Positions 1 to 47,669 of a stretch of 47,669 bases of DNA are shown here, piece by piece. The stretch's first letter is position 1; every line of letters starts with the position of its first letter. The DNA comes from Oscillospiraceae bacterium (GTDB lineage: Bacteria; Bacillota; Clostridia; UMGS1810): NCBI GenBank assembly GCA_015069095.1, contig SVJH01000016.1:1-47669 (forward strand). The letters are read 5' to 3'. The position numbers and the translations under genes were made by a program. Under the pieces are notes generated by a model. It was not told the DNA's origin. It searched no databases and saw only the letters and a program-made list of their open reading frames with translations.

Positions 1-215
1 ATTTCTGTAATTTCAGGTCCGCCGCCATGAATTAAAACAACTTTAACACCAATAAGTGATAAAAGAACGATATCGCCCATAACGGCCTGTTTTAATTCTT
101 CACTTTGCATAGCGTTTCCGCCATATTTAACAACTAATATTTTATTGTTGTATTTTTGAATGTATGGAAGAGCTTCAACAAGAATTTTTGCTCTTTCTGT
201 ATTTGAAATTTTCAA
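1..215 (-). CDS. argB: Acetylglutamate kinase, N-terminal part (cut by window edge)
   Basis: Phosphorylates N-acetylglutamate, the second step of arginine synthesis, in the cytoplasm. About 71 N-terminal residues are visible. They include the glycine-rich nucleotide-binding stretch VVKYGGNAM and the later IHGGGPEI motif, both diagnostic of the amino-acid kinase fold of ArgB. I place the start at a TTG at 215, because GAGGTGA lies a few bases upstream and the translation begins exactly where ArgB proteins do ([12 protein letters not shown]). It follows argJ by 11 bases and is the fourth gene of the argGCJB operon. The C-terminal part, with most of the acetylglutamate site, lies outside the window. 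Confidence 0.93.
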
Positions 216-226
216 CTTATTTCACC

Positions 227-1444
227 TCAAGTTCTGTAATCGCCGTTGATTTTAACGTAATCGTATGTTAAATCACAACCCCAGGCAGTAGCAGATGCAT
301 CTCCATCGCCAAGAGTAATGTTTATCTTAATTTCATCTTCTAAAAGAATTTCTTTTGCTTTATCTTCGTCAAAATCAACACCGGCACCACGAGTGCACAC
401 GTTTATTGAGCCTTTATCTGACGCAAAACAAACATCAACTTTATTTACATCAACTTTAGCACGGCTGTATCCGATAGAACAAAGAACACGTCCCCAGTTG
501 GCATCAGAGCCGAACATAGCAGTTTTTACAAGAGGTGAGCAAATAACGCTTTTAGCAATTGTTTTTGCGTTTTGTGTATCAATTGCGCCTTTAACATTAC
601 ATTCAATAAGTTTTGTTGCACCTTCGCCGTCTTTTGCAATACATTTGCAAAGAGTGCTTGTAACAAGGTTAAGTGCTTTTTTGAATTTAAGATAATCTTC
701 GTTTTCGCATTCGATTTTTTCATTTTCTGCCAAGCCGTTTGCAAGTACACTTACCATATCGTTTGTAGATGTATCTCCGTCAACACTTATCATATTAAAT
801 GTGTCAACAATATCTTCGCTAAGTGCTTTTTGAAGCATATCTGGTGCGATATTTACATCTGTAGTAATAAATACAAGCATAGTTGCCATATTTGGATGAA
901 TCATACCAGAGCCCTTTGCAATACCTCCGATTTTACATTCTTTACCGCCGATTTCAAAAGAAAAAGCAACTTCTTTTTTAACAAGGTCAGTTGTCATAAT
1001 GCCTTCGGCAGCATCGTTAGAACCATCATAGTTTAGTGAAGATACTAAAGCAGGCATAGCATTTTTTATTGGTGTAATGTCAAGAACCTGACCTATAACA
1101 CCGGTTGATGCAACAATTACATCGCTTGATTTTATATTTGAATATTCTTCAACCAAGCTGCACATAGCCTCGGCAATTTCAACTCCGTTTGCATTACAAG
1201 TGTTGGCATTTCCGCTGTTGCAGATAATAGCCTGCGCAAATCCGTTTTCTATATTCTTTTTAGTAACGAAAATCGGAGCACCTTTAACAAGGTTCTGAGT
1301 GTAAACACTTGCTGCAGATGAAAGCGTATCACTTACAATTAAAGAAAGGTCTTTTTTTGTTTTGTTTTTTCTTATGCCGGCATGAACACCGGTTGCTTTA
1401 AAGCCTTTAGCAGCACAAACGCCGCCTTCAATTTTGGTAAACAT
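227..1444 (-). CDS. argJ: Bifunctional glutamate N-acetyltransferase / ornithine acetyltransferase
   Basis: ArgJ moves the acetyl group from N-acetylornithine back to glutamate, which makes the arginine pathway cyclic; bifunctional members can also use acetyl-CoA. The 405-residue length is normal. The self-cleavage region is present as KGSGMIHPNMATM, with the nucleophilic Thr near residue 187, so the precursor should split into alpha and beta chains. Conserved blocks such as CNSGNANTCN and the C-terminal GDGDASATAWGCDLTYDYV are also seen. It lies between argC (12 bases) and argB (11 bases). An ArgJ in the operon makes a separate NAGS (ArgA) or ArgE deacetylase unnecessary, which is an inference from the family. 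Confidence 0.97.
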   Translation of the reverse strand: MFTKIEGGVCAAKGFKATGVHAGIRKNKTKKDLSLIVSDTLSSAASVYTQNLVKGAPIFVTKKNIENGFAQAIICNSGNANTCNANGVEIAEAMCSLVEEYSNIKSSDVIVASTGVIGQVLDITPIKNAMPALVSSLNYDGSNDAAEGIMTTDLVKKEVAFSFEIGGKECKIGGIAKGSGMIHPNMATMLVFITTDVNIAPDMLQKALSEDIVDTFNMISVDGDTSTNDMVSVLANGLAENEKIECENEDYLKFKKALNLVTSTLCKCIAKDGEGATKLIECNVKGAIDTQNAKTIAKSVICSPLVKTAMFGSDANWGRVLCSIGYSRAKVDVNKVDVCFASDKGSINVCTRGAGVDFDEDKAKEILLEDEIKINITLGDGDASATAWGCDLTYDYVKINGDYRT

Positions 1445-1456
1445 AATTTCTCCTTT

Positions 1457-2395
1457 TTAATATACAAGTCCTTTTGTTTCATCAAGTCCGAGCATAACGT
1501 TCATACATTGAACTGCCGCCCCTGATGCACCTTTTCCAAGATTGTCAAATCTTGAAATAATAAGAGTCTGATTTTCATGACCGTATACAAAAATTTCAAG
1601 ATTGTCTTTTCCTGAAAGTTCGTTTCCGCTGATAAATCCATCTTCAGTCATTGTATTAAAATCATGAACTGTAATAAGAGGATTTCCTTTATAGAAATCT
1701 TTTAGCATTTTTGCTATTTCTTCAGGATTTTTAACATTTAGAAGATTATTGTGAAGCGGAACAGAAACAACCATTCCGCTGTAAAAATCACTAACAATAG
1801 GGTTGAATACAGGGCTATTTTTTAAACCGCAAATTTTTGTCATTTCAGGAAGATGTTTGTGGCAAAGAGTAACACCATACTGTCTTGGTGCTTTGTAAGA
1901 TGAAGGTCTTTCATCGCTTTCATATGCAGCAATCATATTTTTGCCACCGCCTGAATATCCCGTTACTGAATGACAAGTAAATGGATAATCACTATTTGCA
2001 ATTCCAAGTTTTACAAGAGGGTAGGCAATAGATACAAATCCGCTTGCATGACACCCCGGAACAGCAACTCTGTTTGAATTTTTTATTTTTTCTCTTTGCT
2101 CAATTCCAAGTTCACAAAAACCGTATGCCCACGTATCAAGCGTTCTGTGTGCAGTAGATGTGTCGATTATTCTGTCGTTTTCATCTGCCAAAAGAACAAT
2201 TTCTTTGCTTGCTGCATCCGGAAGACACAAAAATGAAATATCTGCCTGTTTAATACATTTTAATCTTTCATTTGTATCTTTTCGTTTGTCTTCATCAATT
2301 TTTATGATGTTTATATCATCACGAGCATTAAGTCTTTCAAAAATTCTAAGACCTGTTGTGCCTTGGTTCCCGTCAACAAAAATATTGTATTTCAT
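1457..2395 (-). CDS. argC: N-acetyl-gamma-glutamyl-phosphate reductase, short (type 2) form
   Basis: Reduces N-acetylglutamyl phosphate to the semialdehyde with NADPH, the third step of arginine synthesis. The N-terminus (FVDGNQGTTGLRIFERL) carries the Rossmann glycine motif. The catalytic cysteine is in VAVPGCHASGF, and HKHLPEM provides a conserved active-site His. At 312 residues, and from the N-terminal pattern, it belongs to the shorter ArgC type rather than the ~340-residue type usual in Bacillus. It sits 12 bases after argG and 12 before argJ on the same transcript. Confidence 0.95.
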   Translation of the reverse strand: MKYNIFVDGNQGTTGLRIFERLNARDDINIIKIDEDKRKDTNERLKCIKQADISFLCLPDAASKEIVLLADENDRIIDTSTAHRTLDTWAYGFCELGIEQREKIKNSNRVAVPGCHASGFVSIAYPLVKLGIANSDYPFTCHSVTGYSGGGKNMIAAYESDERPSSYKAPRQYGVTLCHKHLPEMTKICGLKNSPVFNPIVSDFYSGMVVSVPLHNNLLNVKNPEEIAKMLKDFYKGNPLITVHDFNTMTEDGFISGNELSGKDNLEIFVYGHENQTLIISRFDNLGKGASGAAVQCMNVMLGLDETKGLVY

Positions 2396-2407
2396 ATAAT
2401 CAATCCC

Positions 2408-3634
2408 TTAAAATTCGTTTTCGCGTCCAGCTCTTTTGTCAAGTATTGCTTTAACTTTAATTGGAAGACCGTAAAGGTTGATAAATCCCTGAGAATCCAT
2501 CTGGTTGTAATCTTCGTCTTCGCCAAATGATGCTGTAAGTTCATCATATAGTGTGTATGGACTTTCAACACCGGCGTTTATGATGTTACCTTTGTAAAGT
2601 TTTAATTTAACATCACCTGTAACAGTTTTCTGTGTTTCATCAACAAAAGCACAAATTGCTTTTCTAAGTGGAGTAAACCACTGACCGTTGTATACGATGT
2701 CAGCCATTTTCTGAGCAACCATTGCTTTAAAATGAGCAGTTTCTTTATCTAAACAAATTGTTTCAAGAACTTCGTGAGCGTGGTATAGAATTGTGCCGCC
2801 TGGTGTTTCGTAAACGCCACGGCTCTTCATACCAACAAGTCTGTTTTCAACAACATCAAAAATACCAATACCGTTTTTGCCACCAAGTTCGTTAAGTTTT
2901 TCAATTAGTGCTACACCGTCAAGTTTTTCTCCGTTAACTTTAACAGGAATACCTTTTTCAAAAGAAATTGTAACGTATGTAGGTTCATCAGGTGCTTTTT
3001 CAGGAGAAACGCCAAGTTCTAAAATTTTGTCGAACATTGGTTCGTTTTTAGGATCTTCAAGGTCTAAACCTTCGTGAGATAAATGCCATAGGTTTTTATC
3101 TTTAGAGTAGTTTGTTTCTCTTGTAATTTTAAGAGGGATGTTGTGTGCTTCTGCATAGTCAATTTCATCGTCTCTTGATTTTAAATCCCAAATTCTCCAA
3201 GGAGCAATGATGTCAAGTTCAGGAGCAAATGCTTTGATACTAAGTTCAAAACGTACCTGGTCATTACCTTTACCTGTGCAACCATGACAAATTGCTTCTG
3301 CGCCTTCTTTTTTAGCAATTTCAACAAGTCTTTTTGCAATGATAGGACGTGCAAAAGATGTACCTAAAAGGTAACCTTCGTATTTAGCGCCTGCTTTTAG
3401 AGTAGGCCAGATGTAATCTTCAACAAATTCTTTCTGTAAATCTTCAATGTAAAGTTTGCTTGCACCAGTTTTAAGTGCTTTTTCTTCAAGACCGTCAAGT
3501 TCTGCTTTCTGACCAACGTCAGCAGCAACAGCAATAACTTCACAGTTGTCGTAATTTTCTTTTAACCACGGAATAATGATAGAAGTATCAAGTCCGCCTG
3601 AGTAAGCAAGTACAACTTTTTTATAACTTTTCAT
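2408..3634 (-). CDS. argG: Argininosuccinate synthase
   Basis: Joins citrulline and aspartate with ATP to form argininosuccinate. The PP-loop nucleotide-binding motif AYSGGLDTS is at residues ~10-18, and [13 protein letters not shown], the citrulline/aspartate site, is near residue 120. The 408-residue length is standard. The start has AAAGGAG 6-9 bases upstream. It is first in the argGCJB operon, directly behind a consensus promoter and ArgR-like boxes. argH, often next to argG, is not present in this window. Confidence 0.97.
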
Positions 3635-3668
3635 AGTAAAAAACTCCTTTTAAAATAAATATGGTGTA

Positions 3669-3697
3669 ATTATACTACCTAAATTAAAAAATGTCAA
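3669..3697 (-). promoter_or_regulatory. Consensus SigA-type promoter of the arg operon
   Basis: On the minus strand a perfect -35 TTGACA (3697-3692) is followed, after exactly 17 bases, by a perfect -10 TATAAT (3674-3669). Transcription should start near 3662, giving a leader of about 28 bases before argG with AAAGGAG at 3650-3644. A promoter this strong is expected to need repression, in agreement with the adjacent ArgR-like boxes. Confidence 0.85.
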
Positions 3698-3705
3698 GCA
3701 AAAAA

Positions 3706-3767
3706 TGAATAAATATTCAACTTTTTTAAAAAATATTCATAAAAATGCATAAATATGCAAATATTCA
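3706..3767. promoter_or_regulatory. Cluster of ArgR-like operator boxes
   Basis: TGAATAAATATTCA at 3706-3719 fits the ArgR/AhrC ARG-box pattern (TGAAT-N4-ATTCA). TGCATAAATATGCA at 3746-3759 is a second symmetric copy, 40 bases away centre to centre. TTCATAAAAATGCA at 3736-3749 and TGCAAATATTCA at 3756-3767 are overlapping partial copies. The first box lies just upstream of the argG -35. Arginine-dependent repression by ArgR is inferred; argR itself is not in the window. Confidence 0.7.
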
Positions 3768-3835
3768 ATAAAATTATGCATAAAATCGTGTATATTTGTA
3801 TTAAAATGAAAAATATGCATAATATTATAAAGAAG

Positions 3836-3870
3836 AAAACCGCAAAAATAATAATTATTTTGCGGTTTTT
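3836..3870 (-). terminator. Terminator after rlmH
   Basis: AACCGCAAAA and TTTTGCGGTT flank a short AT-rich loop. The hairpin lies immediately after the rlmH stop codon on the minus strand and is followed by a T-rich stretch. It separates the rlmH operon from the arg operon promoter. T-richness on the other side means it could also work on the plus strand. Confidence 0.8.
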
Positions 3871-3874
3871 GTGT

Positions 3875-4354
3875 TTATTTATGATATTCTTCATTTGCAT
3901 TTATTTTAAATGCACGATAAGTTTGTTCCAAAAGGATTACACGCATAAGTTGATGCGGAAAAGTCATTTTTGAAAAACTAAGTTTAAAATTGCTCATTTT
4001 TTTAATTTCTTCGTCAATTCCAAGCGAGCCACCTATGATAAAGGTAATTGAACTTGCTCCTGAGACGGTAATGTCAGAAAATTTTTGTGCAAGTTCCTTA
4101 GATGAAATATTTTTTCCTTCAACGCAAAGTGCAATAATGTAATCTTTTGGTGAAAGATGTTTTGCAATTTTTTCGCCTTCAGTTTTTATAACTTTTTCTT
4201 CTTCTGCCTTTGACGCATTGTCGGGTATTTTTTCATCTGCAAGTTCGATAATTTCAAGTTTTGCAAATCGAGAAATTCTTTTTGAGTATTCATCTATCGC
4301 ATCTTTTAAGTATTTTTCTTTAATTTTTCCTACACAAATAATTTTAATTTTCAT
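3875..4354 (-). CDS. rlmH: 23S rRNA (pseudouridine1915-N3)-methyltransferase RlmH
   Basis: A SPOUT-fold methyltransferase that methylates pseudouridine 1915 in helix 69 of 23S rRNA, acting on assembled 70S ribosomes. The protein starts KIKIICVGKIKEKYL and ends with the knot region FIIGGSLGI and the MTFPHQLMRVILLEQTYRAF signature, which includes SAM-binding residues. Translated from the ATG at 4354 it is 159 residues, as in the family. An ATG at 4357 is equally possible, with GAGGATGAG just upstream. The start overlaps the end of dinB by about 11 bases, so translation is probably coupled. Last gene of its operon. Confidence 0.96.
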   Translation of the reverse strand: MKIKIICVGKIKEKYLKDAIDEYSKRISRFAKLEIIELADEKIPDNASKAEEEKVIKTEGEKIAKHLSPKDYIIALCVEGKNISSKELAQKFSDITVSGASSITFIIGGSLGIDEEIKKMSNFKLSFSKMTFPHQLMRVILLEQTYRAFKINANEEYHK

Positions 4355-5576
4355 CATACTCATCCTCATTTTCAGAGTGTGTTTTTATAGTTTCGTTTTT
4401 AAGTGTGCTTCCATATACTACGGATTCATTTCCAAACCGTTTTCTTATTGTGTCCATAGATTTTTCCATATTTTCATACTTTTCTTTGTTTGAATCAATT
4501 TTATAAAATAAATCTTCCTGAACAAAAGAATTTTCATCAATAAGATTTCCGCCTGTAACAGACAAAAGTCTTACCGGCGTTTTGTAACTCCAGTTTTTTT
4601 CAAAAAGGTTTATGCAAAAAGAGTATAAATCAACTGCAAGATTAGTTGGAACATCTGTTTTGCAACGTCTTGTGATAGTTTTTAAATCTTCACTTTTTAT
4701 GCCAAGTTGAACATACTGACACTTTAAACCTTTCATCCTAAGACGCATTGCAACTTCGTCGCAAAGCACCATTATACCGCTTTTAATCTCTTCCTCACTA
4801 CACAGATTTCTTGTAAATGTAATTGAGTTTCCAACGCTTTTTTCTCTTTCCTGCTCATCAAATTTCAAAACGGGTGCTTCGTCAATTCCATTAGCATAAT
4901 TCCATATTGTTTCGCCTTGTTTTCCCATAAGTTTTTTAAGGATTTCTTTGTTAGATTTTGCAAGGTCGCCGATAGTTTTAATGTTTAACATATCAAGATG
5001 TTTAAGTGTGCTTCTTCCCACAAATAAAAGGTCGGTAACAGGGAGGGGATAAACAATTTTTTCTACATTTTCTCTCGAAATTTCAGTTATGGCATCAGGT
5101 TTTTTATAGTCGCTTCCAAGTTTCGCAAAAACTTTATTAAACGATACACCGATAGATAAAGTAAGCCCTGTTTCTTCTTTTACTTCATTACTTATTTTTT
5201 GTGCAATTTCTAAGCCGCTGCCAAAAATTCTTGTACTTCCCGTTACGTCAAGCCAACTTTCGTCAATACCGAACGGCTCAACTAAATCTGTGTATTTTTG
5301 ATATATTCCGTTTACAATCTGAGAATAATAATAGTACTTGTCATGATGTGGCGGAACAAGTACTAAATCAGGACATTTTAATTTTGCCTGCCATATTGTT
5401 TCGGCAGTTTTTACGTTGTATTTTTTTGCAAGTTCGTTTTTTGCAAGAATAATACCGTGTCTGCTTTTGGGATTTCCTGCAACAGCCATCGGTACATTTT
5501 TAAGGTCGGGATTAAAAAGACATTCTACTGATGCGAAAAATGAGTTAAGGTCGCAGTGCAGAATAATTCTTTCCAT
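4344..5576 (-). CDS. dinB: DNA polymerase IV (Y-family, translesion)
   Basis: An error-prone polymerase that copies past damaged template bases. The N-terminal catalytic block HCDLNSFFASVE carries the first metal-binding Asp. GIDESWLDVTG carries the second Asp-Glu pair; the usual form is SIDEAYLDVT, so Ser-Trp replaces Ala-Tyr. A helix-hairpin-helix thumb region (LDMLNIKTIGDLAKSN) follows, then the little-finger domain. At 410 residues it is full length for DinB. No clear beta-clamp-binding pentapeptide is evident at the very C-terminus. It lies 14 bases after the ABC-F gene and overlaps rlmH. No LexA-type box was recognised. Confidence 0.94.
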   Translation of the reverse strand: MERIILHCDLNSFFASVECLFNPDLKNVPMAVAGNPKSRHGIILAKNELAKKYNVKTAETIWQAKLKCPDLVLVPPHHDKYYYYSQIVNGIYQKYTDLVEPFGIDESWLDVTGSTRIFGSGLEIAQKISNEVKEETGLTLSIGVSFNKVFAKLGSDYKKPDAITEISRENVEKIVYPLPVTDLLFVGRSTLKHLDMLNIKTIGDLAKSNKEILKKLMGKQGETIWNYANGIDEAPVLKFDEQEREKSVGNSITFTRNLCSEEEIKSGIMVLCDEVAMRLRMKGLKCQYVQLGIKSEDLKTITRRCKTDVPTNLAVDLYSFCINLFEKNWSYKTPVRLLSVTGGNLIDENSFVQEDLFYKIDSNKEKYENMEKSMDTIRKRFGNESVVYGSTLKNETIKTHSENEDEYDEN

Positions 5577-5590
5577 TTAAAATCCCCCCC

Positions 5591-7489
5591 TTATAAATTT
5601 CCAAGTTCGTTTTCGTATTTTTCAAATTCTTCGTAAAGTTCCATTATGGTTTCGTTGTTTTTTTCAATTTCTTTATATATTTCGTTGCATTTTTCATAAT
5701 CTGTTGCATTTGTTACAAGTTCTTCGTTTAAAAGAGTATTTTTTTCTTCTAAAATTGCTATTTCTTCTTCAGTTTTTGATATTTTTTTCTCAAGACTTCT
5801 TTTTAGTCCCAAAAGACGTTTTTCTTCCTGATATGAATTTGTTTTCTTTTCTGAAGGCTTGTTTGAAACAGTACTTTCAACGTCTTTTTTTTCAAGATAA
5901 TAATCGTAGTTTCCGTCAAATGAGCGAACACCATCGCTTGTAAGTTCAACAATTTTAGTTGCAACTTTGTTTAGAAAGTATCTGTCATGGCTTACAAAAA
6001 ATACAGTTCCGTCAAAGTTTTTAAGCGACAGGTCAAGTTTTTCCTTTGCAGGAAGGTCAAGATGGTTTGTAGGCTCGTCTAAAAAAAGCGTATTTCTTTT
6101 TTCGAGCATAATTGTAAGAAATGCAAGTTTTGCTCGTTCTCCTCCGCTTAACATAGAAACTTTTTTATAAATATCATCATCCGAAAAATTTATGCTTCCT
6201 AGAAGTGTTCTTATTTGAGTTTCTGTAAGAGTAGGGTTTTTGTCATAAACTTCGTCAAAAACAGTTTTGTTGTCATCAACTGTTTTTAAGTCCTGATCAT
6301 AATAACTTATTTCAACGTTTCGTCCGATTTCAAATTCGCCGTCGTAGTCTTTGTGAAGTCCCAAAATCGTTTTTATAAGTGTAGATTTTCCAACACCGTT
6401 ATCGCCAACAAGGGCAACTTTTTCGCCTCGTTTTACATCAAACGAAACGTTTTTGCATAGTATTTTTTTAATATCGGAATCTATTTTTAAAGTTAAATTT
6501 TCAATAGTTAAAACATCTTTGTACGATGCAAATTCCTTTTCAAATTTAAATCCGCGAAATTCTTTTTCAGATTGAGGTTTATCTACTACTTCAATTCTTT
6601 CAATCATTTTTTGTCTGCTTTGTGCCATTTTCGTAGTAGATGCTCTTACTAAGTTTTTTGCAACGTATTCTTCAAGTTTTTTAATCTCTTTTTGTTGATG
6701 TTCGTACGTTTTAAGTTCTATTTCGTAGTTCTTTTCTTTTTGCTCTAAATATTTTGAATAATTGCCAACATAATGAGTGCATTTGCAGTTTGAAATTTCA
6801 TAAATTGATGTGAAAAGCGAGTCTAAAAAATATCTGTCGTGGCTAACTGCAACAATTGCACCTCTGTATGATTTTAAATAGTCTTCAAGCCATTGCATTG
6901 TTTTAAAATCGAGGTGGTTTGTAGGCTCGTCAAGAAGTAGAATTTCAGGCTCTGCAAGAAGTAGTTTTGCAAGAGAAAGTTTAGTTTTTTCACCGCCTGA
7001 AAGCCTTGAAATTTCCATATTTTTATCAAACGAGCCAAAGCCCATTCCGTTAAGGACTGTGTCAATTTTGGCTTTAATTGTAAAACCGTCATTTTTTTCA
7101 AATTGTTCACTTTTTGTTGCGTATGATTTAAGCAGTCTTTCGTGTTCTGCCTCGTCGGTAGTTTTTCCAAGTTCTTTTTCTATATTTCGCATTTCTTCTT
7201 CAAGTGCACTTACAGAAGAAAAAACGCTCATCATCTCTTCCCATATTGTGTTTTTGTGCATATCGGAATCAACCTGTTTTAAGTATCCGATACGTGCTCC
7301 TTTTGCAATGATTATATTACCTTTATCATACGTTTCTTCTTTTGAAATGATCTTTAAAAGAGTAGACTTTCCGCATCCGTTTTTACCGATAATTCCAATT
7401 CTTTCTCTGTCTTCGAGTTTTAATGAAACATCGTTTAAAATTTCATCTATTCCAAAACTTTTTGAAATGTCAATAAGTTGTAAAACCAT
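5591..7489 (-). CDS. ABC-F family ATPase (Uup/YdiF-like)
   Basis: A soluble protein with two ABC ATPase domains in one chain and no membrane segment, the ABC-F layout of translation factors that act at the ribosomal E site. Walker A motifs are GKNGCGKST and GDNGVGKST, signatures are LSGGEKTKL and LSGGERAKL, and Walker B motifs are LLLDEPTNHLD and LFLDEPTNHLD. The linker between the domains is long and charged. The C-terminal ~90 residues form a coiled coil, as in Uup/YdiF/YfmR proteins. I choose the ATG at 7489, because AGAGGT lies 6-7 bases upstream and an earlier in-frame ATG at 7522 overlaps the previous gene. Housekeeping ABC-F and antibiotic-resistance subfamilies cannot be told apart here, but the operon suggests housekeeping. 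Confidence 0.93.
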   Translation of the reverse strand: MVLQLIDISKSFGIDEILNDVSLKLEDRERIGIIGKNGCGKSTLLKIISKEETYDKGNIIIAKGARIGYLKQVDSDMHKNTIWEEMMSVFSSVSALEEEMRNIEKELGKTTDEAEHERLLKSYATKSEQFEKNDGFTIKAKIDTVLNGMGFGSFDKNMEISRLSGGEKTKLSLAKLLLAEPEILLLDEPTNHLDFKTMQWLEDYLKSYRGAIVAVSHDRYFLDSLFTSIYEISNCKCTHYVGNYSKYLEQKEKNYEIELKTYEHQQKEIKKLEEYVAKNLVRASTTKMAQSRQKMIERIEVVDKPQSEKEFRGFKFEKEFASYKDVLTIENLTLKIDSDIKKILCKNVSFDVKRGEKVALVGDNGVGKSTLIKTILGLHKDYDGEFEIGRNVEISYYDQDLKTVDDNKTVFDEVYDKNPTLTETQIRTLLGSINFSDDDIYKKVSMLSGGERAKLAFLTIMLEKRNTLFLDEPTNHLDLPAKEKLDLSLKNFDGTVFFVSHDRYFLNKVATKIVELTSDGVRSFDGNYDYYLEKKDVESTVSNKPSEKKTNSYQEEKRLLGLKRSLEKKISKTEEEIAILEEKNTLLNEELVTNATDYEKCNEIYKEIEKNNETIMELYEEFEKYENELGNL

Positions 7490-7499
7490 TTTAATACCT

Positions 7500-7715
7500 C
7501 TATAATCTAAAATCTTCTTCACTAAAACGCGAAAAATCAGGTTTCTTTTTTCTTTTTATTTCGCGTTTGAAAATATCATATTCGTATTTTCTGCAAACAA
7601 AATCTTCTTTAACATTTTTGTTCTTTTTTGTGCAAAAAACCATTTCATCCTCATCGCATTTTTTACTGTTTACACAAAAAACGCACCTTGGATTATCAAC
7701 ACCTTTGTATATCAT
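7500..7715 (-). CDS. Small cysteine-rich protein of unknown function
   Basis: A 71-residue protein that I cannot place in a named family. Five cysteines (residues 11, 14, 20, 28, 41), starting with CVFC, suggest a small zinc- or disulfide-stabilised fold. The C-terminus is highly basic (KREIKRKKKPDF), possibly for nucleic-acid or ribosome contact, which is inference. The SD (TTGGAGTGAT) and a TTGTGC-17-TAAAAT promoter support it as a real gene. It is first in the operon with the ABC-F ATPase, dinB and rlmH, ending 10 bases before the ABC-F start. Confidence 0.75.
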   Translation of the reverse strand: MIYKGVDNPRCVFCVNSKKCDEDEMVFCTKKNKNVKEDFVCRKYEYDIFKREIKRKKKPDFSRFSEEDFRL

Positions 7716-7735
7716 ATTATCACTCCAATAACGCT

Positions 7736-7764
7736 ATTTTAACATAAAATTTCAAATTGCACAA
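7736..7764 (-). promoter_or_regulatory. Promoter of the Cys-rich/ABC-F/dinB/rlmH operon
   Basis: On the minus strand TTGTGC (7764-7759) and TAAAAT (7741-7736) are 17 bases apart, upstream of the gene starting at 7715. It diverges from the lon promoter; the two occupy opposite ends of a 152-base intergenic region. Confidence 0.55.
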
Positions 7765-7794
7765 TATCTGCTAAAATTATTTTTAAAATTTTAC

Positions 7795-7823
7795 TTGCTA
7801 AAGTGATAAAAAGATAGTATAAT
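7795..7823 (+). promoter_or_regulatory. Promoter of lon
   Basis: TTGCTA (7795-7800) and TATAAT (7818-7823) are separated by 17 bases. The start would be near 7830, about 38 bases before lon. No CIRCE or CtsR-type heat-shock operator was seen in the region. Confidence 0.7.
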
Positions 7824-7867
7824 ATATTAAGTTATACAAATAATATTTAGTTTTAAGGATTACAAGG

Positions 7868-10210
7868 GTGAAAAAATTGGAAAAGAATAATAAAAAAACA
7901 GAAATACTTCCTGTGCTTCCGCTAAAGGGGCTTCCTGTTTTTCCATATATGATACTTCATTTTGATGTCAGAAGGGATTTTTCCCTAAAAGCGCTTGAAG
8001 ACGCTGTAAAAGATAATCAGCATATATTTTTGGTTGCACAAAAAGATCCTATGATAGAGCAGCCTGTTGAAAGTGATATGTACAAAGTAGGTACAATTGC
8101 AAAAGTAAAACAGGTTTTAAAACTTCCAGGAAACGACGTAAGAGTTCTTATTGAAGGAATTAAAAGAGCAAAAATTGTTGAGTTTAAATCAGTAAGTCCG
8201 TTTTACGAATGTGAAGTAAAACCTTTAAATGACAAACGTGAAAAATCAGACGAAGAAACATCTCTCTACAAAGAAGCACTGATGCGAAAAATTAAAAATC
8301 TTCTTGGCGACTATTATATGTCAAACGGGAAAATTGCAAAAGAATCTTTAAATTCGTATCTTAATATGACAGATATCAAGCAGTTTTGCGATGTTGTAAG
8401 TTCAAACGTAAACTTTACAATAGAAGATAAACAAAACCTATTAGAAGAAACATCGCTTATTAAAAGACTTGAAATGCTTGTTAAATTATTCGACAAAGAA
8501 ATAAGACTTTTAGAGATAGAAAATGACATCGATAAAAAAGTAAAAGATGTTATGGATGACAGACAAAAAGATTATTATCTTCGCGAACAACTTAAAGTTA
8601 TACAAACAGAACTTGGCGATAAAGACGGAATAGAAGCAGAAATAGGCGAACTTAGAGAAAAACTTAAAGGTGCACCCGAGTACGTAATGGAAAAGGCAGA
8701 AAAAGAATTTTCGCGTCTTTTAAAACTTCAGCAGGCAAGCCCTGAAGCAGCAGTTATTTTAACATATCTTGAAACTTTATCTTCGCTCCCTTGGAGTGTA
8801 TCGACAAAAGAAAATACAAGTATAAAAAATGCACAGAAAATTTTAGAAAAAGACCATTACGGACTTGAAAAGGTTAAAGAAAGAATACTTGAGCATTTAT
8901 CTGTAAGACTTCTTGCAGGCAATCTTAAATCTCCTATAATTTGTCTTGTAGGACCTCCAGGAGTTGGTAAAACATCAATAGTTTCATCAATTGCAAAAGC
9001 GCTTGGCAGAAATTATGTGCGTATTTCTCTTGGCGGAGTAAGGGATGAAGCCGAAATAAGAGGACACAGAAGAACTTATGTGGCGTCTATGCCGGGAAGA
9101 ATTATAAATGCAATAAAACAGGCAAAATCAAATAATCCATTAGTACTACTTGATGAAATTGACAAAATGAGTTCTGACTACAAAGGCGATCCGTCAAGTG
9201 CGCTTTTGGAAGTGTTAGATAGCGAACAGAATTTCAATTTTACAGACCATTACATTGAACTTGGTTTTGACCTTTCAAACGTACTTTTTATAACAACAGC
9301 AAACAGAATTGACACTATAGATAAACCACTTCTTGACAGAATGGAAGTTATAGAAATATCAGGCTATACCGATGAAGAAAAACTTCATATAGCAAAAGGA
9401 TATTTAATACCTAAACAACTTAAAAATCACGGACTTACAAAATCAAATGTAAAAATAAGTGATGCTGCAATTTTAGATCTTATAAATAAATACACGCGTG
9501 AGGCTGGTGTAAGAAGTTTAGAACGTTCTATTTGTAAAATTTTAAGAAAAGCAGCAATGAAAGTTGCAAGCGGTGATGCTAAAAGCATAAGTGTAACACC
9601 TAAAAATCTTGAGGAGTATATGGACAAAAAGGGTTACACTAAAAACGAAATGAACGAAAAAAGCGAAGTGGGTATTGCGACAGGTCTTGCTTGGACACCT
9701 GTTGGCGGAGATACACTTTTTATAGAAGTTAACGTAAGCGACGGAACGGGTAAAACTGAACTTACAGGTTCGCTTGGCGATGTAATGAAAGAATCGGCAA
9801 AAGCAGCGATTAGTTATATACGTTCTCGTGCAGATGAAATGGGACTTGACAAAGAATTTTATAAAAATAAAGATGTTCATATTCACGTTCCAGAGGGTGC
9901 AACTCCAAAAGACGGACCAAGTGCCGGAATAACAATGGCAACTGCACTTATTTCAGCGCTTACAGGTAAAAAAGTGAGAAATGATGTTGCAATGACAGGC
10001 GAAATTACACTTCGCGGAAGAGTTCTTCCAATAGGAGGATTAAAAGAAAAATCACTTGCAGCATATCGCGCGGGAATACGAACAATAATTATCCCGTCTG
10101 AAAACAAACGCGATTTGGAAGATATTCCAAAGAACATAAGAGACGAAATAAACTTTATATGTGCAAAAAATATGAGCGATGTTGAAAATGTCGCACTTTT
10201 AGATGAATAA
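7868..10210 (+). CDS. lon: ATP-dependent endopeptidase La
   Basis: A cytoplasmic AAA+ protease that degrades misfolded and regulatory proteins. Domains in order are an N-terminal substrate-binding domain (LPVLPLKGLPVFPYM...), an AAA+ module with Walker A GPPGVGKTS and Walker B LVLLDEIDKM, and a C-terminal protease domain with the catalytic Ser in PKDGPSAGI and Lys in GGLKEKSLAA. The 780-residue length is normal for LonA. The start is a GTG at 7868 with AAGGAT upstream. A TTG at 7877, preceded by AAGGGTG, is a real alternative that removes three residues. engB follows by 18 bases, the lon-ysxC order known from Bacillus. Confidence 0.97.
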   Translation: MKKLEKNNKKTEILPVLPLKGLPVFPYMILHFDVRRDFSLKALEDAVKDNQHIFLVAQKDPMIEQPVESDMYKVGTIAKVKQVLKLPGNDVRVLIEGIKRAKIVEFKSVSPFYECEVKPLNDKREKSDEETSLYKEALMRKIKNLLGDYYMSNGKIAKESLNSYLNMTDIKQFCDVVSSNVNFTIEDKQNLLEETSLIKRLEMLVKLFDKEIRLLEIENDIDKKVKDVMDDRQKDYYLREQLKVIQTELGDKDGIEAEIGELREKLKGAPEYVMEKAEKEFSRLLKLQQASPEAAVILTYLETLSSLPWSVSTKENTSIKNAQKILEKDHYGLEKVKERILEHLSVRLLAGNLKSPIICLVGPPGVGKTSIVSSIAKALGRNYVRISLGGVRDEAEIRGHRRTYVASMPGRIINAIKQAKSNNPLVLLDEIDKMSSDYKGDPSSALLEVLDSEQNFNFTDHYIELGFDLSNVLFITTANRIDTIDKPLLDRMEVIEISGYTDEEKLHIAKGYLIPKQLKNHGLTKSNVKISDAAILDLINKYTREAGVRSLERSICKILRKAAMKVASGDAKSISVTPKNLEEYMDKKGYTKNEMNEKSEVGIATGLAWTPVGGDTLFIEVNVSDGTGKTELTGSLGDVMKESAKAAISYIRSRADEMGLDKEFYKNKDVHIHVPEGATPKDGPSAGITMATALISALTGKKVRNDVAMTGEITLRGRVLPIGGLKEKSLAAYRAGIRTIIIPSENKRDLEDIPKNIRDEINFICAKNMSDVENVALLDE

Positions 10211-10228
10211 TCCGAAAGGAAGATAAAA

Positions 10229-10822
10229 ATGAATTTGCATAATGTGGAACTTTTAATTTCTGCAGTAAATATGAATCAATATCCAAAGACTGATGTTTGC
10301 GAAGTAGCATTTGCAGGACGTTCTAACGTTGGAAAGTCATCACTTATAAATAAACTTTTAAACAGAAAAAGTCTTGCGAGAGTCAGCCAGAAACCTGGAA
10401 AAACAGCAACAATAAATTTTTATAATATTGACAACACAATGAATTTTGTTGACCTTCCCGGTTATGGATACGCTCAGGTTTCAAAAGAAGAAAAAAAACG
10501 ATGGGCAAAGATGATAGAAACATATCTTAGCAAAAGAACACAACTAAGTCAGGTTATTCTTCTTGTAGATTCACGCCACAAACCGACGGGCGATGATGTT
10601 ACAATGATTAACTTTATACGAAATTACTGCGAAAGAGCGGTTGTAATTGCCACAAAATGTGATAAAATTTCAAAAAAACAACTGGAAGATAACCTTCGCA
10701 CAATAATAGAAACATTAAAACTTTCGGGCGATGACATAATTATTCCGTTTTCAACTGTAAAAAACATAGGTATAGAAGAGTTTTGGTGTTATGTCAGCGA
10801 AATTTTAGGTGTAGAGGTATAA
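10229..10822 (+). CDS. engB: Ribosome biogenesis GTPase EngB/YsxC
   Basis: An essential GTPase of the TrmE-Era-EngA-EngB group that helps assemble the 50S subunit. The G motifs are visible: G1 GRSNVGKSS, G3 DLPGYGYA, G4 TKCDK, and G5 near PFSTVKN. The length of 197 residues matches the family. It is co-transcribed with lon (18-base gap, SD GAAAGGAAG) and is followed after 27 bases by pcrA. Confidence 0.97.
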   Translation: MNLHNVELLISAVNMNQYPKTDVCEVAFAGRSNVGKSSLINKLLNRKSLARVSQKPGKTATINFYNIDNTMNFVDLPGYGYAQVSKEEKKRWAKMIETYLSKRTQLSQVILLVDSRHKPTGDDVTMINFIRNYCERAVVIATKCDKISKKQLEDNLRTIIETLKLSGDDIIIPFSTVKNIGIEEFWCYVSEILGVEV

Positions 10823-10849
10823 AAACAAATATTTTAACGGAGAGATAAA

Positions 10850-13081
10850 ATGAGCAATTTACTTGAAGGACTTAATGATATGCAGCGTAAGGCTGTTACA
10901 ACAACAGAAGGACCGCTTCTTATACTTGCAGGTGCAGGTAGCGGAAAAACAAAAGTTTTAACACACAGAACAGCATATATTTTAGAGCAGGGACTTGCAA
11001 TGCCATGGCAGATTCTTGCAATTACTTTTACAAATAAAGCAGCCGGCGAAATGGTTGAAAGAATAGGTAAAATTGTTGGAGAAGACAGCAGTAAAGATAT
11101 GTGGATCAAAACATTCCACTCTGCTGCCGTAAGAATTTTAAGACGTGATATTGACAAAATAGGGTTTACAACAAATTTTAACATTTATGACGCAAATGAT
11201 CAGAAACGTCTTATAAAAGACTGTCTTAGAGAACTTAACTTAAACGAAGATAACTATCCTATAAAAAGCATTCTTTCAAAAATAAGCAACGCCAAAGATG
11301 AAATGATAAGCTGCGATGAATTTGCTGCTAAAAATCACGATTTCAGGGGCGAAAAATATGCACTTATTTATAAGTTGTACCAGAAAAAACTAAAAGAAAG
11401 TAATGCGCTTGATTTTGATGATTTAATTGCAAAAACAGTTGAATTGTTTAAAACAGATGAAAGTGTACTTTCATATTATCAGAATAAATTTAAATATATA
11501 ATGGTCGACGAGTATCAGGATACAAACAATCTTCAGTACGAACTTATTTCACTTCTTGCAGAAAAACACAGAAATCTTTGCGTTGTTGGCGACGATGACC
11601 AGAGTATTTATAAATTCAGAGGTGCAAATATAAGAAATATTCTTGATTTTGAAAGTGAATTTACAGATGCTGTAAATATTAAACTTGAACAGAATTACCG
11701 TTCTACACAAACAATTCTTGATGCAGCAAATGCTGTAATTGCCAATAATATCGAAAGAAAAGACAAAAAACTTTGGACAAACGTTGGCGAAGGCGAAAAA
11801 ATTACAGTAAGAACGTGTGAAGACCAGATAGATGAAGCAATGTATATTTCTCAGGAAATCGAAAGACTGGTTTCTTCCGGAAAATACACATACAAAGATA
11901 TTGCAGTTTTATACAGAACAAACGCTCAGACACGTGCACTTGAAGATAACCTTTCTTGCCCGTACAGAGTACTTGCAGGATTAAGATTCTACGATACAAA
12001 AGAAATTAAAGATATTCTTTCGTATTTAAGAGTAATTTTCAATCCGCACGATGACATCAACTTAAAACGAATTATAAATGTTCCAAAACGCGGAATAGGG
12101 GACACAACCGTTGAAAAAATCTCTGCTTTTGCATCTACTCTTGGAAAAAGTATGTACGAAGTTATTTCGGATGAAAAATATCTTGAAAACTTCGGAAGAA
12201 GCAGTGCAAAACTTACGGAATTTGTAAGTATGATAGAAGATCTTATCGAAAAAGTCGGAAGTATGCCAATGAGCGACTATATGGACGAAGTTTACGAAAA
12301 AACAGGTTATATGGAATCTCTTGTGGCAGAAAATAATATGGATGCAAAATCAAGAATAGAAAATCTTGAGGAGTTTAAATCAAAAGCGTTTGAATATGAT
12401 AAAAATGCTCCAGAACCTACTTTTGAAGGCTTTTTAGATAACATTTCACTTGTTTCTGATGTTGATAACTACGATCAGGGGCAAGATGCAATAGTTCTTA
12501 TGACACTTCATAGTGCAAAGGGACTTGAATTCCCCGTTGTATTTATGTGCGGTCTTGAAAAAGGACTTTTCCCAAGTTATCAGTCGGAAGGCGAACTTGA
12601 TAAACTTGAAGAAGAAAGACGTCTTTGCTACGTTGGTATTACAAGAGCGAAAGAAAAACTTTATATTACCTACGCTCTTCAGAGAATTATGTACGGAAAA
12701 ACAGAAAGCAAAGTAGTATCTGAGTTTGTAGGCGAAATTCCGGAAGTATTGTTAAACAGAATAGATACAATAGTTAGAAAATACAACGTTTCAGGAACAA
12801 GTAATGCATCATATTCATACGGAATAAATTCATATATAAATGAAAATCCATCGCTACTTGATGTTAACGCATTTATCGATAAAAACACATACAGAGCAAG
12901 CCAGATGCCAAAAGTTACAGATGTATACTCAAAAGGCGAAAGAGTATCACACAGAAAATTTGGCGAAGGAATGATTATCGGAGTCAGTGATAAAGGCGAC
13001 GATGTAGAACTTGAAATCAGTTTTGATAAAGTAGGAACAAGAACACTTATGGCATCGTTTGCAAAACTTAAAAAAATATAA
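10850..13081 (+). CDS. pcrA: UvrD/PcrA-type 3'-5' DNA helicase
   Basis: A superfamily 1A helicase used in DNA repair and rolling-circle replication. Helicase motifs in order are I GAGSGKTKV, Ia ITFTNKAAGEM, II VDEYQDTN, III DQSIYKFRGA, IV EQNYRST, V TLHSAKGLEF and VI YVGITRAKEKL. The C-terminal ~50 residues (KGERVSHRKFGEGMI) match the Tudor-like domain of PcrA that contacts RNA polymerase in Gram-positives, so PcrA fits better than Rep. At 743 residues it is full length. SD is GGAGA. Confidence 0.96.
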   Translation: MSNLLEGLNDMQRKAVTTTEGPLLILAGAGSGKTKVLTHRTAYILEQGLAMPWQILAITFTNKAAGEMVERIGKIVGEDSSKDMWIKTFHSAAVRILRRDIDKIGFTTNFNIYDANDQKRLIKDCLRELNLNEDNYPIKSILSKISNAKDEMISCDEFAAKNHDFRGEKYALIYKLYQKKLKESNALDFDDLIAKTVELFKTDESVLSYYQNKFKYIMVDEYQDTNNLQYELISLLAEKHRNLCVVGDDDQSIYKFRGANIRNILDFESEFTDAVNIKLEQNYRSTQTILDAANAVIANNIERKDKKLWTNVGEGEKITVRTCEDQIDEAMYISQEIERLVSSGKYTYKDIAVLYRTNAQTRALEDNLSCPYRVLAGLRFYDTKEIKDILSYLRVIFNPHDDINLKRIINVPKRGIGDTTVEKISAFASTLGKSMYEVISDEKYLENFGRSSAKLTEFVSMIEDLIEKVGSMPMSDYMDEVYEKTGYMESLVAENNMDAKSRIENLEEFKSKAFEYDKNAPEPTFEGFLDNISLVSDVDNYDQGQDAIVLMTLHSAKGLEFPVVFMCGLEKGLFPSYQSEGELDKLEEERRLCYVGITRAKEKLYITYALQRIMYGKTESKVVSEFVGEIPEVLLNRIDTIVRKYNVSGTSNASYSYGINSYINENPSLLDVNAFIDKNTYRASQMPKVTDVYSKGERVSHRKFGEGMIIGVSDKGDDVELEISFDKVGTRTLMASFAKLKKI

Positions 13082-13102
13082 TTTAAGAAGGTGTATTTTA
13101 AA

Positions 13103-13393
13103 GTGAGATACGATTTTAACGATGAACTTACAAGCAAGCTTTATGAAGCAATTTTAAAACTTGAAACAAAAGAAGAATGTGCTCTCTTTTTAGAAGATTT
13201 ATGTACAATTTCAGAAATTAAGGCTCTTGCACAAAGACTTGAAGTTGCAAAATGTCTTGAAAAGCAGGAAATTTACAGTGAAATTGCTGCGAAAACGGGT
13301 GCATCAACTGCTACAATCAGCAGGGTAAGCAGATGCATAAACTACGGTGCAGGCGGATACAAAATAATCCTGGATAGATTAGAGGATAAATAA
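13103..13393 (+). CDS. TrpR-like helix-turn-helix protein (YerC/YecD family)
   Basis: A small DNA-binding protein of the TrpR/YerC family, about 96 residues. The conserved core FLEDLCTISEIKALAQR and the HTH segment AAKTGASTATISRVSR followed by NYGAGGY match this group. I start at the GTG at 13103 (VRYDFNDEL), which has AGAAGGTG at a good distance; a GTG at 13091 would add four residues. In Bacillus the homologue also sits next to pcrA. The effector and targets are unknown, and tryptophan binding should not be assumed. It runs directly into the next gene. Confidence 0.88.
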   Translation: MRYDFNDELTSKLYEAILKLETKEECALFLEDLCTISEIKALAQRLEVAKCLEKQEIYSEIAAKTGASTATISRVSRCINYGAGGYKIILDRLEDK

Positions 13394-13394
13394 A

Positions 13395-14138
13395 GTGGAA
13401 AAATACGTAGATTTTGCTTACATTTATGATAAACTTACATATGATGTAAGATATGACGAAACAGCATCATTTATAGAAGAGATTTTTGAAAAATTTTCAG
13501 ATGAAAAACCATCTTTAGTTTGCGATTTAGCATGCGGTACGGGTACAATGTGTCTTAAACTGAATGAAAAAGGCTACGATATGATAGGTATCGATTTTTC
13601 TGAAAATATGCTTGATGTTGCACTTAATAAAAGTGAAGGTAAAAATATTCTTTACTTAAATCAGGATATTTGTGATTTTGAACTCTACGGCACAGTAGAC
13701 GCGTTTTTATGCCTTCTTGACAGCATAAATCACATTACAGATGAAAAACAGCTAAAAAAGATGTTTAGTCTTGTTCATAATTATTTAAATCCAGAAGGGC
13801 TTTTTATATTTGATATAAACACAAAGTATAAATTTGAAAACGTCCTTTCGGATAACATATTTACATATGATAGCGACGAAATCTATTATGTATGGGAAAA
13901 CGAATACAGAAAAGATGAAAAATTGTGCGATTTTTATTTGACATTTTTTGTCGGCGAAAACGATGTTTACAAAAGAATTGACGAATATCACGTTGAAAGA
14001 TGCTACGAAGAAGATGAACTTGAAAAAATGATAAAAAATTCAGGATTTCAAGTTGTGGCAAAATACGGTGAAGGAACGTTTGAAAAACCGCAAAAAACAA
14101 GCGAACGAATTTTTTATATTCTTAAAAAAATCGATTGA
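13395..14138 (+). CDS. Class I SAM-dependent methyltransferase
   Basis: A cytoplasmic methyltransferase of 247 residues with a class I Rossmann core. Motif I is VCDLACGTGTMCLKL (residues ~42-56), the acidic end of strand 2 is MIGIDFS, and LNPEGLFIFDINTKY is the strand-5/6 region. The sequence resembles the YqeM/ubiE-like small-molecule methyltransferases of Firmicutes; the substrate is unknown. The start is a GTG one base after the previous stop codon, so translation is coupled. The -35 of the csp promoter overlaps its stop codon. Confidence 0.85.
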   Translation: MEKYVDFAYIYDKLTYDVRYDETASFIEEIFEKFSDEKPSLVCDLACGTGTMCLKLNEKGYDMIGIDFSENMLDVALNKSEGKNILYLNQDICDFELYGTVDAFLCLLDSINHITDEKQLKKMFSLVHNYLNPEGLFIFDINTKYKFENVLSDNIFTYDSDEIYYVWENEYRKDEKLCDFYLTFFVGENDVYKRIDEYHVERCYEEDELEKMIKNSGFQVVAKYGEGTFEKPQKTSERIFYILKKID

Positions 14139-14163
14139 CTTTTCTGCTTTATTATGGTAAAAT
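14135..14163 (+). promoter_or_regulatory. Promoter of the cold-shock gene
   Basis: TTGACT (14135-14140), 17 bases, TAAAAT (14158-14163). Transcription would start near 14170, leaving a leader of ~45 bases that ends in AGGAGG. This is much shorter than the ~150-base thermosensing leader of E. coli cspA. Confidence 0.7.
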
Positions 14164-14214
14164 ATCACTTGAGTGTTTATACATACTCGCAATTTTTTTA
14201 GGAGGTACATCTTA

Positions 14215-14412
14215 ATGAAAGGTACAGTAAAATGGTTTAACGCAGAAAAAGGTTATGGATTTATCGAGTGTGAAGACGGCGGCGATGTTTTCGTTCATTT
14301 TTCAGCTATTTCCATGGAAGGCTACAAATCACTTGCTGAAGGTGATGCTGTAGAATTTGAAGTTATCGAAGGAAACAAAGGTCCACAAGCTGCAAACGTT
14401 GTTAAATGCTAA
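14215..14412 (+). CDS. Cold-shock domain protein (Csp)
   Basis: A 65-residue single-domain OB-fold RNA/DNA chaperone. Both RNP motifs are present: KGYGFIE (RNP1) and DVFVHFS (RNP2). The ATG at 14215 is set by AGGAGG eight bases upstream and by the universal [17 protein letters not shown]-terminus. An in-frame upstream ATG at 14173 is not used by the family. Monocistronic: own promoter and terminator. Confidence 0.97.
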
Positions 14413-14493
14413 TTTAACTTTATGCAGTGAGGGTTTAAATATATTAAGATATTAGCGTATTTAGATATTATAAGCTCGATAATTTATGCAAAA

Positions 14494-14517
14494 CCCCCAA
14501 TTTTTATTGGGGGCTTT
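14494..14517 (+). terminator. Terminator after csp
   Basis: CCCCCAA (14494-14500) pairs with TTGGGGG (14507-14513) around a six-base loop, followed by CTTTT. It lies ~80 bases after csp, directly before the rpiR-type gene. Confidence 0.8.
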
Positions 14518-14539
14518 TGAATGTTTGGAGTTGAAAAAT

Positions 14540-15403
14540 ATGAGTATAGATATAATGAAACTTTTTGAATCAAGAAGTGAAAAACTTAGTAAAGGTCAAA
14601 AACGTATAGTTGAATACCTTGCAGAAAACTACGACAAAGCAGCGTATATGACTGCTTTTGTTTTGGCAAAAGAAGTTGGCGTCAGCGAATCTACAGTTGT
14701 ACGTTTTGCTGTTGAAATGGGATTTGAAGGATATCCTAAATTTCAAAAAGCACTCCGACAGATAATAAGAAACAAACTTACATCTGTGCAAAGAATGGGA
14801 ATAACAAGCACAAAAATGAGCGAAAGCGATGTGCTTAAAAAAGTACTTTTGGAAGACAGTGAAAAACTAAAACAAACGGTTGAAGAAATCGATACAGAGG
14901 CGTTTTTAGCGGCCGTTGAAACAATAGATAAAGCTGATACAATTTACATTCTTGGTGCAAGAAGTTGTTTTTCAATAGCAAACTTTTTGGGTTTTTACCT
15001 AAATCTTATATTTCCAAATGTAAAAGTAATAAGTTCAAACTCTGCAAGTGAAACATTTGAACAAATATACCGAATAAGTGAAAATGACGTTATGATAGCA
15101 ATAAGTTATCCAAGATATTCAAGAAGAACAATTAACGCCGTAAAATATGCTGCAGACAAAAAAAGTAAAATTATTGCGATAACAGATATAAGCACTTCTC
15201 CTATTACAGAAAACGCATCGCATGTGCTTTGTGCAAGAAGTGATATGTCTTATTTTGTAGACTCACTTGTAGCACCGCTTAGCATTATAAATGCTCTTAT
15301 AGTTTCACTTGTAATGAAACGAAAAGATGATGTTTCAAAAATATTTGCCGATATGGAAAACATATGGGACGAATATGAAGTTTACGAAAAATACGATAAA
15401 TAA
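14540..15403 (+). CDS. MurR/RpiR family transcriptional regulator
   Basis: A 287-residue regulator with the RpiR architecture. The N-terminal HTH (~residues 1-75) includes LAKEVGVSESTVVRFAVEMGFEGYPKFQ. The C-terminal SIS phosphosugar-binding domain (~residues 125-255) includes YILGARSCFSIANFLGFYL and MIAISYPRYSRRT. I start at the ATG at 14540, with TTGGAG nine bases upstream; an upstream in-frame ATG at 14486 lies before the csp terminator and is unlikely. Family members sense sugar phosphates or amino-sugar acids. No sugar operon is adjacent, so the target is not visible. Confidence 0.9.
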   Translation: MSIDIMKLFESRSEKLSKGQKRIVEYLAENYDKAAYMTAFVLAKEVGVSESTVVRFAVEMGFEGYPKFQKALRQIIRNKLTSVQRMGITSTKMSESDVLKKVLLEDSEKLKQTVEEIDTEAFLAAVETIDKADTIYILGARSCFSIANFLGFYLNLIFPNVKVISSNSASETFEQIYRISENDVMIAISYPRYSRRTINAVKYAADKKSKIIAITDISTSPITENASHVLCARSDMSYFVDSLVAPLSIINALIVSLVMKRKDDVSKIFADMENIWDEYEVYEKYDK

Positions 15404-15415
15404 AGCAGGGATAAA

Positions 15416-16633
15416 ATGAGTTTAGTTGCGGTAATAGGCGGCGGTCCTGCCGGTATGATGGCGGCGGCTGTTGCATCAAAAAGAGGCAATAAAGTAATTT
15501 TAATAGAAAAGAATAAAATGCTTGGAAAAAAACTTCTTATTACAGGAAAAGGAAGATGTAATCTTACAAACAGTGCCGATATAGAAGAATTTATAAAAAA
15601 TACACCTGTAAACCCTTCTTTTTTATATAGTGCATTTTATTCTTTTACAAACGAGGATCTTATATCACTTATAAATAAACTTGGCGTCGAAACAAAAGTT
15701 GAACGAGGCGGAAGGGTATTTCCTAAAAGTGATATGTCAAAAGATATTTTAAATGCTCTAAAAAAACTTTTGGCAAACTACTCAGTAAAAGTATATCAGG
15801 GCGAAGTTAAAGATATAGAAATAAGTGAAAATGAAAAGAAAATTATTTTTTCTGACAATAAGTGTTTAAGATGCGATAAAATCATCATAGCAACAGGCGG
15901 CGCAAGTTATCCTCTTACAGGTTCAACGGGCGACGGATATAGGTTTGCAAAAAAAATAGGGCATACTGTTACAAAACTAAAACCATCGCTTATTCCTATC
16001 GAAACAAACGAAGAATATGCAAAAAATATGCAGGGATTGTCACTTAAAAATGTCGAAATTTCTGTATACAAGAAAAACAAAAAGATATTTACTGATTTCG
16101 GCGAAATGCTTTTTACACATTTTGGTATTTCAGGTCCTTTGGTGCTTAGTGCGTCATCGCATATGAGAGATGAAGATTTTGACGATTACAAAATACAAAT
16201 AGACTTAAAACCAGCACTTGACGAGGCTACACTTGATAAAAGAATACTAAGGGATTTTGATGAATTTAAAAATAAAGATTTTGTAAATTCACTAAAAAAT
16301 CTTTTACCTATAAAAATGATTCCTGAAATAATTAAACTTTCAAATATCTTAGAACATAAAAAAGTAAATGAAATAACAAAAGAAGAAAGAAGAAGACTTG
16401 TAGAACTTATAAAAAGATTTCCGCTCACACCAAAGTGCTTCAGACCTATTGAAGAAGCAATTATTACATCGGGCGGAGTAAGTGTTAAAGAAATAAATCC
16501 GTCTACAATGGAGTCGAAATTATGCGAAGGTGTATTTTTTGCCGGTGAAATTATAGATGTTGATGCATACACAGGTGGATTTAATTTGCAGATTGCCTTT
16601 TCTACAGGTTATCTTGCAGGTAAAAACGTTTAA
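15416..16633 (+). CDS. NAD(P)/FAD-dependent oxidoreductase, BaiN/HI0933 family
   Basis: A flavoprotein of 405 residues. The N-terminal dinucleotide-binding motif is VIGGGPAGMMAA, followed by IEKNKMLGKKLLITGKGRCN, typical of the HI0933-like/BaiN/RdsA group. The internal ATGGASYPLTGSTGDGY and the C-terminal FFAGEIIDVDAYTGGFNLQ match too. Some members act on bile-acid intermediates, but most have no known substrate, so only the family is called. It follows the rpiR-type gene by 12 bases. Confidence 0.9.
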   Translation: MSLVAVIGGGPAGMMAAAVASKRGNKVILIEKNKMLGKKLLITGKGRCNLTNSADIEEFIKNTPVNPSFLYSAFYSFTNEDLISLINKLGVETKVERGGRVFPKSDMSKDILNALKKLLANYSVKVYQGEVKDIEISENEKKIIFSDNKCLRCDKIIIATGGASYPLTGSTGDGYRFAKKIGHTVTKLKPSLIPIETNEEYAKNMQGLSLKNVEISVYKKNKKIFTDFGEMLFTHFGISGPLVLSASSHMRDEDFDDYKIQIDLKPALDEATLDKRILRDFDEFKNKDFVNSLKNLLPIKMIPEIIKLSNILEHKKVNEITKEERRRLVELIKRFPLTPKCFRPIEEAIITSGGVSVKEINPSTMESKLCEGVFFAGEIIDVDAYTGGFNLQIAFSTGYLAGKNV

Positions 16634-16686
16634 TTTCTGAATGATTGTTTATCATCTGTCATAAAATAAAGATGAGGTGATATACA

Positions 16687-17118
16687 TTGCGAAAAACAAA
16701 TTCAGATAAAATTTTATTTGCAATCCTTTTTATTACACTTGCAATAGTTGTCTTATCACAAATAGGACTATTATTTCCCAAAACAAGAAGTGTACTTACA
16801 AATGTTGAAGACTTCGAAGGCAAAAAAATAGAAGAAAACTTAACAGAAGGCGAAAAAATCGTACTATCAGTATGCGACGGAAACGTTAGCGAAGGTCTTG
16901 AAATCTATGTTAACGGCGAAAAATACAGTGATTTTAACGAAAACGAAAAAGAAGTTTATATAAATCAGACTGCCGTTGTAGAGGTTTTGTCAAACAACGA
17001 TGATGAGTTTTGTTTTGTTGAAATTAAAAGTATTTCCGATAAACTTTACGATACGACAAAAGTCGGTAAAGTAAGAATAGACAAAGGCTTTAATATGATT
17101 GGAAGATTCGTAAAATAA
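16687..17118 (+). CDS. Membrane-anchored hypothetical protein
   Basis: A 143-residue protein with one N-terminal hydrophobic segment (residues ~9-30, ILFAILFITLAIVVLSQIGL) preceded by basic residues, so it is probably a signal-anchor with the remainder outside. The outside part is acidic and looks beta-rich (EGLEIYVNGEKY), which may be an NusG-domain-II-like small fold; I do not recognise it with confidence. The start is a TTG at 16687 with GAGGTGA seven bases upstream. It lies between the BaiN-type gene and cmk. Confidence 0.75.
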   Translation: MRKTNSDKILFAILFITLAIVVLSQIGLLFPKTRSVLTNVEDFEGKKIEENLTEGEKIVLSVCDGNVSEGLEIYVNGEKYSDFNENEKEVYINQTAVVEVLSNNDDEFCFVEIKSISDKLYDTTKVGKVRIDKGFNMIGRFVK

Positions 17119-17125
17119 AAAAGTG

Positions 17126-17154
17126 TTGTTTATTGTAAAAAAATGTAGTATAAT
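17126..17154 (+). promoter_or_regulatory. Promoter of cmk-plsC-ispH
   Basis: TTGTTT (17126-17131), 17 bases, TATAAT (17149-17154), with 38 bases from the -10 to the cmk start. It begins just after the stop codon of the preceding gene. Confidence 0.65.
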
Positions 17155-17192
17155 GTTATATAGTACAAAAGTAAAATTAAACGGAGTTTAAA

Positions 17193-17861
17193 ATGGAAAA
17201 AATAAATGTGGCAATAGACGGACCTGCAGGTGCCGGCAAAAGTTCAATATCAAAAGAAGTAGCAAAAAAACTTGGCTATATCTATGTTGATACCGGTGCT
17301 ATGTACAGAGCAGTAGGTCTTAAATTTTTAGATAAATCAATAGAAGAAAATGATGCAGAATTTATAAAATCACTAAATGAAACAACAGTAGATATTAAAT
17401 ATACTGATGGAGTGCAACATATTTTTCTTGACGGAGAAGATGTTTCTGCTCTTATAAGAACACAAAAAGTATCTCAGATGGCATCAGACGTTTCAAAAAT
17501 AGGGTTAGTTCGTGAAAAACTTTTGTCGCTTCAGAAAAATCTTGCAAAAAATAATGACTGCATTATGGACGGAAGAGATATCGGAACAACAATACTTCCT
17601 GATGCAAAAGTAAAAATATTTTTAACAGCGTCGGCAGAGGAAAGAGCCAAAAGAAGATGCAAAGACCTTGAAAACTCAGGTCAGAGTGCAGATTATGAAA
17701 CAGTTTTAAATGAAATAATAATTCGCGATAAAAATGATTCTGAAAGAAAAATATCTCCGCTGAAAATGGCAGATGACGCCATTTTGGTAGACACATCACA
17801 TATTTCGTATGAGGAATCTGTAAATACAATTTATAACATAATTATTGACAAAATAAACTGA
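17193..17861 (+). CDS. cmk: Cytidylate kinase
   Basis: Phosphorylates CMP and dCMP to the diphosphates. The P-loop GPAGAGKSSISKEVA is at residues ~9-23. YVDTGAMYRA and DGRDIGT are the CMP-binding signatures, and AEERAKRRCKDL the lid region. The 222-residue length is normal. It is first in a cmk-plsC-ispH-S1 run, a common Clostridia order, in which 17 bases separate cmk from plsC. Confidence 0.97.
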   Translation: MEKINVAIDGPAGAGKSSISKEVAKKLGYIYVDTGAMYRAVGLKFLDKSIEENDAEFIKSLNETTVDIKYTDGVQHIFLDGEDVSALIRTQKVSQMASDVSKIGLVREKLLSLQKNLAKNNDCIMDGRDIGTTILPDAKVKIFLTASAEERAKRRCKDLENSGQSADYETVLNEIIIRDKNDSERKISPLKMADDAILVDTSHISYEESVNTIYNIIIDKIN

Positions 17862-17878
17862 TTTAGGAGATTAACCTT

Positions 17879-18457
17879 ATGGTTTACAGAATAATAAAAT
17901 TTTTGGTAAAAGTATATTTAAGCATATTTTACCGTGTTAAAATAAACGGATTGGAAAACTTACCTGAAGGTGCATTCATGCTTTGCTCAAATCATATAAG
18001 CAATTTCGATCCAGTTGTGTATGTTGCGTTTTTTAAAAGGAAAATATATTTTTTAGGTAAAGCGGAACTATTTAAAAATCCAATTCTTAAGTATTTATTA
18101 ACACAGTTTGGTATGATCCCTATAAAAAGAGGACAGGCAGATATGATGGCAATTAAAAGTGCCATTTCGGTTTTAAACAGAGGTGAAATACTTGGTATTT
18201 TTCCATCAGGAACAAGAAATAAAACTGTTGAAAAAGGACAGGCAAAATCAGGCGCTGCACTAATAGGTGCAAGATGCGGATGCAAAGCAGTTCCTGTAAG
18301 TATAATGTCTACATACAAACCATTTTCAAAAGTGGTAATAAACATAGGAAAACCTATAGATTTAGCCGAATACAAAGGCAAAAAACTTTCTGCAGATGAA
18401 CTTCAAAGTGTTGCAGATGGTGTTTATGATGAAATTGTTGAATTAGCAAATAAATAA
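17879..18457 (+). CDS. plsC: 1-acyl-sn-glycerol-3-phosphate acyltransferase
   Basis: Makes phosphatidic acid from lysophosphatidic acid at the inner face of the membrane. The acyltransferase HX4D motif is in NHISNFDP (~residues 39-46). The substrate-binding motif is FPSGTRNK (usual FPEGTRS), and VPVSI is the last conserved block. The 192-residue length is typical of the short PlsC form. The N-terminus is hydrophobic and basic, fitting membrane association. It ends 11 bases before ispH. Confidence 0.94.
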   Translation: MVYRIIKFLVKVYLSIFYRVKINGLENLPEGAFMLCSNHISNFDPVVYVAFFKRKIYFLGKAELFKNPILKYLLTQFGMIPIKRGQADMMAIKSAISVLNRGEILGIFPSGTRNKTVEKGQAKSGAALIGARCGCKAVPVSIMSTYKPFSKVVINIGKPIDLAEYKGKKLSADELQSVADGVYDEIVELANK

Positions 18458-18468
18458 GAGGTATATAA

Positions 18469-20514
18469 ATGGAAATAAAAGTTGCAAAAAGTGCAGGTTT
18501 TTGTTTTGGTGTTCAAAGGGCTGTCGATGCACTTTTAAACAAAAAAGATGATGAAAACATATCTACACTGGGTCCGATAATACATAACGAGGCTGTTGTA
18601 GAACTTCTTAAAACAAAAGGTGTAGATATAATAAATGTGCCATCTGATGCAAAAGAAGGTACAAAAATTGCAATAAGAACACACGGCGTTTGTGAAAAAA
18701 CATATGAAGAAATTAAAAAAAATGGCGAATTTATAGACCTTACCTGTCCGTTTGTGAAAAAAATACACAACATAGTAAACGAGCATTATAAAAAAGGATA
18801 TAAAATAATTATAGCAGGGGATAAAGGTCATCCTGAAGTTGATGGAATTAACGGTTGGTGCGAAAATAGTGCCGACATTATTATAAGCGAAAAGGAACTT
18901 GAAAATAAGCATTACGACAAGGTTTGTCTTGTTGCACAAACAACGCTTGATAGTGAAACTTATAAAAAAATAAAAAAATTTTTAAAAAAATCTTGCCAAA
19001 ACGTACTCATATTTGATACAATATGTAGTGCAACGGAAAAAAGACAAAAAGAAGCGGATTCTCTTTCTAAGATTTCCGATGCAATGATTGTGATAGGCGG
19101 AAAACACAGCGCCAACACAACAAGGCTTACAAGTATATGTGCAAAAAGTTGCGCAAATACTTATCAAATTGAAAATTTTGAGGAAATTCCTCAAATTTTA
19201 TATGCGCCGACAAATAATATTATCGGCATCACGGCTGGGGCTTCAACACCGCCGTGGATTATTAAGGAGGTTATAGGTACAATGGAAGAAATGATTAAAG
19301 ACGGCAATGAAATCAGTTTTGCCGAAGCTTTAGAAGCACACGAAAAAGCGCAGGCTTTAGTGGCTCTAAAAACAGGAGACATCGTTAAAGGAACAGTAAT
19401 GAGAGTCGAAAATAACGGTGTTAGTGTAAATTTAGGATATAAATCAGACGGATTTATTCCTGCAGGTGAGGTAATTGACGATCCTAACGCTGATATCAGC
19501 TCAATAATAAATGTTGGAGATGAAATTGAAGTTTTCGTTGTTAGAGTAAACGATGTTGAAGGCGAAGTTACTCTTTCAAAAAGAAAAATTGATGCTATAA
19601 AGAGCGAAAAAGTTCTTGAAGAAGCATGTGAAAACGGAACAGTACTTGAAGGTACAGTTGTTGAAGTCGTTTCAGGTGGTCTTGTAGTTTCTGCACAAGG
19701 AGGAAGAGTATTTGTTCCTGCATCACTTGCAAGCGACAGACGTATGGCTGATCTTTCAAATATGAAAGGCGAAAAAGTATCTTTTATTATTAAAGAAATT
19801 ACAAAAAAACGTGGCAGAAATAAAGTTATCGGTTCAATCCGTGCAGTTATGGAACAGCAGAAGAGGGCACTTTCTGAAGCATTCTGGGCTGAAGTTGAAG
19901 TTGGTAAAGTATATAATGGTACAGTTAAATCTCTTACAAAATTCGGTGCATTTGTTGACATCGGCGGTGTAGATGGTTTAGTACATATTTCTGAACTTTC
20001 TTGGGCAAAAATCAAACATCCTTCAGAAGTTGTTAAAGAAGGCGATGTTGTTGAAGTTAAAGTATTAGAACTTAACAAAGAAACAGGTAAAATTTCTTTG
20101 GGTTACAAAAAAACAGAAGACAACCCTTGGGAAAAAGCAAAAGCAGAACTTGAAGTTGGAAAAGATATTGCTTGTAAAGTAGTAAGAATTGTTCCATTTG
20201 GTGCATTTGCTGAAATTTATCCTGGAGTTGACGGTTTAATCCATATTTCTCAGGTTGCTAACAAACGTATTGGTAAAGTTGAAGATGAACTTACAATTGG
20301 TCAGCACATTACTGCAAGAGTTGTAGACTTAGACCTTGAAAATAATAAAATCGGTCTTAGCATAAGAGCAATCCTTGCTGAAAACGAGCCTGAAGAAGTA
20401 AAAGAAGAAGCTGTAGAAGAAACAACTGAAGAAGTTACAGCAGAAACAACAGAAGAAGTTACAGCAGAAACAACAGAAGAAGTTGTAGAAACAGCAGAAA
20501 CAACAGAAGAATAA
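18469..20514 (+). CDS. ispH: IspH (HMBPP reductase) fused to ribosomal protein S1 domains
   Basis: Residues ~1-280 are 4-hydroxy-3-methylbut-2-enyl diphosphate reductase, the last step of the MEP isoprenoid pathway. The three Fe-S cysteines are in AGFCFGVQ, DLTCPFV and DTICSATEKRQ, and GHPEVDG carries the catalytic Glu. Residues ~300-640 hold four S1 RNA-binding domains; the third and fourth are the most canonical (FGAFVDIGGVDGLVHISEL, FGAFAEIYPGVDGLIHIS). The last ~35 residues are a Glu/Thr repeat tail. The fusion is known in Clostridia; why the two are joined is not established. There is no frameshift between the two parts. Confidence 0.96.
   Translation: MEIKVAKSAGFCFGVQRAVDALLNKKDDENISTLGPIIHNEAVVELLKTKGVDIINVPSDAKEGTKIAIRTHGVCEKTYEEIKKNGEFIDLTCPFVKKIHNIVNEHYKKGYKIIIAGDKGHPEVDGINGWCENSADIIISEKELENKHYDKVCLVAQTTLDSETYKKIKKFLKKSCQNVLIFDTICSATEKRQKEADSLSKISDAMIVIGGKHSANTTRLTSICAKSCANTYQIENFEEIPQILYAPTNNIIGITAGASTPPWIIKEVIGTMEEMIKDGNEISFAEALEAHEKAQALVALKTGDIVKGTVMRVENNGVSVNLGYKSDGFIPAGEVIDDPNADISSIINVGDEIEVFVVRVNDVEGEVTLSKRKIDAIKSEKVLEEACENGTVLEGTVVEVVSGGLVVSAQGGRVFVPASLASDRRMADLSNMKGEKVSFIIKEITKKRGRNKVIGSIRAVMEQQKRALSEAFWAEVEVGKVYNGTVKSLTKFGAFVDIGGVDGLVHISELSWAKIKHPSEVVKEGDVVEVKVLELNKETGKISLGYKKTEDNPWEKAKAELEVGKDIACKVVRIVPFGAFAEIYPGVDGLIHISQVANKRIGKVEDELTIGQHITARVVDLDLENNKIGLSIRAILAENEPEEVKEEAVEETTEEVTAETTEEVTAETTEEVVETAETTEE
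20431..20508 (+). repeat. 24-base tandem repeat coding the acidic C-terminal tail of IspH-S1
   Basis: A 24-base unit starting GAAGTTACAGCAGAAACA occurs exactly twice (20431-20454 and 20455-20478), followed by a longer variant copy. It encodes repeats of EVTAETTE and keeps the reading frame. Confidence 0.9.
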
Positions 20515-20526
20515 TATTAAAAATAT

Positions 20527-20564
20527 AAAAGCGTGTTTGCTATAAAAGCAAATGCGCTTTTTTT
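20527..20564 (+). terminator. Terminator after ispH-S1
   Basis: A 14-bp stem, AAAAGCGTGTTTGC (20527-20540) with GCAAATGCGCTTTT (20548-20561), fully paired if two G-U pairs are allowed, ends in seven T. Confidence 0.88.
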
Positions 20565-20682
20565 GCTTGTTCCGACAACAAAAATTGCTCATTTTGTTTG
20601 GTTTTCACTAAATGAACACAATATTTTGTATATTTTTTTGAAAAAATGCAAAAAAACACTTTATTTCTTAACAAAGATATGT

Positions 20683-20688
20683 TATAAT
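20683..20688 (+). promoter_or_regulatory. Putative -10 of the prfA operon promoter
   Basis: TATAAT lies 30 bases before the prfA start, downstream of the ispH-S1 terminator. The -35 at the proper distance (TTTATT) is poor, so only the -10 is called. The rest of the 204-base gap (20515-20718) holds the terminator and AT-rich sequence. Confidence 0.5.
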
Positions 20689-20718
20689 AATTATGACTAT
20701 AAAATCAGAGGTGCTTAA

Positions 20719-21789
20719 ATGTTTGAAAAATTATCTTTCATAGAAGAAAGATTTGAAGAATTAGAAGGTAAAATATCAGATCCAAACGTTATTGCAGATC
20801 AAAATCTTTGGCGAAAACTTTGCAAAGAACATTCAGATATTGCGCCGATTGTTGAAAAATATAAAGAATATAAATTAGTTAATCAGAATATTGAAGAAGC
20901 AAAAGAAATATTGTCTACAAGTTCAGACAAAGACTTAAAAGAAATGGCATCAATGGAGCTTGACGAAAGTAAAGAAAGAATTTTGGAAATAGAAAATGAA
21001 ATAAAAATACTTCTTCTTCCAAAAGATGAAAATGACGATAAAAACGTTATTATGGAAATAAGAGGCGGTGCAGGTGGCGATGAAGCCGCACTTTTTGCAG
21101 GCGACCTTCTTAGAATGTACTCTATGTACGCAGAAACAATGCGCTGGAAAGTTGAGATGCTAAGTTCAAATCCAACTGATATAGGCGGATATAAAGAAGT
21201 ATCTTTCGCTATAAACGGACAGGGTGCATATTCAAGACTAAAATTTGAAAGCGGAGTTCATAGAGTTCAAAGAATTCCGTCAACTGAATCAGGCGGAAGA
21301 ATCCATACATCAACAGTTACGGTTGCTGTGCTTCCTGAAGTTGAAGATGTAGAAATCGAAATCAATCCTAATGACCTTAGAATTGACGTTTTCCGTGCAG
21401 GCGGTCCTGGTGGACAGTGCGTTAATACAACTGACTCAGCCGTACGAATTACACATATTCCAACCGGTATAGTTGTTTCTTGTCAGGATGAAAAATCACA
21501 ACTTAAAAATAAAGAAAAAGGTATGAAAATCCTTCGTTCAAGAGTTTACGACCTTGCACTTCAACAGCAAAATGAAAAGATCTCAAGCGAAAGAAAAAGT
21601 CAGGTTGGAACAGGCGATAGAAGCGAAAGAATAAGAACATACAACTTCCCGCAAGGAAGAGTAACTGATCACAGAATAGGCCTTACACTTCATAGGCTTG
21701 ATGGCGTTTTAAATGGCGACTTAAATGAAATAATAGATGCACTTATTACAGCTGATCAAAGCGAAAAACTTAAAATGAGTGAAGAATAA
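20719..21789 (+). CDS. prfA: Peptide chain release factor 1
   Basis: Reads UAA and UAG stop codons and triggers peptide release. The catalytic GGQ loop is in [17 protein letters not shown]. The codon-recognition region follows the RF1 pattern ([19 protein letters not shown]). The 356-residue length fits RF1. The next gene starts within its stop codon (TAATG). prmC, the methylase of the GGQ glutamine and usually the next gene, is absent here. Confidence 0.97.
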
Positions 21790-22787
21790 TGACAAAAATC
21801 ATAGATAAATCAAATCTTTCCGATGCGGCATTGTGTCTTAAAAATGGCGGAACAGTTGTTTTTCCTACCGAAACTGTTTACGGTCTTGGAGCAGATGCCC
21901 TAAAAGAAGAAAGTGTAGATAAAATATATGCTGCAAAAGGCAGACCAAGTGATAACCCCCTTATTATCCATATTGCAGATAAAGAGGACATAAAAAATAT
22001 AGCACTTGAAATAACAGATGATGCACAAAAACTTATCGATGCTTTCTGGCCGGGTCCACTTACAATGATATTTAAAAAACGACCTGAAATAAATAATAAG
22101 GTTACAGCAAATCTTAATACAGTTGCAGTAAGATGTCCTGTAAATGAAATTGCAAGAGAACTTATAAGACAAAGTGGTGTTTACGTTGCAGCACCTTCTG
22201 CTAATCTTTCGGGAAGTCCAAGCCCAACAACATTAAAACACGTTGTAGATGACCTTGACGGACGAGTTGATTATATAATCGACGGAACAGGTTGTGAAAT
22301 TGGTATAGAGTCAACAGTTCTTGATGTAAGTGGGGATGAATTTAAAATTCTGCGTCCCGGAAAAATTACATTTGACGATATAAAAAAAGTTACTGAAAGA
22401 ATAAAAAATGACTATATTGACATTAAAAATGTGAAAACTGCACAGTGTCCTGGTATGAAATACACTCATTACAGTCCAAAGGCAAAGGTAATTGTGGTTG
22501 AGGGCGATATAGATAAAACAAAAAGTTATATACAAGAAAAACTTGATAGTAAAAAAGATACAACTGGTGTAATTGCGTATAAAAATTCCAATTTTGAAAA
22601 TTCAGATTTTACAGTTTGCTTTTCTGATATGAACGAATACGCTGCAATGCTTTATGAAACCCTTAGAATATTTGATGAAAAAAATGTAAAAACAATTTAT
22701 GCACAGTTTAAAGAAGAATCAGGAATTGGTGTAGCAGTAAAAAACAGAATTTATAAATCTGCAGGATATGATGTTATAAATTTATGA
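21789..22787 (+). CDS. tsaC: L-threonylcarbamoyladenylate synthase (Sua5/YwlC type)
   Basis: Makes threonylcarbamoyl-AMP from Thr, bicarbonate and ATP, the first step of tRNA t6A37 formation. The N-terminal YrdC domain (~residues 1-200) shows the hallmark FPTETVYGLGADAL, KGRPSDNPLIIHI and APSANLSGSPSPT. The C-terminal ~130 residues, beginning after CPGMKYTHYSPKAKV, are the Sua5 domain, so this is the long form (332 residues). It overlaps prfA by one base. tsaD lies three genes downstream. Confidence 0.96.
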   Translation: MTKIIDKSNLSDAALCLKNGGTVVFPTETVYGLGADALKEESVDKIYAAKGRPSDNPLIIHIADKEDIKNIALEITDDAQKLIDAFWPGPLTMIFKKRPEINNKVTANLNTVAVRCPVNEIARELIRQSGVYVAAPSANLSGSPSPTTLKHVVDDLDGRVDYIIDGTGCEIGIESTVLDVSGDEFKILRPGKITFDDIKKVTERIKNDYIDIKNVKTAQCPGMKYTHYSPKAKVIVVEGDIDKTKSYIQEKLDSKKDTTGVIAYKNSNFENSDFTVCFSDMNEYAAMLYETLRIFDEKNVKTIYAQFKEESGIGVAVKNRIYKSAGYDVINL

Positions 22788-22798
22788 GGTGTTAATGA

Positions 22799-23245
22799 AT
22801 GAAAGTGCTTTTTGTTTGTACAGGAAATACTTGCAGAAGCGCAATGTGTGAAGGGATTTTTAAACATATTGCCAAGAAAGATAATATAGAAGTTACATCA
22901 GCCGGATTAGGTGCTATAAAAGGCGATGCGGCAAGCGAAAATGCTGTGTTGGCGCTTTCAGATTTGGGCATAGATATTTCAAATCACAAATCAAAACCGC
23001 TTACAAATGGCGATGTATTTGATGCTGACTTAGTTTTATGTATGACAAAAATGCATTCAAATATTATAAAACAGTCGTGCCAAAGCGAAAAAGATAAAGT
23101 TTTTACTTTATACGAATATGCCACAGGTACAAACAAGGATGTTAAAGATCCATACGGTACGAATCTTGAATCGTACAAACAGTGTGCAAAAGATTTGAAA
23201 GAACTTCTTAAATCAGTATACGAAAAGGTAACAAAAGATGATTAG
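22799..23245 (+). CDS. Low-molecular-weight phosphatase, YwlE-like
   Basis: A 148-residue LMW phosphatase. The P-loop is CTGNTCRS (residues ~7-14) and the general-acid Asp is in KDPYGTNLESY. The Thr in the loop (GNTCRS) is the feature that distinguishes protein-arginine phosphatase YwlE from tyrosine phosphatases (typically GNICRS), so arginine phosphatase is the better guess. The tsaC-ywlE neighbourhood also exists in Bacillus. No mcsB arginine kinase is seen in this window. It overlaps rimI by eight bases. Confidence 0.87.
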   Translation: MKVLFVCTGNTCRSAMCEGIFKHIAKKDNIEVTSAGLGAIKGDAASENAVLALSDLGIDISNHKSKPLTNGDVFDADLVLCMTKMHSNIIKQSCQSEKDKVFTLYEYATGTNKDVKDPYGTNLESYKQCAKDLKELLKSVYEKVTKDD

Positions 23246-23660
23246 AAAACTTACCGAAAAAGATATAGATAAACTTTTTATACTTGAAAAAAACTGTTTT
23301 TTTGATTATTGGTCAAAAAATATGTTGCAAGATGAACTAAAAAAAGAAACATCGTATCTTTACGGAATGTTTGAAGATGATAATCTTTTTGGATATATTC
23401 TTTTGAGTAAATGCGTAGATGAAGTTGAAATTTTAAAAATATGCGTTGATGTTGAACAACGAAAAAAAGGTATAGGAAAAAGGCTTATTGAATTTTCCTT
23501 AGAAGATATTGGAAAAATTTCATCTGTATACCTTGAGGTAAGAAAAAGCAATACAGGTGCAATAAAACTGTATGAAAAATGCGGATTTGAAAAAATTGGC
23601 GAAAGAAAAAAATATTATAAAGATAACGAAGATGCTGTTTTAATGGTAAAGAGTTTATAG
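23238..23660 (+). CDS. rimI: Ribosomal protein alanine N-acetyltransferase RimI-like (GNAT)
   Basis: A GNAT-fold acetyltransferase of 140 residues. Acetyl-CoA-binding motif A is VDVEQRKKGIGKRLIEF, and the C-terminal VYLEVRKSNTGAIKLYEKCGFEKIGERKKYY is the classic RimI signature. It overlaps the preceding phosphatase gene and ends 12 bases before tsaD. rimI next to tsaD is a widespread pairing. Substrates other than S18 are possible. Confidence 0.93.
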   Translation: MIRKLTEKDIDKLFILEKNCFFDYWSKNMLQDELKKETSYLYGMFEDDNLFGYILLSKCVDEVEILKICVDVEQRKKGIGKRLIEFSLEDIGKISSVYLEVRKSNTGAIKLYEKCGFEKIGERKKYYKDNEDAVLMVKSL

Positions 23661-23672
23661 GAGGAAAATAAA

Positions 23673-24674
23673 ATGGCATTGATTCTTGGAATTGAATCAT
23701 CGTGTGATGAAACTGCAGCAGCGGTAGTAAAAGACGGACGTGAAGTTTTGTCAAATGTTATTTCATCGCAGATAGATATACATAAAAAATTTGGCGGAGT
23801 TGTTCCCGAAGTTGCATCGAGAAAACATCTTGAAATAATAAATTCAGTTGTCGATGATGCTTTAAAAGAAGCAAATGTTACTTTTGACGATATTGATGCA
23901 ATAGGTGTAACGTATGCTCCGGGTCTTGTAGGTGCACTGCTTGTTGGTGTTTCAACAGCAAAAGCACTTGCATATGCACTAAAAAAACCGCTTGTAGGTG
24001 TTCATCATATAAGAGGTCATATATGTGCAAACTTTATTGAACATAAAGATTTGAAACCGCCTTTTGTATGCCTTGTGGCATCTGGCGGGCACAGCCATAT
24101 AGTTCTTGTTGAAGATTATACAAAGTTTAAAATACTCGGACAAACACGAGATGATGCAGCAGGCGAGGCATTTGATAAAGTTGCAAGAGTACTTGGACTT
24201 GGATATCCTGGTGGTCCGAAAATTGATAAAGCCGCAAAAGATGGCGATGAAAATGCAATATTTTTTAAAAGGGTTTCTTTTGGAAAAGATTCGTTTGACT
24301 TTAGTTTTAGCGGAATTAAAACTGGTGTAATAAATCATCTCCATAACCTTGAGCAAAAAGGAGAAACCTACAACATAAGCGATGTTGCAGCAAGTTTCCA
24401 AAAAAGCGTTGTAGATGTTCTTACAGATAATCTTATAGCAGCAGCAAAAAAATATAATATAAGTAAAATTGCTCTTGCTGGGGGAGTTGCAGCAAACTCA
24501 AAACTAAGAGAAGAACTTATGAGGAAAAAAGGCAAAATGGAAGTTTATTATCCATCGCCTATATACTGCACAGATAATGCTGCAATGATTGCGTGCAGTG
24601 CTTACTACGAGATATTAAGCGGAAAAACAAGCGATTTATCGCTAAATGCAATTCCGTATTTATCTATAGAATAG
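23673..24674 (+). CDS. tsaD: tRNA N6-adenosine threonylcarbamoyltransferase TsaD
   Basis: Transfers the threonylcarbamoyl group to A37 of ANN-decoding tRNAs, as part of TsaBDE. An ASKHA ATPase fold starts with [14 protein letters not shown]. The metal-binding motif [10 protein letters not shown], followed by [12 protein letters not shown] and [10 protein letters not shown], and the C-terminal CTDNAAMIA Asp ligand are present. At 333 residues it is full length. tsaB and tsaE are not in this window. SD is AGGAGG. Confidence 0.97.
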
Positions 24675-24696
24675 AAATTAAAAGGAGGATTTACAA

Positions 24697-26541
24697 ATGA
24701 AATTAAAAAGTGTGAAAGGTGTTTTATTAGTGGGAGTGATGATACTATCACTTCTAACAAATGTATGTGCTGCTCCAATGTTTCCGGATGTAACAGAGGA
24801 TTCTTACGGATGGGCTCAACAAGCAGTAGAAGAAATGGCAGAAAACGGTATAGTTAAAGGTTATGAAGACGATACATTCAGACCTGAAAAAACTGTTACA
24901 AAACTTGAAGCATTAGTTCTTATTTCAAGAATTTTAGGTGTTGACGAAGAAGTTAACGAAGGCATTATGGAAGTTGCTTATGAAAAATATGGCGATACAG
25001 TCGGTGCTTATGAACTTCCTTACGGCGAAGATGAAGTTATTTATCTTTTAGCAAAAAACGTTATTTCTGTTTCTGAACTTTCAGGATATATCAGCGGTTC
25101 AAATGCGTCTGCAGGACTTAAAAGATATGAAGTTGCTGTTCTTATGACAAAAGCAATGGGTGCAGAAGAACAGGTTAAACAAAATCTTGTTACAGTTTTA
25201 GACTATGAAGATGAAGATAAAATCCCTTCATATGCTAAAAAATATGTTGAATATGTTTCTCAGGAAGAAATAATGATGGGTGTTGATGAAACTCATTTCT
25301 CACCTGATACAGATGTTAACAGAGCTCAGATTGCAGTTCTTCTAAAAAGAGTAATTGATGCATCTGAAATTGAACAGTATAAAGCAGCAGTTGCTTCTGT
25401 TGATCCTATTGTTCAGATTGTAAGACTTAGAACAAGCGAAGGCGAAACATACGGATATTCAATTAAAGACGATACACAGATAAGATTTGACGGCGAAAAA
25501 TGCATTTTGGATGAAGTTAAAGTTGGAGATGAAGCAGTCGTTACAACAAGAAACGGAAAACTTTTCTCAATTGACTTTTTAACACCGGATGTTGAAGAAG
25601 TAGTTAAAGGTTCTATTGTAAGTGTTTCAAGAACTGCTAGTACTCAGTCAATTAAACTTAACGAATTTAAAGCCGATGGTACTGAAGAAACAAATATTTA
25701 TACTTGCGCTGAAGATGTAGTTATTGATTCAGCAGTAGGTTCAAGTACGTTTACAGACCTTAAAGCAGGAGATTATGCAGAATTAACTCTTAAAAAAGGT
25801 AAAATCATTTCTGTATATGCAGAAGAAAAAACAATGATTGCAAGAGGTGTAGTTACTGATATTACACTTGACGGCGGTGTTGTTACAATAGAAATTAAAA
25901 ATGCTGATGATGAAGAAGAAAAATACGTTGTTTCTAACGATGAAGTAAAAGTTACAAAAAATTCTAAAGCAGCAGAATTTACAGATGTAGTTGTTGGTGA
26001 TTCAGTAAGTCTTACACTTACATACAGAGAAGTAACAAAAATTGTTGCTACAAGCCAGACAAAATCTGCAAACGGTGTTGTAGAAGAAATTATAATTTCA
26101 GCAAATCCTTCTGTTACATTAAAACTTGATGGTGAATCAAAAACATATCCACTTGCAAAAGATGTAGAAATAAAAATCAACGGAGTAGAAGGTACAATTT
26201 ACGATTTAAGACTTGCTACAGCAGCATCTGTTACACTTGAATCTGAAACAATTACAAAAATTTCAACATCACCTGTTGAAACAATAGGTCAGGTAACTGG
26301 TACGGTTGATTTTGTAAATGTATCTTACGGTTTAATTCAGGTAACATACTTTGATACAGCAACTGCACAAAATGTAACACGTTCTGTATTTGTAGGAAAA
26401 ACATCAAAAATATTCGATAATGCAACTTCAAAAGATATACCGCTTAAAAACTTGACAGCAGGTTCTGTTATTACAGCAGTCGGAACATCAGCTTCTGGTA
26501 TATTTGAAGCAAACACAATTATAGTTATTTCAACAAAGTAA
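24697..26541 (+). CDS. SLH-domain surface protein with ~five tandem beta repeats
   Basis: A secreted 614-residue protein. The signal peptide spans ~1-26 with cleavage after VCA. Three SLH domains follow (residues ~28-225; FPDVTEDSYGWAQQAVEEM and the NGIVKGYEDDTFRPEKTVT type of motif); these bind pyruvylated cell-wall polymers and would hold the protein at the cell surface. Residues ~235-612 contain about five degenerate repeats of ~75 residues, each with a G-x-V-x-x-I start and a DL-x-x-GD-x-V-x-LT end (e.g. TDLKAGDYAELTLKKGKIISV). No catalytic motif is seen. SD is AGGAGG, and a strong terminator follows. Confidence 0.9.
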   Translation: MKLKSVKGVLLVGVMILSLLTNVCAAPMFPDVTEDSYGWAQQAVEEMAENGIVKGYEDDTFRPEKTVTKLEALVLISRILGVDEEVNEGIMEVAYEKYGDTVGAYELPYGEDEVIYLLAKNVISVSELSGYISGSNASAGLKRYEVAVLMTKAMGAEEQVKQNLVTVLDYEDEDKIPSYAKKYVEYVSQEEIMMGVDETHFSPDTDVNRAQIAVLLKRVIDASEIEQYKAAVASVDPIVQIVRLRTSEGETYGYSIKDDTQIRFDGEKCILDEVKVGDEAVVTTRNGKLFSIDFLTPDVEEVVKGSIVSVSRTASTQSIKLNEFKADGTEETNIYTCAEDVVIDSAVGSSTFTDLKAGDYAELTLKKGKIISVYAEEKTMIARGVVTDITLDGGVVTIEIKNADDEEEKYVVSNDEVKVTKNSKAAEFTDVVVGDSVSLTLTYREVTKIVATSQTKSANGVVEEIIISANPSVTLKLDGESKTYPLAKDVEIKINGVEGTIYDLRLATAASVTLESETITKISTSPVETIGQVTGTVDFVNVSYGLIQVTYFDTATAQNVTRSVFVGKTSKIFDNATSKDIPLKNLTAGSVITAVGTSASGIFEANTIIVISTK

Positions 26542-26544
26542 TAT

Positions 26545-26570
26545 AAAAGGGCTGCTATGCAGCCCTTTTT
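26545..26570 (+). terminator. Terminator after the SLH gene
   Basis: AAAAGGGCTGC (26545-26555) pairs with GCAGCCCTTTT (26559-26569) around a three-base loop, followed by T. It lies four bases after the SLH stop codon. Confidence 0.92.
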
Positions 26571-26589
26571 GTTTAAAAGAGGATTTTAT

Positions 26590-27432
26590 ATGGAACCAAA
26601 AGTGATGAAAGTTTCGTTTATTGGATATTCAAGTGCACTTGTAAGTATTGCAACTTTTTTCAGAAATAAAAAGTTTGATGTACTTGGTCTTTATGATAAA
26701 GATTATATGAAACTTATTGATATAGGCATAAAGCATAATTTCAAAGTGAAACTCGATCTTGAAAAAATGATTTATGAAAGCGATATAATTTTTATCTGTG
26801 ATAAAGAAGAAAACTTAAAGAATATTTCATATGAACTTTCAAAATATGACCTTAGCGAAAAAATAATGTGTGTAGTTTCGAAATATCATACATCGGACGA
26901 ATTTGATATGTTTGATACTGCAGTTACGTTTCTTCCGATAAAAGATTTTATTGAAGGGGAAACGACCGATATTGAAAATGCAAAGATTATAGTTGAAGGA
27001 TGCGGGAAAAGAGCAGACTTTTTTATGCAGGAACTTAAGTTTATGAAAATAAACTTTGAAGAAGTTGATAAAAACAAAAAGATGGCATATCTTTTTTCGC
27101 TTGAGTATTCTACAGAATTTCTGGATGCATTTATTTCATCAATAAAAGATTTTCTTGAAAACGCAAAAATTTACGATAAATCATATTTAGAAGGTTTAAT
27201 TTTCGATAATGTTAAAAACTATTATAAATCGCCAAAGGATATATCGTACTTTGAAAAACCAATTTTGACAAAGAATGAGGATCAAATATCGTCTCACTTT
27301 GAAATAATTGAAAAATACGGAGATTCAAATTTAAAAGCACTTTATAAAGTGATAGCATTCAATTTAATAGAACACACAGATTATTCTAAAAGTGAGAAAG
27401 ACAGAATTAGAAGAATTATTTATAATAAATAA
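26590..27432 (+). CDS. Rossmann-like protein, possibly of the DUF2520 type
   Basis: A 280-residue cytoplasmic protein. The N-terminal ~110 residues look like a Rossmann fold in which a first strand (MKVSFIGYSSALVSIATFF) lacks the classical GxGxxG. A mostly helical C-terminal half follows, an arrangement found in Rossmann/DUF2520 reductase-like proteins, to which it may belong; the match is weak. The start at 26590 is set by AAGAGGA seven bases upstream. An in-frame ATG at 26557 lies inside the preceding terminator and is rejected. It is probably co-transcribed with the fumarase gene 15 bases downstream. Confidence 0.6.
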   Translation: MEPKVMKVSFIGYSSALVSIATFFRNKKFDVLGLYDKDYMKLIDIGIKHNFKVKLDLEKMIYESDIIFICDKEENLKNISYELSKYDLSEKIMCVVSKYHTSDEFDMFDTAVTFLPIKDFIEGETTDIENAKIIVEGCGKRADFFMQELKFMKINFEEVDKNKKMAYLFSLEYSTEFLDAFISSIKDFLENAKIYDKSYLEGLIFDNVKNYYKSPKDISYFEKPILTKNEDQISSHFEIIEKYGDSNLKALYKVIAFNLIEHTDYSKSEKDRIRRIIYNK

Positions 27433-27447
27433 TTATGGAGTAGTAAA

Positions 27448-28284
27448 ATGAAAATAATAAAATCTAAGGTTATAACAGATACAGTAGAAAAAATGTGTCA
27501 GGAGGCAAATATTTATCTTCCGTGTGATATAAAAGAAAAACTTGAAAAAGCACAAAACGATGAAATTTCGCCCGTTGGTAAAGACATTCTTTCAAAAATA
27601 TGCGATAATTTTAATATTGCCAAAGAAAAAGAAATGCCAATTTGTCAGGATACCGGTATGGCTGTGTTTTTTGTGAAAATCGGAACAGAAGTTTTTGTTG
27701 AAGGAAATATTACCGATGCAATAAATGAAGGTGTAAGACGGGGGTATGTAAATTTAAGAAAATCTGTTGTTAAAGACCCCGTTCTTCGTGGCAATACAAA
27801 TGATAATACACCGGCAATTATTCACTATGAATTTTTTGACGGCGATTATATAGAAATTACTATTGCACCAAAAGGATTTGGCAGTGAAAATATGAGTGCA
27901 ATAAAAATGTTAAGTCCGTCAGCAGGTTTAGAAGGAATTTTAAACTTCGTTGTCGAAACTATAAGTAAAGCAGGTTCTAATCCTTGTCCACCGGTAATTG
28001 TCGGGGTGGGGATTGGCGGTACATTTGAAAAATGTGCCTATCTTGCAAAAAAAGCGCTTACAAGAGATATAAATGTAAGTAACGAAAATGAGTTTTACAA
28101 AGAAATGGAAGATACTCTTCTTAAAAGAATTAACAACTTAGGAATCGGCCCGCAAGGGTTTGGCGGAATAATAACCGCACTAAAAGTTAATGTAGAAACA
28201 TTTCCGACGCATATTGCAGGAATGCCTGTTGCTGTCAATGTTGGATGTCATGTAACAAGACATCTTACAAAGACAATAAGTTAA
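27448..28284 (+). CDS. Fumarate hydratase / tartrate dehydratase class I, alpha subunit
   Basis: The Fe-S-dependent class I hydro-lyase alpha chain, 278 residues. Cluster cysteines are likely in PICQDTGMAVFF, SNPCPPVIVGVGIGG and FEKCAYLAKKAL. GFGSENMSAIKML and GPQGFGGIITAL are family signatures. The two-subunit form needs a beta subunit, normally the next gene; here the next gene is hpf, so beta must lie elsewhere if it exists. Fumarase is more likely than L(+)-tartrate dehydratase in an anaerobe with a partial TCA cycle, but the sequence cannot decide. Confidence 0.9.
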   Translation: MKIIKSKVITDTVEKMCQEANIYLPCDIKEKLEKAQNDEISPVGKDILSKICDNFNIAKEKEMPICQDTGMAVFFVKIGTEVFVEGNITDAINEGVRRGYVNLRKSVVKDPVLRGNTNDNTPAIIHYEFFDGDYIEITIAPKGFGSENMSAIKMLSPSAGLEGILNFVVETISKAGSNPCPPVIVGVGIGGTFEKCAYLAKKALTRDINVSNENEFYKEMEDTLLKRINNLGIGPQGFGGIITALKVNVETFPTHIAGMPVAVNVGCHVTRHLTKTIS

Positions 28285-28304
28285 AAACAAAAGGAGATGT
28301 CGTT

Positions 28305-28829
28305 ATGAAAACAAAAATTATTTCAAGAAAAATGGAATTGACACAAGCAATCGAAAGTTATGCACTTAAAAAAATCGCAAAACTTGATAAGTTCTTTAGT
28401 GAAGATGCAAATGCAACAATAACACTTTCGGCACAGAAAGATAAACATCAGGCAGAAATAACTGTTTTTTATGGCGGTATGGTATACAGAGCCGAAATCC
28501 TTTCGGAAGATCTTTATAATTCAATTGACAGAGCAGTTGAACTTATGGAAAGACAAATTAGAAAGCAGAAAACAAAACTTGAAAAAAGATTAAAAACAGG
28601 TGCTTTTAAAGGATATGAAGATGCACCTCAAATTGAAGAAGAACAAGAATTTAAAATTGTAAAAACAAAAACTTATGAAAATAAACCAATGAGTGCAGAT
28701 GAAGCAATTCTTCAAATGAATATGCTTGGACATAGTTTTTATATCTTCTCTGATGCAACTTCTGGTGATGTAAATGTTGTTTATAAAAGAAAAGATGGTA
28801 ACTACGGACTTATTGATTTAAAACAGTAA
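28305..28829 (+). CDS. hpf: Ribosome hibernation promoting factor, long form
   Basis: A 174-residue long-form HPF that pairs 70S ribosomes into inactive 100S dimers in stationary phase. The N-terminal domain (~1-95) binds the decoding region of 30S (ISRKMELTQAIESYALKKI; SIDRAVELMERQIRKQKTKLEKR). The C-terminal dimerisation domain (~115-174) is marked by KPMSADEAILQMNMLGHSFYIF. The start is set by AAGGAGATG; an upstream in-frame start would overlap the fumarase gene. A strong terminator follows. Confidence 0.96.
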   Translation: MKTKIISRKMELTQAIESYALKKIAKLDKFFSEDANATITLSAQKDKHQAEITVFYGGMVYRAEILSEDLYNSIDRAVELMERQIRKQKTKLEKRLKTGAFKGYEDAPQIEEEQEFKIVKTKTYENKPMSADEAILQMNMLGHSFYIFSDATSGDVNVVYKRKDGNYGLIDLKQ

Positions 28830-28834
28830 AACAA

Positions 28835-28864
28835 AAATCCGATGCATTTGCATCGGATTTTTTT
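28835..28864. terminator. Terminator between hpf and the convergent small gene
   Basis: AAATCCGATGC (28835-28845) pairs with GCATCGGATTT (28850-28860), followed by TTTT. A-rich sequence before the stem gives T on the other strand too, so it can serve both convergent genes. Confidence 0.9.
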
Positions 28865-29126
28865 ACATTATCAGTGGCGGCTCATCGTCCTGATACATTT
28901 CGTGTTTTGTGTCTTTGTAAGTTCTTTTAGCATCTTTTATGTCAGCAATTTTCACTTCTCGATTGTTACTAAATGATGGAGATAAAAATTCATAAACATC
29001 GTTGTATGATTCGTATTCAAAATCGTCTTTTGGAGGAGTTTGGATGATTCCTGTGCAGTCGGTTGCTGATGCTGCTTTAGTAGTGTCTAAATTGTCAAGA
29101 TCGTCAAAAAATGGTTTGTCTTTCAT
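28863..29126 (-). CDS. Small acidic protein of unknown function
   Basis: An 87-residue acidic cytoplasmic protein with no hydrophobic segment. It has a strong SD (AAAGGAG, about nine bases before the ATG), and it resembles short Clostridia proteins that share an N-terminal Asp-rich block, then AASATDCTGIIQTPP, then a YEFLSP-like motif. I have seen no function for them. It stands alone on the minus strand, ending at the hpf terminator, with an AT-rich repeat element upstream. Confidence 0.7.
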   Translation of the reverse strand: MKDKPFFDDLDNLDTTKAASATDCTGIIQTPPKDDFEYESYNDVYEFLSPSFSNNREVKIADIKDAKRTYKDTKHEMYQDDEPPLIM

Positions 29127-29187
29127 ATAAAACTCCTTTTTATTGTTTTATATTAGATTAACCAAAAAAATAAATTTTATTTATACC

Positions 29188-29312
29188 TTGCAAAAACGTA
29201 GTTTTTGCATACGTAAGTTTTTTGCCAAGCTTTTTTTCAAAAAAGCGGAAAGTTTTTTGCTATGCTTTTTTTCAAAAAAAGCGTTATAAAAAAGCGAATA
29301 AAAAAGCGTTTT
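29188..29312. repeat. Dispersed intergenic repeat, copy A (hairpin array)
   Basis: It begins TTGCAAAAACGTAGTTTTTGCA and continues with GTAAGTTTTTTG, then hairpin GCTTTTTTTCAAAAAAGC (29229-29246), a spacer, and hairpin GCTTTTTTTCAAAAAAAGC (29264-29282). The same layout recurs at 37064-37162. It lies between the small acidic gene and tcdA, and its hairpins could stop transcription from tcdA. No ORF or promoter is seen in it. Confidence 0.75.
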
Positions 29313-30006
29313 ATGAATTTATAATATCTCTAATAACTTCTCCTGCAATTAGAAGTCCCGCTACAGAAGGAACAAACGAAACACTCCCAGGAACCTGTCT
29401 TTTTCCTTCTACAACCGATTTTACTTTTATAGGTTCCTCTTTAGAATATAAAACTTTTAACTTCTTAATCCCGCTTTTTTTAAGTTCATAACGCATTACT
29501 TTTGCAAGTGGACATACACTTGTTTTGTAAATATCGCAAATTTCAAATTTTGATGCATCAAGTTTGTTACCAGTTCCCATACTGCTTATAACAGGAATAT
29601 TATTTTCTGTTGCTTTTTTTATAATTTCAATTTTTCCTGTAACTGTATCAATTGCATCTATAACATAATCATACTCAGTAAAATCAAATTTGTCAGAATT
29701 ATCGGGCATAAAGAATACATTGTTGCAAATAACATTTGCATCAGGGTTAATGTCAAGTATCCTTTCTTTCATAACCTCTGTTTTGTATTTTCCGACAGTA
29801 CTTTTAAGTGCAATTATCTGCCTGTTTATGTTGCTTTTGCTCACCGTGTCATTGTCAAATAGAGATAGCGTACCAACTGCGCATCTTGCAAGTGCTTCGG
29901 CGACATATCCTCCAACACCGCCAATACCAAATACAGCAATATGCTTACCTTTAAGTTTTTCTATATTCTCACTTCCAATAAGAAGTTTACTCCTTGAAAA
30001 TATCAT
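29311..30006 (-). CDS. tcdA: tRNA threonylcarbamoyladenosine dehydratase (TcdA/YgdL)
   Basis: An E1-like ATPase that closes t6A37 to cyclic t6A. The nucleotide-binding motif is FGIGGVGGYVAEALARC, and DNDTVSKSNINRQI is the adenylation region characteristic of the ThiF/MoeB/TcdA superfamily. The 231-residue length, the SSMGTGNKLD and CPLAKVMR segments and the end VPSVAGLLIAGEVI fit TcdA rather than MoeB or ThiF. tsaC and tsaD, which make its substrate, are 5-8 kb away. The SD is a weak AAGGAAG. Confidence 0.93.
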   Translation of the reverse strand: MIFSRSKLLIGSENIEKLKGKHIAVFGIGGVGGYVAEALARCAVGTLSLFDNDTVSKSNINRQIIALKSTVGKYKTEVMKERILDINPDANVICNNVFFMPDNSDKFDFTEYDYVIDAIDTVTGKIEIIKKATENNIPVISSMGTGNKLDASKFEICDIYKTSVCPLAKVMRYELKKSGIKKLKVLYSKEEPIKVKSVVEGKRQVPGSVSFVPSVAGLLIAGEVIRDIINS

Positions 30007-30121
30007 AACAATCTTCCTTTATTATTTTATATGTATATTTTATATCAATTTTTAAAAAAAGTAAATGTATTTTTTTCCTTTTTAAAGCGTATTATATATA
30101 ATGAAAGGTTGTGTTAAGTTT

Positions 30122-30436
30122 ATGGACGAATTAAATAACGAAATAATATCAGAAGAAAAAATAAAAAAGTGGAATAAACCGCTTTTGATATTAAGTATAC
30201 TTACGTATCTTGTATCACTTATAACACTTTTTGCATTTGCGGTAAATTTAATTGATTTTATTTCGCAGATAATTTCACTTAAAGAGCAAATGGGCGGAAC
30301 TCTTGAGGGAATAACATTCTATATGATTGTAAGTTCTCTCTCATCAATAGTACTTCCAAATCTTGCATTTTCAGTTATCCTTTTAGGCGTTGGAACTCTT
30401 ATCTTAATAAAAGCAAAAATAAAGCAGTCTTTATGA
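30122..30436 (+). CDS. Small membrane protein, two predicted helices
   Basis: A 104-residue protein from the ATG at 30122. A charged cytoplasmic N-terminus (DELNNEIISEEKIKKW) is followed by two hydrophobic segments (residues ~22-46 and ~70-97). A TATAAT at 30097-30102 sits so close to the upstream in-frame ATG at 30101 that the later ATG is preferred. The SD is poor. I do not recognise a family. The stop codon lies in the loop of a terminator shared with the convergent AraC gene, whose end it overlaps by six bases. Confidence 0.6.
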   Translation: MDELNNEIISEEKIKKWNKPLLILSILTYLVSLITLFAFAVNLIDFISQIISLKEQMGGTLEGITFYMIVSSLSSIVLPNLAFSVILLGVGTLILIKAKIKQSL

Positions 30437-30446
30437 CTGCTTTTTT
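30421..30446. terminator. Bidirectional terminator containing both stop codons
   Basis: AAAGCAGTC (30421-30429) pairs with GACTGCTTT (30435-30443). The five-base loop and first stem bases hold the TGA of the plus gene and the TAA of the minus gene. T runs lie on the plus side; A-rich sequence gives T on the minus side. Confidence 0.88.
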
Positions 30447-31186
30447 AAATACTCTCTTATTGTTAAACCTGTTTGTTCCTTAAATGCATAACGAAAATAC
30501 TTAACATCCGAAAAACCGCATTTTAGTGCAATCTCACTTTGAGTAAAGTAAGTTGATTTAAGCATAATCTGCGCTTGCGTTATTTTTCGACGTATAAGAT
30601 ACTTTTTAGGGCTTATCCCAATAAGTTTTTTAAACTTTCGTCTAAGATACGCTTCGCTCATATGCAATGTAAATGCAAGGTCGGCAATTTTATAATCAGC
30701 ATTTTTGAAATTTCTTTCGATTTCATCTTTGGCTTTTAAAATATCCTTATCGGAGTTATCTAAAATAAATGCACCATCGGATTGCATATTAAAAAGTATT
30801 TCGTAAAAATATGAAGTTGCTTTGTATTTGTATCCTTGTCTTTTTTCTTCCCATATTTTTAATGCTTCTAAAAATAAATGTTTGTATTTTTCTGTATCAT
30901 CTGGCTTAAAAAACAAAATATCTTCAAACAAATCACTGTAAACATAAAAATGAAAAACTATAAGGTCATCGGGGATACCTGTTTTTGAATATGTAATATC
31001 TTTTGGGAAAAAACAAATGGTATCAGTAGTAGCTTTGACTGTTTTTCCGTTGTAAGTAAAACTTACATCAGAATTAAGCCTGTAAGAGAGTGCTGCAAAA
31101 TCTCTGCCTGAAGTAAATCCGTAATTTCTTTTTTCTTTATATTTCAAAACATCAATAATCTCAACTATTAAATTATCGTTAATCAT
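30431..31186 (-). CDS. AraC family transcriptional regulator
   Basis: A 251-residue regulator. The N-terminal ~150 residues are a cupin-like sensor of AraC type (residues ~25-90 beta-rich). The C-terminal ~100 residues carry two HTH motifs: DYKIADLAFTLHMSEAYLRRKFKK (first) and FTQSEIALKCGFSDVKYFRYAFKEQTG (second), the AraC/XylS signature. I start at the ATG at 31186 with GGTGAT just upstream; a TTG at 31198 is possible. It is divergent from a DMT transporter and GH10 gene, which are its likely targets. Confidence 0.92.
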   Translation of the reverse strand: MINDNLIVEIIDVLKYKEKRNYGFTSGRDFAALSYRLNSDVSFTYNGKTVKATTDTICFFPKDITYSKTGIPDDLIVFHFYVYSDLFEDILFFKPDDTEKYKHLFLEALKIWEEKRQGYKYKATSYFYEILFNMQSDGAFILDNSDKDILKAKDEIERNFKNADYKIADLAFTLHMSEAYLRRKFKKLIGISPKKYLIRRKITQAQIMLKSTYFTQSEIALKCGFSDVKYFRYAFKEQTGLTIREYLKKQS

Positions 31187-31202
31187 TTTAATCACCAATT
31201 AA

Positions 31203-31231
31203 ATTATATATTGTTTTGTATCGAAAATCAA
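31203..31231 (-). promoter_or_regulatory. Promoter of the araC-type gene
   Basis: On the minus strand TTGATT (31231-31226), 17 bases, TATAAT (31208-31203). The leader to the ATG at 31186 would be only ~10 bases, unusually short. One TATCGAAAATC copy overlaps the -35, as expected for autoregulation. Confidence 0.5.
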
Positions 31232-31272
31232 GTTTTTTTGCTCGATTTTAAGGTTGAAATATATCGAAAATC
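31219..31272. promoter_or_regulatory. Direct repeats, probable AraC-regulator operators
   Basis: TATCGAAAATC occurs at 31219-31229 and at 31262-31272, 43 bases apart (about four helical turns). A third, inverted copy of the core (TCGATTTTA) is at 31242-31250. All lie in the divergent promoter region. Confidence 0.6.
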
Positions 31273-31283
31273 GGGTGTATAAT
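31254..31283 (+). promoter_or_regulatory. Promoter of the DMT transporter/GH10 pair
   Basis: TTGAAA (31254-31259), 18 bases, TATAAT (31278-31283). The second TATCGAAAATC copy lies in the spacer, so a bound regulator would block polymerase there. Confidence 0.6.
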
Positions 31284-31301
31284 ACATTTTGAGGTGAAAT
31301 T

Positions 31302-32156
31302 ATGATTTACATATGCTTAATGGCAGTTCTTGCAACAATGAAAGTAACACTTCAAGGATATTTTTCAAAAGGCAGAGTCAGTTTGGTAAACGATTCATTG
31401 ATGCTTAATTCGATGATTTTTATATCATTATTTATAAGTATGTCAATTCTGTTTTTAAGGGAAATACCCCCTCTAAGTGTAATAATGTATGCGATAGTAC
31501 TTGGACTTTCAAATCTTGCATTTCAGTGTTTTTATACATTTGCATTCAAAACAGGTTCGGTATCGCTTACTACAACAATAAACCAGTTTAATTTTATATA
31601 TCCTATGCTTTTTGGAATTATTGCGTATAGCGAACGTATTTCACTTTTTAGCACAATTGGAATATTACTTGCATCAGTAGGTCTTCCTCTTGTTACTTTT
31701 AAAAAAAGTGATAAAGGTACCAATGGAAAATGGCTTTTGTTTACACTGCTTGCAAGCGTATTTTCGGGTATTTCAAATATAATATTGCTTATGTTTACTC
31801 ATACGCAGTATGTCGGTATGGATAAGCTTCTTCTTTTAACGTCATATTTTTTCGGTGCTGTTGTCTCGTTTATTATGGCAAAAAGTATTAAAATCAAAGA
31901 AAAGTCAAATTTTTATATTGATACAAAACTCATACTTGGAGTTATTGCAATCGGAATAATTCTTGCAATGCACAATTTAACGATTATGAAGGGTATTACA
32001 GTAATGCAAAGCGGAATACTGCATTCGTTTGCAAATGCATTAACAATAATACTTATTACCCTAACGGATTTTATACTTTATAAGCAGAAACTCACGAAAA
32101 TACAAATTATTGGTATTACGATAATATTATTTTCTATTATATTTATCAATTTATAA
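31302..32156 (+). CDS. DMT superfamily (EamA-like) transporter
   Basis: A 284-residue integral membrane protein with about ten hydrophobic segments in two five-helix halves, the EamA/DMT layout. Examples are the first-half MIFISLFISMSILFL and LGLSNLAFQCFYTFAF and the second-half LLLLTSYFFGAVVSF and LILGVIAIGIILAMHN. Members export or import small metabolites, and the substrate cannot be read from sequence. SD is GAGGTGA. GH10 follows by 12 bases, and the pair probably answers to the divergent AraC-type regulator. Confidence 0.87.
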   Translation: MIYICLMAVLATMKVTLQGYFSKGRVSLVNDSLMLNSMIFISLFISMSILFLREIPPLSVIMYAIVLGLSNLAFQCFYTFAFKTGSVSLTTTINQFNFIYPMLFGIIAYSERISLFSTIGILLASVGLPLVTFKKSDKGTNGKWLLFTLLASVFSGISNIILLMFTHTQYVGMDKLLLLTSYFFGAVVSFIMAKSIKIKEKSNFYIDTKLILGVIAIGIILAMHNLTIMKGITVMQSGILHSFANALTIILITLTDFILYKQKLTKIQIIGITIILFSIIFINL

Positions 32157-32168
32157 GGAGAGATAAAA

Positions 32169-33491
32169 ATGCTTGATAAGACAAAAGTGCGTAAGTTATG
32201 GCTTCAAGATGCAACAGAGCAAAAAGAATTTTTAGATACTGTTGTAAAGGATAATATAGAAAAATACAGAAAAGGCGATTGTAAGTTTAGATTTACTGAT
32301 GAAAACGGAAATATACTTGCAAACAAAAAGGTAAAAATAAATCAAATTTCACACGATTTTAAATACGGTGCAAATATTTTAATGCTCGATGAGTTTAAAG
32401 ATGATGAGTTGAACAAAAAATATCGCGAGCAGTTTAAAAAACATTTTAACCTTGCAACTGTTCCTTTTTATTGGGATGCACTCGAACCTGAAGAAGGAAA
32501 AGAAAGATTTGATAAAAACAGTCCTAAAATTTATCGACGTCCTGCGCCTGATTTATGTCTTGAATATTGTAATGAAAACGGAATTGATGCAAAACTGCAT
32601 TGTTTAGTATATGATAAATTTATTCCTAAGTGGCTTCCAAGAGATAATATGGAAAAAATGGAAGAACTTTATGAAAAAAGAATAAAAGAGATTGCTAAAA
32701 GATATAAAGGTAAACTTTATGAATTTGAAGTAATAAATGAAGTCGGTTTGGAACGTGAGTGGGAGTATAAGTCAAAAATATCAGAAAAACGCGATGTTGT
32801 AGAGTGGTCATTTAATATGGCAAGAAAATATCTTCCGGATGAAACACTTGTGATTAACGAAGGTGGAAGTCCTATTTATTTTTTAGGTTCTGATGACTAT
32901 AGAAGTGCATATTTTATGTTATGCAATTTAGCACTTAAAAACGGGGCGTCTATTGATAAAATTGGACTTCAGCATCATACATTTACGGGTTCTACTTCAA
33001 AAACAGAGGAAGAATATGAAAAAGCGGTAATGCAAAAGATTAATAAGTTTAATCCAAAATTTATTTTAAGGGCATTAGATATTATTTCAGAACTTAACCT
33101 TCCGCTTGAAATTACAGAAGTAACAATTCCTACATTTGGGTTTGATAAAGAAGACGAGATTCTTCAGGCAGATTTGTTGGAAGTGCTTTATACAACATTT
33201 TTCTCTCATAAAAACGTTAATGAAGTTGTATATTGGAATTTGCCTGACGGTTGTGCGTACGAAATAGATGGTTGGAATGAAAATAACGTAAAAGGCGGAC
33301 TTTTTAAGAAAGATATGACGCCAAAGGAAAGTGCAAAAAGACTTCATTATCTGTTTAACGAAAAATGGCATACAGATTTAGAACTTGTAACAGATGAAAA
33401 CGGCTGCGTAAACTTCAGAGGATTTTATGGAAATTATGTTGCCGAAATTGATGGTAAAAAATATAATTTTGGTCTGCATAAAAAAGATTGA
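32169..33491 (+). CDS. Glycoside hydrolase family 10 (xylanase-like), no signal peptide
   Basis: A 440-residue GH10 TIM barrel. The acid/base Glu is in EFEVINEVGLE (~residue 194) and the nucleophile Glu in LPLEITEVTIP. QHHTFTG and the Trp of VYWNLPDG also match the family. The N-terminal ~65 residues (KCKFRFTDENGNILANKKVKINQ...) form a short beta domain seen before some GH10 barrels, and a small C-terminal beta region follows. No signal peptide is present, so it probably acts in the cytoplasm on short imported xylo-oligosaccharides or related glycosides. Confidence 0.9.
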   Translation: MLDKTKVRKLWLQDATEQKEFLDTVVKDNIEKYRKGDCKFRFTDENGNILANKKVKINQISHDFKYGANILMLDEFKDDELNKKYREQFKKHFNLATVPFYWDALEPEEGKERFDKNSPKIYRRPAPDLCLEYCNENGIDAKLHCLVYDKFIPKWLPRDNMEKMEELYEKRIKEIAKRYKGKLYEFEVINEVGLEREWEYKSKISEKRDVVEWSFNMARKYLPDETLVINEGGSPIYFLGSDDYRSAYFMLCNLALKNGASIDKIGLQHHTFTGSTSKTEEEYEKAVMQKINKFNPKFILRALDIISELNLPLEITEVTIPTFGFDKEDEILQADLLEVLYTTFFSHKNVNEVVYWNLPDGCAYEIDGWNENNVKGGLFKKDMTPKESAKRLHYLFNEKWHTDLELVTDENGCVNFRGFYGNYVAEIDGKKYNFGLHKKD

Positions 33492-33517
33492 AATAAAAAA
33501 TAATTAGTATGATTTTC

Positions 33518-33545
33518 AAAAACCGCATTGTAATGCGGTTTTTGT
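33518..33545 (+). terminator. Terminator after GH10
   Basis: AAAAACCGCATT (33518-33529) pairs perfectly with AATGCGGTTTTT (33532-33543), with two bases between. It ends the araC-divergent unit before the nrd control region. Confidence 0.92.
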
Positions 33546-33550
33546 TGTAT

Positions 33551-33665
33551 ACCACAATATATTGTGGTGCAAAAAATAAAATTTTTGTAAAAAATACAAT
33601 TTTATGCTTGACAACCCGTAGAATATATTGTATCATTATATATGCAACAAAACAATATATTGTGT
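33551..33665. promoter_or_regulatory. NrdR boxes upstream of nrdD
   Basis: Three copies of the ACAATATATTGT-type palindrome occur: an 18-bp perfect palindrome ACCACAATATATTGTGGT at 33551-33568, AGAATATATTGT at 33620-33631, and ACAATATATTGT (inside AACAATATATTGTGTT) at 33652-33663. Boxes 2 and 3 are 32 bases apart centre to centre, the three-turn spacing typical of NrdR pairs. They span the promoter, so dATP-NrdR should repress nrdDG. nrdR is not in the window. Confidence 0.85.
33608..33636 (+). promoter_or_regulatory. Promoter of nrdD-nrdG
   Basis: A perfect TTGACA (33608-33613), 17 bases, TATCAT (33631-33636). The second NrdR box fills the second half of the spacer and touches the -10. The leader to nrdD is ~150 bases and contains a further AT-rich palindrome (CAATATATATTG at 33738-33749). 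Confidence 0.75.
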
Positions 33666-33793
33666 TTTTCATTTTAAGTGCCTTCAAAACGCCTATATAT
33701 CGGGAAAAACACAATTTTTTGTGCACTTTTTTGGTGCAATATATATTGATTTTTTAAATAAAAAAAGGGGAAAATACATAGGAGGGAATTAAA

Positions 33794-35920
33794 ATGTTAG
33801 TTGTTAAACGAGACGGAACTACGGTTGAATTTAATCCGCAGAAAATCATTAACGCTATCCAGAAAGCAAACGAAAATGTTGACGAATGTGAAAGAGTGTC
33901 GCAGGAAAAAATTGAAGAAATAGCAAGAAATATTGAAAGCAAAAGATGCAAAAGAATTCTTGTTGAAGATATTCAGGATATTGTCGAAAAAGAACTTATG
34001 GAAGAAGGTAAATATGACCTTGCAAAAGTTTATATTATTTACCGTTATTCCAGAGCTCTTGTAAGAAAGGCAAATACAACAGACGAATCTATTTTAGGTC
34101 TTATTAAAAACAGAAATAAAGATGTTATGGAAGAAAACTCAAACAAAAATGCAATCACAGCTGCTACTCAGCGTGATTTAATTGCAGGTGAGGTTTCTAA
34201 AGACTTAACAAAAAGAATTCTTCTTCCTGAAAAAATTTCAAAAGCACATGAAGACGGCGTTCTTCATTTCCACGATGCTGATTACTTCTTACAGCCAATT
34301 TTCAATTGCTGTCTTATCAACCTTAAAGATATGCTTGATAACGGCACTGTTATGAATGGTAAACTTATTGAAAGTCCAAGAAGTTTCCAGGTTGCTTGTA
34401 CAGTTATGACTCAGATTATTGCTGCAGTTGCATCAAGTCAGTACGGCGGACAGAGTGTTGATATCAGACATTTAGGAAAATATTTAAGAAAAAGTTTTAT
34501 TAAATTTACTTCAAGTTTGGAAGAACAGTTCAATGGCGAACTTACAGATGAACAAATTGAAAAAATTGCAAAAGCACGCCTTAAAGACGAACTTCGTTCT
34601 GGTGTTCAAACAATTCAATATCAGATAAATACTCTTATGACAACTAACGGTCAATCTCCGTTTGTAACAATTTTCTTAAATCTTCAGGAAGATGATGAAT
34701 ATCTTGAAGAAAATGCAATGATTATTGAAGAAATCTTACGTCAAAGATACGAAGGTATCAAAAACGAAAAAGGTGTTTACATTACACCTGCATTCCCTAA
34801 ACTTGTTTATGTTCTTGACGAACATAATGCACTTAAAGGCGGAAAATTTGATTACCTTACAAAACTTGCTGTTAAATGTAGTGCAAAAAGACTTTATCCT
34901 GACTACATTTCTGCTAAAAAAATGCGTGAAAATTATGAAGGAAACGTATTTAGCCCTATGGGTTGCAGAAGTTTCTTGTCTCCTTATAAAGATGAAAACG
35001 GCGAATATAAATTCGAAGGAAGATTTAATCAGGGTGTTGTAAGTATCAACCTTCCTCAGATCGGTATTATTTCAGGACAGGATGAAGAAAAATTCTGGAA
35101 ATTGTTTGACGAAAGATTGGAACTTTGCTTTGAAGCACTTATGTGCAGACACAACGCACTTAAAGGCATAAAAACAGATACAAGTCCTGTTCACTGGCAG
35201 TATGGTGCTATTGCAAGACTTGAAAAAGGCGAAACAATCGATAAATTCCTATTTGACGGTTATTCTTCAATTTCACTTGGTTACATCGGTCTTTACGAAG
35301 TAACAAAACTTGTTAAAGGTGTTAGCCATACAGATAAAGAAGGTATGGAATTTGCAAGAAAAGTTATGCAGCATATGAGAGATACAACAGACCGTTGGAG
35401 ACAGGAAACAAACATCGGTTTTGCTCTTTACGGTACACCTGCTGAATCTCTTTGCTACAGATTTGCAAGAATAGATAAAGAAAAATTTGGTTCAATTAAA
35501 GACGTTACAGATAAAGGTTATTACACAAACTCTTACCATGTTGACGTTAGGGAAGATATCGATGCATTTGAAAAATTCAACTTTGAAAGCCAGTTCCAGA
35601 AAATTTCTTCTGGTGGTGCTATTTCTTACGTTGAAATTCCAAATATGCGTCATAACTTAAAAGCACTTGAAGATGTTGTTAAATTCATCTATGAAAACAT
35701 TCAGTATGCAGAGTTCAATACAAAATCAGACTACTGCCACGTTTGTGGATTTGACGGCGAAATTATTATCAATGATGATAACGAATGGGAATGTCCTGCT
35801 TGTCATAACAAAGACCACAGCAAAATGAATGTTACAAGACGTACTTGCGGTTACCTTGGCGAAAATTTCTGGAATGTTGGTAAAACAAAAGAAATTAAAG
35901 CAAGAGTATTACATCTATAA
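33794..35920 (+). CDS. nrdD: Anaerobic ribonucleoside-triphosphate reductase (class III)
   Basis: A glycyl-radical enzyme that reduces NTPs to dNTPs without oxygen. An N-terminal ATP-cone (residues ~1-95, starting VVKRDGTTVEFNPQKI) senses ATP/dATP. The large barrel follows. The C-terminal zinc site has two CXXC pairs (CHVCG, CPACH), and the radical glycine is in RRTCGYLGENFWN, ~20 residues from the end. At 708 residues it is full length. SD is AGGAGGGA. nrdG, its activase, follows after 60 bases. Confidence 0.97.
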   Translation: MLVVKRDGTTVEFNPQKIINAIQKANENVDECERVSQEKIEEIARNIESKRCKRILVEDIQDIVEKELMEEGKYDLAKVYIIYRYSRALVRKANTTDESILGLIKNRNKDVMEENSNKNAITAATQRDLIAGEVSKDLTKRILLPEKISKAHEDGVLHFHDADYFLQPIFNCCLINLKDMLDNGTVMNGKLIESPRSFQVACTVMTQIIAAVASSQYGGQSVDIRHLGKYLRKSFIKFTSSLEEQFNGELTDEQIEKIAKARLKDELRSGVQTIQYQINTLMTTNGQSPFVTIFLNLQEDDEYLEENAMIIEEILRQRYEGIKNEKGVYITPAFPKLVYVLDEHNALKGGKFDYLTKLAVKCSAKRLYPDYISAKKMRENYEGNVFSPMGCRSFLSPYKDENGEYKFEGRFNQGVVSINLPQIGIISGQDEEKFWKLFDERLELCFEALMCRHNALKGIKTDTSPVHWQYGAIARLEKGETIDKFLFDGYSSISLGYIGLYEVTKLVKGVSHTDKEGMEFARKVMQHMRDTTDRWRQETNIGFALYGTPAESLCYRFARIDKEKFGSIKDVTDKGYYTNSYHVDVREDIDAFEKFNFESQFQKISSGGAISYVEIPNMRHNLKALEDVVKFIYENIQYAEFNTKSDYCHVCGFDGEIIINDDNEWECPACHNKDHSKMNVTRRTCGYLGENFWNVGKTKEIKARVLHL

Positions 35921-35927
35921 TTAAAAT

Positions 35928-35951
35928 ATGGCAGAACTTAGTTTCTGCCAT
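35928..35951 (+). other. Hairpin between nrdD and nrdG
   Basis: ATGGCAGAA (35928-35936) pairs with TTCTGCCAT (35943-35951) around a six-base loop. No T run follows, so it is more likely an mRNA stability or partial-stop element than a full terminator. Confidence 0.55.
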
Positions 35952-35980
35952 TATTTATATCTGAAAGAGAAGGAATAAAA

Positions 35981-36517
35981 ATGAATTACGCGACAATAAA
36001 AACACATGATGTTGCAAACGGACCCGGTGTTCGTGTTTCGCTTTTTGTAAGCGGTTGTACACATCATTGCAAAAATTGTTTTAATAAAGAAACATGGGAT
36101 TTTAATTTTGGTGAGTTATTCGACGAAAGTGCTATAAATACAATACTTGAAGCAATGAACCACTCTTTTATTGCAGGTTTTTCACTCCTTGGCGGAGAGC
36201 CGATGCATCCAAATAATCAAAGTACAGTGCTTGATATAGCAAAAAAAGTAAAAGAAAAATATCCCGAAAAAAATATATGGTGTTATTCAGGGTATCTTTA
36301 CGAAGATATTTTAGAAGGCAGAGTAGGGGACAAAGAAGTTGCAAACGCCCTTTTAAAATGTATTGATATTTTAGTTGACGGAAAGTTTGTAGAAGAACTT
36401 AAAAACCCCGGACTGCAATTTAGAGGTTCGTCAAACCAGAGAATAATCGATGTTCAAAAAAGTCTGAAAGAAGGAAAGATCTGTATTTGGGATGAACTTA
36501 CAGACAAATTAAATTAG
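35981..36517 (+). CDS. nrdG: Anaerobic ribonucleotide reductase activating protein
   Basis: A radical-SAM enzyme that installs the glycyl radical on NrdD. The cluster-binding CX3CX2C is in SGCTHHCKNCFN (~residues 26-34). HDVANGPGVRVSLFVSGC and SLLGGEPMHP are family motifs. The length of 178 residues is typical. dut begins 13 bases downstream. Confidence 0.96.
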   Translation: MNYATIKTHDVANGPGVRVSLFVSGCTHHCKNCFNKETWDFNFGELFDESAINTILEAMNHSFIAGFSLLGGEPMHPNNQSTVLDIAKKVKEKYPEKNIWCYSGYLYEDILEGRVGDKEVANALLKCIDILVDGKFVEELKNPGLQFRGSSNQRIIDVQKSLKEGKICIWDELTDKLN

Positions 36518-36530
36518 GAGAGAGTTTGAA

Positions 36531-36971
36531 ATGGTATATGATGTTAATATAAAAAAATTAGACGAAAAAGCAATAATTCCAACTTACGGAACACAGTACA
36601 GTGCAGGTGCTGATCTTTATGCTTGTATGGATGAAGATGTTACAATCAAAAGCGGAGAAACTGTATTTGTTCATACTGGAGTTGCAATGGAGATTCCTGT
36701 TGGCTATGCGGGTCTTATTTATGCAAGAAGCGGTCTTGCATGCAAAAAAGGACTTGCTCCTGCAAATAAAGTTGGTGTTGTTGATGCAGACTATCGTGGC
36801 GAAATAATGGTTGCGCTTCATAATCATTCTAATGTTGATGTGGTAGTTTCGCACGGCGAAAGAATTGCACAACTTGTTATTGCACCATTTGTTACTGCCA
36901 ATTTTATAGAATGTGAAGAACTTTCCGAAACTGTTCGCGGCGAAGGCGGTTTTGGTTCAACAGGCAAGTAG
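36531..36971 (+). CDS. dut: dUTP diphosphatase
   Basis: Hydrolyses dUTP to dUMP, keeping uracil out of DNA and feeding dTMP synthesis. The trimeric dUTPase motifs are present in order: 1 AGADLYA, 2 YARSGLA, 3 GVVDADYRGEI, 4 GERIAQLVI, 5 RGEGGFGSTG. The 146-residue length is normal. It follows nrdG, so dNTP production and dUTP removal share a transcript. Confidence 0.97.
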   Translation: MVYDVNIKKLDEKAIIPTYGTQYSAGADLYACMDEDVTIKSGETVFVHTGVAMEIPVGYAGLIYARSGLACKKGLAPANKVGVVDADYRGEIMVALHNHSNVDVVVSHGERIAQLVIAPFVTANFIECEELSETVRGEGGFGSTGK

Positions 36972-36981
36972 TATTAAATAT

Positions 36982-37162
36982 GGGCGTTGCCCAAACCACA
37001 AGCCTTTTAGAAAAGGCTTGGCGAAAACTCACAACAAAAACTACGTTTTTGTAATAATAAATATTGCAAAACGTAGTTTTGCATTTGTAAGTTTTTTGTT
37101 TTACTTTTTTCTAAAAAAGTAAAGACTTTTTTGATACTTTTTTCTAGAAAAAAGTATATAAC
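36982..37162. repeat. Dispersed intergenic repeat, copy B (five hairpins)
   Basis: The gap between dut and the GH3 gene is filled by hairpins: GGGCGTTGCCC (36982-36992); CAAGCCTTTTAGAAAAGGCTTG (36999-37020); an AAAACTACG...CGTAGTTTT inverted pair across ~37036-37080; then from 37064 the same layout as copy A, with hairpins ACTTTTTTCTAAAAAAGT (~37103-37120) and CTTTTTTCTAGAAAAAAG (~37137-37154). The second hairpin may terminate dut. No gene is seen. Confidence 0.75.
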
Positions 37163-37177
37163 AATAGAGGTGATTAT

Positions 37178-39085
37178 ATGAAAAATACCAATAAACGTGT
37201 TGAAGAGATACTTTCAAAAATGTCATTAAAAGATAAAATCGGGCAATTAAATCAAGACATAATAAAAGTATCTGAACTTGACAAAGCAAAAAAAGCAATC
37301 AAGGAAAAAAGAGTTGGTTCGCTTATTCTTTCATCAAGTGCGTTTGCAGGCAATGAATTTCAGGAAGGTGCAAAAGCGGACCTTATAAACGAAGTACAAA
37401 AATATGCTATGGATGAACTTGGTATTCCGATTTTATTTGGCAGGGACGTAATCCACGGTCATAAAACAGTTTATCCTATTCCGCTTGCTATGGCAGCATC
37501 GTTTAACAGTGACCTTATAAAAAAATCATACGAAGAAATAGCGCTTGAAGCATCGAACGAGGGCGTAAACTGGACATTTACTCCAATGCTTGACGTTTCA
37601 AGAGACCCAAGATGGGGGAGAATAATAGAAAGCCCCGGCGAAGACCCCTATGTTGGCGCAAAAATGGCAGAGGCTGTTGTTAAAGGTCTTCAGGGCGATG
37701 ATTTAACAAAACAGGAAAAAATAGTTGCATGTGCAAAACATTTTATCGGATATGGTCAGTCAGAAGGCGGAAGAGACTATCACAGAACTGAAATTTCTGA
37801 CTACACACTTCGTAATTATTATTTAAAAGCATTTAAAGCAGCGTCCGAAGCAGGCGTAAAAACTGTAATGAGTTCATTTAATGAAATTTCAGGACAACCT
37901 GTGTCATCAAGTAAATACTTAATGCAAGATGTTTTAAAAGACGAAATTGGCTTTGACGGCTTTATTGTAAGTGACTGGGGTGCAATAGTTCAACTTATAA
38001 ATCAGGGCGTTGCAGAAGATGAAAAGGAAGCAGCATATCTTTCAATAAATGCCGGTCTTGATATGGACATGGTAGACTACTGCTATGGCTATCTTGAAGA
38101 ACTTATTGAAGAAGGCAAAGTAGATATTGAAACAATAAACGAAAGCGTTCGAAGAATACTTACAGTAAAAGTTGAGGCAGGACTTTTTGACAATCCGTAC
38201 ATTACGCCTGTAAAAATCGATTATGAAAAACACGCAGAAACATCTTGTAAACTTGCATCAGAGTCAATGGTACTTCTAAAAAACGAGGGTATATTACCAC
38301 TAAGCAAAGATTCAAAAATTGCACTTATAGGGCCAATGACAACAGAAAAAAGAGCGCTTCTTGGTAGTTGGACACTTGATTTTGATCTTGAAAAAACAGT
38401 AACAATTTTTGACGGAATAAAAAACATCGCCCCAAATGCAACTATAGAAACCAGATCAAATTACGATGAAATGGGTGCAGCAATTAGAAAAAGCGATGTA
38501 GTTATTCTTGCACTCGGCGAAAGCGATCAGGTAACAGGCGAGGCAAGAAGTCTTGCAAGTATAGAAATAAGTGATATGCAAAAAGATATCATAAAAAGAG
38601 CAAAACTTTACGGAAAAAAAGTAATCGGTGTAATGTGCTTTGGAAGATGCGTTGCGCTTGAAAGTGTAGAACCGTATTTTGATGCTATTCTTTACGCATG
38701 GCATTTGGGAAGCCAAACAGGAAATGCAGCAGCAAAAATTATTTTCGGCGACGAAGTCCCTTCCGGAAAAACTGCAGTTACATTCCCTCGTGTTACAGGA
38801 CAAATTCCTCTTTATTATAATGTTTCATCAAGTGGCAGAAATGTTAACGGTTACTATGGAATAGAAAACCTTTCAAATTATGAAGATGTAAAAGGTTCGC
38901 CAATGTATCCTTTTGGGTATGGTCTTAGTTACACAACGTATAATTATTCAAATCTTAAAGTAGATAACACAAAAATAAACCTTTGTGATATTGAAAAAGG
39001 AAAATGCGTTAAAGTATCTGTAGATGTAAAAAATACCGGTAACTATGATGCAAAAGAAATAGTACAGTGTTATGTTATGATGTAA
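37178..39085 (+). CDS. Glycoside hydrolase family 3 beta-glycosidase (3' end frameshifted)
   Basis: A GH3 enzyme without a signal peptide, probably a cytoplasmic beta-glucosidase or xylosidase. The N-terminal barrel holds FGRDVIHGHKTVYPIPLA, the KHFIGYGQSEGGRDYH substrate loop and the nucleophile Asp in FIVSDWGA. The alpha/beta sandwich (IALIGPM..., GESDQVTGEARSL) and then the fibronectin-III-like domain (from ~residue 570) follow. The frame stops at TAA 39083-39085 in the middle of this last domain, and the missing part continues in another frame. SD is GAGGTGA. The catalytic domains are intact. Confidence 0.93.
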   Translation: MKNTNKRVEEILSKMSLKDKIGQLNQDIIKVSELDKAKKAIKEKRVGSLILSSSAFAGNEFQEGAKADLINEVQKYAMDELGIPILFGRDVIHGHKTVYPIPLAMAASFNSDLIKKSYEEIALEASNEGVNWTFTPMLDVSRDPRWGRIIESPGEDPYVGAKMAEAVVKGLQGDDLTKQEKIVACAKHFIGYGQSEGGRDYHRTEISDYTLRNYYLKAFKAASEAGVKTVMSSFNEISGQPVSSSKYLMQDVLKDEIGFDGFIVSDWGAIVQLINQGVAEDEKEAAYLSINAGLDMDMVDYCYGYLEELIEEGKVDIETINESVRRILTVKVEAGLFDNPYITPVKIDYEKHAETSCKLASESMVLLKNEGILPLSKDSKIALIGPMTTEKRALLGSWTLDFDLEKTVTIFDGIKNIAPNATIETRSNYDEMGAAIRKSDVVILALGESDQVTGEARSLASIEISDMQKDIIKRAKLYGKKVIGVMCFGRCVALESVEPYFDAILYAWHLGSQTGNAAAKIIFGDEVPSGKTAVTFPRVTGQIPLYYNVSSSGRNVNGYYGIENLSNYEDVKGSPMYPFGYGLSYTTYNYSNLKVDNTKINLCDIEKGKCVKVSVDVKNTGNYDAKEIVQCYVMM

Positions 39086-39300
39086 AAGCCACGATGACAC
39101 GTCCGATTAAAGAACTTAAAGGTTTTGAAAAAGTATTTATAAAACAAAATGAAACAAAAACAGTTTCGTTTAATCTTGGAAAAGAAGAACTTGGTTTTTA
39201 TAATGCTAAAGGAACCTTTGTTGTGGAAAAAGGTAAATTTAAAATCTATGTCGGTAAAGATTCGCTTTGTGAAGAATTTGTAGAAATAGAAGTAATATAA
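39067..39300 (+). pseudogene. Frameshifted C-terminal end of the GH3 FnIII-like domain
   Basis: From about 39079 the reading frame shifted by one base encodes DVKATMTRPIKELKGFEKVF, the canonical continuation of the GH3 C-terminal domain (...QLYVxDVxxxxxRPxKELKGFEK). One base missing (or two extra) near 39077-39082 restores a single protein of about 707 residues. This is not a separate gene: the GTG at 39067 has no ribosome binding site. Confidence 0.88.
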
Positions 39301-39330
39301 AAAAACGGTGCCGCACGGCACCGTTTTTTA
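39301..39330. terminator. Bidirectional terminator between GH3 and the BppU-like gene
   Basis: AAAAACGGTGCCG (39301-39313) pairs with CGGCACCGTTTTT (39316-39328). A and T runs on the two sides let it act in both directions between these convergent genes. Confidence 0.93.
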
Positions 39331-40614
39331 TGATTTAAGTTCATATCTTTCAAGTACTTTGTTAATATCTTCAAAATAAGTAATTTCAAAATTTGAATTT
39401 GAATAAATACTGCATTTGCCTTTGTATGGCGCAAAATTTAAAATTTCTTTTCCGTATGATGTATCTGAAATATCTGTAAATTCACCATTTTCAAATATTT
39501 CAACTTTGCTGTTGTCTGTGTAAATATAGGAAGTATCACTCATCTGTGGAATGTCAATTTCAAATTTGTTTTCAAGTTTGTTTTCCGGTAAGTTATCTTT
39601 TGTATATTCGCCTGCATAAACTCCAACATCCAAAAAACCGTCATAACTGTAATTTTGCATCTCGTCAGTGGAAAAATTATACCAGATTCTAATGTAACGT
39701 ACAGTGGCATTTTTTTCTAGTATAATAGTTTCTGTACGATGTGCTGTCGCAATTTGTTTGTTGTTGCTGTCGTACATAATAATGTAAGGATATATATTGT
39801 TGACAGAATTTGTAACAGTATATGGAATGTCTTTATATAATGTAAAAGGTTCGACATCGAAATAAACAGAAAAATTACCGCGTGATGCTGTTATAGATTC
39901 CGTTTTCAAATTGTCAACGTATACCTTATTGTCTTTTGCAAATAAAAAGTCTTTTGCAGTATTGTTAAATATGTTGTTAACAGACAAAAATTTTGCCATA
40001 TTTCCACCGTCAGAGCAGATAAGTTTTGAAGATGTATTGTTTCCATATATTTTAAGGTTCTTCTTTATCCCTTGAGAGCCTTCAAAATAAGCATAGTTAC
40101 CACTTAGTGTTTTTGATGGTTGATTGTCATATAAATTTTGCGCATTTTGTGTAAGTGATTCACATCTTTTTGAAAGGTCCTCACATTTTTTTGTAAGTTC
40201 CAAAGAAGTATTATTTAAATCTTCACATTTTTTTATAAGGTTTTCAAGTATTGGAAGTTTGTTGTCTGCTATAGCAGCATTTTTGCAGTTAATTTCTTCT
40301 AAAACTTCAAAGTAAAAAGTATTTGTGGTAATTCTCTCGTTTTCGCCTAAAAAACTAATTTCGCACATAACATTTCCAAATTGATTTAAAATATCATTTT
40401 CTACGATATACTTAACAGTTCCATCTTCAATCGTATAATTATTACTCACATAAATCTTCATATTTGGAAGTTTAAATTTTAAAATAGCAGAGTCAAATTC
40501 AAAATCGGTGTTGATTATAAACAGGGCGGAATTATAATCGTTTTGTTTGATTTTAATGTCTGTTTTTAGTACATCGTAATTCTCGGTTGACAAATTGATA
40601 ATGTATTCTTTCAT
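39328..40614 (-). CDS. BppU-like phage baseplate upper protein, isolated
   Basis: A 428-residue protein. Residues ~1-108 resemble the N-terminal domain of BppU-type baseplate proteins: beta-rich, with TVKYIVENDILNQFGNVMCEI and TTNTFYFEVLEEI. Residues ~118-165 form a coiled coil with a repeated KKCEDL-x(4-8) unit. The remaining ~260 residues look beta-rich and could be a receptor- or carbohydrate-binding head; no family is recognised. The SD AAAGGAGGTGA is excellent, and an extended -10 (TGATACAAT at ~40646-40638) may serve it. No other phage gene is nearby. Confidence 0.7.
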   Translation of the reverse strand: MKEYIINLSTENYDVLKTDIKIKQNDYNSALFIINTDFEFDSAILKFKLPNMKIYVSNNYTIEDGTVKYIVENDILNQFGNVMCEISFLGENERITTNTFYFEVLEEINCKNAAIADNKLPILENLIKKCEDLNNTSLELTKKCEDLSKRCESLTQNAQNLYDNQPSKTLSGNYAYFEGSQGIKKNLKIYGNNTSSKLICSDGGNMAKFLSVNNIFNNTAKDFLFAKDNKVYVDNLKTESITASRGNFSVYFDVEPFTLYKDIPYTVTNSVNNIYPYIIMYDSNNKQIATAHRTETIILEKNATVRYIRIWYNFSTDEMQNYSYDGFLDVGVYAGEYTKDNLPENKLENKFEIDIPQMSDTSYIYTDNSKVEIFENGEFTDISDTSYGKEILNFAPYKGKCSIYSNSNFEITYFEDINKVLERYELKS

Positions 40615-40698
40615 TCACTTCACCTCCTTTCAAATCTATTGTATCAGATAAAAATCGGAATTTTCGGCAACTTTAATTTGCATATTTATAAACAATAC

Positions 40699-40727
40699 TT
40701 GATTTTTTTTAAAAGTTGTGTTATATT
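40699..40727 (+). promoter_or_regulatory. Promoter of the amino-acid ABC transporter operon
   Basis: TTGATT (40699-40704), 17 bases, TATATT (40722-40727), 32 bases before the start of the binding-protein gene. Confidence 0.6.
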
Positions 40728-40759
40728 TATTCATATAAAAGAGAAAAGAGGTAATAATT

Positions 40760-41539
40760 ATGAAAAAATTATTAAGTTTAGTATTAGTACTTTGCCTATG
40801 TGCAGGTATATTTGTAGGATGCAGCGGTCCTAAAAAAGTTGAAAAAATTGATGATTTAAAAGGTGCAACAATTGGTGTTCAACTTGGAACAACAGGCGAT
40901 ATTTATGCATCAGATTATGAAAAAGACGGTTCTAAAATTGAAAGATACAACAAAGGTGCAGATGCTATTCAGGCATTAAAACAGGGTAAAATTGACTGTG
41001 TTATCATTGACAGCGAACCAGCAAAAGCATTTGTAGCAAAAAATGATGATCTTAAAATTTTGGAAGAACCTTTTGCGCTTGAAGAATACGCAATTGCAGT
41101 TTCTAAAGATAAAAAGGAACTTACAAATCAGATTAACGAAGCACTTAAAACATTAAAAGAAAACGGAACACTTGACAGTATTATTAAAAACTACATAGGT
41201 GATGATACAAAAGGAAAAACACCTTATGTTTCTCCAGAAGGTATTGTAAGAGACGGTAAACTTGTAATGGCAACAAATGCAGCATTTGAACCATATGAAT
41301 ACATTCAGAATAGTAAAATAGTTGGTATTGATGCTGATATGGCACAGGCTGTTGCAGATATTTTAGGAAAAGAACTTGTGATTGAAGATATGGAATTTGA
41401 TTCAATTATCGCAGCAGTTCAGTCTGGAAAAGCAGATATCGGTGTTGCAGGTATGACAGTTACAGAAGAAAGACTTAAAAACATCGATTTTACAGATTCA
41501 TATACAACAGCAACACAGGTTATAATTGTTAAAAAATAA
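40760..41539 (+). CDS. Amino-acid ABC transporter binding lipoprotein, circularly permuted
   Basis: A 259-residue lipoprotein (signal ~1-20, lipid Cys21 in FVGCSG) of the SBP_bac_3 family that captures polar amino acids outside the cell. The order of its parts is reversed. Residues ~29-147 contain the blocks that normally form the second half (DDLKGATIGVQLGTTGDIYA, YNKGADAIQALKQGKIDCVI, ALKTLKENGTLDSIIKNYI). Residues ~166-259 contain the blocks that normally come first (GKLVMATNAAFEPYEYI, FDSIIAAVQSGKADIGVAGM, TEERLKNIDFTDSYTTATQV). All elements of both lobes are present once. Permease and ATPase genes follow. Confidence 0.92.
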   Translation: MKKLLSLVLVLCLCAGIFVGCSGPKKVEKIDDLKGATIGVQLGTTGDIYASDYEKDGSKIERYNKGADAIQALKQGKIDCVIIDSEPAKAFVAKNDDLKILEEPFALEEYAIAVSKDKKELTNQINEALKTLKENGTLDSIIKNYIGDDTKGKTPYVSPEGIVRDGKLVMATNAAFEPYEYIQNSKIVGIDADMAQAVADILGKELVIEDMEFDSIIAAVQSGKADIGVAGMTVTEERLKNIDFTDSYTTATQVIIVKK

Positions 41540-41550
41540 TAATCTCAATT

Positions 41551-41590
41551 GAAAGCTGCTTTTAAAAAGAGCAGCTTTCTTTAAATTTTT
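41551..41590 (+). terminator. Partial terminator between binding protein and permease
   Basis: GAAAGCTGCT (41551-41560) pairs with AGCAGCTTTC (41570-41579), followed by TTTAAATTTTT. Leaky stops here are common and give more binding protein than permease. Confidence 0.75.
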
Positions 41591-41610
41591 AAGAAGGTAC
41601 GGTGTAATGA

Positions 41611-42315
41611 ATGCAAGCATGGTGGAATGAATTTTCGGCAGATTTTTATCAGAATTTTATTGCTGAAATGCGCTATATGGATTTACTAAATGGTCTTAAA
41701 ACAACACTCATTATAACAATTTTTTCTGTGTTACTTGGTTTTATTATTGGATTTTTAGTTTCAATAGTGCGTTCAACATATGATAAAACAGGCAGACTGA
41801 AAATTTTGAATTTTATATGTAACATATATTTGACAATAATAAGAGGGACACCGGTAGTATTGCAGTTGCTTATAACATATTTTGTAATATTTGCATCGGT
41901 GAGAATAGATAAAACATTTGCTGCAGTACTTGCATTTGGTATAAACTCAGGTGCATATGTTGCAGAAATATTCCGTTCAGGAATAATGTCTGTTGACAAT
42001 GGACAAATGGAGGCAGGCAGATCTTTAGGGCTTTCGTATAATACAACGATGTGGAGTATTATAATGCCACAAGCTTTAAAAAATGTTCTTCCTGCACTTG
42101 GTAACGAGGTCATAGTATTACTAAAAGAAACAGCCGTTGCAGGTTACATAGCAATAAGCGATTTAACAAAAGCTGCCGATGTTATAAGAAGCAGAACATA
42201 TGAACCATTTTTCCCGCTTATTGGTGTTGCGATTATTTATCTTATAATGGTTATGGGACTTACAAAATGTGTTTCAATTCTTGAAAGGAGGCTGAGAGAA
42301 AGTGATATGCGTTAA
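41611..42315 (+). CDS. Polar amino-acid ABC transporter permease
   Basis: A 234-residue membrane protein of the HisMQ/GlnP type. It has about five transmembrane helices starting at residue ~28 ([18 protein letters not shown]). The EAA loop that docks the ATPase is [20 protein letters not shown] (~residues 133-152). The early stretch [16 protein letters not shown] is the family signature. The ATG at 41611 follows AGAAGG at a rather long distance. It overlaps the ATPase gene by 14 bases. Only one permease is present, so it should form a homodimer. Confidence 0.94.
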
Positions 42316-43024
42316 TAATCTTCACAAAAGTTTCGGAAAACTTGAAGTTTTAAATGGTATAGATGAACACATAAAAAAGGGCGAAGTTGTTGCAATTATC
42401 GGACCTTCCGGAAGTGGAAAAAGCACTTTTTTAAGATGCCTCAACTTACTTGAGACACCTACTGATGGTAAAATTTTACTTGACGGTGAAGAAATTACAA
42501 GTAAAACTTGTGATATAGATAAAATGCGAGAAAAAATGGGAATGGTATTCCAACAATTTAATTTGTTTCCTCATTTGTCAGTGCTTGACAATATGACTTT
42601 AGCACCTGTAAAACTAAATAAAATGTCAAAAGATGATGCTCAGAAAAAAGCATTGGAATTACTTAAAACAGTTGGTCTTGAAGAAAAAGCAAGTGAGTAT
42701 CCTGTAAAACTTTCAGGCGGACAAAAACAAAGGGTTGCAATCGTAAGAGCACTTATGATGGACCCGGAAGTTATGCTTTTTGATGAACCTACAAGTGCAC
42801 TTGATCCTGAAATGGTAGGAGAAGTACTTGAAGTTATGAAAAAACTTGCAGATGACGGAATGACAATGGTTGTTGTTACACACGAAATGGGATTTGCAAA
42901 AGAAGTTGCTTCAAGAGTGCTATTTATGGATGAAGGAATTATTATGGAACAAGGTACACCAGATCAAATATTTAATCAGCCAACGCACCCAAGAACAAAA
43001 AGTTTTTTAAGTAAAGTTTTATGA
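42302..43024 (+). CDS. Polar amino-acid ABC transporter ATPase (GlnQ-like)
   Basis: A 240-residue ATPase. Walker [11 protein letters not shown]-loop [15 protein letters not shown], signature [11 protein letters not shown], Walker [15 protein letters not shown] and the H-loop VVTHEMGFA are all present, and the sequence is of the GlnQ/ArtM class. It starts with GTG at 42302 within the permease gene, with AAGGAGG upstream. The complete set of binding protein, permease and ATPase forms one importer. Confidence 0.96.
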
Positions 43025-43030
43025 TGATTA

Positions 43031-43067
43031 AACAGTCTTCAAAAAATATAATTTGAAGACTGTTTTT
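43031..43067 (+). terminator. Terminator after the ABC transporter operon
   Basis: AACAGTCTTCAAA (43031-43043) pairs with TTTGAAGACTGTT (43052-43064), followed by a T run. Confidence 0.92.
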
Positions 43068-43091
43068 TGTTTGCAAAAAGTGCCAAAATAA

Positions 43092-43120
43092 TTGACAAAT
43101 GTAGTAAAAAGTGATAAAAT
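43092..43120 (+). promoter_or_regulatory. Strong promoter of the zinc-ribbon genes
   Basis: A perfect TTGACA (43092-43097), 17 bases, TAAAAT (43115-43120). A short inverted repeat GTGCAATATTATTGCAC (43131-43147) follows just after the expected start, and could be an operator or a 5' stem in the leader. Confidence 0.75.
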
Positions 43121-43171
43121 GACTTTAATAGTGCAATATTATTGCACAATCATCATTAAGGAGGATTTAAT

Positions 43172-45205
43172 ATGTACTGTGAAAATTGCGGTGCTAAAAA
43201 TGAAGATGCAGCAAAAGTTTGCGTAAACTGTGGAAATATTTTGCAAGAAGATGCTGTAGAAACAGAAAACACAATCCCACAAGAAGAAATTGTGGAAACA
43301 ACTGTTGTTGAAGAACCTGTTGTTGAAGAAACACCTGTTCAGGATGAACAACTTATGGCAGAAGTTAATGCAGATATAGAAAAACCTGCTCCTTCTAAAA
43401 AACCATTCCCTGTAAAATGGGTTGTAACTGGCGCTATTGCTATTGTTGCTGCCATTTTAGTATTCTTTGGTGCTAAATGGATTATGGGTATGTTTGGTGG
43501 TTCTGGAGATGAATATGCATATCTTAACCGTCCTGTTATGTTTGTACAAAACGGTAACGTTATGATGTATAAATCTAACTTTAAAGAACCAGTAAAAGTT
43601 GGTAAAGTGGAAAACTTTAGTACAGCTAAGTATACTGAAGATGGTTCAAAAGTTTTCTTTATCTATGATAAAAAACTATACTACCGTGATGTTTCTGAAA
43701 AAGAACCAAAAGGCGATAACGCTGATAGTTATGGTGTAAAAATTTCAAGAGGCGATGTTTATTCGTTTGAAATCAGTAAAAAAGGCGATTTCGTACTTTA
43801 TAACAGAGAAAATAAATTATATGCAAGCAATCTAAAAGGCGATCCTATTTCAATTACAAACGATGTATCAGATTACTCTTTGAGCGAAAATGGAAAAACT
43901 ATTGTATATGCAAAAACAGTAGATAACGAAAAAGTATGGTATACACGTGGCACAGGTAAAAATGATGAAGCCGTAAAAATTGGTTCAGGTATTAACATTG
44001 AAGCAAAAGTTGGCGACGGATTTGAAAAAATTTACTTTGTTGATGAAGGTAACTTATACTTAAAAGAAGGTAAAAAAGAAAAAGTTAAAATTACATCTGA
44101 CGTTGAAACTGGTTGCTTAGATTATGAAGAAGTTGACGACAAAGATTACTTATTCCTTAAAAAAGCAACTAAAGTTAAATATACATATAACGATCTTATG
44201 GAAGATGACTGCAAAGATGATCCTAAGGACCCAGAAGCACCTGAAAGACCATATCAGTCTGATGATGAATTCTTAATTGAAGGCGAAGACGGTTCTGAAG
44301 AATACGATGAAGAAGCTTACGAAAAAGCTCTTGAACAGTATGAAAAGGATTACGAAGAATATTTAGCAATCGAAAGACGTAATCAGATTAGAGAAGATTT
44401 GAAAGATGTAGAAAAAGAAGTTAACACATACACATACTACAAACTTGATGGCACAAAAATGAAAGAAATTGCAAAAGATCTTACTTCTGCATCAGGTGTA
44501 TTTGTAACAAAAGCCGGAGAATCAAATGTGTCAAAAATCAAGATAAGTTCTCTTGAATATTCATATGATTTCAACAGCAAAGTTGATGAAATGTTCGCAA
44601 ATGGCGAAGGCGGAGAAAAATTCTTAGTAAAACTTGATGGTACACTAATTCCTTACACACTTGAAGATGAACTTCAGATGATAACAAAAGACTTCAAATA
44701 TGTTTATCTGCTTGAAGGAAAACCAGAAGAATCTTCAAAAGGCAGAACACTTGTTCGCTATGAAATTACAAAATCAGGTTTGAAATCAAGAAAAGAAATC
44801 GCAAATGATGTTACAAGATGCTATACTCCTGATGTAGACAGAGATGATTTACTTGTAGAAATTAAAACAGGTGAAACAACTGTTGGATTTGGATTGTATA
44901 ATGGTAAAAAATTCGAAAAGATTTCAGAACATATAAGCAGTGTTTATGATGTTGAATATGTAAAAGGTACTGTTTATTACGTTGAAGATCCAAGTAATAC
45001 TTCTGGTGTAGGTACACTTAAAAAGTGGAAAAACGGAAAAGATACAAAGATCTCTGACGATGTTCATGATTTTGTTGTAAGAAAAGACGATAAAGTTTAC
45101 TACATTAAAGATTTCAGTGAAAAAACATATAAAGGCGACCTTTATCAGTCTGGTAAAAAAGATGCAATAGCTGAAGGCGTTTCAAGTATTGGTGTAGGTT
45201 ATTAA
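43172..45205 (+). CDS. Zinc-ribbon, membrane-anchored beta-propeller-like protein
   Basis: A 677-residue protein. It starts with a zinc ribbon (CENCGAKNEDAAKVCVNCG, residues ~3-21), then an acidic linker of ~45 residues, one membrane helix (residues ~84-106, VVTGAIAIVAAILVFFGAKWI), and ~570 residues on the other side. That part has repeated short beta motifs (YAYLNRPVMFVQNGNVMMY, KVFFIYDKKLYYRDVS, GKTIVYAKTVDNEKVWY), suggesting a propeller like DUF5050/TolB proteins, interrupted near residue 350 by an acidic coiled segment. By charge the zinc ribbon faces the cytoplasm. SD is AAGGAGG. Confidence 0.8.
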   Translation: MYCENCGAKNEDAAKVCVNCGNILQEDAVETENTIPQEEIVETTVVEEPVVEETPVQDEQLMAEVNADIEKPAPSKKPFPVKWVVTGAIAIVAAILVFFGAKWIMGMFGGSGDEYAYLNRPVMFVQNGNVMMYKSNFKEPVKVGKVENFSTAKYTEDGSKVFFIYDKKLYYRDVSEKEPKGDNADSYGVKISRGDVYSFEISKKGDFVLYNRENKLYASNLKGDPISITNDVSDYSLSENGKTIVYAKTVDNEKVWYTRGTGKNDEAVKIGSGINIEAKVGDGFEKIYFVDEGNLYLKEGKKEKVKITSDVETGCLDYEEVDDKDYLFLKKATKVKYTYNDLMEDDCKDDPKDPEAPERPYQSDDEFLIEGEDGSEEYDEEAYEKALEQYEKDYEEYLAIERRNQIREDLKDVEKEVNTYTYYKLDGTKMKEIAKDLTSASGVFVTKAGESNVSKIKISSLEYSYDFNSKVDEMFANGEGGEKFLVKLDGTLIPYTLEDELQMITKDFKYVYLLEGKPEESSKGRTLVRYEITKSGLKSRKEIANDVTRCYTPDVDRDDLLVEIKTGETTVGFGLYNGKKFEKISEHISSVYDVEYVKGTVYYVEDPSNTSGVGTLKKWKNGKDTKISDDVHDFVVRKDDKVYYIKDFSEKTYKGDLYQSGKKDAIAEGVSSIGVGY

Positions 45206-45226
45206 TTCTTATAGAGAGGACAAGGT

Positions 45227-45820
45227 ATGGGCGAATTACTTGATAAAATGAGCATTGGTACACGTTCAATGGCTGAAAAAGCAAGACTGGAAAAAGAAAT
45301 CCAGAATATGGAAAACGATAAATATCAGTTAGCGCTTATTGCCGGTAATAAAGTTTATAAATATTTTATGAACAATTCAGAGGGGGATATACCTCGTAGC
45401 GAAATTGAAAGTATTTGTAATGAAATTACAGAACGTAACAACAGAATTGTTATGCTTAAAGGAAAATTGAACGAATTGGCTGCTGAAGTTGAATATCTTA
45501 TGAATGCTAATTTAAATCCGTATTCACAACCTGCGCCATATCAAAATGTACCAAATCAATATATGCAGCAAGGAGCAAATCCATATGCTCCACCTGTACA
45601 AAATCAGTATGCACAGCAGAGTATGCCAAATCAATATGCAACTTCGCAAAGTGCACCGAATCCTTATCAGCCTCCTGTACAAAATGGATACAATGTACAA
45701 CAGGCAACAAGTCAGGCTCAAAATCCTGTGCAGCAATATCCGGGTATGTGCTCTTGCGGATTTGTAAACAGTCCGACTTCAAAGTTCTGTGCTAAATGCG
45801 GAACAAAACTTGAAAAATAA
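45227..45820 (+). CDS. Coiled-coil, Gln/Pro/Tyr-rich linker, C-terminal zinc-ribbon protein
   Basis: A 197-residue protein in three parts. Residues ~1-95 are helical and probably coiled coil (EKARLEKEIQNMENDKYQL). Residues ~98-170 are a low-complexity linker rich in Gln, Pro, Asn and Tyr, with NPY-x-PPVQN-x-Y repeated. The end is a zinc ribbon (CSCGFVNSPTSKFCAKCG), in which the first pair is CXC rather than CXXC. No membrane segment. It lies 21 bases after the propeller gene, on the same transcript. Confidence 0.78.
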   Translation: MGELLDKMSIGTRSMAEKARLEKEIQNMENDKYQLALIAGNKVYKYFMNNSEGDIPRSEIESICNEITERNNRIVMLKGKLNELAAEVEYLMNANLNPYSQPAPYQNVPNQYMQQGANPYAPPVQNQYAQQSMPNQYATSQSAPNPYQPPVQNGYNVQQATSQAQNPVQQYPGMCSCGFVNSPTSKFCAKCGTKLEK

Positions 45821-45831
45821 ATAGTCAAAAT

Positions 45832-45870
45832 CGTTCTTGGCGTTTTAATTAAGCGTCAAGAACGTAATTT
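45832..45870 (+). terminator. Hairpin between zinc-ribbon genes 2 and 3
   Basis: CGTTCTTGGCG (45832-45842) pairs with CGTCAAGAACG (45854-45864) with one G-U pair; the stem continues partly inward. TAATTTTTG follows, so it may be a leaky terminator. Confidence 0.7.
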
Positions 45871-45902
45871 TTGAAAATAAAAAGAAAAGGGGGGAATTTG
45901 AG

Positions 45903-46436
45903 ATGAAAGAAATTCAGAGCTCATTAACTAAAAAGTTTTCTGAAAACAATATAACAAATATGCTTATGCAGTTTGCAGCAATTTTGCTTTATGTATATGC
46001 TGGTTATAGAGTTTTATCATTGATAATGTCATTTGTTGATGAACCAAGTAAAACTATTTATGATATTTTGAACTTCGTTGGTATATTTGCATGGTATGCA
46101 TATCTAATCGGTTTAATTTTCTGTTTTGCTAAAAATAATTTTACACCAATTTTAACTGTATTTGCTATTAAAGCATTAGCAGAAATAATCGGATTTATCA
46201 GATATATTACAGGTGATTATACAACATTCATTACTATCATTAGTTATTTAGTAGACGTTGCAGTATATTGCCTATTAACATTTGGTGCATATACACAGTT
46301 TGCAAAAACTCGCGTAGTAGCTGGTTTTGCAAGACCAATGGGTGCTGCTCCAGCAACAAAATTCTGTCCATCATGTGGAAAACAGGTTCCTGCTGATGCA
46401 CCTTTCTGTAATAACTGCGGTAACAAATTGATGTAA
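45903..46436 (+). CDS. Four-helix membrane protein with C-terminal zinc ribbon
   Basis: A 177-residue integral membrane protein. Hydrophobic segments lie at ~20-45, ~58-80, ~83-105 and ~113-137, followed by a short loop and a zinc ribbon (CPSCGKQVPADAPFCNNCG, residues ~155-173). With four helices the C-terminal ribbon is on the same side as the N-terminus, probably the cytoplasm. SD is AAGGGGGG. I do not recognise the membrane domain. It is the third gene of the plus-strand zinc-ribbon run. Confidence 0.78.
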   Translation: MKEIQSSLTKKFSENNITNMLMQFAAILLYVYAGYRVLSLIMSFVDEPSKTIYDILNFVGIFAWYAYLIGLIFCFAKNNFTPILTVFAIKALAEIIGFIRYITGDYTTFITIISYLVDVAVYCLLTFGAYTQFAKTRVVAGFARPMGAAPATKFCPSCGKQVPADAPFCNNCGNKLM

Positions 46437-46440
46437 TTAA

Positions 46441-46484
46441 ATCATAAAAAAAGAGCGTTTTTATAAACGCTCTTTTTTTATGAT
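46441..46484. terminator. Bidirectional terminator, 20-bp perfect inverted repeat
   Basis: ATCATAAAAAAAGAGCGTTT (46441-46460) is repeated in reverse complement at 46465-46484 with four bases between. It separates the plus-strand from the minus-strand zinc-ribbon genes. Confidence 0.93.
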
Positions 46485-46488
46485 TTTT

Positions 46489-47016
46489 TTATAAATCTCC
46501 GGCTCTGTGTAAAAACGGATTTTTTTGAGTATCTGGTTTTGTTGGTGGTACAGATTCTTCTGGAACTATGTCTGGTTCTTTGATGGCTGAACCTTCCAAA
46601 TTTGCACCGCAATTTTTACAAAACTTAGCAGTCGATTTGTTATTTGCACCACAATAATTACATATATTTTCAGGGATTGGTGCAGGTGTTATCGCTTCTT
46701 CTTCAAGTAATATTTCGCAATTTTTACCAATTTCTTCATTGACGACGTTAACTTCGCCACTGTGTTTACAAACAGTTTCATCGTCAAAATTATCAGAAAC
46801 AACCGGTGCTTCTTCTCTTAGCAAAGAATTTCCACATCCTTTACAAAATCTTGCGTCAGGCTTATTTAGTGTACTGCAAGAGGGGCAAATGTTATCCGGT
46901 TCATAAGAGGTGTTGACATCTGGCATCACAGTAGTAAAAGGATTGCCACATCCCTTGCAAAATTTTGCATCAATTTTATTTTCAGTATTACATATATTAC
47001 AAGTTTTTATTTCCAT
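46489..47016 (-). CDS. Multi-zinc-ribbon protein with conserved C-terminal tail
   Basis: A 175-residue soluble protein with three intact zinc ribbons at residues 6-23, 44-61 and 119-136 (pattern CX2C-X10-CX2C, usually ending FCKGCGN), joined by acidic linkers. A fourth, degenerate ribbon (CKHSGEVNVVNEEIGKNC, 83-100) keeps the exact length but has lost two cysteines. The tail PDTQKNPFLHRAGDL matches the tail of the next protein upstream. No membrane segment or enzyme motif. It is 13 bases after that gene and shares its promoter. Confidence 0.8.
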   Translation of the reverse strand: MEIKTCNICNTENKIDAKFCKGCGNPFTTVMPDVNTSYEPDNICPSCSTLNKPDARFCKGCGNSLLREEAPVVSDNFDDETVCKHSGEVNVVNEEIGKNCEILLEEEAITPAPIPENICNYCGANNKSTAKFCKNCGANLEGSAIKEPDIVPEESVPPTKPDTQKNPFLHRAGDL

Positions 47017-47029
47017 ATTTATTCTCCTT

Positions 47030-47380
47030 TTAGTCTAAACTTGGTGCTTTCTTTAAGAATTCGTTGCGTTGTTTATCAGGTGAAGGTTTTAAAGATGATG
47101 CTTTTAGCGTATCAATTCCTACGAGTTTAACAGGTTTTGATTTTGAAGGTATTGGAGTTGGTCTTGATACCACCTTTGGAGAAACCGATTTAATTGGTAC
47201 ACTTGTTGTTGGAGTTCTTTTTGGCGATATCTTTTTTTCTAAAACTATTTCGTTGTCAGGAATTGCAATTATTTTTGTGTTTGTATTTGAATCAAGTTTT
47301 CTTTTGCAACGTTTACAGTAAACACTTGATGAGTTATTTACACATTTACAAAGACTGCATACTTTTGTTTCGCTACTCAT
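47030..47380 (-). CDS. Single zinc-ribbon protein with Ser/Pro/Lys-rich region and conserved tail
   Basis: A 116-residue protein. The start at 47380 is set by GGAGG six bases upstream, and an earlier in-frame ATG at 47440 lies in the promoter. A zinc ribbon (CSLCKCVNNSSSVYCKRC, ~8-25) is followed by a basic, proline- and serine-rich, probably disordered region and the tail PDKQRNEFLKKAPSLD. First gene of the two-gene minus-strand unit. Confidence 0.75.
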   Translation of the reverse strand: MSSETKVCSLCKCVNNSSSVYCKRCKRKLDSNTNTKIIAIPDNEIVLEKKISPKRTPTTSVPIKSVSPKVVSRPTPIPSKSKPVKLVGIDTLKASSLKPSPDKQRNEFLKKAPSLD

Positions 47381-47411
47381 TTTTTCCTCCACATAACATT
47401 TTATATAAATA

Positions 47412-47440
47412 ATGATATCATATTTTAAAAATAAATTCAA
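47412..47440 (-). promoter_or_regulatory. Promoter of the minus-strand zinc-ribbon pair
   Basis: On the minus strand TTGAAT (47440-47435), 17 bases, TATCAT (47417-47412), about 32 bases before the start at 47380. Confidence 0.6.
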
Positions 47441-47460
47441 TAAATAATTTAATTTGCTTA

Positions 47461-47669
47461 AAATATTATGGGCGCTTCAAGTTCGAATTTTAAGTAAACA
47501 AAAATTGAGGCCAAACTTTCGACTTGCTTTTGGCTTAAGATGGAGAGATTTGCCCTAACGGGCACTGTTGAAACTAAGCATCGTGCAAAGTACTTACTTG
47601 CACTCTGCAAGTTTCTGCCACTCCTTATTGCTCGCTTCATCGTCCGTGTGGACGCGCTCACAAACGTCC
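47461..47669. other. GC-richer, hairpin-dense region without a supported gene
   Basis: The last ~210 bases are visibly richer in G+C than the rest of the window. Hairpins: GCCAAA (47510-47515) with TTTGGC (47529-47534); GCCCTAACGGGC (47552-47563); CTTGCACTCTGCAAG (47597-47611); CGTCCGTGTGGACG (47641-47654). An open frame on the minus strand (47458-47661) encodes a basic 67-residue peptide without a ribosome binding site or known domain. A structured RNA, the edge of a mobile or multicopy element, or an rRNA-operon flank are all possible. Confidence 0.5.

Follow-up and report, generated by a model that had tools for sequence, protein, structure and literature searches.

Layout of the gene pair and its surroundings

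Two minus-strand genes, encoding proteins of 175 and 116 aa, are found at the right-hand end of the window, i.e. the whole 47,669-nt stretch of DNA that was analysed (Table 1). The 116-aa gene has an ATG start and is located 13 bases upstream of the co-directional 175-aa gene. Both proteins follow a common plan, in which an N-terminal zinc ribbon is followed by an unrelated low-complexity linker and the same C-terminal peptide, which we refer to as the tail. The pair is separated by a strong hairpin from three plus-strand genes that encode zinc-ribbon proteins and converge on it; the hairpin is likely to be a terminator common to the convergent gene groups.

Table 1. Coordinates of the tail-bearing gene pair, its parts and the neighbouring hairpin
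Feature	Position	Strand	Basis
20-bp hairpin, T-runs on both sides	46439..46486	.	scored on + strand
175-aa protein with four zinc ribbons, one of them decayed, a short linker and the C-terminal tail common to both	46489..47016	-	translation, Pfam
Tail of 175-aa protein, PDTQKNPFLHRAGDL	46492..46536	-	
Fourth ribbon, 175-aa protein, CxxC-x10-CxxC, residues 119-136	46609..46662	-	translation, Pfam
Decayed third ribbon, 175-aa protein, CKHS...GKNC, residues 83-100	46717..46770	-	register with fourth ribbon
Second ribbon, 175-aa protein, residues 44-61	46834..46887	-	translation, Pfam
First ribbon, 175-aa protein, residues 6-23	46948..47001	-	translation, Pfam
116-aa protein with a single divergent ribbon, a long linker rich in Pro, Lys and Ser and the C-terminal tail common to both	47030..47380	-	translation
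Tail of 116-aa protein, PDKQRNEFLKKAPSLD	47033..47080	-	
Ribbon of 116-aa protein, CSLC-x10-CKRC, residues 8-25	47306..47359	-	alignment to 175-aa protein

The convergent group comprises three more zinc-ribbon proteins in a row (43172-46436, plus strand). The first is a propeller-like protein of 677 aa with an N-terminal ribbon (43172-45205), followed by an apparently coiled-coil protein of 197 aa (45227-45820) and an apparent membrane protein of 177 aa (45903-46436), both with a C-terminal ribbon. In a family relative (G004:C43, L150 8275-10416), three zinc-ribbon genes were found in a run without the tail-bearing pair, and one of them resembles the 197-aa protein by eye. Elsewhere in the window, a 428-aa protein (39328-40614, minus strand) had no Pfam match and looked by eye like phage baseplate or tail proteins. 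Family-3 solute-binding proteins (SBP_bac_3) were matched by a 259-aa protein (40760-41539, plus strand) in two separate stretches, the best of which covered profile positions 1-92 of 132 and ended at the last residue of the protein. The end of the window (47471-47669) recurs as a tandem repeat with a period of 217 bp at the start of contig C5 (1-429) of the same assembly. The contig break is therefore probably located within the repeat, and the locus may continue on C5.

Likeness of the tails and of the ribbons

The initial annotation had proposed that the two neighbouring zinc-ribbon proteins end in a common motif, and this was borne out by direct comparison. The 175-aa translation ends in ...KPDTQKNPFLHRAGDL and the 116-aa translation in ...SPDKQRNEFLKKAPSLD; both contain the pattern P-D-x-Q-[KR]-N-x-F-L-x-[KR]-A-x-x-L, which extends over roughly 15 residues and is defined from two sequences of one species. 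Aligned without gaps over 15 columns, the tails were identical at 8/15 residues and had a BLOSUM62 score of 41, which was reached by 5 out of 5,000,000 shuffles. The tail pair ranked first among all 946 pairs of C-terminal 16-mers of the window; the second-ranked pair, with a score of 37, came from two proteins that each have a zinc ribbon at the C-terminus. Multiplied by the 946 pairs, the chance of such a likeness is ~0.001. These values show that the two tails, as amino acid sequences, are alike well beyond chance.

Either selection or recent copying had been put forward as the reason for this likeness. We found the same codon in four of the eight identical residues, compared with 3.9 expected from a random draw from the codon usage of the window, and 26/45 nucleotides were identical between the two tails. 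A DNA repeat joining the 175-aa and 116-aa genes was not found. Because codons are shared only at the random level and nucleotide identity is 26/45, the likeness of the tails lies at the protein level. We therefore rejected a recent duplication or copying of the tail, which the codon comparison (n=8 codons), the nucleotide identity and the lack of a common DNA repeat make unlikely. This test, for which eight codons are few, leaves two options: convergence, or descent from an old common ancestor with the tail under selection. Of the two reasons initially put forward, selection is the one supported, with amino acids still alike where codons agree at the random level.

The 175-aa protein contains three intact CxxC-x10-CxxC ribbons and a decayed one, in which CxxS and GxxC replace the two CxxC pairs. 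The decayed ribbon is in register with the fourth ribbon, and an equally good match was obtained in 6 out of 100,000 shuffles. Pfam profiles DZR and Zn_Ribbon_1 matched the 175-aa protein with E-values of 5.9e-18 and 1.1e-13, and the protein scored above the curated cut-offs of the zinc-ribbon families PF12773 (DZR), PF13240 and PF13248 (65.2, 50.9 and 46.0 bits; cut-offs: 27.3, 25 and 27 bits). These families describe the ribbon alone, and the tail is included in none of them. The 116-aa protein remained below every Pfam, NCBIfam and PHROGs family cut-off, with no zinc-ribbon family listed, and keeps only the CxxC-x10-CxxC spacing of such families.

The regions preceding the tails had been described as unrelated. 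This description held for the linkers, which gave no convincing alignment, but not for the CxxC-x10-CxxC ribbons, since the N-terminal ribbons of both proteins aligned with a BLASTP E-value of 5e-5 (single comparison). Among the ribbons compared, the best partner of the 116-aa ribbon was the fourth ribbon of the 175-aa protein (score 53); for this fourth ribbon, several other ribbons in the genome were closer than the 116-aa one. With a CxxC-x10-CxxC ribbon at the N-terminus of each, the two proteins look like products of an old tandem duplication. Tandem paralogy within a lineage-specific family is the simplest reading, but it is weakly supported because ribbons resemble one another generally.

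Distribution of the tail

In the genome to which the window belongs, the tail was carried only by the 175-aa and 116-aa genes. With exact motif patterns, which were strict and covered one genome of the genus, nothing comparable was detected besides these two genes in 16 genomes of the family, and the other matches in a 391-genome sample of the class were internal, unrelated, in non-zinc-ribbon proteins or in spurious reading frames. A profile of the tail recovered the two genes from the class sample with E-values of 1.5e-18 and 4.5e-17; the rest of the matches were weak (from 0.007 upward), and none of the weak matches fetched was C-terminal in a zinc-ribbon protein. Searching the class sample with the 116-aa protein yielded generic ribbons only and no orthologue. 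Generic ribbons were also the only result when the C-terminal 63 residues of the 175-aa protein served as query in a 398-genome sample of the phylum, and the alignments outside the window's own genome stopped by residue 58/63. Among 61 zinc-ribbon reading frames in loci fetched from the phylum sample, a similar ending was found only in the two genes.

Scanning 84,980 species with an exact pattern that required A[AG]N at the second basic position gave 13 matches, none of them in a zinc-ribbon protein terminating in the motif; the species scanned may not include the window's own. The only match in viral contigs was internal in a phage protein. In the genomes searched, no orthologue of the 175-aa or the 116-aa protein was found, with or without the tail. 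The search at zinc-ribbon C-termini of related genomes that the initial annotation had suggested thus revealed no further carrier, and we rejected a widespread motif, as the genomes scanned contained no zinc-ribbon protein with a terminal tail beyond the two genes. As far as these searches reach, the tail sequence appears to be restricted to one lineage.

The tails had no Pfam match. SHOCT, in particular, was matched neither in the tails (E up to 10) nor in the whole proteins. Look-ups of the tail proteins in PHROGs and in plasmid and phage collections gave nothing, a profile search of the PDB gave a single match (RadC, E 0.11), and literature searches returned no description matching the tail.

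A putative docking peptide

The FtsZ C-terminal peptide is a short conserved docking peptide that ends a disordered linker and combines a hydrophobic core with basic residues. The tails resemble it in how they might work, as short peptides at the end of a linker, but neither tail-bearing protein is FtsZ. The FtsZ of the same genome ends NDFVIPPFSPKGE (FVIPPFSPKGE), and mimicry of the FtsZ peptide was not supported, N-x-F-L-x-[KR]-A being absent from this end. The C-terminal tip of SSB is a partner-recruiting peptide after a disordered linker; it is acidic and ends in Pro-Phe. The tails are comparable with it in mode of action, as C-terminal peptides following a linker, but have basic residues around Phe-Leu and a terminal Leu or Leu-Asp. 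The beta-clamp binding motif is of the QxxLxF type, in which the fourth position, with Gln as the first, is hydrophobic. The tails do not fit it, since their Q-K-N-P-F and Q-R-N-E-F have P and E, respectively, at this position.

Docking peptides, among them the FtsZ peptide and the SSB tip, are typically short and conserved and are joined to a folded head by a variable linker, an arrangement that the two proteins would match. We give about even credence to the reading that the two genes form a zinc-ribbon pair confined to one lineage, in which the tail docks onto a partner common to both; the partner and the function are what we infer. The 175-aa and 116-aa genes would then have arisen by an old tandem duplication within a lineage-specific family, with zinc ribbons and tail as the working parts and the linker as a spacer that is free to drift. 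The tail would probably fold on binding, presenting one face formed by F, L, A and L and flanked by basic residues, and would allow both proteins to dock to a single common partner or to each other. The multi-ribbon and the one-ribbon protein may compete for the same site or be co-recruited to it. Points against docking are the small number of sequences (two) and of codons (eight), the generic nature of the ribbon likeness, the weak amphipathicity of the tail, and searches that revealed no orthologue in which constraint between species would show.

Plain paralogy is a possible but doubtful alternative, according to which an old tandem duplicate has ends that diverged more slowly than the linkers, and the tail serves fold or stability rather than docking. 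Consistent with this, the genes are adjacent, the proteins follow the same plan and their ribbons can be aligned. A tail of 15 residues after a low-complexity linker is, however, unlikely to belong to the ribbon fold. Packing of the tail is also supported by no predicted structure, although the models were poor: AlphaFold without alignment (single-sequence) reached pLDDT values of 55 and 41 for the two proteins, and the models were not usable.

The spacing F-L-x-x-A-x-x-L in the tail would place hydrophobic residues on one helical face, and together with the basic residues this could indicate an amphipathic helix that binds membranes or a degradation tag at the C-terminus. We consider both improbable. 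The helical amphipathicity is weak (muH 0.24-0.29) and the mean hydrophobicity is negative, which argues against membrane insertion of the tail. Moreover, Pro and Gly occur within the putative helix, and to our knowledge the tail has no resemblance to LAA-type degradation tags. Least probable of all is chance or convergence in a Pro/Lys-rich low-complexity background, which would fit two sequences without a further carrier in the genomes searched but is opposed by the shuffling result, even when corrected for 946 pairs, and by the C-terminal position of both matches in adjacent genes.

Returning to docking of the tail onto a common partner, the adjacent cluster of the propeller-like 677-aa, the coiled-coil 197-aa and the 177-aa membrane protein is a candidate partner by position alone. 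The more far-reaching proposal, that the tail is a new bacterial docking peptide bringing different zinc-ribbon proteins to one partner, possibly of this cluster, appears rather unlikely to us. As it stands, with two sequences of one species, the tail is a local curiosity that opens no general question. If the docking reading is true, the tail peptide would provide a handle, by pull-downs, on the function of zinc-ribbon gene clusters in a poorly sampled bacterial lineage.
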